Shown: positions 1 to 64,000 of the stretch, in pieces
Layout of the letters: the number at the start of each line of letters is the position of its first letter
How positions within the stretch are numbered: the first letter of the stretch is position 1
Source of the DNA: Siphonodentalium dalli
Lineage: Eukaryota; Mollusca; Scaphopoda; Gadilida; Siphonodentaliidae
Reading direction: 5' to 3'
Assembly (NCBI GenBank): GCA_032622095.1
Contig: CP136065.1
Span: 98,091,343-98,155,342, forward strand
DNA length: 64,000 nucleotides
Made by a program: the position numbers and the translations under genes
The notes under the pieces: model-generated
What the model was told of the DNA's origin: nothing
Database searches by the model: none
What the model saw: only the letters and a program-made list of their open reading frames with translations

Positions 1-844
1 TGTATATTTTAGAGGCAGAACAGACGATCGAGTTGTTCACGATCACAGGGGCTTGGAGGAGTTATTTTTACCCCCCCCCAACCCACCTCCGCTGGCGCTG
101 CATTTAGTTTAAAGGTGGCCCGTCAGATTTGACACCAAATTATTCAAAATTTCCAAAGCCAATTTTCAGTTTATCTGAAACTATTTTCGATGCAATGTTA
201 CAACAAAAAAAAAAACCAAAAAAAAACCATCAGTAAGTAAACGAATCAATACGGATTTCAAGAATGAGGGTCTATAAAGGGTTAATTAAATACGATTTGT
301 CTTATGGATAAAGCTTTGGACGGTCTGAAAAATAAGTTCGTTGTCTTCGTCAAGTAGACTAACCTTACCAAGTATTAAGTGATTCAGAGTTATATTTCTA
401 AACATGGAAAGTTTATTAAAAGAGTTCGGAGCGATTCTCGTTGTATAATTAAGGGCATGCAAAGAAAAAGTGGTGCGCATTTTCAATTCCGTAGCCACAT
501 GCACATATTGCGTGCGGAGATATATGATTTCTCAATTTATCCCAGTTCAAATCACTACATCGATCCTAACCGGATTCTACAGTTTATCATGTTCAGCGAT
601 CGTTTGTCATAATTGAAATACTGGAGGGGGGGGGGTCTCATTGGCTTAGCTGTTATATCTTTCTTTAAGTCTGTAGCCGACTTAGATCGTCTAGGTTGTT
701 TCATTCCAACACAGAAGACGGAAAGAAAGTTTTTCTGAAAAATACTTGCAATAACAATGTGAATATCACATGTATATCGTGAAATCCACAAAAGCATCCA
801 TCAGTTTAGATCATGCCATGAATCTCTACTCAGGCTGACTCCCG
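1..844. other. Intergenic, no gene recognised
   Basis: AT-rich sequence with homopolymer runs: a C run near 71-79, A runs near 207-230 and a G run near 627-636. The open frames here are short and show no recognisable domain. I see no gene and no clear repeat structure. Confidence 0.6.
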
Positions 845-1250
845 TATATATCATGTTCCACCAGTAAAAATCCTGGGAATATTTGACAGGGAACCTCATA
901 AAGTCGAAAAATAACATGGGGAAAACTGTGGGAAATATATTTCTTAGATATTGTCAGTTTCATAATAATTACTGTAAGTGAAGGTCCCAACTCGAAATTG
1001 CATGCTTTCCTGTGACTTTTGCGAGCCGATATTGCAATAAGCATTGAAATTCCATAATTGTAAGAGGCATCATTCACCAAGTCCCTTAAATCGTGAAATT
1101 TCCAGTTGCATGGGACGTTCACCTACAGTAAAGAAAAGTATAAAGGAACAAATTATAACTAAAAAATATATTCCTCACGTTAATTGTATCGACTTCCCTG
1201 TCAACACTTCAAAAAGTTCCCAGGTTTTATACTGGTGGAATATGATCTTT
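845..1250. mobile_element. Foldback (long inverted-repeat) element
   Basis: The segment around 847-895 (TGTTCCACCAGTAAAAATCC and following) reappears as a reverse complement around 1192-1245. Weaker pairing continues inward over about 100 bases per arm, for example AAATATATTTCTTAG on the left against its complement near 1165. Arm identity looks roughly 75-80%. No coding capacity is visible. The most likely identity is an old non-autonomous DNA element. Confidence 0.55.
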
Positions 1251-1437
1251 GCCGGCGTCATAATCTACCATCAGTTTCGCGCCGAAATTGACTACAAAAG
1301 CTTATAATTTAGAACGATCTTAATTACATATACCGTTTTGGACGAAGGAAGAAATTACGGTCTTTATAAGAATTTATGGAATTTTTGCAAGGCTGACACA
1401 TTTTCAAAACGATTAAAACTTCCTCTTTTGTAAGTCG

Positions 1438-1830
1438 ATGACTGTGTGGTCATCAAAACATCCTACGTACTACAGTGGGTCATTGTTACTGGAATCAGCT
1501 TGTTCGTCCGTCCGCCTGTCGGGACATCCGTCCGTGGACACAATTTTGTCCGAGCTTTTATTCGTACATTTTTCTGTCATATTTTTAAAACTTGGTTTTC
1601 GACTTAGAACATTTTTTGTCAAGATGCATCAATTTGTCAGCTTTTTATCTACCTTTTCCTGTAATTTTTGTTTTAAACTTGGCACAGTTATTTGGCACAA
1701 TGGGAACCTGTACACCTGCAATTATGAGGTCCGTCAGACTTTTGTGTGTGGAATTATCTCCCTTTGTTATTGACACTTCGTTTCCGACTCGGATGCGAGG
1801 GAGGGGGTGATGTTGTCCCTCTCCATACTT
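1438..1830 (+). repeat. Copy of the (GTCC)n-bearing interspersed repeat
   Basis: It contains TACTGGAATCAGCTTG, a GTCCGTCC tract, GTGGACACAATTTTGTCCGA, GCTTTTATTCGTACATTTTTC and a 'GGGAACCTGTACACC' module. These occur in the same order in the copy at 36.1 kb and, reverse-complemented, at 45.9-46.7 kb. It ends near a GAGGGAGGGGG run. The short open frames inside are not conserved between copies, so I treat it as non-coding. Resemblance to common mollusc repeats is from memory. Confidence 0.65.
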
Positions 1831-1899
1831 CACTGGAATGACGTCCACACCGAAGCACGTATATATGCAATGGAGTTGACGTACACCGCGCCTACCTGA

Positions 1900-2107
1900 C
1901 ATTATCTCAAAATATCGAAAAGTTATCTCAAAATATCGAAATTTCGAGATAAATAAAATAATCTCAATGTCCTATTTCAGCTATCATATATTCATTGTAA
2001 TTGGAATTATAGTAGACATACATGTTCAGAATGAAGATAGTAGACGGATTTGACATTAGCATGGGTACAGTCATTGAATTAATATTCGTCATGTTGGAAC
2101 AATTCCG
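1900..2107. other. Intergenic with a short direct repeat
   Basis: Two adjacent copies of TTATCTCAAAATATCGAAA lie near 1903-1942, followed by ATTTCGAGATAA, which is partly complementary to them. Nothing else is recognised in this stretch. Confidence 0.45.
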
Positions 2108-2325
2108 AAGTTCGTCTCTGATAAAGATCGTTCATGCTTAATTCACTCAAAAGCGGTGCCGGCAGATAATAAAGAGCGTTCATGCTTCCATCACTCAAAG
2201 GCGGTGCCGGCAGATAATAAAGAGCGTTTATGTCTCCGTCACCCAAAAACAGTATCGGCAGATAATAAAGAGCGTTCATGCTTCCCTCACCCAAAAGCGT
2301 TACCGACAGTAGTAAAGAGCGTTCT
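2108..2325. repeat. 48 bp tandem repeat, about 4.5 copies
   Basis: The unit is roughly GCGGTGCCGGCAGATAATAA followed by AGAGCGTTCATGCTTCC and a CATCACTCAAA tract. It repeats at a period of about 48 bases with increasing divergence at the right end. A single related unit and its downstream flank, including GATGCCCGTG..TACGAAT, recur at 16650-16865. The core AATAAAGAGCGTT is found in many other repeats of this window. Confidence 0.8.
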
Positions 2326-2611
2326 CATTTAATATATTATAATACATTTCAAAGTATTTTACTTATGGATGGTTTTGTGGATATTCCCGATGCCCGTGTT
2401 ATACGAATATATGGTGATTGCAAGTAAGCTGGTAAGCTGAAAATTGGCTTAAAGATACTCAATCCGATTCGATGGTCCCCATATCATGAGAATCCGGCCA
2501 TTTATGGGACCATCACATATTATACTCACCATAATGTATGCAACAATTGAATAAATTTGAGCCATGAATCAGTGAAAAAAATACACTCATTTACTTTATG
2601 AACGATGTAAT
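2326..2611. repeat. Repeat flank shared with 16.7 kb, plus a MITE-end fragment
   Basis: Positions 2380-2440 match 16775-16850 (CGATGCCCGTG, TACGAAT, ATGGTGAT). Positions 2453-2485 (AAAGATACTCAATCCGATTC) match the terminus of the 25.1 kb inverted-repeat element. Both are partial copies. No gene was seen. Confidence 0.5.
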
Positions 2612-3391
2612 GCCCCGGTTCCATGTTCCCGATTTTCTGTCCCGAATTAGTATATTCGGCACCAATTCGGGACCAGACCAAATCGGCAGCATTCGAGAGA
2701 ATTCTGGAATAGTTTTATTCCAAAAGCCGCCGAACTGATGACAAAATTTAATCGTCCCGAACATTGCCGAGTATTCCAGAATGCTTCCGAATTTCTTCCC
2801 GAATGATAAAGAATTATCCCGAACTGATACCGAAATTTCGTGCGAGTAGCTGCCGAATTGCCCAGATTACTACCGACTTGTTGCCGAATACCCCGAATCA
2901 ATGCCGAACTGGTACCGAATTGATGCCGAATAAATACCGAATTGGTATTCAATTGCTGCCGAACGTCCCGAATCGATGCCGAATTTTGCAGATACACCGG
3001 ATCTCAGTATAAAAGCAGCCACACATGGCGAATTCGGGAATAAGCTACCGAATACTGCCGACTACTCCAGAATATCCACCCGAATATTGCCGAATACTGC
3101 CGACTACTCCCGAATAGGTGCCGAATTGCTCCCGAATTTCTCCCGATGATTGACAAATCGGGAGCGATTCGGCTTGGTTCCCGATAGTTTTGAACATTTC
3201 AAAACTGTCGGGAGCGGGCCCAGAATCGTCCCGAATCGACCCCGATAGCACCGATATCCCCGATCATGTTCGGGGGTAAAAATTCACTGTACCGACTCGT
3301 CCCGAACTTACTCAACGATTTTTGCAAAATTATGATTCGGGAGTCATTCGGGAACATTCGGGGTGGAAAATCGGGGATATGGAACCGGGGC
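2612..3391. mobile_element. TIR element filled with degenerate CCGAAT repeats
   Basis: The ends form a 25 bp terminal inverted repeat (2612-2636 and 3367-3391) with 23 of 25 positions matching. The left end begins GCCCCGGTTCCAT and the right end is ATGGAACCGGGGC. The roughly 730 bp interior is a degenerate array in which CCGAAT or its complement ATTCGG recurs every 10-20 bases. The left part is mostly CCGAA(T) with some inverted copies, and the extreme right is ATTCGGG. No transposase frame is present and no target duplication could be fixed with confidence. Confidence 0.7.
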
Positions 3392-4199
3392 TTAAGACAA
3401 CGTGGTATTTATAAAGAGAACGAGTTTATCACTCGAGTCATTAACTCATTTTCATTATAATTACTATGTCTAAATGTCAAATATGATTTTTTAAAATCAT
3501 GAATCTATGTCTTTGTCTTATTCCCTCAAGTCAAAATATGTATTATAATATAGGGCTGAGATGCATCGTTGAGATTTGAATCACGGTTAATATTGATGGC
3601 CATTTATAACTGATGCATATGGTGATTCAGTACTACGGAAGTGAATCTTTTCTGGCACCACCAATGTAAGTGATTTGTTAGAACATTCCCATGTGCTCTT
3701 CCATGTTTCTGTGTTTGATAAGTTTATTATGCCTTAGCTGCAAATCAATACAGAACATAAGTGAAAACATATTTACAGATATATAATACAAATATATATA
3801 TACAAGCAGTGACCCCCGATTAGCCTATATTATATTATTTGTTTTGTTTATTTGTTTGGGTTTTTTTTGGCCACGCTCATTCGCCTTTTGTGGTGTCACA
3901 TAAAATGCCGCCCGATTTAGTCAATTTTGTCAAGCTGGATTTCCCCTTTATATGAAGCTGTATCATGTATATTTGGCATCGATTGTGTGTATTACATGGG
4001 GTAATTTCTTAGCGATAACTTTAGAAAAATACATACGTTCTCAAGGAGGCTCATATTTTCCACTGTTACTAGCCCACACAATTTTGTCAGGTTAGGCGAC
4101 TCCCAGCAGTACGTAGGTATATATTTAGCCATCAGATTTTGAAATTCTTTACAAATTAACACATGGTGGTTTCATCCCCTAGTCCTTCCCTCGTTTCAT
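3392..4199. other. AT-rich intergenic, left part of segmental duplication
   Basis: No gene is recognised. Short matches to the second duplication block appear from about 3655 (ATGTAAGTGATTTGTTAGAA against ATATAAATGATTTGTCAGAA at 18167). The homology with copy B therefore probably starts around 3640. TA-rich tracts lie near 3780-3810. Confidence 0.4.
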
Positions 4200-4684
4200 C
4201 ACTTTATGTCTTATTGTACGTGCTTATATAATCGTGATCTCCGGAATATGGCATGCATGTAAACATTAACAACTCCCATCCTGATTTTCCTGGCAAGTGT
4301 CCAATTCGGCAATAGTGGTTGGTCTCCTTAAATTTGTGAAGTATATACATGTAGAAGATCTCAAAATAAATTTAGATATAATTCAACAAAATTATTGTCC
4401 AAAGAACTAATAATACGATACAACATTTTCTATTCACGGAAGGTGTTAATGGCACGACGCCACCTCTGTAAGATTATAATTGTGATTAGTGTAAATGTTT
4501 GTGTGCATGTTTATATAACATATATACATAATTGACATTTGTACATATGCTCTCACAACTTGATGGAGGTAAACAATAAAATAATTGTCCAAGTGTGTTG
4601 TCAGCAAGTTGTCACTCTATGGTCACGCGCGATGCCGTGACGTGTGTACTGAACTATTGTCACCATCTCACCTCGGCAGATATG

Positions 4685-4823
4685 TATAAAATTCCGCCGT
4701 TCGCATGTCACAGGGCGTAAGGGCGACCTCCGGGTGAGCCCACACCGTCCTCGTGCCGCCCTTCGGGCGGGCACGCAAATCCTGTTCCTGTCACAGTTTG
4801 ACGAACTTCGCCGAGTAGCCAAG
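4685..4823 (+). promoter_or_regulatory. Possible relic promoter of the zinc-finger pseudogene
   Basis: A TATAAAA at 4685-4691 precedes a 24-base block (4800-4823, GACGAACTTCGCCGAG..) that is identical to 20209-20232 upstream of the intact gene. Between the two lies a GC-rich insert (4714-4789) flanked by GTCACAG direct repeats (4707-4713 and 4790-4796). It separates the TATA-like motif from the conserved block. Promoter function is inferred from position and conservation only. Confidence 0.3.
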
Positions 4824-4978
4824 ACCACATATAGTTGGTGATTTTAAAAGGAGGAATAGCAGTTTTCGGATATATACAGAAATTCTTTCCTTGGAATTAT
4901 TGTAATCTCTATTGGATTTACATTTACATGTTCGTACATGGTTGTGCGCCGCTAGATTTTAGAAAGCTTGGAAAACAC

Positions 4979-6128
4979 ATGGTGGACACGGTGGAAAGGC
5001 CGACTAGCCTGAAGTGACCAAAACGATGTCTAAACGATGTCTATGTGAGAAATCATTCAAGCGCAGAGGAATCTGAAAGTACACAAGAGAGTACACAGCG
5101 GCGACCGACCATTCGAGTGTGATGTCTGCGGCAAGTCATTTGGAAATTCTGGGAATCTGAAAACTCACAAGAGATACCACACCGGCGAACGTCCATACAG
5201 TTGTAATTTGTGCGAGAAAGCATTCTTTAGAAAAAATCATCTAGAGCAGCACAAAAATATTCACACAGACGACTGTCCGTATGAATGTGATATATGTGGG
5301 AAAAAGTTCAACCAGTCTAGTAATTTACTGAACCACAAACGAACTCACACAACTGATTGCCCCTTCAAATGCGACATATGTGGAAAAACTTTTAACCAGT
5401 CTGGAAATTTAAAGAACCATAGAAGTATCCACTCGGGATTAAGGCTGCATGAGTGTGATTTATGTGGTAAAGCTTGCAGTAGGTTGTCGTATTTAGTGAA
5501 GCACAAGAAAACGCACTCAGGGGAGCGTCCATATGAGTGTGAGATATGCGGCAACACATTCAAACATGAGAAGTCATTAAAATACCACAAACGGAATCAT
5601 AACGAGGAGATTGCACGACCGTATAAATGTGACACGTGTGGAAAATGTTTTAAACTAGCAGGCCACCTGACCGTTCATGAGAGAATTCATACTAACGACC
5701 GACCATACAAATGTGATATTTGTAACAAATCGTTCCGATCATCATCTACTATGGCTACTCACAAACGAACGCACAGTGATCTACGAGCGTATTCGTGTGA
5801 TTTGTGTGGGAACTCGTTCTAAACAAGTCAAGCTCGTGCATCTCACACACGGATACATACTGGAGATCGTCCATACCAATGCAAGTTGTGTGACAAGTCA
5901 TTCGTTCAGTCTGCACAGTTGGTTGTTTACATGCGGTTACACACAGGTGATCGCCCGTATCAATGTGATGTGTGCGACGCTTCATTCCATATATTCATAA
6001 ATCTAGAAACTCACTTGAGGGTTCACACAGGAGAAAAACCATATGAATGCGACATGTGTACGAAATCATTCAGCCAACAGTGTAACCTGAAAAGGCACAA
6101 GAAAATACACCTGAAAGCGATTGATTAG
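4979..6128 (+). pseudogene. C2H2 zinc-finger pseudogene, duplicate of the 20.4 kb gene
   Basis: Compared with the intact paralog at 20437-21780, the relic start ATG (4979) runs into a TGA after 12 codons, and fingers 1-2 are missing. A one-base deletion near 5070 shifts the frame between the start of finger 3 and the rest. From 5049 the frame is open and encodes the end of finger 3, fingers 4-11 and the first half of finger 12. It then hits TAA at 5820-5822, where the paralog has a lysine codon AAA. Fingers 13-15 continue in the same frame to the TAG at 6126-6128, and finger 13 has also lost its first zinc-binding histidine (Tyr). Linkers are of the TGERPY/TGEKPY type. A residual product of about 8 fingers from 5049-5822 is conceivable, but that stretch has no ATG start in a good context. 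AATAAA occurs at 6235. Confidence 0.85.
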
Positions 6129-6234
6129 TGCATACACCACAAGGCCACAAGATAAATGACTCGAAATTATTGCATTGTGAAATATAAAAATGACACATAA
6201 CACGTGTTTTGAAAAATTGCTGAAGTCATTGTCA

Positions 6235-6257
6235 AATAAATGGACAAAATGAATAAA
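6235..6257 (+). terminator. Candidate polyadenylation signals of the pseudogene
   Basis: AATAAA motifs occur at 6235-6240 and about 6252-6257, roughly 110-130 bases after the relic stop codon. Function is not demonstrated. The alternative 3' end shared with copy B (AATAAACAGATAG) is at about 9443. Confidence 0.35.
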
Positions 6258-6439
6258 CCTAATATTTATTGAGAGTATGACTGTCGTTTTTTAAATTAAT
6301 GGTGAGCTAAATGAATACAGACATGACTGTTATTCAAGTACACACCAGCTTGACCATCGCAAGAAATAATATATTATTTATGTTTGGTCAAAGACCATTT
6401 TTATTACACAATATGGTATATCAACATTAATTGGCGCAC

Positions 6440-7447
6440 CGAACAGACTCAAATTCAAATTAGTTTATTCTCATTCATCATGGTATGATACATTGAGATG
6501 ACAAATATACAAATTACACTTTATACACAAAAAGAGGCATGGTGTTGATACTAACAATTAAATACATGCTTTCCAAATTTTATATATCAGGAATATGGTC
6601 ATAAAGGGAAGGTTCGTGCTGTCTATGTTGTTAAAATGGGGATTTGAATGGGTAGTGTTCGGAGAGGTGAACTCGTCAAGTGGATGTCGTATTATATAAT
6701 CGCTTAATGCATGTAAACAGTCACATTGTTGGAGTTTAATAGTAAAACAAAACTGTAAGTACTAGGATTTTCAATCAATGAAACTGGTATGTTTCGTCTG
6801 CGTAAGAAACTTCAGTAATTGCATTCCATTAAGTTGTGATATTCGTCACCTTATGTATTAGTCCTACACAAGTTACGATATCTTTTAGTCTTGTCAATTT
6901 AACCCATGATCCTGTTTCTATTGGCAAGCGATGGTTTCTACAGCGATATCTCATTAAAGTAATCACGTCGTTTCTTGTTAACATACACAAGTAAGGTTCA
7001 GTACCAAAATTTATTTACCAAGTGAGTTCACCTTTCCAATTATAGATACATTTTTCAGCTAAAGTTTGTTTGACTGATTCTTTAACATTGTGTTGGTTTG
7101 AATTATTCGGTGCCCTGTATAATCCAATAATAAGATAAACCCGTGGTATTCAGTATACCTTCCATATGACTTAACCAGGGGTGATTCCATTCTTCTGAAT
7201 AATTACTAAGTAAATAGAAGTATAGTGTTTGCGTTATCTTAGGTTTGTTCGAATTAATTAATTTTGCCCAGTAGTAAATCATTCTTGTGTCGATTTCAAT
7301 CTCCAAAGGAGTAGCACCTGTTTCATGTTATACCACGAAGTCTGGAGTACTAGATTTAAGGTTAAAGTTATACTTCAAATACGTTAATTGCACTTTTTCA
7401 AGTTCGCGTTTTTCATGATATTCCCAAAAATTCACAAGCATACACAC
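6440..7447 (-). pseudogene. LINE reverse-transcriptase C-terminal fragment, decayed
   Basis: Read on the minus strand, this is the C-terminal half of a non-LTR retrotransposon ORF2, followed by its 3' UTR. Recognisable pieces in order are STPDF, then PLEIEIDTRMIYYWAKLI (near 7310-7255), NHPWLSHME, RCRNHRLPIETGSW and GDEYHNLMEC. These correspond to the same segments of the LINE at 28.1 kb (STPNY, HPLSIEIKCRALSYWSKLL, GDEYHFIIIC). Stops and frameshifts occur throughout, so it is dead. The 3' end lies near 6440-6460, where GAATAAACTAATTTGAATTTG reads on the minus strand. The fragment is interrupted by the 900 bp element at 7453 and resumes at 8358. Confidence 0.8.
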
Positions 7448-7452
7448 GGTTT

Positions 7453-8352
7453 CACACCGTATTACCGATCCGGATTACCACCGGTCACGATGCGGATCAC
7501 TACCGGCTGAAAGTGGCAATTTGTGTAACGGTAGGTCGACTAAAACGTTAATTATATTATATATCTGAATGTAACCCACACAAAGTTTGTTGCCGCCGTC
7601 TTTCTTACATACATTAGAAAATGGCCACGTCAAGAAAATATAAAATAATCGCCTACGATAACCTTAGAGGTAGCATATGTTACTAGGATCTAGTTGCACG
7701 TGGCCCATTATTTATCTTCATTGGCACAATACATGATGCAAATGCATGGAATTTTCTCTTATTTCTGTTGCGTATACAAGAATGTCCATAACTGTACAAA
7801 ATGGCAATATGGTTTGTCAAGTTGAATGTAAATTAAACGCGTAGTATCGATTTCCATACTCATGGGTTCCAAAAAACAGGATGCGGATCGGCACCGTTCA
7901 CTATCTGCCGGTACAGATCCGTACCCGTTCATTTCATGGGTATCTATGTTCAAAACGTCCCAGATGGCCACAAATCGAACAGTACAAACGTGTACATTAG
8001 GCGAATGACTTAGTAAATGGTCTATCTTTTCGTACCACGAGAATACCGCATAAAGAAATAAAACATGAACCATCCATATCAGCTACTGCTCGAAATAATG
8101 AAACACAATGGTAAACATGCGTTACAACTATAAGAATAAGTGAACATATATTGTATACTTATCAGATTTATCGGCGTCATCCGCTAGCCCAGTTACTCCT
8201 ATACACGAAGGGAGAAAAAAATTCACACCTTCCACAGAATGTAGGGCGAAAATGATCCAACTACAATGATGCCACGTGGCACGCTTTTGTCAAAACAGCC
8301 GGTAGTGATCCGCATCGTGACCGGTGGTAATCCGGATCGGTAATACGGTGTG
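7453..8352. mobile_element. 900 bp DNA element, perfect 57 bp TIRs, 5 bp TSD
   Basis: Positions 7453-7509 and 8296-8352 are exact reverse complements over 57 bases, beginning CACACCGTATTACCGATCCG. The element is flanked by GGTTT on both sides (7448-7452 and 8353-8357), a 5 bp target duplication. The LINE reading frame on the minus strand (..LFEKTVKP at about 8395-8365) continues across the insertion into the 7440 side, which confirms insertion into a LINE. The interior has no recognisable transposase. A 104-codon minus-strand frame (7759-8073) has no domain I know. A CAC start with a 5 bp TSD recalls the Transib/RAG-like group, but this is only suggestive. Confidence 0.88.
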
Positions 8353-8357
8353 GGTTT

Positions 8358-8450
8358 GGTTTAACAGTCTTTTCAAAGAGATATACCTGTAAATTGACAG
8401 GTATGTTAATTTCGTTTGATTTATATACAAGTGCATACATAACTCAGCCT
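8358..8450 (-). pseudogene. LINE fragment, continuation beyond the nested element
   Basis: On the minus strand this reads Tyr-Ala-Leu-Val-Tyr-Lys, then INIPVNLQVYLFEKTVKP. It is the segment that immediately precedes the 'LLYGSEIW' region in this LINE group. It is the upstream neighbour of the 6440-7447 fragment, and the two were one element before the 900 bp insertion. One in-frame stop is visible near 8440. Confidence 0.7.
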
Positions 8451-8637
8451 AATATTTGTCGAGCGTATCGTATTTGAATATTTTTTTCCAAAATAAGGCG
8501 GTCGACAGCTATGCAAAATGCATGAGCTGGTCTACTGTTCAAGGAACATTATATATATATTGTACACAGAATATATCTTAAACATATATTCGGAAATATT
8601 TTACATGTATCGTACCAATGTTATGGGTGCGCCAGAA

Positions 8638-8895
8638 TAACCCTTTCTATAACTGAATGAATTATCCCATTTAGTGATAAAAGTATACATTGGAATGGTC
8701 TATTATTCATTTAAAGGGATGTCCGCGTATTATAAGCAGACGGCAAACAGAAAACATATACCGGTAATACAAGAGCAGAATGCATGATTCATTTTATTTG
8801 GTAGGAATTGTTCAGATAATAAGTTCAATAAAATACATATAGCCGTTTGTTGAACTTATTGTCCGAACATTTCATAAGGGAACTACCCGTTAAAG
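8638..8895. mobile_element. Hairpin MITE, TTAACCCTTTCTATA family
   Basis: It starts ATAACCCTTTCTATA (a TTAA mutated to ATAA) and contains ACATTGGAATGGTCTATTAT. It also holds a hairpin with arms GGAATTGTTCAGATAATAAG (8804-) and its near complement at 8850-8873. It ends near CCCGTTAA (8888-8895). The same modules occur at 38.64-38.82, 57.80-58.06 and 59.83-60.07 kb. No coding capacity. Confidence 0.65.
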
Positions 8896-8914
8896 TTGTG
8901 TGATACACTCCGAT

Positions 8915-9260
8915 ATGACGATCAAATATAAATGGAGAATAATCTTTCTCAAAGCAGTTATTTTTACAAATATTATATCCAAATTGACAACACACACCGT
9001 CATTATTTTATATTTATTAAAAGCAGTGACTCTCGATTGCGACATCATTTTCGTTAGTTTATCGCCGATAGTTGTGTCTCGAATTGAGAATTACAATTGA
9101 ACTTAGTTCAGACGATGTTTCTATGGAGTGGTTCGGTCGATTTGCTTGAGAGATTGTTGGAGATGTTAGTATAATGCTACATTCTTACTTTTGTCATAGC
9201 GCCTGAATACTAACTTACCAATGTCACGCACCGAACAAGTTCATAATATGTCTTTAATGA
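8915..9260 (+). repeat. Interspersed repeat shared with 34.1-34.45 kb
   Basis: About 345 bases match 34105-34450 in the same orientation. Shared strings include TTGACAACACACACCGT, CATAGCGCCTGAATACTAAC and TCATAATATGTCTTTAA. Identity by eye is around 80%. There is no conserved reading frame and the class is unknown. Confidence 0.65.
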
Positions 9261-9490
9261 GTATTTATTATAGAAAGGGTTAACTGGTGCATGTATATAA
9301 AGCCCACTTTGCTTTGCACTTGTAACTATACATATTCTAATATGTGATATTATACATGTCGTATCACTTTCCGAATTTGAATCGAATAGTTTTGTTTTAC
9401 AGTTTATTATATGTATTTGTAATACTAAATGTACATTGATATGTCATTGAATAAACAGATAGTTAATTAATCTTGACGATTTTACTCCCC

Positions 9491-11811
9491 TTTAAGAGTA
9501 AGTAAGTATTATGCAGGGACCAGTGTTAAAGAGTCTCAATGACTTTGAAGTGGGTTCATTCGAAATAACATAAATGTTATAAAAGTCTGTGAAACCCCAA
9601 CTATCACCAACAAGCACAGTATAAAAAGAACGACTTTGTTCTTATTTCCATTAATAATAACTCTACAAAATTGAATTTCGCAAATCGAAACCATTGTTAT
9701 GTGAACATTACTGTTAATCATGGAATTACCGGCACAGGTCCAATTAGCCTAATACGATACCCAAGTTTAATAAAGCCTTTTGTTATTGGAAAACTACCAA
9801 TAATTAATATGAGAATAACATTTGATATATTTTTACATGTTCTTCTTGATGATGATGTTTTCATAGACTTTTATAAGTATTGCCCCCATTAGGGTACGTT
9901 CATACACTGGCAAGTTTGCACATTATGATTTGCAGGCATGTCGTCGTAGAAAACGATATGGTGCCAGAATGAATGAACGGAAACAAGCATATAAATTGCA
10001 TCTGTACCACAGCTAACTACTTGCGAAGTAAAATTTCTATAGTTTCAGCCAAACCTTGGCTGTTTATTTCACACCGGTTTCTGGGATAACCTGTGTGTCG
10101 ACTGAGAACCTGCGTGTCAATTGAGGAGAACACACGGAGGATTTGTGTAAATGTTAGCCCAAACGACATTTCTAAGTAACGACGGCTTTGTTGTTTATTT
10201 CGAGGAATAATACCGCATCATATGAATTCAGCCCAAATATATTGACAGGTGTCAAGGGTCTAACTCTATACTGAGCAATAAAAAACTAATATTAATAAAT
10301 ACCGAGTATATTTAATTTAACGCCAATGGGTCGTTTATGTGCGTTTAAGAGTGTATTTATGCCTAAAGCAAAGTTAAATAACGATCTTAAAATGAATTGG
10401 CCGGTATATTTTATTAGTTATCAGGGTTACCAGGGTCGTAGTTGCATAAATTACAATATAGTTTATGTTTATGCTAAGATAACTTGATCGGTATTGAGGT
10501 TAACACAAATCCCATATATGGAAATTCCAAATATGGAAAGTGACGTGCGCAAAACAGCTGCATCTCGGTTATCTGGGTCAGATATATTTATAGCGAAGAA
10601 ATGTTGTCAAATTCCACGTCTGAATACGCGTCTTATTCTCACTTATATCAGTTTTATTCTATGTGTTGTTGTGTATTGTATTACTTTGATCAAGGTTGCG
10701 CTTTTGTTATTCTCACAAAAGGTAAATTTGATGCGTGTTTGATGCGTGTTTACATTTCAAAATTGCGTCGACCATTTACAGTAACACTACAGTGCGACGG
10801 AATTCCACATTCCTTAATTACGAGACTAATTTATCGAATGAGGTCAATTTTTCGCATATAACAAGACTCGTATGTTATTCTACACCATTCTGACGAGTGC
10901 CGAATTTCATTTCGCATTATTTTCGTTTTTATCGAAAAATAATCGTTCTCTATGCCTATGGTCAGTATGGACTGGAGATTCCCATGTAAATTTTTTCAAC
11001 CAAAAAAAATTCATTGTTTTGCCAATTTCAAGCTAGTTTATAGCATGGTCATGGCATAATTTGGCCTAGCGAGTGTCGGTAGACGTTTCTTGAGTGTGCA
11101 CAACAAATTTTGCTCCCAACGAAGCAGGCTAAAATCCTGAAATTTGTCAATTTTACTTTGCGTGTGAAGAAAATATTCATTTAAACTTCCAAAATTGGTT
11201 GAAATATGCTCAACAACATTCAGTTGAATGGTGACATTATTTATAGTCACCGACTAACTTCCACGATGAATCAAATTTGTTTTTATTGGTGACAATTATG
11301 TCGCGAGAGATAAAAATGTAAATATTTTAAAGAAAATGTTAAATTTTAGCTCATTTTAAGACTTTAATTGCTTGTAGATCGGTGTTAATTATCTTCGTCA
11401 ATGATGTCATGTCACGCTTGTTAATAATTCATTTGTTCGGAAATACTTATTGGGGGTCGAAATGTATAAAATTTAACTACCACCACTTCCAAAAACAACA
11501 CCGATAAACAATAACGCTCTTTGTTCCATGCAATGGAAATGGCTATTTATTGTCCTGATATCAGTGATATAAATGAATGCCTAAAATTAGTATTATCCTG
11601 AAATAAATTTATGCCACTTTGGCGAACATGGGAACCACGGTACAATTTATGCCATTTAGGCACACTTCAGAGTGAAATCAGGGCTTATATTTCGGCGAGA
11701 ATCCAAATCTAGATTCTCGTAAATATTCTCGCAAATTACCCTGGATTCTCGTGAAAAAGTATATATGGATTCTCGCAAAATCAGATGAAATATATGCCCT
11801 GGAAATATAGC
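9491..11811. other. Intergenic, unassigned; MITE fragment at 9893
   Basis: No gene is recognised. Position 9893 onward (GGTACGTTCATACACTGGCA) is the terminus of the family that is complete at 37475-37862, and the following 150 bases share modules with it. A short direct repeat (TTTGATGCGTGT, twice) is at about 10726-10750. The open frames near 10494-10861 and 11038-11250 show no domain and look like chance. Confidence 0.45.
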
Positions 11812-12770
11812 AAATCGTTTAATGCTTTAGAATTTTTGTTTTCGGAGATTTATATATATGCTTAAAGACATATTATGGACTTTTTCGGGTGCGAGAAATT
11901 GATATGTTAGTGCTCAGGCACTTTGCCAACCTGGGGAATGTTATCATTCTACTAACATCACTGAAAATTTCCAAAAAAATCTGCCACACCACTTCATAGA
12001 GAACATCGTCTGAACTACTCCAAATTGTAAATATTTACATCTCGATTCGGGGCGCAACTATCGGCTATAATTAAACAAAAATGATTTCGCCATCGAGAGT
12101 CATTGCATTTAACTAATATATAAGAATGACGTTGTGTATCATCCATTTGGATTAATATTCGTAACGAATAACTACTTTGAGAAAGATTATTCTTAATTTC
12201 TATTTGATCACTCTGCCCGGTGTCTGCCGGAGTGTTTCACATCACTTTAATCAAGGAAGACTGTTCAGAAAAACTGTATTTCAAGAAATCGTTTAATGCT
12301 TTAGAATTTTGGTTTTCGGAGATTTATATATATGCTTAAAGACATATTATGGACTTGTTATGGACTTTTTCGGGTGCGAGAAATTGATAAGTTAGTGCTC
12401 AGGCACTTTGCCAACCTGGGGAATGTTATCATTCTACTAACATCACTGAAAATTTCCAAAACAATCTACCACCCCACTTCATAGAGAACATCGTCTGAAC
12501 TACTCCAAATTGTAAATATTTACATCTCGATTCGGGGCGCAACTATCGGCTATAATTAAACAAAAATGATTTCGCCATCGAGAGTCATTGCATTTAACTA
12601 ATATATAAGAATGACGTTGCGTATCATCCATTTGGATTAATATTCGTAACAAATAACTACTTTGAGAAAGATTATTCTTAATTTCTATTTGATCACTCTG
12701 CCCGTTGTCTGCCGGAGTGTTTCACATCACTTTAATCAAGGAAGACTGTTCAGAAAAACTGCATTTCAAG
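11812..12770 (+). repeat. Direct tandem duplication, two copies of about 474 bp
   Basis: Copy 1 spans 11812-12285 and copy 2 spans 12286-12770. Both begin AAATCGTTTAATGCTTTAGA and end GTTTCACATCACTTTAATCA plus about 35 bases. About ten substitutions and one 11-base insertion in copy 2 (the repeated TTATGGACTT) separate them, giving about 98% identity and implying a recent event. No conserved frame or known element was seen inside. Confidence 0.85.
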
Positions 12771-12839
12771 ATCACCAAACAACTTTCCTTTTTAGGGCCA
12801 CCACATCTTTCCAAAGATGTACTTCTTCCATTTTGCTAT

Positions 12840-13105
12840 CAAAGACCGAAAAATGTCGTTAAACTAGAGATCCAAATACCCACTAAGGGCCCCTATATCT
12901 TGAAATATTAAAGACCGAGAATGTCGTTAAACTATAAAGACCGAAAAATGTCGTTAAACTAGAGATCCAAATACCCCCTATATCTTGAGATATTATAAAG
13001 ACCGAAAAATGTCATTAAACTATTAAAGACCGAAAAATGTCGTTAAACTAGAGATCCAAACATCCCCATCCCCTATTTTTTTAGACAATTAAGAACGAAA
13101 TATGT
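12840..13105. repeat. Short complex tandem repeat, AAAGACCGAAAAATGTCGTT
   Basis: AAAGACCGAAAAATGTCGTT followed by AAACTA recurs at least six times. It alternates with a longer module GAGATCCAAATACCC..CCTATATCTTGA. The alternation suggests a higher-order unit made of the two modules. It immediately follows the 474 bp duplication. Confidence 0.75.
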
Positions 13106-13377
13106 CGTTACACCATTAATACATAATTTGTGTTTATGAAAGTCTGGCACCCATTAGCAGTTTGTTTTCAGTACATTTTAATATTCATTGGAACGTAAAC
13201 AATTATTCGCTGACAGAAATCATGTTAATATCGCCTTTCGTTACTGGTTCCCTCGACTCAAATATTTCTCACTGCTCAATACTTATAATTAAAAAAAATG
13301 TTCTGTGTTTTGTGTCACTTCTTAATAGCATTATGTATTCTGCTATTGACAAGAAACAAAGTTGCAGTATACCTCAA

Positions 13378-13868
13378 AGGTACGGAAGGCCTTGGTGGGT
13401 ATCCTGTGAACATATTTCCACCTGTCAAAAACCGCTACAAACGAAAATAATATTCAAATATAGACATACTTTGTTAATATACAAATGAGAAATATCTCAT
13501 AAACAGTATGTTATTGTCGTAAATTTGACGATTGTTATGTAAACAAAGCATAAAAAGTTACTTTCTTGGTGTTTCTTTATATTATGATGGTAAACATAAA
13601 GAGCGTTCTTTGTTGCTCAATTCCTTATTTGGAAATAATAAAGAGCGTTTATACCATTTGTGTGTGATTAGCCAGTAGCATTGTGCTGCCTTCTATAACA
13701 CAATCAGACTCTTGTTTAGGTAAAATTTAGTAGGTCTTTATGTGAGCATGATGTTTACGCGATAGTGATCGTATATTTGAACCAAAATGTATGCGTTTTA
13801 ATATTTTTCGGTTTACGGTGTTTGGAACAAATATGAATATTTTCGACAACTAAGCCCCCCTCGTCCCT
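13378..13868. mobile_element. MITE with AGG/CCT ends and TTAA target, copy 1
   Basis: The left end is TCAA|AGGTACGGAAGGCCTTGG and the right end is AAGCCCCCCTCGTCCCT|TTAA. Almost the whole length pairs with the inverted copy at 26599-27092. Shared strings include GTGTGATTAGCCAGTAGCAT, CACCTGTCAAAAACCGC and TTTACGGTGTTTGGAACAAA. Its interior carries two AATAAAGAGCGTT motifs. The TTAA target with AG(G) termini fits Kolobok-type elements; the family assignment is inference. Confidence 0.75.
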
Positions 13869-14639
13869 TTAATATAATTAATATAACATCCCTCATCCAA
13901 TAATCTCCAAATTGCATATCTAATTTCAATCCTAGTTACACGTCACGCCGCCCCTCATCATTTGCCAATTGTACACCCTTTTTTTGCTGCTGCTGCAACT
14001 GTTCAATTTCTTTTAAAATTATTGAAAAAATGGCCCTCCCGCCCGCCGACATTTACCTCTGATTTTTTTTTATCATCGGTCCGCACCAAAATTGAGCACA
14101 CGTCCCTATATAATATACCTATTTAAACCGAGTATACACGGTGGTGTAATAGATCAACCGTTAATTTAACCGTTTAGGTAGCATATTTCCACGTATACGT
14201 TATCACGACAAATCCCTGCTGATCTGTTATTAATGAACCAAACACTTAACATGTCAACACACTCTGGCCCGCCAATGCTACAGTGTATAAACGTAACGGG
14301 GCAAATATGCACATTATATTGGCAGCTAACGAGAGCATTCATCATCAGCAATCTGCTCACCCCTTTTAGCCGATACGATAGAAACTAAACGATTTGTTAC
14401 TTCTAATTACCCGTACTTAATTACACTACTTGCGTGTTAATAAAGTACGACCCCATTACCACTAAAGGTGAAACATGGGATTTAGAACATTAATATTCAC
14501 TCTTACATAGTTCCACATTCAAGGTGTAATCGTATGTCAGTTGTAACGTTGTGAAACTGCAACCGAACTGAATTATTCTATGCTAAATAGTTCATGGCTG
14601 ACCTGATGCATGCATCTTAGTTTTCTTGTTTCAACTGTA
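13869..14639. other. Intergenic, no gene recognised
   Basis: AT-rich with a short CTGCTGCTGC tract near 13986 and T/A runs. No repeat matched elsewhere in the window by eye. Confidence 0.45.
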
Positions 14640-14895
14640 GTGCTGCTACCGGAATTTGCCTGTAAATTGCATGCAATTATCTCGCAAGAATCAATAATAG
14701 AGGTATTTGAAAGCAAATGCCAATAGCACCGTTGCAAGTAGGACTACGTAAATTTTACTTCTCATGTCTTTCGCTTTGGTAAAGATGCATGAGATGTGCA
14801 TGTTTCCGTTCATATTCTGGCACCATGTAGTTTTCAATGACGTAATGCCTGCAGAACATACCGTGCAATCTTGCCAGCGTATAAACGTACCCTTA
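14640..14895. mobile_element. MITE fragment, GTACGTTCATAC family
   Basis: Shared modules with 37.6-37.86 and 32.0-32.27 kb include GATGCTACC or GCTGCTACC with a nearby GAAAT or GAATT, AGATGCAT, CATATTCTGGCACCAT, ACATACCGTGCAA and TATAAACGTACCC at the right end (about 14880-14892). The left terminus is not clear. Confidence 0.55.
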
Positions 14896-15464
14896 CCCAC
14901 TGATAGGGCCTTGGGTCCCTTTAACGAATGTGTACATAATTATGCGACCAAACTCAAATTGCATTCATTTCATGCTCTGTGGCTTCCGTCCGCGCGTTAT
15001 CAACAATCGGGATGCGGCGATAAGGGGGGAGGGTAACACAGTTTGACATTTCTTGCATGACACAAAATTAGTAGGAAAAACCAAAAGTGGGTTGAATTTA
15101 TTTCGATAGTTTGATATTCCAACCATGCAACGTTTATTCTGAAATGTGTTGGTTTTAAACCAAAAGTCTAATATTTTGTTACTTGGTAAAGTTGGGACGG
15201 GAATGACCAACATGTGGACAAACCTTGAGATACCAACTCCTACCCAACTCTGGAGGTGGGGGTGTAATTGGAATTTACCGGAAATGAACATTTCGGTATG
15301 TTTCAAAGGTGCAAGTCTACAACAGTTTCTTGCAAATTAGTCATTTATTGAACGTCCATTCCCTGGTACATGTGTATATGTTTTTACATTCAGCATCCGA
15401 AATACTCCGCGAACACCGAAGGGCGCCTTAGTCTATCTCTGCACATTGCGCCCCCCCCCCAGGG

Positions 15465-16045
15465 ACGTGGCTATAGACCGAGTCTTCTCGGCCCACAACG
15501 GCTTGGGATATCGGTTATGATGATGCTGTTTTTGAATCGAGCCCCGTCCCATTGCTCTTCTATAACGGACGTTATACGTCCAGAATCGTGGGCGGGAGTT
15601 ATATTGCTTATATGTCTTCAGATTAGGTCACATGGAAGCTTTGCGTATATGAACATAGAGGGCAGCCTTTCCCAAGCATGATGTTATCAAAAATGGATAT
15701 GTTAGAGGTTCGTTAAATGTCAAAGCAACGAGATTTATAAGTAAACAAAGCATAGTTTTCCAGAGAATTTCGATTTGTCCTGCTAACAGAAAACGTATGT
15801 AAACAATATATTAAACGATCGTATCATCACTTTATCTTTTTCTAACACGGTAGATTATATATCATTTTGAAGAAATATTAATCGCGGACATGTCAGGCGA
15901 TCAATCACATTTAGGGGTTTACTGCGTATATTGGACGAACGTTCGTTATGGAAGAGCAACGGGGCGGGACTCGGTAAAAAAAACAGCATCATTCCAACCG
16001 ATATCCTAAGCTGTTGTGAACCGAGAAGACTTGGTCTAGGATGTG
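15465..16045. mobile_element. Foldback element with arms of about 115 bp
   Basis: The left arm, about 15470-15580 (GACCGAGTCTTCTCGGCCCA, GGATATCGGTTATGATGATG), recurs reverse-complemented at about 15925-16045 (CATCATTCCAACCGATATCC, AACCGAGAAGACTTGGTC). Identity is about 80%. The central loop of about 340 bases holds no recognisable gene. Confidence 0.7.
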
Positions 16046-16214
16046 GCTAGAAATTCCATTAGGAGGGGGCGTCCAAGATAGAAGAAATCCCCTTTGAACT
16101 TTGAACCCGACCGAATTTCCAAGGGACTTTGAATTCTCCGACTGATGGCGCTTTTAGTCCAAAAAAGAATACCGAAAGTAGGAAAACATTTGACATTTGG
16201 TATTAATCATTTAA

Positions 16215-16465
16215 TGACAGGAGCTGTGCTGGTGCAGCATTGAGGATCCTGTGTCATGAATTTTCTTATATGGGCGAATCGCCCATAGTAGATAGCCGCA
16301 CATATATACTAGAATGCACTGTCTTAAAATTACAAGGTCAATGTAAATATTGTTAGGTCAATGTATTCTCTTATATACACGAGGCTCCCTATGGGAGACT
16401 CGCATATATAAGATAATGCATTGGCACATTCATGGTTGTTCGCAAATTTTCAAGAAGCTCCAGGG
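16215..16465. mobile_element. Paired-hairpin MITE, copy 1
   Basis: It is flanked by TTAA at 16211-16214 and 16466-16469. After the left end comes GAGCTGTGCTGGTGCAGCAT, then a degraded hairpin (16262-16320) and a better one (16360-16427; arms TATTCTCTTATATACACGAG and the CTCGCATATATAAGATAATG complement). The length of 251 bp matches the 252 bp copy at 38881-39132, which lies in reverse orientation. Confidence 0.75.
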
Positions 16466-16649
16466 TTAAAGACGCATGTTTGATTTGATATCATAAAACC
16501 ACCGTCTGTACTTATTTTATACCAGAAAACAATTATATCGAACCCATGAGTGAATAATATGAGGTTTTAATGGCCAGATATCAACTTTTAAAAGTGTTAG
16601 TAATAGCACATTTTAAATATTAGTCATTAAAGCAAAAATTCCGATGATC

Positions 16650-16865
16650 GTCTCTTAATTTAAAGAGCGTCCATGCTTACGTCGCCGAAAGCGGTAGATA
16701 ATAAAGAACGTTCTCATTTATGAGAAGTTGTGATAATCTTCGACATATTACGTACGGGTGGGTTAATGGGATGATTCTGCGATGCCCGTGAGATACGAAT
16801 TATGGTGATAGAAAGTATTTATCACATTTCTTTTGACTGGTGATTGGCTCAAGAAAAAAAAACAG
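16650..16865. repeat. Single-unit copy of the 2.1 kb repeat and its flank
   Basis: TAAAGAGCGTCCATGCTTAC, AGCGGTAGATAATAAAGAAC and GTTCTCATTTA are followed by GATGCCCGTGAGATACGAAT. They correspond in order to 2265-2450. Here only one tandem unit is present rather than four or five. Confidence 0.6.
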
Positions 16866-17019
16866 ACTAATGTGATATCAATCGGACCGGACTAATTTCA
16901 CGTTAAACTGGTTGAAAAACCAAACTATTGAAAAAAATTGTCAACTGAAAACTAATGTAGTTTCGATAATCATAGGGCTGAGTATGCCGAATAAAATCGG
17001 TGAAATTTCATCGTCTATC

Positions 17020-17583
17020 ATCAGTGGATGGCCTTCGCGAGTGGTATCGCTGTTTTAAAAGTCATATCCGTTAAAACCGTCATAAACAGAAATAATATTT
17101 CATTATAGACATATTTTGTTCTTGTGCCAATCATAAATAACCTCTTATTGTCAAGATCGTGCGCCTTGTTAGTATACAAATCCATATAATTATACAGTAC
17201 ATTGCGTAAAGAGTGTGCGATACACACAATACTCAACACCGGGGAGACCCCACTATAAGTGAACATTGATTAAATTTGACACCATGTTGTTTACAACATA
17301 CCGATATAGCGCTCCTTATCCTCGGCACTCAAGATTTCTGTATTGATCGGGTTACCGCGAATCATTCGAGATCACAAACAAATCGCTACGGTGTTGAGTG
17401 TTTCGCTTATCGCACACTCTTTGCGTGCTGTATATAAACAAATTCTCGGTTCACAAGTGTGTTTTGTGGGTAATATCGCATTAATATTATACTATACTGT
17501 GATATTAATATATTCTTGAGGAAATTCATAATTTGTAACTTTTATTTCTAAATTATAACCTACAACCAAGCCCACCCGTGCCT
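17020..17583. mobile_element. MITE with AGG/CCT ends, copy 2 (diverged)
   Basis: The left end is degraded (GGATGGCCTTCGCGAGTGG). The right end ACCAAGCCCACCCGTGCCT|TTAA is clear. Internal modules (GTTAAAACCGTCATAAACA, ATATTTTGTTCTTGTGCCAATC) match the copy at 52.7 kb. A secondary inverted repeat lies inside: 17199-17245 (AAAGAGTGTGCGATAC, ACTCAACACCG) and its complement at 17389-17440. Confidence 0.6.
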
Positions 17584-18389
17584 TTAAACAAGACAGGGCA
17601 ATCGCAATGGGCAAATGTGAAATAAAATCATAAATGTTAGTACAATCATCATCACTGAGCAGAACATGGAAAACTAAATATATAGACTTATTTGGTTTAT
17701 TGATAACTCTTTAATGACGAGACATCGCATGTTAAAGCCTTTGTTATGTAAACTTTGCTGTTACATTGGCAGCCATTTTGCCAATAAACATTTGAACAAA
17801 TTCGGTGTCAACTCATATTACAAAATATCAGAGCAATGAAAAATATTCCAGAAAACCAATATTCAACTAAGACTATTGTTTGCATTTGGCGATGTGTGTT
17901 GATAAAATGACTTTCACTGTGATTGTTTACAATTGTTTCAACGTGCGAAATTTCGTCATCTGGAGAGTTATCAAAAATAAAAATAAGTACAAAGTCTATC
18001 TGTTTCTCAGGAGTTTTTCTTAGTGGTGATGGGTTGACACACCTTCCCCCCCCCACATTTTGCCCACTGCGAGTGCCTTATATGTCCCTTATATTGATGG
18101 CAAATAATAGCCGAGTCGGTGATTAAGTACTAGTTCAGCACGTCTTGGATTTACCGTCACCCCCAATATAAATGATTTGTCAGAATATTCGCTTGGATAC
18201 GGAGAGAATGTGATTCGGGTGTCTCGTTCGGGAAGGACCAATTGTTGCCCCTCATATGTATGCCTTTATTATGAAATACCTAAAACATGTATATATATAT
18301 AGCAGTTTAAAAAAATAATGTTTCTTCTTTGGGTTTTCCGTAGATGTTGGTGGACTCGGGACTTGTGATGAGGTGTAGTCACGGTGGGG

Positions 18390-18875
18390 AACCACGTGGT
18401 TTCTAGTTGATGAGTATCACGCATTCAAAATGGCCGAGGCGATCGCAAACGCGACCAGATATGAGGAAAATGGTAATAAACTAGGATATCTATATATTAC
18501 ATAGTATTTTGGCAGCTACGAGCATATGCTATACAATTTTTCAAACAAGCTGATACCTCATTTGTGTCCAAACTAACAGGTGTTTGCTCTAACATTCTGA
18601 CCGAAGTTGTTAGTCGAATGGTTCTCCTTGATGTATGGACTGGTGTATTACACAAACCTCCGACTGGAAGCTTTGGTCAGAATGTTATAGAAAACTACTG
18701 AGCATTTCCGAACAAATAAGGTATCACCTTGTTTTAAAAATAAACTAGCATATACTCGTAACAGTCAAAATGCTATGTTTTGTGACAGTTTCTCATATTT
18801 TATGTTTTTGTGCGTTAGCACATGCTGAGTGCGTGGTACTCACCAACATCGAAACCACGTGATTCCCAAATGTGG
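18390..18875. mobile_element. Foldback element in copy B
   Basis: Outer arms are 18392-18430 (AACCACGTGGTTTCTAGTTG) against the complement at 18833-18872 (CCAACATCGAAACCACGTGA). Inner arms are 18500-18615 (TACGAGCATATGCTATACAA, AACATTCTGACCGAAG) against the complement at 18655-18790. Arm identity is about 75-80%. The position corresponds to a gap in copy A, consistent with insertion after duplication. Confidence 0.65.
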
Positions 18876-20059
18876 TAGTCTTCTACGTTTTGATCTTGTT
18901 CCATAGTTCTGGCAATAGCTTCACCTATTAGTTTCTGCATCTCGGTCGCTGTTACTGATGCGGCATACGGATACGGATGAACACACTCGCCACTTTATTT
19001 CTTAGTATTATGGTCTTACATAATCGTGATTTCCTTGAATATGTCATGCATGTAAGCACCGACCCCACCCTCCTGGTGTTCGTGGGGTAATGACCAGCGC
19101 TTCCCGATTGTAATAAAGCCGTTGATTATAATATGATTATGAGAGTATTCACTAACGATTGAATCAAATTAACCCAATTATTGGCCGAACAAAGGAATTA
19201 TATAAACCGATAAATACCAACATTACGTGTATATATACAAGGTCAGGTGGATCACAGTAGGTCCCACGGTACTTCCATTGGATATGTGAAAGCGACAACA
19301 TATGTATCAATTTATAATTGTGCATGTAATTTATTTTAAGAACCATCCAAGAGTTAACAATAAAACATGATACACTAAAATTATTCTGGAGGGCGAGTGT
19401 CCATTTCGGCAATAGTCGTTGGTCCCCTTACGTTTGTGAAGTAGAAGACCTCAAAATAAATTGTGATATAATTGAACTAAATTAATGTCTTAAGAATTAT
19501 AATATGATGCATTATTTTCAATTATTTTTGTTTGTCAAACCGATGTGGTATTCTATATTACACTGCTCTGATGGTTGTACCGACATGCTTGTCCATTCTA
19601 TGCGATGTTTAATTTACCATTTTACTTAATCGTGTCGGTAACCGCACACCACTGCACCCCCAATGAACAAGAAAAAACTGCCATGTTCGTATAATTCCAT
19701 ATGCACCCTCATTGTTGGGTTGGAACTTTTCAAATGGTACCTAAAGGTTTCCAACTGTTGATAATTTCCAACCAACCTAATGCTGAACAAACAGTAGAAA
19801 AATGTGTTGGTCTAAAAACAACAAATGTCCAACTACTTACTGTTGGGAAATCAAACCATTTCAATATATTTGTGCTGTGAAATTCCCAACAAATGTTGTG
19901 TCAAGCCTGAAATTTCCAATTGTTGAAACATTTTACCAAAAAAGGGGGAGGGGGTAGACATGTCCCCGCACAGATGGTACGGATTGTTATTGTCACACAA
20001 CATTATCTTCATATCATATATTTTGGATAGTAGATCTAAACTGTTCTATTCCATTCACA
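18876..20059. other. Upstream region of copy B, GTTGG/CCAAC-rich tract
   Basis: No gene was seen. Positions 19005-19500 match 4205-4400. Positions 19710-19925 are rich in alternating TCCAAC and GTTGG motifs in both orientations, with weaker relatives at 51740-51890. This could be an old inverted-repeat element. Confidence 0.45.
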
Positions 20060-20176
20060 GAAGGTGTCAATGACGAACACTGCGTGAGGTGTGCTGTCAA
20101 CAAGTTGTCACGCTCTGCTCACGGTGGCGTGGCATATACTGAGCTATCGCACCCGCTTATACCTTTATGTGTATGG

Positions 20177-20232
20177 TATATAATACCGATATTAGCGTGT
20201 CTGATGTAGACGAACTTCGCCGAGTAGCCAAG
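20177..20232 (+). promoter_or_regulatory. Probable core promoter / 5' UTR block of the zinc-finger gene
   Basis: A TATA-like TATATAAT at 20177-20184 lies about 25-30 bases before a 24-base block (20209-20232) that is fully identical to 4800-4823 in the duplicated copy, while the sequence around it has diverged. This spacing fits a TATA box and transcription start. The further tract with CTCTATTGGAT (about 20300) is also shared. Function is inferred. Confidence 0.4.
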
Positions 20233-20436
20233 TAAATATAGTTGGTCTAAAGGAGGATCAACTAGACATTTGCAGAAAACCGTTCCCTGGAATTAGTGTA
20301 TCTCTATTGGATGTACTTGAACCCGGTGTCCGTTCGTGTATAATTAATTACGTTTTGACTTGTGATAATCTTACTCGCTGCAAAGTTACTTTAGCGGTGT
20401 GCGCCGATAGATTTTTGAAAGCTAGGAAAACACACG

Positions 20437-21780
20437 ATGGAGACTGTGGAAACGACAAATGCGGACATGTCCAATGCGACTCCAATGAAGTCTAAACGAA
20501 GAGAACGGCGTTTCGATTGTGATGTGTGTGGAAAGGCATTTACAAGTAAGTGCGATTTGAATAGACACGTGCACGTTCACACTGGCGATAATCCATATCC
20601 TTGCAGTTTATGTGATAAAGCTTTCAAGCAGCCAGGCGATCTCCCCGTGCACATGAGAGTTCATACAGACGAACGCCCTTATGCGTGTGATTTATGCGAG
20701 AAAGCATTCAAACAAAGTGGAGATCTGAAAGCACACAAGCGAGTACACAGCGGCGATCGACCATTCGAGTGTGATGTCTGCGGCAAGACATTTGGAACAT
20801 CTACGAATCTGAAAACACACAAGAGATACCACACCGGCGAACGTCCATACAGTTGTAATTTGTGCGAGAAAGCATTCTTTAAAAAAAATCATCTAGAGCA
20901 GCACAGGAATATTCACACAGACGTCTGTCCGTTTGAATGTGATATCTGTGGGAAAAAGTTCAACCAGTCTGGTAATTTACTGAACCACAAACGAACTCAC
21001 ACAACTGATCTCCCTTTCAAATGCGACATATGTGGAAAATCTTTCAACCAGTCTGGAAATTTGAAGAAACATCGCAGAATTCACTCGGGATTACGGCCGC
21101 ATGCGTGTGATTTATGTGGTAAAGCCTGCAGAGAGTTGGAAGATTTAGTGAAGCACAAGAAAATTCACGCGGGGGAGCGTCCGCATGAGTGTGATATATG
21201 CGGCAAAACATACGCAACTGTGAAGTCATTAACATATCACAAACGGAATCATGACGAGGAGCCTGCACGACCGTATAAATGTGATACGTGTGGAAAATGC
21301 TTTAAACGATCAGTCCACCTGACCGCTCATGAGAGGATTCATACTGGCGACCGCCCATACGAATGTGATATTTGTAACAAATCGTTCCGAACAGCATCTA
21401 CTATGGCTACTCACAAACGAACCCATAGTGATCTACGACCGTATTCGTGTGATTTATGTGAGAACACGTTCAAAACAAGACAGGCTCGTACCTCACACAT
21501 ACGGATGCATATTGGCGACCGTCCACACAAATGCAAGTTGTGTGACAAGTCATTCGCTCAATCTGCACATTTGGTGGTTCACATGCGGAAGCACACAGAC
21601 GAGCGACCGTACCCGTGTGATGTGTGCGACGCTTCGTTCCATTCATCAGCAAATCTAGAAAATCACGTGAGGGTTCACACAGGAGAAAAACCATATGAAT
21701 GCGACCTGTGTACGAAATCATTCAGCCAACAGGGTAACCTTAAAACACATAAGAAAATACACCTTGGCCCGATTGATTAG
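20437..21780 (+). CDS. 15-finger C2H2 zinc-finger protein (447 aa)
   Basis: The protein is almost entirely 15 tandem C2H2 fingers (C-X2-C-X12-H-X3-H; residues about 28 to 442) after a 27-residue basic leader containing KSKRRERR. Linkers are mostly TGERPY-like; the one after finger 9 is two residues longer. Nearly all fingers keep the Phe and Leu core. Finger 8 has Cys for the core Phe, finger 11 has Met for the core Leu and finger 12 has Arg there, so these may fold less well. Such proteins are typically nuclear, sequence-specific DNA-binding factors. No KRAB, BTB, ZAD or SET domain is present, so the effector function is unknown. The start is chosen because an in-frame TGA lies 19-21 bases upstream and the context has A at -3 and G at +4. 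The coding region is a single exon ending in TAG. The paralog at 4979-6128 is a pseudogene. Confidence 0.92.
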
Positions 21781-22747
21781 TGCATGCACTGCAAGACCAC
21801 AAGATAAATGACTCCGAATTATTTTTGCATTCTGAAATTTAGAATGACAATTTTGTGTTTTCTTCGAAGTCCACATTGTACTGAAGATCATAACCAGGGA
21901 AGTATATGTCAAGGAATGAAAAGGGAGCGAAAAATGTAATATCAATATGCTACGTTTGATCCACGTTTGAAACCAAAACCGATGTCGTTGTCAAATCCAC
22001 AACTGGAGCTTTTTCATATTCATATTTAGTTTTCTCTTTCATGTTTGTTTCAGGCAAAACAAGTGTCGAATATTTGAACTTTTAATATTTATTAAGATTA
22101 TGACTTGTCGTTGAATATATATGTTGTATATTTAATACATAAAAATAGTGAGAATTCAGAAATGGCGGTTATTCAACAATATCCGGTCAATATTGAGGAA
22201 TATAACATCTCTCGGGTTTTTTTTTATTTTGCAAAGACAATTTCTGGTGTGAGATCCCTAGTACGCATCGTGTATCGATGTTATCGTTCATTCGAGCTTT
22301 GTCTATTCGTGTTATTTCCAAATGAGCAGTACCGTTGTTATAACGTTCATATGAAATCCGCCATAGTTAAGAAGTACACGAACGTAAACCACCCTATATA
22401 AATCGACCTCATATGTATTGAGTACATCAATTATACGATTATTCAAACACGACGGCGATGTAAAATGCAGCAGCTGATTGATACTATAAGGATCACAGTA
22501 TATCTATGTTTTTCTCAAATACCAATCCTATGGGAAATGTACTGTAGCAATACTTGTGGGAACGTCCCATTTAAGCATGTACACTCATATCTATACAGCC
22601 CACTTTGTATGGCGCGTGCAAAACATGAATATTATAATATTGTGTCACGAAACATGGGTTACGAATTATAATTTACTACGATTTGTTTTATTTCAATTTA
22701 AACTTATTTGTCTGAATTTATGTATTAATATGTCTGTAAATGTATAG

Positions 22748-22753
22748 AATAAA
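22748..22753 (+). terminator. Candidate polyadenylation signal AATAAA
   Basis: AATAAA followed by CAGATAGT is conserved at about 9443 in copy A, across the duplication. It lies about 970 bases after the stop codon, so the 3' UTR would be about 1 kb. No nearer canonical signal was noticed. Confidence 0.4.
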
Positions 22754-22938
22754 CAGATAGTAAAGTATAAAGTCTTCAAGATTGTACTTCCCTTGTTGGA
22801 TTAAATATAATTGTATAAGTACTTCACATCCCATAATTCAAAACCCACTTGCCAAAATGTTTGCCAAATGAAAATATTTTTTGCCATTGCCAAATTTGGC
22901 AAGCGGCAGTCCGAACACTGAATTCCTAGCTATTATAT

Positions 22939-23033
22939 AAATATTGTACGGCTTGGAGGTGACTATGCCAAAATAGTGGCCAGAGGTGAGGACCACTATT
23001 TTGGCATAGTCATCGACTAGCCGTGCAATATTT
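22939..23033. repeat. Hairpin with arms of about 41 bp
   Basis: Left arm 22939-22979 (ATATTGTACGGCTTGGAGGT, ATGCCAAAATAGTGG) and right arm 22993-23033 (CCACTATTTTGGCATAGTCA, AGCCGTGCAATATT) pair with few mismatches around a 13-base loop. It is probably a small foldback or MITE. The GCCAAATTTGGC-rich stretch at 22850-22910 precedes it. Confidence 0.7.
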
Positions 23034-25140
23034 ATTTTATTTTATTGAACGTTCTTCATTCGGTCCCAAGACCCATATTGTCAAACATTTCAAATCGTCT
23101 ATATTCCCATGTATTCCTTTCCATCGCAGAATGAATTGCATTGTTGTTTATTTTGATTTTGTTTTTTGCATGTCAAATTTTCTTCAATAAATTGCCCCGC
23201 TTCTAATTGGGCAAATTTCCTAAAGTGTCTTCATCAGGAATTATTGTTGCTATTCTGACTTGCAATGGAAAGCAAAGGTCGTCGTCGTCGTTGTTGTTGT
23301 TAAACAATGATGTCAGTTGAAAACAATACTTTTTTTTTTTTTACGAAAACAGACTGATGATTCGTTTAGGAAATTTAGTAGTGCGAACTAAGGAAATAGA
23401 CAAAATTATCGAAGCGATATTGTGATCAGCGGAGAAAGGAACATGATGAGTCGCCACATCAAACGTCGGTAAAACATCACAAATAACATAAATAATTTGC
23501 TTACGATCAATTCCTGTGCTCTAATTGTCGATTACAAAGACATTCCGGACAAAACCATGTTGAACTTTTGCAGCGAGGCGGAGATGACTTTCAAATTACC
23601 TCCCCGGAATAGTGGGCATGCTAAAAATAGATTTCTGAATTTTCCAAGAGATAGTGGGTGTGCTAAAATTAGGAGGCCAATTATCGTGTCGTGGACGACA
23701 CTATCGATAATCGTGAATGTCAAACAACCAATCACAAGCGTGGTTAAGGCTTAGATAGTCACGTGAGATAAAATATAGCAATATATATTATACCAGTGTC
23801 ACTGATATAGTATATATAGGTATATCTGGTATTGCCCCAGGGGCCTGTGGTATTGAATTGATAAAGGACAATTTTGATCACTAACTTGATCACTAACTTT
23901 TCTACAAGATTTATCCTCATATATGGTAGCAATAAAGAGCGTCTGTGTGGAACACTGAAAAATCATACACAGCTGTCGCTTCGATACTCTGTACTTTTTT
24001 GTGTAAACATAATTTATTGCATTAACTCAGCAAAGGCACTGAGCTAAAAGTTTTTCAGCCTACAAAAGGACTCACTCCCCACAAAAATATTCACACATGA
24101 GATAGTCTTAGCATTCCATGTTAAATCTATGAGTGGCCATATAAGGAAGATCATTTCAATTTATTTTGGGTGGGGGTCATCTCAATGGATTGGGGGTTCA
24201 GGTACACAGAGGCTTCATATAACTACAATCTGATTGCATTTATCTATTAAAAAACGACGTGAAGTTACTTTCAGTTTGCAGAAGAGGTGTGTAAATTAGG
24301 TGTATATTTGTATATTATGGTTGGACTCGAACCGTGATGTCGAAGTTATTTAAGAAATGACTTGAAGATCGATTGGGGTTATTGGATTCACTCAAACTTT
24401 GTTTAATTGGTCTGCCGGTCAAAGCCAACGACCCCAATCGATATTCAAGTAATTACTTATAATCATATACATGTACATTTTAATAGAACATTAATAACAT
24501 GAACAACTTTTCAAAACTACCAGTTATTGGTTGATGAATATCGGAAACGTTCGTGTAAACCGTATGGCGATTTTTACTGATCCTCACCGGCGTGTGAATG
24601 TAGAGGGTCTATGATTATATATGATTGAACAGCCCTATATATACCTGTTGTATGTATCACATAGAGTAGTATCTCAGTAAATAGTCAGTACTAGAGTATA
24701 TCTAATCCGTATATATATAAGTACTTCGTGTACTTATCAACATATATTCATCATCATAATTTGACAAAAGCTAACAATGGCTTGTTTTATTTGATACACG
24801 AACATTATGAGTCATTGTTGATATATAACACTTTTTGGGCAATTTTATACTGTCGTTGACAATGATTTGCCTTATATTTTGACAATTACTCGATGCTGAT
24901 TACTGAAGCGCTTTTCAAGAAATGTTGTTGTTGTTGTTGTTGTTGTTGTTATTGGAATCTATTGATATGGGGACCATCGAATCGGATTGTGTACCTTTCA
25001 GTGATATGTTTTCGAATAGAAACATTATTTCTAAAAGCTAAATTAAATCAATCTGTTGCTGAATCGACATGGAAATAACAGGAAGATAATAGTGTGAGTT
25101 AATACACTCCCTGGTGTAAATATGCATGAACATCAATGTT
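23034..25140. other. Intergenic with hairpin and microsatellites
   Basis: No gene is recognised. It contains GTC/GTT trinucleotide tracts (23279-23300), a T run (23330-23342) and an imperfect hairpin at about 24345-24456 (GATCGATTGGGGTT against its complement GACCCCAATCGAT). It also has a TTG microsatellite at 24923-24950. A single end fragment of the AAAGGTACTCAATCC family, reversed, lies at 24964-25000. The open frame at 23497-23754 shows no domain. Confidence 0.5.
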
Positions 25141-25618
25141 TAAAGGTACTCAATCCGATCAGAGGGTCCCCATCTCAACATATTTCAACAACAACAATCC
25201 GATCAGAGGGTCCTATATTACTATTTCTTTGGCTTTGGGGTTAAAAAATATTTGATTCGAGTCGAGGAACCCATCAAACAAAGCTCAGAGTTATTAGACA
25301 TTGATTTTTGAAATTTGTTATTTTCTCGAGATGAGTACTAATAATTGCCCTTAACTTCGTAATCTGCTCGAGATGTGTACACCAAAACACTTTTCAAACA
25401 GACAAGGATGGATAACTCTAAAATCAAATGGTAATAATAACGCAATTTTGACTGTGTTCTGGGACAGATAGAATAGAAATAACGAAACTTCAAATATCGA
25501 TATCTGATCACCATGAGCGTTGATTGGTAGGTTCCTCGACTCGAATCAATTATTTTTTACCCCCAAAGCCAAAGAAATAGTAATATAGCACCCTCTGATC
25601 GGATTGAGTACCTTTAAA
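25141..25618. mobile_element. Long-TIR MITE, AAAGGTACTCAATCCGAT family
   Basis: Arms 25195-25271 and 25530-25606 pair over about 76 bases with few mismatches (CCGATCAGAGGGTCCTATAT against its complement). The right end is GGATTGAGTACCTTTAAA. The left side has an extra terminus copy (25141-25170, TAAAGGTACTCAATCCGATC), as though one element had inserted at, or recombined with, the end of another. The interior of about 260 bases has no gene. Confidence 0.75.
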
Positions 25619-26598
25619 TAATTCAACTTTGTGCTCCCTTATGCCGCTTTCACAGACATGAGGCTGACGTGTGCGGTAAAAATTCCACGCGGCTATCCTT
25701 GTCACATGACTTCGACCAACGCTGTACGTATATAACGTATATATATAACGTATATAATCACCAAAAAAACCCAGGAGTTTAATGAACTAGAACACTGGCT
25801 AGATGATAGTCAGGTAACTATTGGTTCGATTTATCTTCAGTGAAGTGAGAATATGGATTTTCATACACCACTGAATGTATAGATCCTAAATAAATTTAGC
25901 TCTCAGCGTTTGCTACTGTGCTTACTAGCTTGTGACTAGTGGGCTTCCACTTGTGGTACGCAGAAGTTACAGAATGAATCCGGATCGAACTCGTCTAATT
26001 TCTTCCACTTCACCCAGCCATCTTCATGTAGTTGTGATGCTGACTGGACCATCTGTTTTAACTGCGTCAGCCGCAACCACGTGAACGCGCCAGTGATACA
26101 TGTATGGTTTGAAACGTTGCGCCTAACCCGATAGCCACATGCTTCGGCCGTAGGTCTGCATGTGGAAGCATATTTAACTCAACATTTCAGCATTGTGCGG
26201 TGTATAATGATATAAAGTCGGGAAACCAGCAAGGAAGTGACAAGGTTCAGGCGGAATTAATCAAGCATCGTTTGATCATAAATACGAACATTCTCATTTG
26301 TTCAATCGCATGAATTAACGGTCACACAACAATAAACTGAACATATGACCTCAGGGGCGGGTTTAATTACTACTCTACATAATTAGTAGTTAGAAAATAT
26401 TGGTATATTAATAGCTGATTATTATAAAACCGCGATATGGGAGTAGTATAACGCGATTTTATTGTTCGGTAGCCATCAGAAACTATGAATACGTCACCGG
26501 TTCCTGTTGAGAAGATGAATAAGTACGACTACTGCGTGTGACGGGTCTCTTATTCGGGGCTGTCGAAACATCTTTGTTAGGGAATTTATGCAAATTAA
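25619..26598. other. Intergenic, no gene recognised
   Basis: A TA-rich repeat (ATATAACGTATATA, three times) is at 25730-25760. No domain-bearing frame was found. The right edge is the TTAA (26595-26598) that forms the target site of the next element. Confidence 0.45.
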
Positions 26599-27092
26599 AG
26601 GCACGTGCGGCCTTAGTTGTCGAAAATATTCATATTTGTTCCAAACACCGTAAACAGAAAAACATTAAAACGCATACAGTTTCGTTCATATATACCATGA
26701 CCATCGCGTAAACAGCATGTTATCACAAAGACCTACTATGTTTTACCTAAGCAAGAGCCTGCTTGTGTTATAGAAGACAGCACAATGCTACTGGCTAATC
26801 ACACACAAATGGCAGAAACGCTCTTTATTAGATCCATATAAGGAATTCACCAACAAAGAACGCTCTTTATGTTTACCATCATAATATAAACAAACACCAG
26901 AAAAGTTACTTTTTAAGCTTTTGTTTACACAACACAGGTCAAACATATGACAATAAGATACTGTTTATGCGATATTTCTTATTTGTATACGGACAAAGTC
27001 TGTCTAAATTTTGATTTTCTTTCTGTTTGTGGCGGTTTTTGACGGGTGGAAATATTTTCACAGCATACCCACCACCAAGGCCAACCGTACCT
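26599..27092. mobile_element. MITE with AGG/CCT ends and TTAA target, copy 3
   Basis: It is flanked on both sides by intact TTAA (26595-26598 and 27093-27096). The left end is AGGCACGTGCGGCCTTAGTT and the right end, read inward, is AGGTACGGTTGGCCTTGGTG, so the terminal repeats match at 16 of 22 positions. The 494 bp element is in the opposite orientation to copy 1 at 13378-13868 and aligns with it over nearly its full length. The open frames in it are not conserved in the partner copies. Confidence 0.82.
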
Positions 27093-27096
27093 TTAA

Positions 27097-28057
27097 ACTT
27101 CCACTTTTGGCTGTGAATAATATCATTTGTACCTGTAGGAACTCCCACAAATTAAATGCATTGACAATACAACTCTCTTGGGGGAGTCTTTTCGTTGTTG
27201 TCTTGAAAAATGATATGGATTGTGGTATATATATGTAGATTGATACCGGTCCAACCCCGGAATATAGCAACAATACTATTGGAATAGGGCTATGTGGGTT
27301 TCACACAAGCTGGCCTTCTACGGACCTTTTCGATTCATAAGTATTTACAGTTTATTGTACGTAAAGGTACCTTTACCCACTGGCGATATTTCCAGAAAAT
27401 TCGACGCAGAGGTTATGCTTTGCAACCATGCAATGATAAAATGTTTATACCATATGTATAGTAACAGTTTAATGACATACAAACGTTTACATGAGACCGA
27501 TGTCAAAATAATAATATATATATAACAATCTTAACAATTATTCAACATAATATATATACTATAGTAACTATTTCATAATAATATCAATACAATTTGTCCT
27601 TTCTTTGAAAAATGTTGCATGCATTATGTTTTGGAATTGTTATGGATAATATGCAGAATTGCAGATATGGTTCTTGTGTGTATTGATGTTTGACTACACG
27701 ATACGTTCTTAACTTGTTCGCGGCCGAAAATTTGTCATCGTTGAAAATATCAGTTTTAAATTTCTCTATGTGCATGGGTTTCTTTCAATTCGATTTTAAA
27801 ATCATTTATGTTTGTGAATTGAGGCATTGGGAACAATTTCATTTACTTTTGGAATACCGAGCCTCACTGATTCATGTTCAAGGATGACAACTTCATCGCT
27901 GGGTATAGCTGCGGTATAGACGAGTGAATGTGGATCTGATTAAGAAATTCGCTTTGTGTATATTTGATAGCTCTGGATAGAGCATCGTTCACTATTGGGT
28001 ATCTGCCTATAGCTCGGTCCCAACAGCATGGTTTGACGCATGTTTTCTTACTCCGAG
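27097..28057. other. Intergenic, no gene recognised
   Basis: AT-rich, with TA-rich runs at 27510-27560. The LINE upstream boundary is uncertain, and part of 27900-28057 could be diverged LINE sequence. Confidence 0.4.
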
Positions 28058-30090
28058 TACAGACTTACAAAACAGTATGTGAGTCTTTCTAAAGTATTTA
28101 CAGCCATTCTAAACAATAGAATAGTTTCTTTTTCAGATGATCATGAACTAATTTAAAAAAATCAGACGGGATTTAGAAAATACCACTCAACCGTAGATAA
28201 CATATTTGTTTTACACAGTGTAACCAACCTATACCTAAAAAGTGGGAAAAAATTATATTGCACATTTATTGATTTTAGAAAAGCTTTTGATACCATATGG
28301 AGGGATGCAATATGGCTGAAATTAGCCCAATGCAATATCAACGGAAAAATACTTAATGTCATTAGAAATATGTACGGTAAGATAAAAACATGTGTAAAAG
28401 ACAGTCACAACATTTCAGACTTTTTTGTTAGTAATGTGGGACTTTTTCAAGGGGAAATAATGTCACCTTTTTTATTTTCCTTGTACATTAACGACATCCA
28501 AGATTTTATGAATGATTATGCAATACAAAATTTGAGTTATTTAGATGAACTATATATTGAAAATGTGGGATGTTACATAAAATTGTTTTGTATTCTTTAT
28601 GCAGATGACACAGTATTAATGTCTGATACAGAAGAAAATATGCACCGTTCTCTCCAAGCATTTGCAGATTATGCAGATGCTTGGAAGTTACAAGTGAATA
28701 CAAAAAAAACTAAAGTCATAATATTTAGTAATAAGTTACCCAAACCAATTCCAACGTTCAGATATCGAGGTCAAGAATTCGAGACAGTTAAAGAATTTGT
28801 ATATTTGGGAGTAACCTTTTTTTACAATGGAAGATTTTGCCAAAATTTGAAAAAAATAGTTACAATTGGCACAAGAGTAATGTATGGATTACTAAACAAA
28901 GTGAGATCTCTCAAGCTTCCAATCGATATTATGTTAAAACTATTTGACTGTATGATAGTACCCATCCTATTATATGGGAGTGAAATTTGGTGTCACGAAA
29001 GAACTAAAATTATTGAATCGCTTCATCTTAAATACTGCAAAATTATAGGATATCTGAAAACAAGTACACCAAATTATATGGTTTACGGTGAATTTGGCAG
29101 ACACCCTCTGTCCATTGAGATAAAGTGCAGAGCACTATCTTACTGGTCCAAACTACTATCACACGATGGCTCAGAACTTGCAAAAAAAATATATATTCTT
29201 GTTAAAGAATTGGATCACAACTCTGATGGCTCCTTCAATAGCCCATGGCTATTTTTTATTTCTAAAACACTGAAAGAACTTAACATAGAAAGAGTATGGA
29301 CAAATCAGTCAGGTTTAACAAAGGCTGAAATTAGAAATATAAAATCAGAGCTTATTGAGCGATACACAACAGAACTATTTACTGAAATGCAGAATGCAAA
29401 CTCATCTAGAGCACGTTTTTATATGAGTATTAAAACGAGGCCGGGCATGGGTCGCTATCTAAGTTCCTTACCGGCTCACTTAGCAAACACTTTGCTAAAA
29501 TTTAGAACCGCAAATATAAAACTGCCTGTCGAATATACAAGATGGAAATCTAAATCTGTGGATAATGGTGACACAACCTGTGATATTTGCGGTGATGGCA
29601 CGGGTGATGAATACCATTTTATTATTATTTGCAAAGAACTACAGATAATTCGAGCAGACTATATCCCGAAATATTACTGGGAGAATCCTACGAAAGAAAA
29701 ATTCGAAAGACTATTATCTTTGGAAAATCAACTATTACTGAAAAAAGTTAGTATTTTTATCAAATTGGCATCAAGAAAATTAACATATGACTGAGCCGAT
29801 TATTCCAAATTGAAAAACGTGTGATTAGGTGCATTATTTATATCCGTGAATAATTATTTCAGGCAAAATATTATGATAATGATATTATAAAGGATTAAAT
29901 TATAATATAATATATATAAGATATTATAATACATATTACGATATATCTATACATTTATCATATTATATATTAATATATGTATGATTGTGTAACAATTGTT
30001 TTTTGTGACCTATTGTAAATATTGTAAATATTGTATATATGTTATAGCATGTTCCGCCTTAATTGACGACTTTGCAATAAACAATCAATA
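28058..30090 (+). mobile_element. 5'-truncated LINE with near-intact reverse transcriptase
   Basis: From 28091 the frame reads KVFTAILNNRIVSFSDDHEL. It then meets a single in-frame TAA (28154) and stays open to the TGA at 29792-29794 (about 545 codons). Reverse-transcriptase motifs are present: FIDFRKAFD (28265-28291, motif A with catalytic Asp), QGEIMSPFLFSLYINDI (motif B region) and YADD (28598-28609, catalytic Asp pair). The C-terminal region has CDICGDGTGDEYHFIIIC, a Cys/His cluster typical of this non-LTR group. The endonuclease domain and ORF1 are missing, as expected for 5' truncation. The AT-rich 3' UTR ends near AATAAACAATCAATAA. It could be expressed only by read-through and is probably not autonomous. 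I would place it near the jockey/CR1-type LINEs, without certainty about the clade. Confidence 0.88.
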
Positions 30091-30188
30091 AGATGTGTTT
30101 TATCTCAATGAGTTAGAAGTATGATTTTTCGCGAGGCTCAGCCGAGCGAAAAATTAAACTTCTAACGAGTTGAGGTAAAACACATCTC
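30091..30188. mobile_element. 98 bp hairpin element abutting the LINE 3' end
   Basis: GATGTGTTTTATCTCAATGA..TTAGAAGT on the left pairs with ACTTCTAACGAGTTGAGGTA..ACACATC on the right, around a centre with GCGAGGCTCAGCCGAGCG. It starts exactly where the LINE tail ends. It may therefore have been the LINE target, or a later insertion. Confidence 0.7.
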
Positions 30189-31339
30189 GAAACACACTAT
30201 GCTATTGTTGTATTTATCTTATGCCAACCGACACTATAATTTCTGGGCAAATTAAACCAAATTTATGTCAGTTTTTAGACAAAAACAACCTACAATTTGG
30301 TAATTTCGAAGAGTAATTTGGTAATTTCGAAGAGCAATTCCCGTTACGCATGAATACGCAGTTACAGTACTGTGATGAGGTCGCGGATTTATGGAACACT
30401 TTGGTGATTTGTCAGCAATAAACAAGATATAAGTCCTGATTTAATATTAATCCATGTTCAGAAATCGGAACTGTGAAATTCTTTCAAACAAATGTCAATG
30501 TGGTCAAATAAAAAGCAAAGTTTTTCAAACTGTTATAGTTCAGAATTCGCTAGATTGAAAATAACCACGCAAATTCTGAGAAAAGTGGACATCGTAAATT
30601 TTGCAAATCTTGTGTGGTGCAAGCTGTCTAAAATGGGAACAGAAGAGTGAAAGTTAAAATTTAGGGACATTTAATCATGTTTCGTGGAATACGTAGCTAC
30701 ATGTGCAGTACCATTTTATTCCACTTGTATCCATTAATTTATTCGTTTAAACCATCCGTAATACTAAAGTATATATAGATGTGACCCAAATTCGAGGCGA
30801 GAGTTTTTGTTGATACGTAAGACAGCGACGTCGTGAGGTGAAAGGTCACGTTGCGCATTGTCCTTTCTTGGAGTATAATACACATATGTAATATATAGCT
30901 AAAATTTAATAGAGTATACATCAAACCGGTATAAGATAAATGAATTGTGTTGTCAATATTCACAGCGAATAATGTATATATGCACCATAACGTCGGCGAC
31001 CACTCTTTATTGTACATGTGTCATTTGTCCAAAGTCTGCACCACACGTGCAGAGAAAGAAAAAATCATTCTGATGCCCTAGTCCCACATATGTATAAAAA
31101 GCCGCCATAACAGGACTATATGCTATAACTTATAATATATCTCCACTGTTGGTATATAAAAGCACGTATGGGTATAAAGGTTTCCCATATGTTTTGAACG
31201 GCAAAGTGGTATACTTACAGTAGGGACTACAATCTCGCGTTATAGTAACACCGATATTAATAATTCCCTGGCAAAATATAGTTCCAGTTTGACAAGTTAA
31301 TAAACAAACCGTTAGTTATACTTGCATAAATATCTGATA
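30189..31339. other. Intergenic, no gene recognised
   Basis: A short direct repeat, TAATTTGGTAATTTCGAAGAG (about 30296-30335), is the only structure noticed. No domain-bearing frame. Confidence 0.45.
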
Positions 31340-31955
31340 CTAGCTGATGTGCCCGAATTCGTCCGGGCTGTTTAGGGATTTCTTTGTGGTCGCCTCCGTC
31401 TGGGCAGAATATACACCGTCGGTCCAGAAACATGCCTATATGAGGGCATATGAACTAGGTCAGCGAAAAGGTCAAGGACACGGTCGCACGTGAAATTGGA
31501 CACGCCCATATTGTTCCCGGGATAAAAGTAGTCCTACATACCAAATTCAAGTCGGATCGGTCGAGCAGTTTTCGAGTCTATAAGACACATACGTACATAC
31601 ACACAGACAGACATACAGACAGACATAAGTTCCAAAAATATATAATAGACTAGCTGATGTGCCCGACTTCGTCCGGGCTATTAAGGGATTTCTTTGTAAT
31701 CGCTTCCGCCAGGAGAAAGAAAAAAAACTATTGTTCGATCGGTGCAGAAACACGCCTGTATGAGCGTATATTAGTGAGGTCAAGGTCAAGGACACGGTCG
31801 CACGTGAAATTTTACCCGCCCATATTGTTCCCGGGATCAAAGTAGGCCTACATACCAACTTTGAGTGGGATCGGTCGAGCAGTTTTCGATTCTACAAGAC
31901 ACGTACACACATACAGACATACAGACAGGCAGAAGTTCCAAAATATATAGTAGAT
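31340..31955 (+). repeat. Tandem dimer of a retroelement-tail-like repeat
   Basis: Two direct copies (about 31340-31650 and 31650-31955) begin ACTAGCTGATGTGCCCGA.TTCG. They include GGTCAAGGACACGGTCGCAC and GATCGGTCGAGCAGTTTTCG, then end in an (ACAGACAT)n-like tract and TTCCAAAA.TATATA. The GGTCGAGCAGTTTT..ACAGACAGACA ending recurs in many invertebrate genomes as the tail of short retroelements. The dimer could arise by tail-to-head insertion. The open frames in it are not credible genes. Confidence 0.7.
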
Positions 31956-32270
31956 AGTGCAACAATATGACAGGAACCGAATGCATAATGCTTATAAAAT
32001 GCATATGTACCAAATCTAACTATATACGAAGTAAAACTATGTAGTTCCCATAATAGCGATGCTATCGAAATTTGCATGAAAATGTCTTAGTAGCACCGTT
32101 ACATGTGAAACTACCGAATTTTTACTTCGAATGTCGTTAGCTTAGATAAATATGCATATGAGTTTTGCCGTTCATATTCTGGCGGCATTGGCTTTCCTAT
32201 AAAAAAAATGCAAGAAAACATGCCGTGCAAATTTGCCAGTGCATCAACGACGACGATAAACTCAAATAAC
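31956..32270. mobile_element. MITE copy, GTACGTTCATAC family
   Basis: Modules in order are GCATATGTACCAAATCTAAC, GTAAAACTATGTAGTT, GCGATGCTA, TTGCATG, TAGCACCGTTACATG, TTCATATTCTGGC and ACATGCCGTGCAAATTTGCC. They match 37.6-37.86 and 14.64-14.9 kb. The termini are diverged. Confidence 0.55.
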
Positions 32271-32689
32271 CCGACGATAAACTCAAATAACTCGAACCAA
32301 ATACCGGAAGCAATGGAGCAGTATTCGTGCAAATCAACATCTTTTCCGCGACATTTCGTGTCATTGTTCATCTAAAGGTGCTAATTGTCCCCGATTGCAA
32401 TCCGATTTTGTATAGATGGAGTAAATTTGCAACGAACACTTCCAATCCCCGGACACAGCATCTGAATATTAGCAGTGATCGATTTTGGCAAACGGTGATA
32501 TCGGTAAAACTGCAATGCGTCGGTTTCATGTAAGCTTGTCATGTTACATGCCTAATTCTAAGTGACACAAAATATAGTTAGACTCCATTAATACAATCCA
32601 CTGGGAGATTTCCCGAAACATTTCTCATTCCAAACAACGAATCTTATTTCCATAAACGCGATTTCCCAGTCACAATATGACGAAGAGTA

Positions 32690-33060
32690 TATGGGTGGGA
32701 TCAGAGCGGCATATGTACAACGAGCCCGAGAATAGGGAGCATAGATTCTCGTTCAAGCCCGCAAATAGTGTGTCTGTCATTTGCAGAATGAGGTCCCCAG
32801 AGGGTGAATTTAGTGATGCTATACCGTATAGCGGGCTAGCATAACCAAATTCACCCTCTGTGGACCTCATTCTCATCTTATGGGAAGTATCTATACACCC
32901 TCTGGGAACTCATTCTGCTTAGGCCTCAAATGCCATGGGAGATTAATTTGATGATGTTAGCCCGCCGTGCGGGATAACATCACTATAGTCACCCTCTGGG
33001 GACCTCATTCTGCAAATGAGAGACACACTATTTGCAGGCTTGTTCTCGTTATCGTAATGC
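32690..33060. mobile_element. Nested foldback element, GAATGAGGTCCCCAGAGGG
   Basis: Outer arms are 32740-32805 (GCCCGCAAATAGTGTGTCTG, TTTGCAGAATGAGGTCCCCA) and 32989-33056 (its complement). Within it, 32788-32870 is itself a hairpin (GAATGAGGTCCCCAGAGGGT / AAATTCACCCTCTGTGGACC). A further CACCCTCTGGGAACTCATTC occurs at about 32896. Four terminus-like modules in one element suggest an insertion of one copy into another. Confidence 0.75.
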
Positions 33061-34104
33061 CGTGATCTGAACCCCATTGGGCGTCTAGCCGAGCTTTGCC
33101 TCTCGCTATTGAATTATCTCCAAACAACCTCTTTTGCTGAGAAATTATTTGTCTCCCCAACACCCACGGAGGTTGTGTCTGTTATTATTGGCATTCCGAT
33201 AATCAGGCTTGCGCTGCACATAACACCGAACATAGCCATTTACTTTGAGGTTCATGCCGCAATGAGAAATATGTTTTCTTGTCAAAGCAGAAATGAATGC
33301 CATATTACATACTACCGAAAGATTCACCAAATTGAATGTTGATCGGCTTTGTCTGGTAATAATTATGCTTCATTCTTTCTGTCAGCTGATGTACATACGT
33401 ATCTATGTACAGTCATATGATGTACATACGGATATATGTACGGTCATATGATCCAAAATGACGTGATTTTTTATGGCTGAAGGGGTCATTGCATGTCGTC
33501 ACATTTTGATGTACCCAGCTTTAGGAAAAGGTGTTTTGGGTATCCAGCTTGACCTGTGTAATGCTTTGAGCACACACTTGTTGAAGAAATATAGCATGCT
33601 ATATCAAATGACGCATGGGTACTAATCTTCAAAATTGACATATGTGATTGCCTTTTCTTGGCGATATAACTTTATGATTTACGATAATATATGTAACATA
33701 AAACCGCAAAGGTCAAGCTGGATAAAAAAAAACTAAATTTTTCGTAAAGCTGGGTACCCAGCACAATAAACTGTGGCAACAATGACCCCTCCAGCATTTT
33801 ATGCTCATTGTCGCGTATACCATTGAGTTTGTAACGTCATATGGTGTAGCAATAATTCAATAACAAACAACTGATCCCCTGTTCTATATCATGTAACAAT
33901 AAAATCAGTTCTTATTTTCCTTTTCTAGATTTATAGTATACGTAAATTTCCTTCGATGTAAACTAGTTTGTTCTAGATGTATGTTTCAGATGCTGGTTTA
34001 CATCGAATATATCCATCCCATTACACCCATCACGTGTATAAAACATCTCGAAACCGGGCCTGGCGTTTTAAAGTGATGTGAAATTCTCCGCTAGGGCGAT
34101 CAAT
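33061..34104. other. Intergenic; two-copy 33 bp direct repeat at 33388
   Basis: GATGTACATACG.AT.TATGTAC followed by GTCATATGAT occurs twice in tandem (33388-33452). No gene is recognised. Two GCTGG(G)TACCCAGC-like motifs (about 33515 and 33757) also occur. Confidence 0.5.
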
Positions 34105-34450
34105 TAGAAATGAAGAATAATCTCGCTCAAGGTTATTTTTACAAATTATATTATATCCAAACTGACAACACACACCGTAATTATTATATATTCATTTAAT
34201 GCAGTGACTATCGATGGCTACATCATTTCGTTAGTTTATCGCCAATAGTTGCGTCCCGAATCGAGAAGTAAATATACACAATTGAGCGTAGTTTAGACTA
34301 TGTTATCTATGGAGTAGTATGGTCAATTTGCTTCAGATTTTTGGCGATATTAGTAGAATGCTATATTCATCCAGTTGGCATAGCGCCTGAATACTAACTT
34401 ATCAGTTTCACGCACTCGAACAAGTCCATAATATGTCTTTAACTTCATGA
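34105..34450 (+). repeat. Interspersed repeat shared with 8.9-9.26 kb
   Basis: This is the partner of 8915-9260 in the same orientation, sharing AACTGACAACACACACCGT, GTTAGTTTATCGCC.ATAGTT and GGCATAGCGCCTGAATACTA. The class is unknown. Its copy in the duplicated block lies inside the interval that is absent from copy B. Confidence 0.65.
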
Positions 34451-34598
34451 GCAATGTAAGTGTAGAAGAGGACATGATCCATTTGTCACACTTTGTATTT
34501 GTAAACATCCACCTCATATTTAAACGTCCGAACCCCAAAATAATGTATACAAAATTTGGTAGAGGTTTCTCAAAACATACCCGCGAAAGATTTCTGAA

Positions 34599-34721
34599 CA
34601 AATTCGTCGATATAGTGCTGAAAATTAACAAATTCCTTGATATAGTGCGCTGAAAATTAACAAATTCCTTGATATAGTGCGCTGAAAATGAACAAATTCG
34701 TCGATATATAGCGCTGAAAAT
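34599..34721. repeat. Tandem repeat, about 35 bp unit, four copies
   Basis: The unit is GAACAAATTCGTCGATATAG + TGCGCTGAAAATT. Units 2 and 3 have CTT for CGT and are almost identical to each other; units 1 and 4 differ slightly. No other copy was seen. Confidence 0.8.
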
Positions 34722-36111
34722 AGGTGTTTTGTTTCTGACATTTTTCGATAAATTTGAGATCGTTTCGTTTGTGCAGGTTAAATATTTTTATTTAATCAGT
34801 GGTCGCGTAAAATTGCACATGCATGTATCGACCGTGGGAAGACAATCTAGAGCTGTCTTCGTTCTGAATCGTTCATAGTATTACCTAATTTTGATGATTA
34901 AAAAGAAGAGAAATCGGTGCGTGAAGTTATCTAATATTTCCATCAATATATAACGCAATATAGCTTTTCCCGTCAGTCGCGCGTTATTCCGTTACCGATT
35001 CCAGAATTTCAATGGATACAAATGGCGCATTATTTGCTCGGGGTCCGATTTTTGTATTGTAGTTGTATTTATTATGTCTTCAATGCGTCTTTCTGTGACA
35101 TATAATGCTTGTACAAAGGTAGTTCAAGTAATTATCGACCCATTGAGATACCGGGGCAATTCAAAAGCGAATATTATTAGGTGTATTTTGTAGCACAAAC
35201 CGCCATGTGGGTTTTAAATCAACTTACGTGAGGAATTTCTGATGTATTTGGAAATAGCATAAGCCACGGGGCCAAATGGAAGGACTAATTACAATAATGC
35301 AACTAATTACTGAGTTATTGGTAAGGATGAAACAAAACGAACAAATGGTCAAAGCTCAACAGAAGTGTGCCTTATGGCGATGTTTGATTTCAAATGAGAT
35401 TTAAATTTGGTCTTCGTGCGAACAATAGCGTTAGCGAAGGGAAATCATGATCCAAAGAGGGGCGTGATTGATTCCTAATTCGGCATCGTAGTATGTTAGT
35501 GATGATTATTAATGATAATTTACGCATGACATCAAGTTCGACTGGAGCATAAGGGGGTTGTTTGTCAATCACGATCGTATAATATTTGACAGCACTTGGG
35601 TCAACTAACCGGTATTCAGAAAATTAAGTTCATATGAAGGATAAATTACCCTAAACATCTATACACACATGTACTCATATATATACGATTGACAAGAGCT
35701 ATATAAGGGTGGTGCTGATATTAATTTACAATGGGTTGGGTGTTCAGAGAACCTATTTATAGAAAAAAATATCTAGAACGATTCAAAAATCCCACAATAA
35801 GAGAAATGTGATCCACGTTTAACAATATATTCTGGCAGCCAAACCGCGATTTTAGCCTCATGGGTCTGTTCGCGTATAAAGTGTTATTCTTTGCGGATTC
35901 CGGTGATCTGTGGTGCTCGTCTGAAGAATAAACCGGCTGACCCACAGCACATTGATGAATTTGAGAGATTCGGGTAAAACCAAGATGGCGGTCAAAACTT
36001 GCCATAAGAAAAAGGTTTCTACCGGAAAAGACCCAGAATATTATAGCGATAGCACATTGATTATGTTTATAGGATCTCATTATGATATTTCAACCGAATT
36101 TGTGATGATTG
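34722..36111. other. Intergenic with a repeat fragment at 35060-35215
   Basis: Positions 35060-35215 match 44575-44740 and 63530-63690 (GAATATTATTAGGTGT, CAAACCGCCATGTGG, CAAAGGTAGTTCAAGTAATT). They are the 3' part of the family described at 44305. Elsewhere I see no gene. Confidence 0.5.
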
Positions 36112-36733
36112 TTATACCCCCCGCAACGAAGTTAGGGAGGGGTATACTGGAGTCAGCTTGTCCGTCCGTCGTCCGTCGTCCGTCCGTCCGTCCGTCCGTC
36201 GTCCGTCCGTGGACACAAATTTGTCCTGAGTTTTTCTCAGTCGTTTTTTGATCAATTTCCGTGAAACTTGGCACAGACATCAACCACCATGGGAACCTGT
36301 GCACCTACGATTATGACGTCTGTCGGACTTTTTTTGGTGGAGTTATCCCCCCTTTTTCGACTTAGAATTTTTTTCGCAACATGTATACTTTTGTCCGAGC
36401 TTTTATTCCTACATTTTTCGGTCAATGTTTTTAAAACGTGACACTGATATTTAGTACCATGGGAACCTGTGCACCTGCGAGTATGACGTCTGTCCGACAT
36501 GTTTTGTGTGGAGTTATTCCCCTTTTTCGACTTAGAATTTTTTTCGCAACATACATAATTTTGTCCAAGCTTTTATTCCTACATTTTTTGGTCAATAGGT
36601 TTAAGATTAGGGTTATGGTTGTACACCTGCAATGGGAACTGTTATTTTATTATTTTAACTAAATGTTTACTGACATGTGAAACATCTTAGTATTTTAAAA
36701 ACAGGGGGTATCCGTAGTCCCATTGGGACAGTC
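36112..36733 (+). repeat. Full copy of the (GTCC)n-bearing interspersed repeat
   Basis: It begins TATACCCCCCGCAACGAAGT and ends near AGGGGGTATCCGTAGTCCCA, so the ends are loosely inverted (GTATA/CCCCC). A GTCC/GTC microsatellite occupies about 36164-36210. The interior has two to three degenerate direct units of about 180 bp, each with ATGGGAACCTGTGCACCT..GATTATGACGTCTGT and CGACTTAGAATTTTTTTCGC. It resembles a common mollusc repeat. Open frames through it are not conserved. Confidence 0.75.
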
Positions 36734-37474
36734 ACACCTCTAGTTTTAAAGACCACCATCATGACGGCTTGAAATCGCAAAGATTTTAATTTTTACTTAA
36801 TTCCCAACAAGAAAACGTTGTATTTTTAGTTTTTTTAGTTGAAATGACTCGCAATTGTCTAGACAGATATTAATATCTTGGTTTCGTCGCGTTTATGTGA
36901 TCAAAACAGGCCGATTACTACTTGGACATTTTGTCCCACCTGCGTCATAGCAATTCAGCATAAGGACAACTTAACCTATGGTGGGAATTACATCCTAAAA
37001 TCAATCAATCTATTACACACATTGAAGCACTTGTACTGCATGAATCAGTGCATCCATAAATCTGATATATCTATGACGTTGGGTTTGGGTATTCAAAGGG
37101 ATGTTAGAACAGTTAGACAGTGCTGGACGCCCAGAAATGGACTTCAGGACAAGGTGAGTAAGATAAGCCATGAACGCATTACTAACACCGAACGGATCAA
37201 TGGGCACTAATGTGGAGATCTCCTCCTAAATCTTTGCGATGGCTAGCCAATAAAACACTAAACGAACAAATTGGAATTCACATATTTAATAGTTTAGTTT
37301 AATATATACACACAATCATAAAATTTAAACTTAAAATGTGTAAATACTGCTTGTAAGGTTATGATAAACGACGATTTCGAAGCTCTGGAACATCATTCGA
37401 TTTCAACAATATAGCACTGACCTGAAAATTGGAATGAACATGTAGCGTAAGTCAATTGGGTTCAATACAAACCC
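36734..37474. other. Intergenic, no gene recognised
   Basis: The open frame at 36878-37210 has no recognisable domain and no supporting signal, so I treat it as chance. Confidence 0.4.
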
Positions 37475-37862
37475 TGTACGTTCATACACTCGCAAACTTG
37501 CCTGACATTTCCCCAGGCATTTCCCCCAGGCATTCCACACAGGCATTTCCCCAGGCATTTCTACACAGAAGGCTACACTGTGGCAAACAACGAACTCAAA
37601 TTTGCAAATAAAATTCATCTGCTTAACACTAAATATATGAGAAGTAAAAACCCTGTAGTTTCACATATAGCGATGCTACCGAAATGTACCTGTAAATAAC
37701 ATGCAATTCTCTCACAAGGATCAATCATATAGGAACATTAGCTTTGATAAAGATGCATTGTATGTACATTGTATGTATATATTATGGCACCATATGGTTT
37801 TCCATGGCGAAAGCCTGCACAAAAAATATACCGTGCGAACTTATCAGCGTATGAACGTACCC
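37475..37862. mobile_element. MITE, complete copy with GTACGTTCATAC ends
   Basis: The left end is GTACGTTCATACACTCGCAA and the right end, read inward, is GTACGTTCATACGCTGATAA. The interior contains a small tandem tract CCCCAGGCATTTC.. (37508-37565), GCGATGCTACCGAAATG and TTATGGCACCATATGG. Partial copies lie at 9893, 14640 and 31956. No coding capacity. Confidence 0.7.
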
Positions 37863-37999
37863 TTAAGGTGTCGCTGTCAGTTATTCAACTCTCACAAAAA
37901 TATCAGTTCCTCATAGCTGAAAATGTGAAAAAATTTCGTATACTTAACATAATGAGGTTTAGGTATTCATTTTCAACGGCCACCATCGATCCAAATTTC

Positions 38000-38195
38000 A
38001 GCTGCGCTGGTACAGCATTACATATCATGTGCCAGTGCATACTCTTATATATGCGAGTCTTTCATATGGAGCCTCGCATATATAAGAGAATGCACTCGGT
38101 ACAAGGTCATGGTAAATTTGCTAAGCCAATGTATTCTCTTATATATGCGAGGGTTCCTTTGAGAGACTCGCATTTATAAGAGAATGCACTGGCAC
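38000..38195. mobile_element. Paired-hairpin MITE, copy 2
   Basis: It starts CAGCTGCGCTGGTACAGCAT. Hairpin 1 is 38030-38099 (CTCTTATATATGCGAG and its complement around TCTTTCATATGGAGC) and hairpin 2 is 38125-38194. The order and spacing match copies 1 and 3. Terminal TTAA sites are not certain in this copy. Confidence 0.75.
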
Positions 38196-38639
38196 AGGAT
38201 ATTTCTCAAAATTTCACGTGTATAGTAAATTGGAATCATTTCTGAACTGTGGCTAAGACTTTATAGGAGAATAATTCATAGCTCAGAAGTAGGTGACTTT
38301 TTTTTTAACAAAATTAATTCTAAAATCTAAATCAAAAACAAATATGAAACTGAATATTCATAGAAAACTCTAAACCGTGAAGCTAATGCTTTTATCTAGT
38401 ACACGCATTTTTTAATTTGTTCAAATAGATTCTTTTTGCCTGGATAGTTGTTTTTCTTTACAAACAGGAAGTGTCGTTTGAAAGAAGTGTTAATATTTCT
38501 TTTTATAGCCTATTTGCCTGAAAATGTATAAATGCTTGCCCTAGGTAAGCCGTCTAGCTTTTCAACGAATCCATCAGATATACTGGTATCTAGTTCTGCA
38601 ATATTAAGATAACCCGTTCTATACTAAATACTATTTGTG

Positions 38640-38820
38640 AGTATTTTCCTTAGGATATGTTCATATAATAACATCGTTTTGTTGAACTTATTATCGGAAC
38701 ATTTAGTTGTCTGATTTTATAACCTGCACATTTCTCCAAATTAATATTAAACCATTCCAAAGTATACTTCTATAACTGAATGGGAGATTCCATCTAGTAT
38801 AAAACAGTTAAAACAAATTG
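38640..38820. mobile_element. Hairpin MITE, TTAACCCTTTCTATA family (degraded)
   Basis: GATATGTTCATATAATAAC..TTGTTGAACTTATTATCGG.AACATTT is the hairpin, and CCAAAGTATACTTCTATAACTGAATGG is the opposite-end module. Orientation is reverse relative to 8.6 kb. The right end is near CAGTTAAAA (38804-38812). Confidence 0.55.
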
Positions 38821-38880
38821 GCAAGACTGAAATAGGCCATATCTGCGTCACCTTAAATATCTCAAGAGATACAAGTTTAA

Positions 38881-39132
38881 CCCTTCCATGACTGGAGTTT
38901 TCTGAAGTAGCAACACCCTGTGCCAATGCATTCTCTTATATATGCGAATCTCCAACGGGGAGCCTCGCATATATAAGTGAATACATTGGCCTAACAATAT
39001 TTAAATTGATCTTGTAAGCCAGTGCATTCTCTTATATATCCGAGGCTCTCTATTGGAGAATCGCAAATATAAAAGAATGCAATGGCAAATGATTTTTAAT
39101 GCTGCACCAGCGCAGCTCCCATCAAGAAAGTG
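38881..39132. mobile_element. Paired-hairpin MITE, copy 3 (reverse orientation)
   Basis: It is flanked by TTAA at 38877-38880 and 39133-39136. Hairpins are at about 38920-38990 and 39018-39085. Arms carry TGCATTCTCTTATATATGCG. GCTGCACCAGCGCAGC (39101-39116) is the mirror of the GCTGCGCTGGTGCAGC-like module in copies 1 and 2. The length of 252 bp is the same as copy 1. It lies about 210 bases beyond the stop of the PRDM8-like gene and could fall within its 3' UTR. Confidence 0.8.
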
Positions 39133-39345
39133 TTAAAGTATCTATCCGGTTACATAACTTGATATTTATCTCCATTTGTTCTGAATTATGGTACTGCGAT
39201 GTCAATAAAATAATAAGGAAATACATGTACCGTACAATCAGAATGGTAACACGTGACTTGTAATCGTCACGAGGTAACGACATATTCGCCGGTGATGATT
39301 TGGAATGTACCCGTGATAGCAAACTACCCATACAAATGTCTGATG

Positions 39346-40336
39346 TCAATTTCCTGAATGTGACGTCATATGCCGCGTCAAGTGGTGGCGTTCTTTGAAA
39401 GATTCGCCGCAAACGTTACACTTGAGTTTTTCCTCTCGCCTCGTTTTCGTTTGCGGGAATTCTCGTTTGTGGTGAGATCTCATGTGGTAAACGAGGTCGC
39501 TTGTCATCCTGAATGTGGTGTTACACATAGCACACCAATTCTGTCCACAATTCAAGTTTATCGCTGATAAGGGAGTACCCATCATAGCTGGACTCGCGCT
39601 CATCATGACTTTTTCCACCATGGGGTTGTTGCTCTTGACTAGAGGATACATAACTGGAAAACCCATGGGGTTAACGCCAACTTTACTCCTTAGGTAGGGA
39701 TTGTTTTCCATTCCTGGGTGCGATAATCCAGAAATAGAAGGGAAAGGATGACCACTGCTCTGTTTGTATGGTCTGTAAGAAGCGTCGTGTGGCATCGATG
39801 GTTCATTGAGTCCCCCGTGTAAGATTAACTGATTCGGCGCACACAAGAAAGGCAAATTCATGTGTTGTAAAGACGAACTAACGAACCCACTGTTTTCCAT
39901 CGCGCTCCGTTGCTGCTGATGCCGAATGACGTCTCTCATACCAACTAGACTTTGATCTGGAGAAAGTGTTTGGTGTGCAGGTGGCGCTCGTTCGGGTGAT
40001 GGGGTAGGAACCATCCTATTGTCTATTTTTGGAGTTGTCGGGATGCTTATTTTGTCGACTTTAGTGAACGCACTTTTCGTTTCAGACGTTTCTGGTATGC
40101 TGTCTGGTGACGATAGTGAAGCAGACGCACTGGAAACGGAAGCGGATGGACTCGATTTCGTCTCCTGTGGGAACATCATTGCGATGCTGAATCTATGCTG
40201 ATCTAGCTTCCGCTTCTTGACTGCGTGTACTACGTCATCATCATATGTGTGCTCTCGGAGTGAGTCGCGCGAATGTTGCGTGTCGCGGCGTAGGACCTCC
40301 ATCGTCAGAGAGTGTCTTGTTATAGAAATATCACAC
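39346..40336 (-). CDS. PRDM8/ZNF488-like zinc-finger protein, 3' terminal exon
   Basis: The C-terminus holds two C2H2 fingers in the arrangement peculiar to PRDM8/ZNF488: NWCAMCNTTFRMTSDLVYHM then EEKLKCNVCGESFKERHHLT, ending shortly after (HMTSHSGN-stop). Vertebrate PRDM8 has nearly the same two segments and is a nuclear transcriptional repressor acting in neural development. Counting from the ATG at 40302-40300 gives 318 residues, with fingers at about 257-278 and 295-315. Upstream are a basic KKRKLD patch (possible nuclear signal) and a Ser/Pro-rich disordered region. The frame is open back to a splice acceptor at 40337-40338, so the exon may continue a protein begun in unseen upstream exons, where a PR domain would lie. 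No PR domain was found in this window. The identity of the fingers is strong; the start and gene extent are uncertain. Confidence 0.85.
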
Positions 40337-40355
40337 CTGAAATTAGATAATAAAA
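40337..40355 (-). promoter_or_regulatory. Consensus 3' splice acceptor of the PRDM8-like exon
   Basis: Read on the minus strand: TTATTATCTAATTTCAG followed by GTGTGATATTTC. The pyrimidine-leaning tract, the TCTAAT branch-like motif and the terminal CAG suggest the ORF upstream of this point is intron. It places the exon start at 40336. Confidence 0.6.
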
Positions 40356-43111
40356 GTACGTTCAGAATTTGGATCGATACGTTAAAGCTGTGGTGCGGCG
40401 ACATTCCAATTTATGTAAATGTTAAGATAATGAAGTCACTTTAATGATAACACTAAATTTCAATATACATCGATGTAAGCCAATGCCCAACGCCGACGCA
40501 AGAGTTAATCCATGTCTAGTTTAACACCGACGTACATGTACTAAATGTTTGGGCTTCAATTAGTTTCGGTGCGCATAGTTCATTATTGATCAAATTTGGC
40601 CCATGAAAAGTGCATGTCGGGGATTTTGCCGAAATAAAAACAATGGGCGGCGTTTAAACATTTTGTTGTTAGTTTGATCTTGTAATTTGAAATCTGTGAT
40701 GTTTCTTTGAAGTTACCGAGCGTCAGCAAGACGATCCAGTGAGTTCAATGGCGAAATCTGACAATTTTATTAGCAAGTGTATATAACAACTACTATGCTT
40801 TCAAAAGGGATGTTCTGATTGATACCTTAATCACAGACATGTGACGTAAGAGAGGCGTTTAATTTATCCATTATCCACGTGGGTTACGCATATATCATAT
40901 TACAAACGACCATAAAGTTCCCAAGGGGAGGCAAATCTTACATACAGGAAGACACGTGCTTATGTAATGACAGCAACTGGTGTAATCCAAGCGGTTATTT
41001 TACTTAGTAATTATTTATCAGATGCGGCGCCTGGGTTTCCGTTAGCTTTTGTGACCATTACAGAAGCTTGGCCGTGCGCATCTGAACAAATGATCCCATT
41101 CGGCCCCTTGAATAATGACATCTGTCAGCTAACGATATTGGCTTGTGACCGTCGCGTGCGAAGGAAATAAAACTCGCGACGCGTGAAATACTATATGGCT
41201 TGAGCAAGGCTTTTCAATTTTTCGCAACCATCAAAGGGGAATATGTAAATATGGCTTTTATCTGAGAAGAGGTCTATTCAATGACAATCGAAAGCCACTT
41301 ATCGCACGCCAGCCTCCTATGGTATCAATCGGGCGGCCTGATGAGGTTTTGATGTCAGAGGATTAAAATTGATACACCCACAAAAGAGCTGCATAACGCC
41401 GGATAGCGTATATTTCAAATGGGTACTTTCTCATATTGCCCATGTCCACGATTACGTCTCCGCAATGGTACCTCAAGGTACATGTACATATGTACGCGCA
41501 GCAGATCTTTGACATTTGACATATCCATTGGCTTACTTTGGTGTTATAGGTTTTATTTAAATTAATTAAAGTGAAATTGTGTTCATAAAACTATGATCAT
41601 AATTCTCACCAACAGGGATAGGCATGTACAAATTCTGGCAATACAGACTCTATTAATATATATATGCATGGAACTGATCATGAACGTCTTGTTAATAAAA
41701 CCAAGTGAATATTGCAGGGATAAATGTATGAACCGACAGACGTCCTGCTTATTGTCTCATATTTCGCAAAGTTGGGCGGGTTTATATATATATATATTTC
41801 TGTGCCGAATATGCACTTTTGGGTGGGTGGGAGGGTGGCACAAATGACTTTGCGAGTTATATAATTATCGGACCTGCATGCGCGTTATTTATCGACACTT
41901 TGACTTCGTTAACATTGAGGTAAATTGACCAGGAATAATCCGAAATCTCTAAGGAAGTTATCTGTTTAATTAGTCCTTGTGTCGGTCATTGAATATTCAT
42001 TGAACCATAGTCTGTAAGCGCCTTGGCTAATTGTTGTCGAGTGGGTCCAATCTGTTCCAGCACCTGTTTGGAATTCTACCACTAGATTTGCGCCATATTA
42101 AGGCGGGTGATGTATTCGTCCATAATCGCCCGTCTGTCGCAATGATGACACCAATGACGGTGACATATCTCACATTGATGGTTCGGGAAACAATTCACGG
42201 AATTGACTCTATATTGTAATTAAATGTCCATGATTACACTGGGATCGAGTTCTATTAAAATAGCGCCTCGGGGAATACCAGAATGAAGAGCCTCGTTATG
42301 GACCAACAACTTCGCTTCTGTCTCTGTCTTGCTAAAGACATACTATGTGACTCAACTTTTAAGGGAGTTCCAGACAGCGTGTTTAATGCTAAGTTCAAAG
42401 GGTGGCTAACCCTTTGAACTTAGCACTAAACTATAGAATATTGCCAAATATTTCACCCACACAGATCATGCCATTGTAAAAAAAATCAACATCTGACTAC
42501 GCACAGTTGTAAACATTTAGTCCTTAATCCGGACGAATTTATCGCCGATAAACGAATTTTATGCAATGATTCTTCAACAAGCGTCAATACATATCATGGA
42601 TGTGTCAGAAAGACGTTACACTCTTACCAGTTTGGTTATAAAATTTATGAAAAAGACTTTTTTTTAGCAAGATAATTGATTGTCTCATTCGATCACACAA
42701 TAATAATGTTCTACACCTCTTTATAGCGACTTACAATGTCCATGCATCCAGGAACACCAAGTAAATAATCGAATTAGAAATATGAACTACAACCGATAAG
42801 ACTTACGAATATCTTAAAACAATCGTAAACTTTTCTGACATTCTAAAACATTTACGCATATTAACGACTACGTGTCTGTTTGTGAGAAAATAGTGCCGTT
42901 AAAACTTCTTTCCACCCACAGTAAGGTGATATAGTTCTGTTTGCTGTGATTTTTAGTTTGTGCTTAGTTATGTTGTTATCGGTAATCGTAAATACGGATA
43001 TGTCAAAACGACAAAAGAAAGAACATAAATTTGAGTGACGAAGTATCCTATTCGTAATTCTTATCAGTAGTAGTTCATTGTGCCAAAGGTGTCCACTGTT
43101 GGAAGACGCAC
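40356..43111. other. Upstream of the PRDM8-like exon (probable intron); small hairpin
   Basis: No further exon with a recognisable PR domain was found on the minus strand. A compact hairpin at 42381-42431 has arms TGCTAAGTTCAAAGGGT and ACCCTTTGAACTTAGCA around GGCTA. TA-rich runs lie near 41781-41796. Open frames here show no domain. Confidence 0.5.
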
Positions 43112-43493
43112 TTAACCCTTTACCCAACAGAACGGCCATGTGCCAATGCATTCTCTTATATATGCGAGTCGACCATAGGTCGCCTCGCATATATAAGAGA
43201 ATGCATTGGCTTAACATATTAAAAATGATAAAAATGTAAGAAAAAATGATAAAATTGTTGTAAGAAAAAATGGTAATGCATTCTCTTATATATGCGAGGC
43301 GACCTATGGTCGACTCGCATATATAAGAGAATGCATTGGCACAGGGCATAACTGTAACCATCACAATGTGGTCAATGAACCGGTTCCAATGATATCCATA
43401 TTTGTATGGTGTTATTGAGACAGACCGAAGATAATTTAGGCTGTTGAAGCTTTATTTGGGCGTTTTTGGCCGGTTTGTTGGGTAAAGGGTTAA
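43112..43493. mobile_element. Paired-hairpin element with 25 bp TIRs and TTAA ends, copy 4
   Basis: The ends are TTAACCCTTTACCCAACA and its complement at 43475-43493, flanked as TTAA on both sides (43112-43115 and 43490-43493). Hairpin 1 (43142-43210) has 33 bp arms with one mismatch and an ATA loop. Hairpin 2 (43275-43340) is its inverse, so the left arm of hairpin 1 can also pair with the right arm of hairpin 2. A 60-base A-rich spacer separates them. A further 130 bases lie right of the hairpins. TTAA plus CCC..GGG ends fits piggyBac-type elements; the assignment is inference. Frames crossing this region are not genes. Confidence 0.85.
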
Positions 43494-43914
43494 GTGACAA
43501 ATCAGGTAGCAACTTTAAACTTTCTCCGCAAACGCTCTTCGTTATTATCGCATCAGGATTAATATAAGAATCAACACCCTTTATTTTTACATGCTGCATG
43601 AAAATAGCAGGGAATCTGTTTGACCTTCTGATACGATAAGCTATACATCACACCAATAAGTTCCCACCCGAGGTACAATTGTACGTACATCTATGCGAAA
43701 GGTAATTATTGTTTGAACCGCAGGACGTGATACAAATGTAAAACATTACATGGTTCAATTTGAGTAGCTTTCAAGATGCATTCAGTCTGGATTTCAGTGT
43801 AATTCACGGGAATATTTCCACTTTTTGTGTAGCATATAGTGAATATATTAAAATATTTGTGCGTTGAATTTCTACCTGGAAAAGTTAATATTGTTAACTA
43901 GGTGCATACTATTT
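43494..43914. other. Intergenic, no gene recognised
   Basis: No feature was recognised. AGGTACAATTGTACGTAC near 43671-43688 is a short palindrome-like motif. Confidence 0.4.
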
Positions 43915-44200
43915 TTGATCTACGTAATATGGATGGAGGTATAAGCTGTAGGTTGATAAATACACGATATATTAATAAACGGGCTGCATATGCTCTGAAA
44001 TAATTCTTGTCATGGACACAGGAAATTTCCAGCAGTTTTCAGTTTTCGCACATAAGTGAAATAAACGCCCTTTATTTCTACCATATCGGGAATAGATTAA
44101 GAAGGAACACTTTTTTGTTTCATGTCGAAGAAAGTTCGCGACCCGAATTTTCTGAATTAGATCACTTGAATTTGCCTATCTGTGGTACTACGAGAACATT
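43915..44200. repeat. Partial copy of the 44.3 kb repeat family
   Basis: GGAGGTATAAGCTGTAGGTT, ATACACGATATATTAATA, ATATGCTCTGAAATAATTCT, AAATAAACGCCCTTTATTTC and TACCATATCGGGAATAGATT appear in the same order as at 44345-44520 and 63290-63480. Confidence 0.65.
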
Positions 44201-44304
44201 TAGCGTATTTATCGACATATAGTTTGGTTCCTGGAACAGAACCGCGATGTGACAAAAGCGAGCATAATTTGTACCTTCAAACAGCCAAGTGGCTTTAAAC
44301 GGGC

Positions 44305-44740
44305 ATGGCTTATTCGAGCTTCCAAATTATGGTTAATTAATTTGGAAGGAGGTATAATATAGCTTGACGAATACACGAAATATCGATATAACGACTTCTT
44401 ATGCTCTGAAAAATACTTTCCATCGTCACAGCTATTTTCCAGCTGTGTTCAATTGTTCGCACATAATTGGAAAAAAACGTTCATTTCTACCATATCAGGA
44501 ATAGACTAAAACAAAACGCTCTTTTCTGTACGATGCTGTTCAGTTGTGCTTTTGTTTGGGACCCAAACATCGTAATCAAAGTTGTATTTTTTATGACTTC
44601 AATGTATTTTCAGGAACATACAATGCTCGTAGAAAGGTAGATCAAGTATTTATCGACCTATTTCGATACCGGGAACAATTCAAAAGCGAATATTATTAGG
44701 TGTGGTTTGCATGGAGCGCAAACCGCCAAGCGGCTTTAAG
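44305..44740. repeat. About 435 bp interspersed repeat, full copy
   Basis: It begins TTATTCGAGCTTCCAAATTA and ends CAAACCGCCAAGCGGCTTTA. It contains TTCTACCATATCAGGAATAG, GAAAGGTAGATCAAGTATTT and GCGAATATTATTAGGTGT. The second full copy is 63240-63690, with partial copies at 43915 and 35060. It carries the CGCTCTTT motif seen in many of the other elements. No coding capacity; class unknown. Confidence 0.7.
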
Positions 44741-45876
44741 ACATTGTATACTGTTGAAAACTAATCTGGCAAAGCCAATGCTAATGTAAACTTAGATTCT
44801 TATAAAGTCTGGATCAGTAAAAGAATCATAGACTCGCTTGTAAATACTTGAATCAACTCTCCAAACTAGGAGGCAAATAAATACGATGTCATGTATATAT
44901 AAACGTCAAAATAGATAATAATACCGGAATATAGGCTACCCCGATAAACGATCACCTCTTAGGTATTTCTGTTAGCAATTCATAAAACACGTTATACCAA
45001 AGTGATATTAGTTTTATTGACATTGTATTAATTTCAAATGTAAGTTTTTACAGTATAAAAAAGTATAGTCAGTTTATTGGTATTTCGTGAGTATATTTAT
45101 TAACACATATTAACCCTAATAAAATAACTATAGACAATTGGAGGTTCGAATGAGCTATATGTTAGCAATTTAACCTTGTGCAGAATAAGATCGTCGATAA
45201 CTGGACACATGCATTGGCAGTTGCTAACAGTGATTTCCATTGACCGTATTTATATGTCTGTTCAGCCGATGGGTTATCACATGAACATCCATACAAATGG
45301 CTTAGCCGAACATTCCTACACATGAATGAATGACAATTGTAGAAATCATTTATGAGTGATACAGAATAATTAGTTCAGATAGGAAAAGAAAAGTAGATTT
45401 ATTTATCGTTTATAGCATCTAATGCGTGTGTCGGTAACCCGATATTTTAAACCGTTATAGCACACTCTTTTTATCATATAAAAACGATAGTGTTATGCGA
45501 TAAAGCGTCATGTGTTGAAGACTCCGTCTGCAGTCGAGTCGATCGTGCGTTTAAACTCCGATATGGGTGAAAATAGAGACAGATTTTCAAGCTCGATCTC
45601 ATTTGAAAGACATCTCAATTTGCCTTTCCCATCGCAGCATGACAATTCGATAAGAAATTATATTTTGTTCGCATATATGCGTGAAGCAATGTACACCGTA
45701 CCTACACTCATTCTGATTTATCTAGATTTCAGTTCCATAATGCTCATAGCCATAAGGCAGTCCGAAATTTTAGGGGGAGCTGAGACTTTTGCCCGATTTT
45801 TCTACATGATATATTCATGGCTGTAACACAGTTTTTTTGTAGAATATAACTTGTATATACACAGAAATATAGCACA
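44741..45876. other. Intergenic, no gene recognised
   Basis: AT-rich. The open frame 45512-45826 begins at TTG rather than ATG and has no domain, so it is not called. Confidence 0.4.
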
Positions 45877-46692
45877 ACAGATTCAAACTAGAGATGGGCC
45901 TGTCCCAGATGGGACTAAGGTATACACCCATATTGAAAAATTTCGAAGTCGAAAAAGGGCGATAACTCCACAAAAAAAATAATAAGAAGAAAGTCAGACA
46001 GACTTCATAATCGCAGTTGCACAGGTTCCCATGGTACGAAATATATGTGCCAATTTGTTTAAATATTGAAAACAAAAATGTAGGAATAAAAGCTCGGACA
46101 AAGGTATACCCCTGTATTGAACATTTTCTAAATCGAAAAAGGGGGATAACTAAAAAAAACCAAAAAAAAACCTCAGACAGACCTCATAATCGCAGCTGCG
46201 TAGGTTCACACGGTACTAAATATATATGCCAAGTTTTAAAACAATTGATCCAAAAAATGTAGGAATAAAAGCTCGGACAAAGGTATGTATACCCTGTAAT
46301 GAAAAAATAATTTCTAAGTCGAAAAAAAAAGTCGACAGACCTCATAATCACTGGTGAACAGGTTCCCATGGTTCTAAATATCGGTGCAAAGTTTCAAAAA
46401 AATTGACCAAAAATGTAGGAATAAAAGCTCCGACAAAGGTATACCCATGTATTGAAAAATGTCTAAGTCGAAAAAGGGGGATAACTCCACAAAAAAAGTC
46501 AAACAGACCTCATAATTACAGGTGCACAGATCCCCATGGTACTATTTATCTGTGCCAAGTATAAAGAACATTGACCAAAAAATGAAGGAATACAAGCTCG
46601 GACAAAATTGCGTCCATGGACGCACGCACACACGCACGGCCAGACAGAAGGACAAGCTGATTCCAGTATACCCCCACAACTCAGGGCTATAA
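45877..46692 (-). repeat. (GTCC)n-family repeat with four internal units
   Basis: This is a reverse-complement copy of the 36.1 kb family. The internal unit AAAGGTATACCC..GTCGAAAAAGGGGGATAACT..CCATGGTACTAAATAT..AAAAATGTAGGAATAAAAGC recurs starting near 45914, 46101, 46280 and 46436. The period is therefore about 155-187 bases. It ends GATTCCAGTATACCCCC. The copies at 1.4 and 36.1 kb have fewer units. Confidence 0.75.
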
Positions 46693-49572
46693 TTAAAAAA
46701 AAATATGTAGAATGCGGGCATAACTGTGAAAAATACTGTAATTTGCCACAATTTACCCTTTAGATACCATTCAACTTGCCCAAAACGTGTTTTGAATGTG
46801 GGGGAGGGGGTGAAGCCATATCATACTCTTGCCCGTACGACTATGGTAACGCTTTCTACAAAAAAACATAAAGGCAACTAGAATGTATTATACAATAGTT
46901 AACATCATAGAGATTGTGGGTGGGGTGGGGTAAGCAACGCGCATATGTGAGGGTTTTCATGACGTGTGGTTATCTTGCAGTGTGTATGATTACTCGTTCG
47001 GCTAAGCAAAACATAGACACTATATATAAGAATATTTGTTTTTATTGTATTCGACTGTGTATTTCTTTGTTGATTGAAATGTAGCAGACATATGTATGTT
47101 AGTTACTCTTAATTGCAACATACATCGACGAGAAATTATTTATATGATATTTTCGGCAAGCCAACTATTTTCTGATATTCATTTGAATTGGAAACTCGTT
47201 GCATTTGAGGGAGAACGCAGGGCCTGATTGTTCCATCTTTTGATGTCGATAACACTCGATTTGCCGAGTGTGATGGTTTACAAGAAGTCGCATACACTAA
47301 TAACTTATCCAGGTGTATAGTACAAGACACTTTCTGCTGGGCTCTAATAACTATATTCGTAATTGTAGAGTATAGATGGTCCCGGAAAGAGATGTGACAA
47401 CCGCCAGGTATAACGCTGTGGTAAGACGGACCACGATCGACTATAGTCTTCGTTATGTGAAGTGTCAGTTCTATTAGATGAAAACATTCCACGCAATTCC
47501 GTCGTCTGAATGACACATGAATGTTCATTCGATGAAAATGGCAATGTATGATGCATGTCAACAAACGTTTTCAATCGGCCGTCGATCAATTTCGTTGAGA
47601 AATGGTCACCATTATACATTCATAAAATGATGTTGAGCATAGTATTATAATGATTACAGCATGTTGTGCATATGCTACTGTGGGCATATTTTCAAGAGAA
47701 GCAACCAGATCGATGTCCAATATTACGGGTTGAAGATAGAGCTTATTTCGGTCCACCAGAAGATTATATGTCCAAATTGTACCAGAACAATTTCGATCAT
47801 CTCTAATGAATGTCAATGTAACATTCGATGAAAGTTAATAAAAAGGCCAACTTGTTGACGTAAAACCACAAAACGAGTATCGAGTTATTGCCATACAACA
47901 AGAACAAACGAGCTCTCATCGATATTCCACCAACAAATAACATGTATACAATGTAGCTTATATTGATAAGATATGGGAATAAGTATATAGCTTACCTGTT
48001 TTGAACTTGTCTCTTTCCAAGATATTATTCAAACTTCAGTGGAACAGTTTTAAACAGAAGTAAACAACGCCCAGATCGATCCTGTTTTGACCGCTGGTCG
48101 TCTGCTGTGATTTTTTATATTAAATATGAAGAGTCCTCAGATTACCCTAACACGACACTTGCATGCACCGACATCCTATTTTGTTGTAGCACGCGTATTT
48201 GTCAGCCTCTGTTCAAAACACATTGCTTCAATTGTCGTCTGCTGAAGCGACAGATGGTCTCTGATACCGGCGAACGGATAATGATCCATAGCTGGTGGTA
48301 ACATCGATCTCTATTTTATATCTAATCGTCATTTCCCTCACACACAAGCCCCGCCTATTTGGCCACCGATTTTGTCATTTGACCAATGATTGACACAGCG
48401 GGGAGCATTAATTTTAACAAGTTTGCCTATTTATGTGTTGTGAAGCTATTCATTGTGTATGGTGTCGATGTGTAGAATTGATCAGTAAAATATGCGATTA
48501 GGTGGAAGGAGAAAGTGTGACCAAACATGACATCTTTATTCACGCGATTCAGAGGTGTTATTTGTGTAACAGTAACAGTTGTTGTCGTTCTCCGATCTGC
48601 CGGCGATTGCACAAATTAGCACCATTAGGTCTCAATTAGCTTCCAATTTCCTTGCAGTTTCACACCCGGATTGTAATATTTGGTGCGACTTTTTGTTGGC
48701 GTTTAAACGATAGAATATTTCGAAGATTCGTGCTGCTAAAATATTAATATAGAAACGCACCCTGCTGGTAGACCACAATACAGAGGACTGTCTCGCGTTG
48801 CCGTAATTCTTTCCTCGTAAAATGACCGGGGAATTTTATTTCGGGTACATCATTAGGTATTTAGTTAAATGAACCGTGGGCGAGCAGATTTCGCAGCAAA
48901 TCGGACATATGTGCGGACACTCGTGACAATGAAAAGGGGACACACCTTATGAATGGAGGGTTTGTAATAGATTATTCAACTATCGCGAGCAAAAGCAAAA
49001 TTTGCGATAATCATGAGAATGAAGTTGGTTGAACATTATAAGTTTTTTTTTGGTGGATTGACGATAACATGCTATGAAAGCGACGAGGTTGAACACATAT
49101 AGGCTCAAAGCCGTCATAAATGCTACCACAATAACGTATTTTTTATATTGTATTATAGAAATTTGACATTTATTCCGAATGATCAGCAGAAAATGTCAAA
49201 ATCTGATATCGCTCTCTCCAAAACGTTGGTCAACAAAAATGAAGTCATGAACAAAGCTGTCCAACGAGAGACAAGTCTGTCTTGGTTTCCCTTATGTTAA
49301 CGGCTATAGATGTAAACATGGGTTATGTTTCACGGCTATCTGACCAACCAAGACCCTGTTTCTTACCGGACGCGAAACATATTTTATTGTCACCCACTAC
49401 ATTCAGAGAGTATATATGTACATACAAACACACCAATTAATAAACATTACATAGTGTGTGCACAGGGGATCGGGGTTACCGAACTTATCAGAGCCTCTCT
49501 CCCCTGATGCTAAGTTGATGACGAAAGCTGATATGTAATGGTTGTGATAAGGATTGATGAATATGATGTGTA
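46693..49572. other. Long intergenic stretch; unassigned 142-codon frame
   Basis: A G-rich tract is at 46797-46815. On the minus strand, overlapping open frames at 47136-47564 (142 codons, ATG start), 47344-47619 and 47586-47816 cover about 680 bases, but none shows a domain, signal peptide or coding partner. I cannot decide between chance and a diverged gene or element. The rest (47.9-49.5 kb) shows nothing recognisable. Confidence 0.4.
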
Positions 49573-49808
49573 ACATATTCTCATTCAAATAGGTTCGATA
49601 TGAACCTATAAATAGCCAGCAACATATTATAATCCAAATAGGTTCATTTTGAACCTAAATATTCAGCAACATATACTCATACAAATAGGTTCATTTTGAA
49701 CCTAAATATTCAGCAACATATACTCATACAAATAGGTTCATTTTGAACATAAATATTCAGCAACATATTCTCATACAAATAGGTTCATTTTGAACCTAAG
49801 TAATAACA
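49573..49808. repeat. 47 bp tandem repeat with AGGTTCA/TGAACCT palindromes
   Basis: The unit is roughly CAGCAACATATACTCATACA + AATAGGTTCATTTTGAACCT + AAATATT, present about five times. Each unit contains an inverted AGGTTCA pair. Looser single AGGTTCA or CCTATT.GAAC motifs continue to about 50015 and one pair appears at 63880. Confidence 0.8.
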
Positions 49809-50397
49809 TAGGTTCATATTGGTTCTGAAATAGGCCCATAGTGAACATATATCCGTTATTCCGTTGAATGGCATGGGCCACATCGATGACACATCACCAC
49901 GGTAAATAGGCTTGTATAGAACCTATTGCCCCAATAGTGCCATATTGGACTTTTTCGTATTGAAATATGCTCATAATGAACCTACTTCGACTTCCAAATA
50001 GGTTCATATTGAGCTTATATATGATCCATGAGAATATGATGTAATGATGACCATGTGTTGGCGTTGTCTGGATTATGGTGTCCCAGTATACTTATGAGTG
50101 AGATTTTACCAGGTGCCACCATAATGTATACGTTATCTCTTTCTAATCTAAATGGATTCTTCCAGTCATTTAAAAAGTGTACATTGAAATGGCCTATTAT
50201 TGATTTGGTGGGATTTGTAGGTGATAAAATCAGACGACATAAAAAAAAGCGCCACCTTAACCCTTTCTATACTATATGGATTCTATATATAGGAGACATA
50301 GCACAGTAGCAATGTTATATTTTATGCCTCCGAAACATGCCGAGCATTGCTCTTTGAACATGCTTGGGACTATACAACACACCAGGCGCCTATTTTT
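49809..50397. other. Degenerate AGGTTCA tract and MITE fragments
   Basis: Positions 49809-50015 are a decayed extension of the tandem array. Positions 50180-50205 (ACATTGAAATGGCCTATTAT) and 50257-50275 (TTAACCCTTTCTATACTA) are modules of the 8.6/57.8 kb MITE family. The palindromic SINE pair that follows is inserted next to, or into, this remnant. Confidence 0.5.
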
Positions 50398-50701
50398 AGA
50401 AGCAAATTTGATATTTGAGACAGTGCAAATTTTTTTGGGATTGGGTGGGATTAGAACCCCGGCCCATGACGGCGAGCGCGCATTGCGACTCAAAGTCCGA
50501 CGTCAATACCACACGGCCACCGAAGCGACCCCAAAAAAGGAAGCGGCCATTCGAGCTTCCTTTTTTGTGGTCGCTTCGGTGGCCGTGTGGTATTGACGTC
50601 GGACTTTGAGTCGCAATGCGCGCTCGCAGTCATGGGCCGGGGTTCTAATCCCACCCAATCCCCAACAAAATTGCACTGTCTCAAATATCAAATTTGCTTC
50701 T
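50398..50701. mobile_element. Head-to-head pair of tRNA-like SINE units
   Basis: Left arm 50398-50544 and right arm 50555-50701 (147 bases each) are reverse complements with about five mismatches, around the 10-base loop GGCCATTCGA. The right arm, read forward, has a tRNA-like body: GGTGGCCGTGTGGTATTGAC (box A-like), CGGACTTTGAGTCG (anticodon-arm-like) and GGGGTTCTAATCCCACCC (box B and T-arm). It most resembles a type II (Ser/Leu) tRNA. A tail CACTGTCTCAAATATCAAAT follows. Translations of this region are non-genic. Confidence 0.85.
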
Positions 50702-52674
50702 ATATGGATTTTTCCAGTCAATTGTAAAAGTATATTATTAATTACATACAGATATTTTACTTCTCATGTCGTTAGGTTACGTTAAACTCCATGCAGGGTT
50801 TACCTCCCTTGATGACTCGGTAAGACCGCTGCTACCGGCGACACTTTACCCACATTTGGTGGACTTCCGCGATATTAAGGTATATACTAAGCGAGCAGAG
50901 CAACCTGCTTCCCTTGTTAATCATACAAAATATCGATTAAAATTTGTATAATTTCGTATATTGCGAAAATCGTGAACAAAACTACTGCTCTGATCCTCCA
51001 TTCCGTCATTAAGTTTTTAGTGCGGGAATTGTTCTCAAAGCACATAGGAAATTTGACTTTCGGGCGATCGGATGTCGCCATTTTTGTTGGAAAACTCCGC
51101 GCTAAATAAGAAAACCACAGACTGGTAACCAGCCGGTATCAGAGTCAGAAAGGAAGTGACTGGTGCGCTCTGGTAGAGATTGAGGTTAGGTTACGATTCA
51201 TTGTATACGCATGCATGTTGCCATTCATATTCATATGGTTTTCTATCACGAAATTCACAAACGAAAATACCATTTGTTGGGGGATTATAGTAGAAACCCA
51301 ATGCTGTATCGCTGGTGTGGTCTCAATTTGGTAACATCATCCTGTACTATTTGAGGGTTTTGGTGTTATAAATGTTTCGCTAGAAACTGTCGCGTTCCCC
51401 TTATCTAAGTTGGAAGTTTCTATATGAACTGCATGTGAGGACGTAGTGGTCAGATGTAGCCAGGGACTTCCACACTTTCCTATGTCATATGTGACAAACG
51501 CCCTAATTTGACAGCGTTGACAGGGAATTCAGTTTTGGAATCATATCGTCCGGAATCGCAGACGAGCGCTATCGGATGCCGTCTTGCTACGTGCTTAATT
51601 GAAACGTGACAATACAAAAACTGTACAGACACTGTGGAGTATTCCCTATTGTAAGAGACTCTGACAGGTTCTATTTTCCACGACGGAAGGCCATACAGGG
51701 ACGTAGTTGGTCTCCGTTGGGGGATTCTCTAACTTGAAATGCATTCCCTTTTAACCAAACAAAACTTCCAAGTTCGAAAAATTCAAGCGTTCCAATTGTT
51801 GGAAATATCCAACCTGTCACTCCATATAAGGTTGGAAAATATCAAACTGATGGGTACTTTAGTCCAAACTTTTGATTAAGTGGGAACATTAGAGACCTTT
51901 CGAAAAATCACTTTTACGATTACGGATAGGATATATTGTCCGATAATAGTAACGTGGATACCATAACAATTTACATACGAAGGTTAATTGGTGAGACGGC
52001 ATATGTCCCACTATATTCAGTTAAACATATATTTGATGGAAAAAGTAATGTATGTCTCTTTCAGATCCCATGTTCTTATCCGTGTGCTACACAGCACGGA
52101 TAATGTTAGAGCGTCCCCAAGCAGGACCGGTGGAATATGCTTGACAGATCTGCACACAATTAAACTGAATGGGGAATATTTCGTCCCACGTAAGATATTT
52201 CCATATCCGTAACCGTGATTTTGCGAAATTTCTCTACTTCCGACTGTTTATCTATTAACAACAAATTCCCCACTAATTTGAACTCGAAAATATTGACCAA
52301 AGTTGTTTGAACATATTGAATTAAAGTTGGGGAGCCCCCATCGCCACGGCATAGTGAACGCCGATCACGTCAGGTGAGTGACACGTATATGATGACATCA
52401 TAGGGAATTATTCACAAATCAACGTCCATGTAAAACATACTGAATTATCATTGGAGTACAATAAATTGACATCTGCCTCGACACATTGCAGTTGGTAGCA
52501 AGATATAGAGTATGGGCGAATCGGCCCAACGAAAAGTGTGCGAATCGGAAGTGAAACGATATATCAACATCGTAGACCTATAAAGCAGCTGCTTTCGTCT
52601 TTACGATCATACTCGATATAAACGCTCTTTATTATTACCATACCGGGAAGAGACTAACAATGAACGCTCTTTAA
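50702..52674. other. Intergenic, no gene recognised
   Basis: TTCCAAC/GTTGGAA motifs at 51740-51890 resemble those at 19.7-19.9 kb. CGCTCTTTAT..TACCATACCGGGAAGAGACT (52623-52655) is a fragment of the 44.3 kb family end. It abuts the TTAA target (52671-52674) of the next element. The frame 51988-52212 has no domain. Confidence 0.45.
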
Positions 52675-53483
52675 AGATACGGACGGCCTTCGTGTTGGGT
52701 ATAGCTGTTAAATTAGTCATAGCCGCTAAAACCGTCATAAACATAAAGAATATTATATAATAGATATATATTGTTATTATACCAATCATAAATATCACGT
52801 ACATTGCATGTTATTGTCTCGTTTGTACACTTTGTTATGTAAACAAACACCAAAAATGTTACAGAACAATTTTTTTTATAGACAAAACACTTGGAACTAT
52901 GCAATTGTTCTATGCAATTGTTCCGTTGCGCTGTGGGAGGCTAAGAAACAAGTATTGGCGTCATCAACAATCGCATTCAAATCACACAAATTTTTATTTT
53001 AATCGCCAAATTCTACCCGCTGTCAGTTCAGAATCCAGCTAATCCACGTTAATTCGTGTTGGGAAATGATTAGACAGAAAACGTGTACATATATAATTGT
53101 CCTTGCAAAGCGATGAATGTTTTTCAACCGAGTTCGTATTTTCTCCTAACCTATCTATGGTAATACAGACCAAATAAGGAATTTACTGTATGATAGTATT
53201 GTGAGTTGTAAGTTGTGGACGCACCAAATTAGGGGTTTTACAACCGACGTCCAATGCGCGCGAATCTAAATAAGGAAATTACGCAATATCGTGACTGAAA
53301 ATGAACAATTCACTGCACTTTTTGTGAGAAACTAAACAACACTCGACCTGAAGTGTGTTTTGTGAATAATAGCGCATTCACATCATCAATATGCTATACT
53401 ATTGGTATATACTTGAGGAAATTATCATAATTTGATAAATGTTATTTCTAAATTATAACCTACAACTAAGGCCGGCCGTCCCT
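52675..53483. mobile_element. MITE with AG(G)/CCT ends and TTAA target, copy 4
   Basis: It is flanked by TTAA (52671-52674 and 53484-53487). The left end is AGATACGGACGGCCTTCGTG and the right end, inward, is AGGGACGGCCGGCCTTAGTT, matching at 15 of the first 19 bases. At 809 bp it is longer than its relatives (491-494 bp), so it probably carries an extra insertion. Internal GCTAAAACCGTCATAAACAT and TTATGTAAACAAACACC match copies 1-3. Confidence 0.75.
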
Positions 53484-54894
53484 TTAATGTACACCGCGTG
53501 AAAAAGGTGATAAATTATTATTTCTGTGAGTCGTTCAGACAGTTCAGAAAATTGACATAATAATTAATGATGATAGATATCTCAATTCACGTGGAACTAA
53601 TGCGATAGACACTGGTTGTCAGCAGTCGATGGGTTGTAGTCACATGAGTTCTTTACACATACGTTATAGGCCCTACTTACCATCACCGTTGATTGAAAAA
53701 CATAGTAGACATACACACGTGTAAGTTTGGTCTTCTCTGGAGCTACACCAATGTAACTAGGTCATGCTTAAGTTAATTATATATAAGAACGTCAACTCGA
53801 GGAGTTGACGGCTCCTCGAGTTGACGGCTATCAACCCACACAACCCCATTTTAACAATATTACGACCAAATTTAAGGATCACAGAAGCCCATGGGGGTAC
53901 ACAAATTGCAGGAAGGTATGCCGCGATAGGTGGATGGGTTGGTACGAGAGGCAATTTTTTTTTTTTTTACAACCTCATGCAATTTTTTTACTCAAGACCT
54001 TTTGTGCCCATATTTGACATTTGTAATACTTTGAAACATATTATATCTGAAAAAAGACCATATTTATGTTAATGGAACCTCATATGATCTCATATGGGCC
54101 TTAGTGGAGATGACATTAAGCTATGACATGTCTCATATGGGACGGCGAGGTAAAACAAAACTTCCTTCCCGACACTCTTTGGAAAGAAGCTTCGAGAAAT
54201 GTAATATTGAAATAAATAAACTTGTTCTGATGTAACTAACACATTTAAGCCTACATGTAGATCATTGTGTGCATGGAGCAAGAGCGAGCACATGTCTCAA
54301 ACATTAATGTGACTATCAATGGCTAGACAATAACTGTCATCAGTGCATCAAACTAATCAGTGAATTATTTGCATGTGTATCAACTCAGGTGATCTGTTAC
54401 TCTCACAACACCTTAATTATCCAAGTCCGGCATGCTTGTCAATTAGTATAATTGGGATGTGTTATTAAGGGTAAAACATATGCTCGGATATACCTCCGAT
54501 CGACGTAAATTGGTTTGAATATATAGACCGATTGTGATTTAAAACGAATCTTTCCACACCATGTTCTATATTCCATACCCATAAATATATATTTAAGCTA
54601 AACTTTACGAAGTCATGTTTGAACTATTGTCATGTGGTTGCGTGGTACACCTCACAAGTCACATGCCGGAGAAGTGTTCTTTTATTGTGTTAAATTCATG
54701 GCACTGCATGCTAGAATCAATTTTGAAACTCAATTTTCTTAATTATTTCATTGTTAGCAGTTTAGCAGCATAGGACTGCTAGAATCGAGTTTGAAACTCT
54801 CTTTTCTTAACTCGGTTGCACTGAGGACATTAAATATGAATACCCACAACATTTTGACCACGTTTCTTGCCATATATACACAATCAAAACTATA
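53484..54894. other. Intergenic; compound small hairpin at 53791
   Basis: GTCAACTCGAGGAGTTGAC (53791-53809) is a hairpin, and CTCCTCGAGTTGAC follows at once as an inverted partner. Positions 54455-54545 (GTGTTATTAAGGGTAAAACA, TCGGATATACCTCCGATCGA) match 56700-56790. No gene was seen. Confidence 0.5.
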
Positions 54895-55690
54895 CCTCCT
54901 CGAGGGAGCGGACGTGCGTGCGTCCGTCAACAATTACTTTAGCACACCCTTATAGGTCACATCTCTCACCCGATTGTCACCAAACTGCGGCATGACCTCT
55001 AGATGGGGGCCATTGATTGTTTCCGAGATTCGTTAAAAAGTATGGCCGCCAGCAGCCATCTTGAATCCATCGGCACACACTGCAACCCGGATTTATTGGA
55101 GAATTGTTTTGAAAATTAATAGTCATGTTTAGAATCACCTAGAATTAAAAAAAATTTGATGAAAGACATGGCCGCTGGTAGCCATCATGGTTTTACTCAT
55201 CGTATGTCTATATCCTTTGGCACATCCTAAAGACCATATTCCTCATCCGATCGCCACCAACTTCATACGGATCATCTGGGTGACCAAGTAGATGGAACTT
55301 TCGATTTTTCCTCCCAAATTTGCACCTGGATTTTACTCTTTGCAAGACTAAATAATTCGGCACACATAAGAGGCCACATCCCTCATTCAATCATCACTAA
55401 ACTTCATATGGATCTTCGGGGTGACCATTAGATGGGACCCAACATTGTTCTATTAATTCTGTTAAAAACATGGCCGCTGTCGGCCATTCTGGATTTCACA
55501 TTTAAATCCACCGGCACATCGTGCAACCGAAATTTATTGGATAAGTATTCAGGATATACCTGCGAGTTGGGATCTGTATAATTTGAATGATATTCGATGA
55601 AAAACATGGCTGCCGACATCCATTTTTGATTTTACTCTTTGCATCAAGAAATACTTACTAGCTTTACAGCCACCATTTTAATGCAATTGA
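54895..55690. repeat. Degenerate tandem repeat with CATGGCCGC..GCCAT modules
   Basis: The modules CATGGCCGC(C/T)(A/G)..GCCAT, GGCACA(T/C).., CCACAT.CCTCA.CCGAT..CACCAAA and ACTTCATA.GGATC.TC.GGGTGACC recur three to four times in the same order, with a period of roughly 200-400 bases and heavy divergence. It starts with GGAGCGGACGTGCGTGCGTC. Similar arrays are common in marine invertebrate genomes (recollection). Confidence 0.65.
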
Positions 55691-57189
55691 TCCCAAACTT
55701 CATGTGGCTCTTCGGGCCGACCTCTGATATTACTTACACCTTTAAACTTTCCACATTCCTTATCGCTCCACACATTTAAAATGTCCACATTCCTTTAACG
55801 GGGCGTTAAATGTAATGTATGACATTATCCCTCTACAAAATTGAGCTGCAGTTGAATGTTTCAATGACACTTTCATCAGTATCAATGTCATATGTATATA
55901 CATGTAACTATGGATTGATTGAAAAATAGCACATGATGGAAAGATGTATTCATCACCCGCAGCGATTGAATACAAACATGAAACGGCACATAGTCACATA
56001 CATTTAACAGCTTTGTTGACGACGATATGTTACATTTATATTATAAAACTAAACTGATGTATTCACTCTCATAACTCAGTTAAGAGAGGCAAGAAAAAAA
56101 ATATGGCATGCCATCAATTATTTTACATCACATTCTTAATATTTTAGTCAATAAGAACATAAATCAAGGAGCAGAACGTTTATGTTCCCATAATAGGGGG
56201 AACAGTTTTGGGTGGGTTCGTACATAGTTCTGTATATACGTTTTTCACTCTGTATCTCATACAATTTATATGATTGAGTGAAATAAAGCAATTCAATTCA
56301 GTAAACCAGGCTATTGAATTGCTGTAAATTGCCTATAACCACTATTTTGTGTTAATTCACTGGTTGTTATAACTTCACGTCACCACCACCACCACATGTC
56401 TTGTAGTATACAACCTACATGTACATATACACACCGGTCTTGTAGCATCATATACACTATACAAAAAACACATATACATATGGGGAGATCTGACCCCTTA
56501 TACTTGTACATATACAAGTGTATTGACTATCGCTCTTGGCGATATATGGAACTCCTTAAATAAATCATCCACGAGACCGCTTATGTTATAAGTTGATATT
56601 CGACTGAGGTCGTCTGCTTCGGCGATTATCGGCGTATGTAATGAACTCAATCGGTCATAGAGACGAACCGACGGACAAACGGCAGACACAGGGCATCGGG
56701 ATGTGTAATTAAGGATAAAAACATATGATCGGATACCTCTGATCGATGCCGCCCTAATCTGGTTTGTATAGATCGAATGGGATCCGTGCCCTCTGGTGCC
56801 CAGATCTCACGATCCGTGCGCAAAATTTCATATGGCCGGCGCTAGATGTCATATGGTGCCGCGAACAAACCTGACATTTGTACACACTCCGGCCGAAATT
56901 GAAATCTCCTTAAATCTCGTGTGACTGGACGTCAATTCCGTTACATCGACCCCGACTTGAGTTAGTGGATACGCCGATATTTAGTTCAGACATAGGAGAT
57001 ATTTCTGTATTTGGGAAATTAATATAGATTCTTCAGTGGTAATGGATACTTCGCTTATGCTGTTATCTACAATGAGCGGTGGTAGGCCACAGACAACGCA
57101 CCGCCTAATGAATGAGCAACATACTGATAATAGTCGAGTTTGGTTATTACGACAAACATCGCATTTGAAGCGTTGAATCACTGTAATAT
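55691..57189. other. Intergenic, possible LINE tail at 56.2-56.3 kb
   Basis: Positions 56260-56305 (TATGATTGAGTGAAATAAAG followed by CAATTCAATTC) look like a LINE 3' tail, without upstream coding I can recognise. Positions 56700-56790 repeat 54455-54545. The minus-strand frame 56981-57181 (FKCDVCRNNQ..CVVCGL) has paired cysteines but no family I know. Confidence 0.4.
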
Positions 57190-57375
57190 TCTGTTTGATA
57201 CGATACGATTCGATTTATTTGCACAAACACCAATAAAGGCAGCATGCTAACAATACAATCCATAATAAAACAATAATTAATAAACAGTTACGATTTTACG
57301 GCGAAATTGCTTAAAGATGGTGTATCTCTTCACCCAGAGAAACCAGTCAACTGGAGCTTGTCAACAGGAAATACA
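57190..57375 (-). repeat. LINE 3' tail remnant, antisense
   Basis: On the minus strand the sequence ends GCAAATAAATCGAATCGTAT. This is the AATAAA plus short-repeat tail that LINEs in this window also show at 6440. Upstream (plus 57290-57375) is probably its 3' UTR. No reverse-transcriptase coding remains. Confidence 0.45.
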
Positions 57376-57803
57376 TTTTTCTATAAATTATTTTCTATGA
57401 ATCGAGGCAGTTTATGTGGCTAATTTTAGAACTGTATTATATTTTAAATGAACATGTATTTAAAAATACTTTTGTGTGAAATATTTGTAATACCATATGT
57501 TTCTCGTGTGTTTGTTTGGGAACAACAATGCTAAGGTGCCTTCAAATTGAGTTTCCTAGAATAGTGTTTTGCTGTTGTAGAAATTGGTGCCATGCAAAGA
57601 GATAGAGCATCTTTTATTGTACACGAGGTTGATAACTGTTGATAACTTCTACCGGTACACAGTTTTCAAGCGTGGTTTGTTAGCACGGGCATAAATGGAC
57701 ACATGATACAAAGTGTCATGATTGGAATACATCTTAATTGGCAGTTGCACAATGATAATGGTGAATACATAAATTAAATTTTTGCATATGTGAATAAACA
57801 TTG
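57376..57803. other. Intergenic, no gene recognised
   Basis: AT-rich. A direct repeat GTTGATAACT.GTTGATAACTT lies at 57628-57648. Nothing else was seen. Confidence 0.4.
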
Positions 57804-58057
57804 CATGAACATTTCTATACTATAAGTGTATTCTCCCACTCAGTTATAACATTATATATTGGAATGGTCTATTATTCACATGGGTGGGTGTTCAGAAAAC
57901 ACATACAGTCGACAGACAATGGACGTGAGGAAGGAGTCCTATCTACTGGAGGGAAATGTTCAGATAATAAGTTCATCTATGGTCGTTTGTTGAATTTATT
58001 ATCTGAACATTTCCTAAGAGATAACTACTAATCAGTGAGTATTTAGCATAGCACGGG
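57804..58057. mobile_element. Hairpin MITE, TTAACCCTTTCTATA family
   Basis: The left end GAACATTTCTATACTA is diverged and the right end GCACGGG is followed by TTAA at 58058-58061. It contains TATATTGGAATGGTCTATTA and a strong hairpin: GGAAATGTTCAGATAATAAG (57952-) with its complement ending at 58014, one mismatch in 24. Confidence 0.75.
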
Positions 58058-58061
58058 TTAA

Positions 58062-58494
58062 TATATAATTATGTATATATAGATATAGGAAATTCACGGT
58101 ATGATGTGCAGTGTTGTCGCAGTCAAGCCTGAGAGTCTCTTGTAATGTCGGCTGTATGTTTCTCTGTTGATGAAGAAGGATCAGATCATATCGCATATTA
58201 AATTGACAATTTCCTTTATCTCATTAACCACGAATAAAATTTGACAAAAATCCGAAGATCTAAAAACGATGGATAGGAATTGACTGTGTAAAATATATTC
58301 AACCAAGTACAAATTCTATCTTCGATTGGTAATGGAGGCTGTTTGTGCCTATTTCACATACTAACGGATTGGCGCGTTGCGCACCGACCATGATGGTGAT
58401 GATGACGACGACGACGATGGTAATTATGCTGCTGGTAGTGATCATGGTGATGACGACCACAACGATGATGATGATGTTAATAATGTTCATAATA
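58062..58494. other. Intergenic, (GAT/GAC)n-rich right end
   Basis: Positions 58389-58480 are GATGATGACGACGACGATGG-type trinucleotide sequence leading into the minisatellite. It translates as an Asp-rich string, but there is no evidence that it is a gene. Confidence 0.5.
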
Positions 58495-59327
58495 ATGATT
58501 GTTTGGTGTGTATGAATATATCAGGGTTTAACGTAGTTTCAGAAGCTAGGCTGTATCAGGCCGACGACGATGATGATGATGCTAATCAATGATTGTTTGG
58601 TGTGTATGACTATATCAGGGTGTAACGTAGTTTTAGAAGCTTGGCTGTATCAGGCCGACGACGATGATGATGATGCTAATCAATGATTGTTTGGTGTGTA
58701 TGAATATATGAGGGTTTAACGTAGTTTTAGAAGCTAGGCTGTATCAGGCCGACGACGATGATGATGATGCTAATAAATGATTGTTTGGTGTGTATGAATA
58801 TATCAGGGTTTAACGTAGTTTTAGAAGCTAGGCTGTATCAGGCCGACGACGATGATGATGATGCTAATCAATGATTGTTTGGTGTGTATGAATATATCAG
58901 GGTTTTAACGTAGTTTTAGAAGCTAGGCTGTATCAGGCCGACGACGATGATGGTGATGCTAATCAATGATTGTTTGATGTGTATGAATACATCAGGGTTT
59001 AACGTAGTTTTAGAAGCTAGGCTGTAACAGGCCGACGACGATGACGATGATGCTAATCAATGATTGTTTGGTGTGTATGAATATATCGGGGTTTAACGTA
59101 GTTTTAGAAGCTAGGCTGTATCAGGCCGACGACGACGATGGTGATGCTAATCAATGATTGTTTGGTGTGTATGAATATGTCAGGGTTTAACGTAGTTTTA
59201 GAAGCTAGGCTGTATCAGGCCGACGACGATGATGGTGATGTTAATAAATGATTGTTTGATGTGTATGAATACATCAGGTTTTAACGTAGTTTTAGAAGCT
59301 AGGCTGTATCAGGCCGACGACGATGAT
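58495..59327. repeat. 94 bp minisatellite, about nine copies
   Basis: The unit contains GCCGACGACGATGATGATGA, TGCTAATCAATGATTGTTTG, GTGTGTATGAATATATCAGG and GTTTAACGTAGTTTTAGAAG. CCGACGACGA starts occur at 58561, 58655, 58749, 58843, 58938, 59032, 59126, 59220 and 59314, so the period is 94 with one 95. Units are about 93-98% alike. The period is not a multiple of 3, so it is not coding. A lone relative, GAGTTTAACGTCGTTTTAGC, is at about 60200. Confidence 0.95.
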
Positions 59328-59580
59328 GCTGGTCATGGTGGTTTTGTTGCTATGTGTACATAATTATTGTAGATTAGTTATGTTATTTATATCATGTCCC
59401 GCATACATAATAATATTGTGTCTGAGAAATAAACAAATAATACCAGTATACATGGAGGCAATTGCAGACAAATGCTAGTTGTATAATTACTTGTGATAAA
59501 GTTTGGCAGATTACTGTTGCGAAATGTGATGAAAATAGATGGCATTGAAGTGCGAAATCTCCTTAATGTCCTTAATCACA
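59328..59580. other. Intergenic, no gene recognised
   Basis: It contains AATAAACAAATAATACC near 59428 and no other signal. Confidence 0.4.
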
Positions 59581-59797
59581 TACAGTAATGCCCTAATTAA
59601 TCGACTGCTTAACCACATCATAATTATGGGTAACTTTTCAGGATTTAGTCGGAAATATGGCTTGTTGCCATTCATCGGAAAGCTCTCGGGGAGAGCTTTC
59701 CGATGAATGGCAACAAGCCATATTTCCGACTAAATCCTGAAAAGTTACCCATAATTATGATGTGGTTAAGCAGTCGATTAATTAGGGCATTACTGTA
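59581..59797. repeat. Perfect palindrome, 107 bp arms, 3 bp centre
   Basis: Positions 59581-59687 and 59691-59797 are exact reverse complements around GGG (59688-59690). Pairing stops abruptly at both outer edges. There is no coding content. It could be a very young inverted duplication, a MITE with extreme arms, or an assembly or library fold-back artefact. Confidence 0.95.
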
Positions 59798-59831
59798 GTA
59801 TCTTAACTGTCATTCATTCGCCCTCTGCTAA

Positions 59832-60073
59832 CCCTTTCTATACTTAAGCATCGTTGATGAGTAGTCATCCCATAGGAAATGTTTAGATAATAAGTTCAAC
59901 AAACGACACGTTTATTATCTAAACATTTCCCTCAATATATATATGGCTACTTCTACACTTTTGTTTATCTGACGTCAGCTTGTATCACCTTAACATCCAT
60001 TCAAATGAATACTAAATCATACCAATGTATACTTTAATAACTGAATGGCGGAACCAATTTAGTATATAAATGG
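59832..60073. mobile_element. Hairpin MITE, TTAACCCTTTCTATA family (reverse)
   Basis: It is flanked by CTAA (59828-59831) and TTAA (60074-60077). The left end is CCCTTTCTATAC and the right end, inward, is CCATTTATATAC. It contains GGAAATGTTTAGATAATAAG with its complement 40 bases on, and CCAATGTATACTTTAATAAC. Length 242 bp. Confidence 0.75.
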
Positions 60074-60077
60074 TTAA

Positions 60078-60556
60078 CCGGTGTTCATGATTCATAGGCA
60101 GGGAGTCTCATCCTCATCACTATGTAATATATGGTCATATATGAAGACCTTTATACATGTAGAATTTTGCCAGGCCATTATAGATAGATTGATTGATTGA
60201 GAGTTTAACGTCGTTTTAGCCACTATGCCGTATCACGACCAAGAAGAGAATCAGGTATAAAAAATGTCGTAGCGAAGCAACTGTGTAGATAAATCAGACA
60301 GTAGATTAGATTAAGACAGTGGGCTATGTACATGTAAAAGCACCCAAGACGAATGATTCCACTTGGAGTCAGGAGTATAGATTCAGGAACTGACTAGTGT
60401 GCACGCATACAATAAAATAATAAATAATAAATAGCAAACAGATAACACTAAATTACCAAGTCTACACATCGAAATAAGTAGAGTAGCATTTAACATCAAA
60501 TTTTGCATTAATATATATTTGATGAATCGCGCATGAACCGTTATCAATGCGTCAAG
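60078..60556. other. Intergenic with a GTTTAACGT-type repeat fragment
   Basis: Positions 60184-60235 (TAGATTGATTGATTGAGAGT, TTAACGTCGTTTTAGCCAC) resemble the 94 bp minisatellite unit and a repeat type I know from gastropods and bivalves. The remainder is probably 3' flank of the antisense LINE remnant. Confidence 0.45.
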
Positions 60557-61640
60557 CTAACGGTCAGGTGGGTGAGACAGAATGTCATCCTTAAACCAAC
60601 CGACAGCTTCGATCCACAAATACTTTTTTTTTTGCTTTAGAGTTAATCGTTTCTCATTGAGCATCTGGTCAAATTGTGCAAGCTCAAAGTTGTACCCCTC
60701 TTTCTGAGAGTCGAAACGTTGGAGTGACTTTGGTGAGTTTTGTTTCAAAGCAACAGGCGATTTTTTGTTTTGGAACAATAGGATAAACTTGCATAGATTG
60801 TTTCGGAGGAAATGTCTCAACGACAGAAGCTGTATCCATTACCTGCTCTACAGGTTCAGGAACAGAATAATATCAGTCGCCTCAACATGTGTTGTTAGTG
60901 ATATACTGACAATTTGGTTCGACTCTGTGAGAGCTGGCATCAAGACACTTCTGTAGACACGATTGCAGAGTATTTGACCTGTGAAATGGATGGTCGAGGA
61001 CCAACCTTTTCCTTAGCATCTATATATGACAGATGCTTCTCATCGTTACATCGTTGAATCTTGAAATCATAGTCCCAAATGGGACATGAACGATCCATTG
61101 CAACGTGTGAAGTTACTGTGAACCTTGACCGTTTGAATTTTTTTAAAGATTCGTACAATCATTATGATTAATACCAGAAATAGAACATCGTCCACACATG
61201 GTTACTTTGATTTTACAACGTTCCTGGCCATGGCCATACCCCTGACATTTAAAACATCGGAATGTGTTTGGAACATATGTGCATATTCCATCTTCATATA
61301 CCCAACCTTCAATGTCGGTGGATGTTCGCACCGATTGATGGTCAGACGACAACTATTCAAATTAACTTTTTGTCCATCAACTGTCTTTGTAAATATAGCT
61401 CCTGTGGTGCTAACTCAACCAATATCTCTGACTCAGAAGAATCAACAATATCACGAAAATTCAACACAGCTCTGCTACTGTTCAATGTCTTGTGATGAGT
61501 AATCGACACTGGTGTTTGTGCATAGATGCTAATTGCATAATAGCGTCAGCTTGAATTTTTCTTAAACTTTCGATCAGAAGAGAGCCACTGAGTGACCCAC
61601 TCCTGATCGATTTTCCATATTGTAATTATCCGGCTATGCT
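60557..61640 (-). pseudogene. LINE ORF1 (gag-like zinc-knuckle) remnant
   Basis: On the minus strand, three frames joined by frameshifts give an ordered ORF1 pattern. The N-terminal pieces include HHKTLNSSRAVLNFRDIVDS (about 61500-61440). A CCHC zinc-knuckle segment follows, PNTFRCFKCQGYGHGQERCK with a second CGRC..H..C cluster (61275-61150). Then comes CPIWDYDFKIQRCNDEKHLS (about 61100-61035) and a Lys/Gln-rich C-terminus. Such proteins bind retrotransposon RNA in LINE ribonucleoprotein particles. At least two frameshifts and several stops make it non-functional. No ORF2 follows downstream (lower coordinates), so this is an internal fragment or was cut by deletion. Confidence 0.75.
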
Positions 61641-62250
61641 TTGTAGCGTTTTATCAATCACACATACAGAAGCTCTCTTGACATTCGGATCATAAGTACG
61701 GAGATTAAAACTCAGCACCAGCGGAACTTAGCGGGTGGTCAAGCATGCGTTTTTATCAATCTTACCCGGTTAGCCACTGCATATAGCAGCCTCCCCACAG
61801 TGAGACAGGCGTTAACGTTAACATATATTGAAACATTGAATAGTCATAAAGACGAAATGCAAAAAGACATGACATGAAAGAAACATACTGGAAAAACAGA
61901 ACACACACCTAGACACCAGAAACAAAAGAGTACAGATGGCAGAGATGTAAACTGGAGAGGAGTGACTAACGGATTGATGAGCCGGCTCAACTCAACCACG
62001 TGAAGAGATGCAGAACCAAAAAGGACCACGCGCTAAGCCATATCCACCGGTCGATATGCTCACGTGATACGGCCGCCCTAGTACATCCAGGACTCTTACA
62101 CCACACCTCTCCAGGACTCCTACACCAGCACACCTCATGGGACGCACCTCACCACATTAGGGGATTATTACCCCTCGTATAGTGGGGCGGTAGACATATT
62201 TTACCACGAGCCCACACTGGGAGTCAGGCCATCATACCAGCGGTATGATC
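61641..62250. other. GC-richer stretch, possible 5' region of the antisense LINE
   Basis: It lies upstream of the ORF1 remnant on the minus strand and is GC-richer than its surroundings. A near-direct repeat CCAGGACTC(T/C)TACACCA occurs at about 62085-62130. The 5' UTR identity is inferred from position only. Confidence 0.35.
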
Positions 62251-63239
62251 GTATTATAAAGCAAATTTGTCATTCCCTTGTCGAACATGACTGTCTATTC
62301 TCCTAGGTTGCTTTGACAATCAGACAGCGGAATCAGACGTTTCACCAAGAGTTGAATGCCGTATATGTTGACAGTATCGTATATCTATAATAATTCCAAT
62401 TGATCAGGTCACCAAATATGTCAAATCCGTTAAGCTGCAGTGCGAACCCTGGTTATGAAGCCTGTTCTCCCGATAAAACTGCATATTATCTGCTTAAATA
62501 TATAACTTCTTTTAGGTAGATAATCTGCTTCGAATCTCCTCAGTTTGAGTCGATAATGTGCTGAAAATGAGAGCATTTTAGTCATATTATATCGACACAT
62601 GATGGGGGCGATTCTAAGCAGCATATGTGCGGAAAATGAGATAGATAAGCCAATTACCTACGACTTTTCAGATGTACCCGCTTCAACATGTGTTTTCATT
62701 GTGGCCCGCGTCATAAAAACGAAATAACAGCTATGACTCCATTATCTGCTTATTTCAGAATCAAATAATCGCATTATGTACCTATTTCACATTATATGGG
62801 TCGATTATGTGCGTACTTGCGCGAGGATATGTTGGAAGTACAGACTACATATAAAATGCACATGCCCAATATGCGCGGCTTCAAATATCTGGCAAAATCA
62901 CTCGAGTAATGACTCCCGGCAGTTCATTGCTATAATAATCGACAAAACAATCGCAGGCAAACATTTTGTAATTCAACATTTATCAATAAACTGTGCTATA
63001 GATATCCATCCATGACAAATTTCGTAGAATTCTTCCATCTGCCGGAACGTAGCCAAATGGCACGTTCACAAGCTGTCAAGTCATCGAATATGGTTATAGT
63101 GTGTTAGGATATGAGCTACAAATTAGTGATAAAATGTACATTCATACCACACACAATACATGCGCAGTGACATCTGTGTAATTCCTTTACTTACTATAAC
63201 TGACATTTGCATGAAATTAGCGCTTTCAAATTCAAACAG
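62251..63239. other. Intergenic, no gene recognised
   Basis: No repeat matching elsewhere in the window and no domain-bearing frame was seen. The frame 62776-63015 has no recognisable feature. Confidence 0.4.
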
Positions 63240-63690
63240 TATGGCTGATTCGAGCTTCCAAATTGTGCCTGCGTAATTTGGAAGGAAGTATACGATAGGT
63301 TGAACAATACACGGAATATTGATATACCGGCTTCATATGATCTTTAAAAAGATACTTGTCATGGCAGCTGGTCATGGTTAGTCATTTTCCACCGTTTCAA
63401 TTTTTCGCAACTAATTTAAATAAACGCTCTTTATCGCAACCATATCAGGAACAGATTAACACGGAACGCTCTTTTCTGTCCCATGCCGTGCACGTGGCTG
63501 TTTTTGTTTGAGATCTAAACACCGTGTTCAATGTTGTTGTAATCGCATGACTTCAATGCGTCTTTGTTGGACATACAGTGTTCGTTGAAAGGTAGATCAA
63601 GTATTTATCGACATATTTTGATGCCGTGAAAAATTCAAAAGCGAATATCATTGGGTGAATTTTGGAGCTCAAACCGCCATGTGGCTTTAA
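63240..63690. repeat. About 450 bp interspersed repeat, second full copy
   Basis: GATTCGAGCTTCCAAATTGT, ACGATAGGTTGAACAATACA, AAATAAACGCTCTTTATCGC, GAACGCTCTTTTCTGTCCCA, GTAGATCAAGTATTTATCGA and CAAACCGCCATGTGGCTTTA match the copy at 44305-44740 in the same order and orientation. Confidence 0.7.
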
Positions 63691-63838
63691 ATATCTGGCA
63701 AGATTCAATCGTGCAAAAACTCGTGTCATTTCGTAGGTCTACTAACCGACAAAGCAATCAAAGACATGATACACGTATCATGACGTATGTCATTCCAAAA
63801 TTGATAACTTAAAATGTGCAGTACGTCCCTGTCAGATT

Positions 63839-63864
63839 CAAATACGCCGATATCGGCGTATTTG
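63839..63864. repeat. 26 bp perfect palindrome
   Basis: CAAATACGCCGAT is followed immediately by its exact reverse complement. No spacer. It lies near the right edge, beside ACGTTCAATATGAACCTATT, a relative of the 49.6 kb array motif. Function unknown. Confidence 0.7.
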
Positions 63865-64000
63865 CGTTTTTGAAATACGTTCAATATGAACCTATTTTTT
63901 GGGAGAACAGACTGAATAGATAGTCATCCAAGAAGAATTTCATGGATTTTTCCAGATGTGCGAGGAAAAGATGCACGCCATTCCTTTATCGAACACCATG

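Follow-up and report, generated by a model that had tools for sequence, protein, structure and literature searches.

A sequence body with two hairpins recurs four times within the window, the whole 64,000-nt stretch of DNA analyzed here, and raises the questions of what kind of element carries the hairpins and whether their stems are maintained. The copies are located at 16.2-16.5 kb (A, reverse strand), 38.0-38.2 kb (B, reverse strand), 38.9-39.1 kb (C, forward strand), and 43.1-43.5 kb (D, forward strand), with strands assigned so that TTAACCC stands at the left. They are probably piggyBac-like MITEs that are non-autonomous and fall into two lineages, one with A, B, and C and the other with D. 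The lineages have the hairpin module in common and differ in their ends. The features are as follows:

43112-43493, forward strand: copy D, whole element from TTAA to TTAA, 374 bp between the TTAAs, 30-nt inverted ends
43142-43210, forward strand: D hairpin 1 (RNA fold z -14.3)
43272-43340, forward strand: D hairpin 2, inverse of hairpin 1 (RNA fold z -12.3)
43349-43489, forward strand: right part of D, approximately 140 bp, with little or no likeness to A/B/C
38877-39136, forward strand: copy C, whole element from TTAA to TTAA, 252 bp between them, inverted ends 12/17
38922-38990, forward strand: C hairpin 1 (RNA fold z -9.8)
39018-39086, forward strand: C hairpin 2 (RNA fold z -6.1)
39097-39118, forward strand: right-hand motif of C with the small palindrome GCTGCACCAGCGCAGC
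38000-38206, reverse strand: copy B, homologous body without recognizable TTAA ends, 82% identical to C
38125-38193, reverse strand: B hairpin 1 (RNA fold z -9.8)
38031-38099, reverse strand: B hairpin 2 (RNA fold z -8.8)
16203-16469, reverse strand: copy A, whole element from TTAA to TTAA, with an inner TTAA (16211-16214) that was the boundary in a preliminary description
16357-16425, reverse strand: A hairpin 1 (RNA fold z -8.5)
16252-16323, reverse strand: A hairpin 2, decayed (RNA fold z -1.6)
16223-16241 and 38001-38019, reverse strand: right-hand motif with GCTGCACCAGCGCAGC in A and B

The bodies of A, B, and C were 75-82% identical across approximately 208-210 columns in BLAST, with B and C reaching 82% across 209 columns. 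The right-hand motif holding GCTGCACCAGCGCAGC is common to these three copies and absent from D. All four copies contain two hairpins of approximately 69 nt, and the arm GCCAATGCATTCTCTTATATATGCGAG was present as 5' and 3' arms in each of them, as the preliminary description had reported. Its spacers of 25-65 bases were also recovered, the inter-hairpin gaps measuring about 25 (B), 27 (C), 33 (A), and 61 (D). By RNA folding with 200 shuffles each, seven of the eight hairpins folded better than every shuffle (z -14.3 to -6.1); for the decayed hairpin 2 of A (A2), 14 of 200 shuffles folded equally well.

Among the 25 of 51 inverted repeats listed, D shows a 73-nt inverted repeat with 99% identity (43135-43207 / 43275-43347), each arm of which is a hairpin in its own right. 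The arms of hairpin 1 (43142-43174/43178-43210) are 33 nt long and those of hairpin 2 (43275-43304/43308-43337) 30 nt, both with 97% identity. With DNA parameters, D preferably folds into a single long stem instead of two small stems, at -116.9 kcal/mol, while its shuffles averaged -37.0 and none of 100 was as good. The inverse orientation of hairpin 2 had been presented as special to the 43.1-kb copy. It does occur there, but B and C are alike in this respect, with 79% (38022-38202) and 80% (38921-39087) identity to their own reverse complements in BLAST; copy A gave no BLAST match to its own. Since the second hairpin is the first one inverted in B, C, and D, the module represents a palindrome duplicated in inverted orientation and not two independent hairpins.

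A search of the window for hairpins with a 24-bp stem, at most 3 mismatches, and a loop of 3-15 returned 12, five of which belong to the paired-hairpin family, against none in each of eight dinucleotide-preserving shuffles. The remaining seven are other palindromic sequences, which indicates a genome rich in palindromes. A palindrome at 59581-59797 has 107-nt arms with 100% identity and a 3-nt loop, starts with TACAGTAATGCCC, stops with GGGCATTACTGTA, and has the appearance of a young palindromic element between TA flanks. At 50397-50702, downstream of a TTAACCCTTTCTATAC end at 50257, 148-nt arms are inverted with 97% identity around a 10-nt loop; by eye, the arm resembles what we take to be a tRNA-like SINE head.

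TTAA was found at both ends of three of the four copies (A, C, and D). Copy B has none at its ends, the nearest being at 37944 and 38305. The TTAACCC 7-mer has only 14 occurrences in the window on both strands, and A, C, and D each start with TTAACCCT at the same end relative to the module. The inverted ends of D are 30 nt long with 93% identity (43109-43138/43467-43496) and extend 3 bases past the TTAA. Inside the TTAA, 15 of 17 bases are inverted in D and 12 of 17 in C; among the 1171 TTAA pairs lying 150-500 apart within the window, these values were matched by 4 (D included) and 7 (C included), respectively, and the best-scoring pairs also include other palindromes and repeats. The inverted ends start with CCC at both ends of D (CCCTTTACCCAACA), at one end of C as CCCTT with CACTT at the other, and at one end only of A.

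The preliminary reading as a TTAA transposable element was supported, with corrections to its bounds: those of C (38877-39136) and D (43112-43493) stand, both with inverted ends, but B lacks TTAA and the end of A at 16215 is doubtful. At its former boundary (the TTAA at 16211), A has 3 of 17 inverted bases, and its inverted ends at the corrected boundary are weak as well. The corrected boundary was obtained by aligning the end of A to C, which leads to the TTAA at 16203-16206; 10 of 17 bases past AGCTCC match, a value equaled by 933 of 100,000 random windows. Beyond TTAACCCTT, no alignment was obtained between the ends of D and the ends of A and C, and the module is what places all of them in one family.

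The copies are short, dispersed, and free of coding sequence, with 252 bp in C, 374 bp in D, and four copies per 64 kb, as MITEs are. No Pfam match to a transposase was found in the 14 of 20 window ORFs of at least 110 aa that were scanned, which fits a non-autonomous element; that neither a transposase nor an autonomous partner was found also counts against the piggyBac reading. According to excerpts of PMC10813416, conservation among the 5' motifs of piggyBac inverted repeats is highest for CCCTT, and the usual target duplication is TTAA. Also in favor of the MITE reading is a second family in the same window, which has TTAACC ends and a single internal hairpin. No match to the exact arm 21-mer or to a gapped hairpin pattern was returned from virus and prokaryote contig collections, nor to the 18-mer of the D end from viral contigs, nor to D from phages; such searches say little about an animal-like host.

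The second family was located at 57810-58061, 59829-60077, 38600-38811, and 8638-8886, with a part at 50133-50243. Its ends are like TTAACCNTTTCTATACTAAAT and degenerate in most copies, and its hairpin, around GTTCAGATAATAAGTTCA, occurs in four of the five places. A repeat at 25139-25618 has perfect 29-nt inverted ends (TTTAAAGGTACTCAATCCGATC...) with 132-nt inverted arms inside, and the stretch at 26595-27096, with 87% likeness to 13376-13873, has ends of a similar TTTAAAGGTACG type. Dispersed and tandem repeats are numerous in the window, among them a tandem array at 58490-59328 (94-bp unit, 8.9 copies, 95% matches). Reading frames for C2H2 zinc fingers at 5042-6195 and 20693-21849 are 88% alike in DNA, and a reverse transcriptase frame at 28157-29794 (Pfam RVT_1, E 8e-31) is likely a LINE; with these frames and its many repeats, the window has a eukaryotic, animal-like look. 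A tRNA scan of the window returned none.

Conserved arms with variable loops had been taken as a sign that the stems themselves are maintained. Within single copies this was not borne out: 17 of 189 arm pairs are broken, compared with 17.3 when 3' arms are dealt at random. The 189 pairs come from seven hairpins, A2 being dropped as its 3' arm is out of register; with A2 kept, 28 of 216 pairs are broken against a random expectation of 28.0. In the seven hairpins, 20 arm changes are one-sided and two are two-sided. One-sided changes at position 8 (3' arm of hairpin 1) and position 5 (5' arm of hairpin 2) are common to A, B, and C, meaning that mismatches were passed on through amplification. Compared with the A/B/C majority, the arms of B changed less than its other positions (5/105 vs 13/82, p 0.013), which hints against wholly neutral decay, while those of A and C are no less changed than elsewhere (p 0.33 and 0.34). 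Gene conversion in the old copies was considered by grouping arms by copy and rejected, as the differences showed no clear grouping: mean arm differences were 4.3-4.4 within a copy, 4.2 for the same arm across copies, and 4.5 otherwise, with the 3' arm of A2 out of register.

Small-RNA production had also been suggested, and in favor of microRNA-like or siRNA precursors are the hairpins of approximately 69 nt with stems of 27-33 bp and RNA z-scores to -14. This modeled fold is the whole support for such a role. The stems decay one-sidedly and their broken pairs equal the shuffled expectation, no Rfam match was found in the window at gathering scores, and palindrome formation by itself also yields perfect stems, so that retention of the hairpins as small-RNA precursors is very improbable.

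Between the lineages, a different pattern appears. In the arms, D agrees with the A/B/C majority at 101 of 105 positions, compared with 50 of 78 elsewhere (Fisher p 1.3e-8). The alignment is anchored on the arms, and columns without a majority or with a gap were dropped from it (3 of 108 in the arms, 8 of 86 elsewhere). Outside the arms, agreement was 20/29 in the tips, 15/26 in the spacer, and 15/23 right of the module. As D is a single sequence, few independent events lie behind this contrast and the tip changes that follow. The tip of A1 is CTCCC-ATA-GGGAG and that of D1 is CGACC-ATA-GGTCG, with the same stem in D2; relative to A1, C1, and C2, two tip pairs are changed on both sides and yet still paired in both D hairpins. 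Together, the conserved arms and the paired tip changes mean that maintenance or self-correction may have acted in active elements. The arm conservation may be due to selection, to self-correction of the palindrome, or to exchange of the module; the paired tip changes would be given equally by stem selection or by arm-to-arm copying.

By analogy with piggyBac transposases, whose C-terminal domains bind palindromes located just within the transposon ends, the hairpin pair might be a cis-acting module with arms that the transposase or a host factor would bind and that would be under selection in active copies. The arms are kept between lineages while apex, spacer, and right part are not, and hairpin 1 begins 26 nt from the left end in D and 41 nt from it in C. 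PMC11707139 describes 19-bp palindromes in piggyBac ends and, in piggyBat, palindromes to which two C-terminal domains of the transposase bind. The hairpins here are far longer than these palindromes, to which they are likened by description and not by sequence, and hairpin 2 sits 149 bp from the right end of D. Pairing is not kept in single copies, although binding would require sequence rather than pairing, and self-correction could equally keep the four arms of an element alike. Such a role is less likely than not. A broader version, in which a portable quadruple-arm palindromic module is common to two TTAA lineages, appears somewhat more doubtful still. Its 27-nt arms would be near-constant by selection, for example as four putative transposase sites, and the tips, spacer, and ends would turn over with tip changes staying paired.

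Module exchange could also take the form of a separate foldback-like unit that entered two unrelated TTAA elements or passed from one to the other. The likeness of D to A/B/C starts near TGTGCC and stops near GGCACA, and the ends and right part of D are unlike those of A and C. However, the inter-hairpin spacer is still partly common (15/26), and weak likeness persists right of the module, where 14-17 of the first approximately 24 aligned positions are alike. Inspection by eye showed no target duplication flanking the module, and the window has no free-standing copy save possibly B, which has the right-hand motif of A and C. On balance, such a unit is unlikely.

In the preferred reading as piggyBac-like MITEs, a short ancestor whose ends were TTAACCCT(T) would have carried the inverted duplication of a palindrome and been moved into TTAA sites by a transposase encoded elsewhere in the genome. 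Two lineages would have resulted, a presumably older one with A, B, and C and another with D, whose ends are fresh and near-perfect. Template switching during replication inside the palindrome, which we infer from symmetry alone, might keep the arms of an active copy alike and would also lead to the paired tip changes of D; after insertion, copies would decay regardless of pairing. An autonomous piggyBac partner is predicted to carry the ends TTAACCCTTTACCCAACA or TTAACCCTTCCATGAC.

Should the arms be under selection, the family would show that piggyBac-like elements without genes can have internal recognition sites able to outlast changes of their ends, a point relevant to the capture of transposases by MITEs. 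If they are not, the family is a compact case of transposon palindromes that are symmetric when young and decay one-sidedly when old.

Among known systems, the TTAA-specific MITEs of mosquitoes and Xenopus are short, TTAA-flanked, and piggyBac-related, a likeness of general features and not of sequence; a literature search returned no paper on those of Xenopus. Foldback elements likewise have long inverted repeats that fold back, but in the family described here the long inverted repeat is internal and not terminal, that of D (43135-43347) lying inside the 43112-43493 element without reaching its ends. The palindromic MITE-like repeats of Anopheles gambiae are also gene-less palindromes, which make up 6 of 32 clusters there, whereas the text of PMC3212995 makes no mention of TTAA or hairpins, and no paired palindromes were seen in the parts covered. 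Paired palindromes in TTAA MITEs were not described in the parts covered of a limited set of papers including PMC11707139, PMC12479628, PMC10813416, PMC9942856, and PMC3212995, and five short repeat sequences of the window, searched as text, had no match in papers. A resemblance in kind is also seen to piggyBac-like elements and their MITEs, for which excerpts of PMC10813416 give a TTAA target duplication, CCCTT-type ends, and inverted ends of about 15-30 nt; the family here differs in having no transposase and in its long paired internal hairpins, which are absent from that description. Within the limited literature covered, the paired-hairpin family represents a new family of a known kind.
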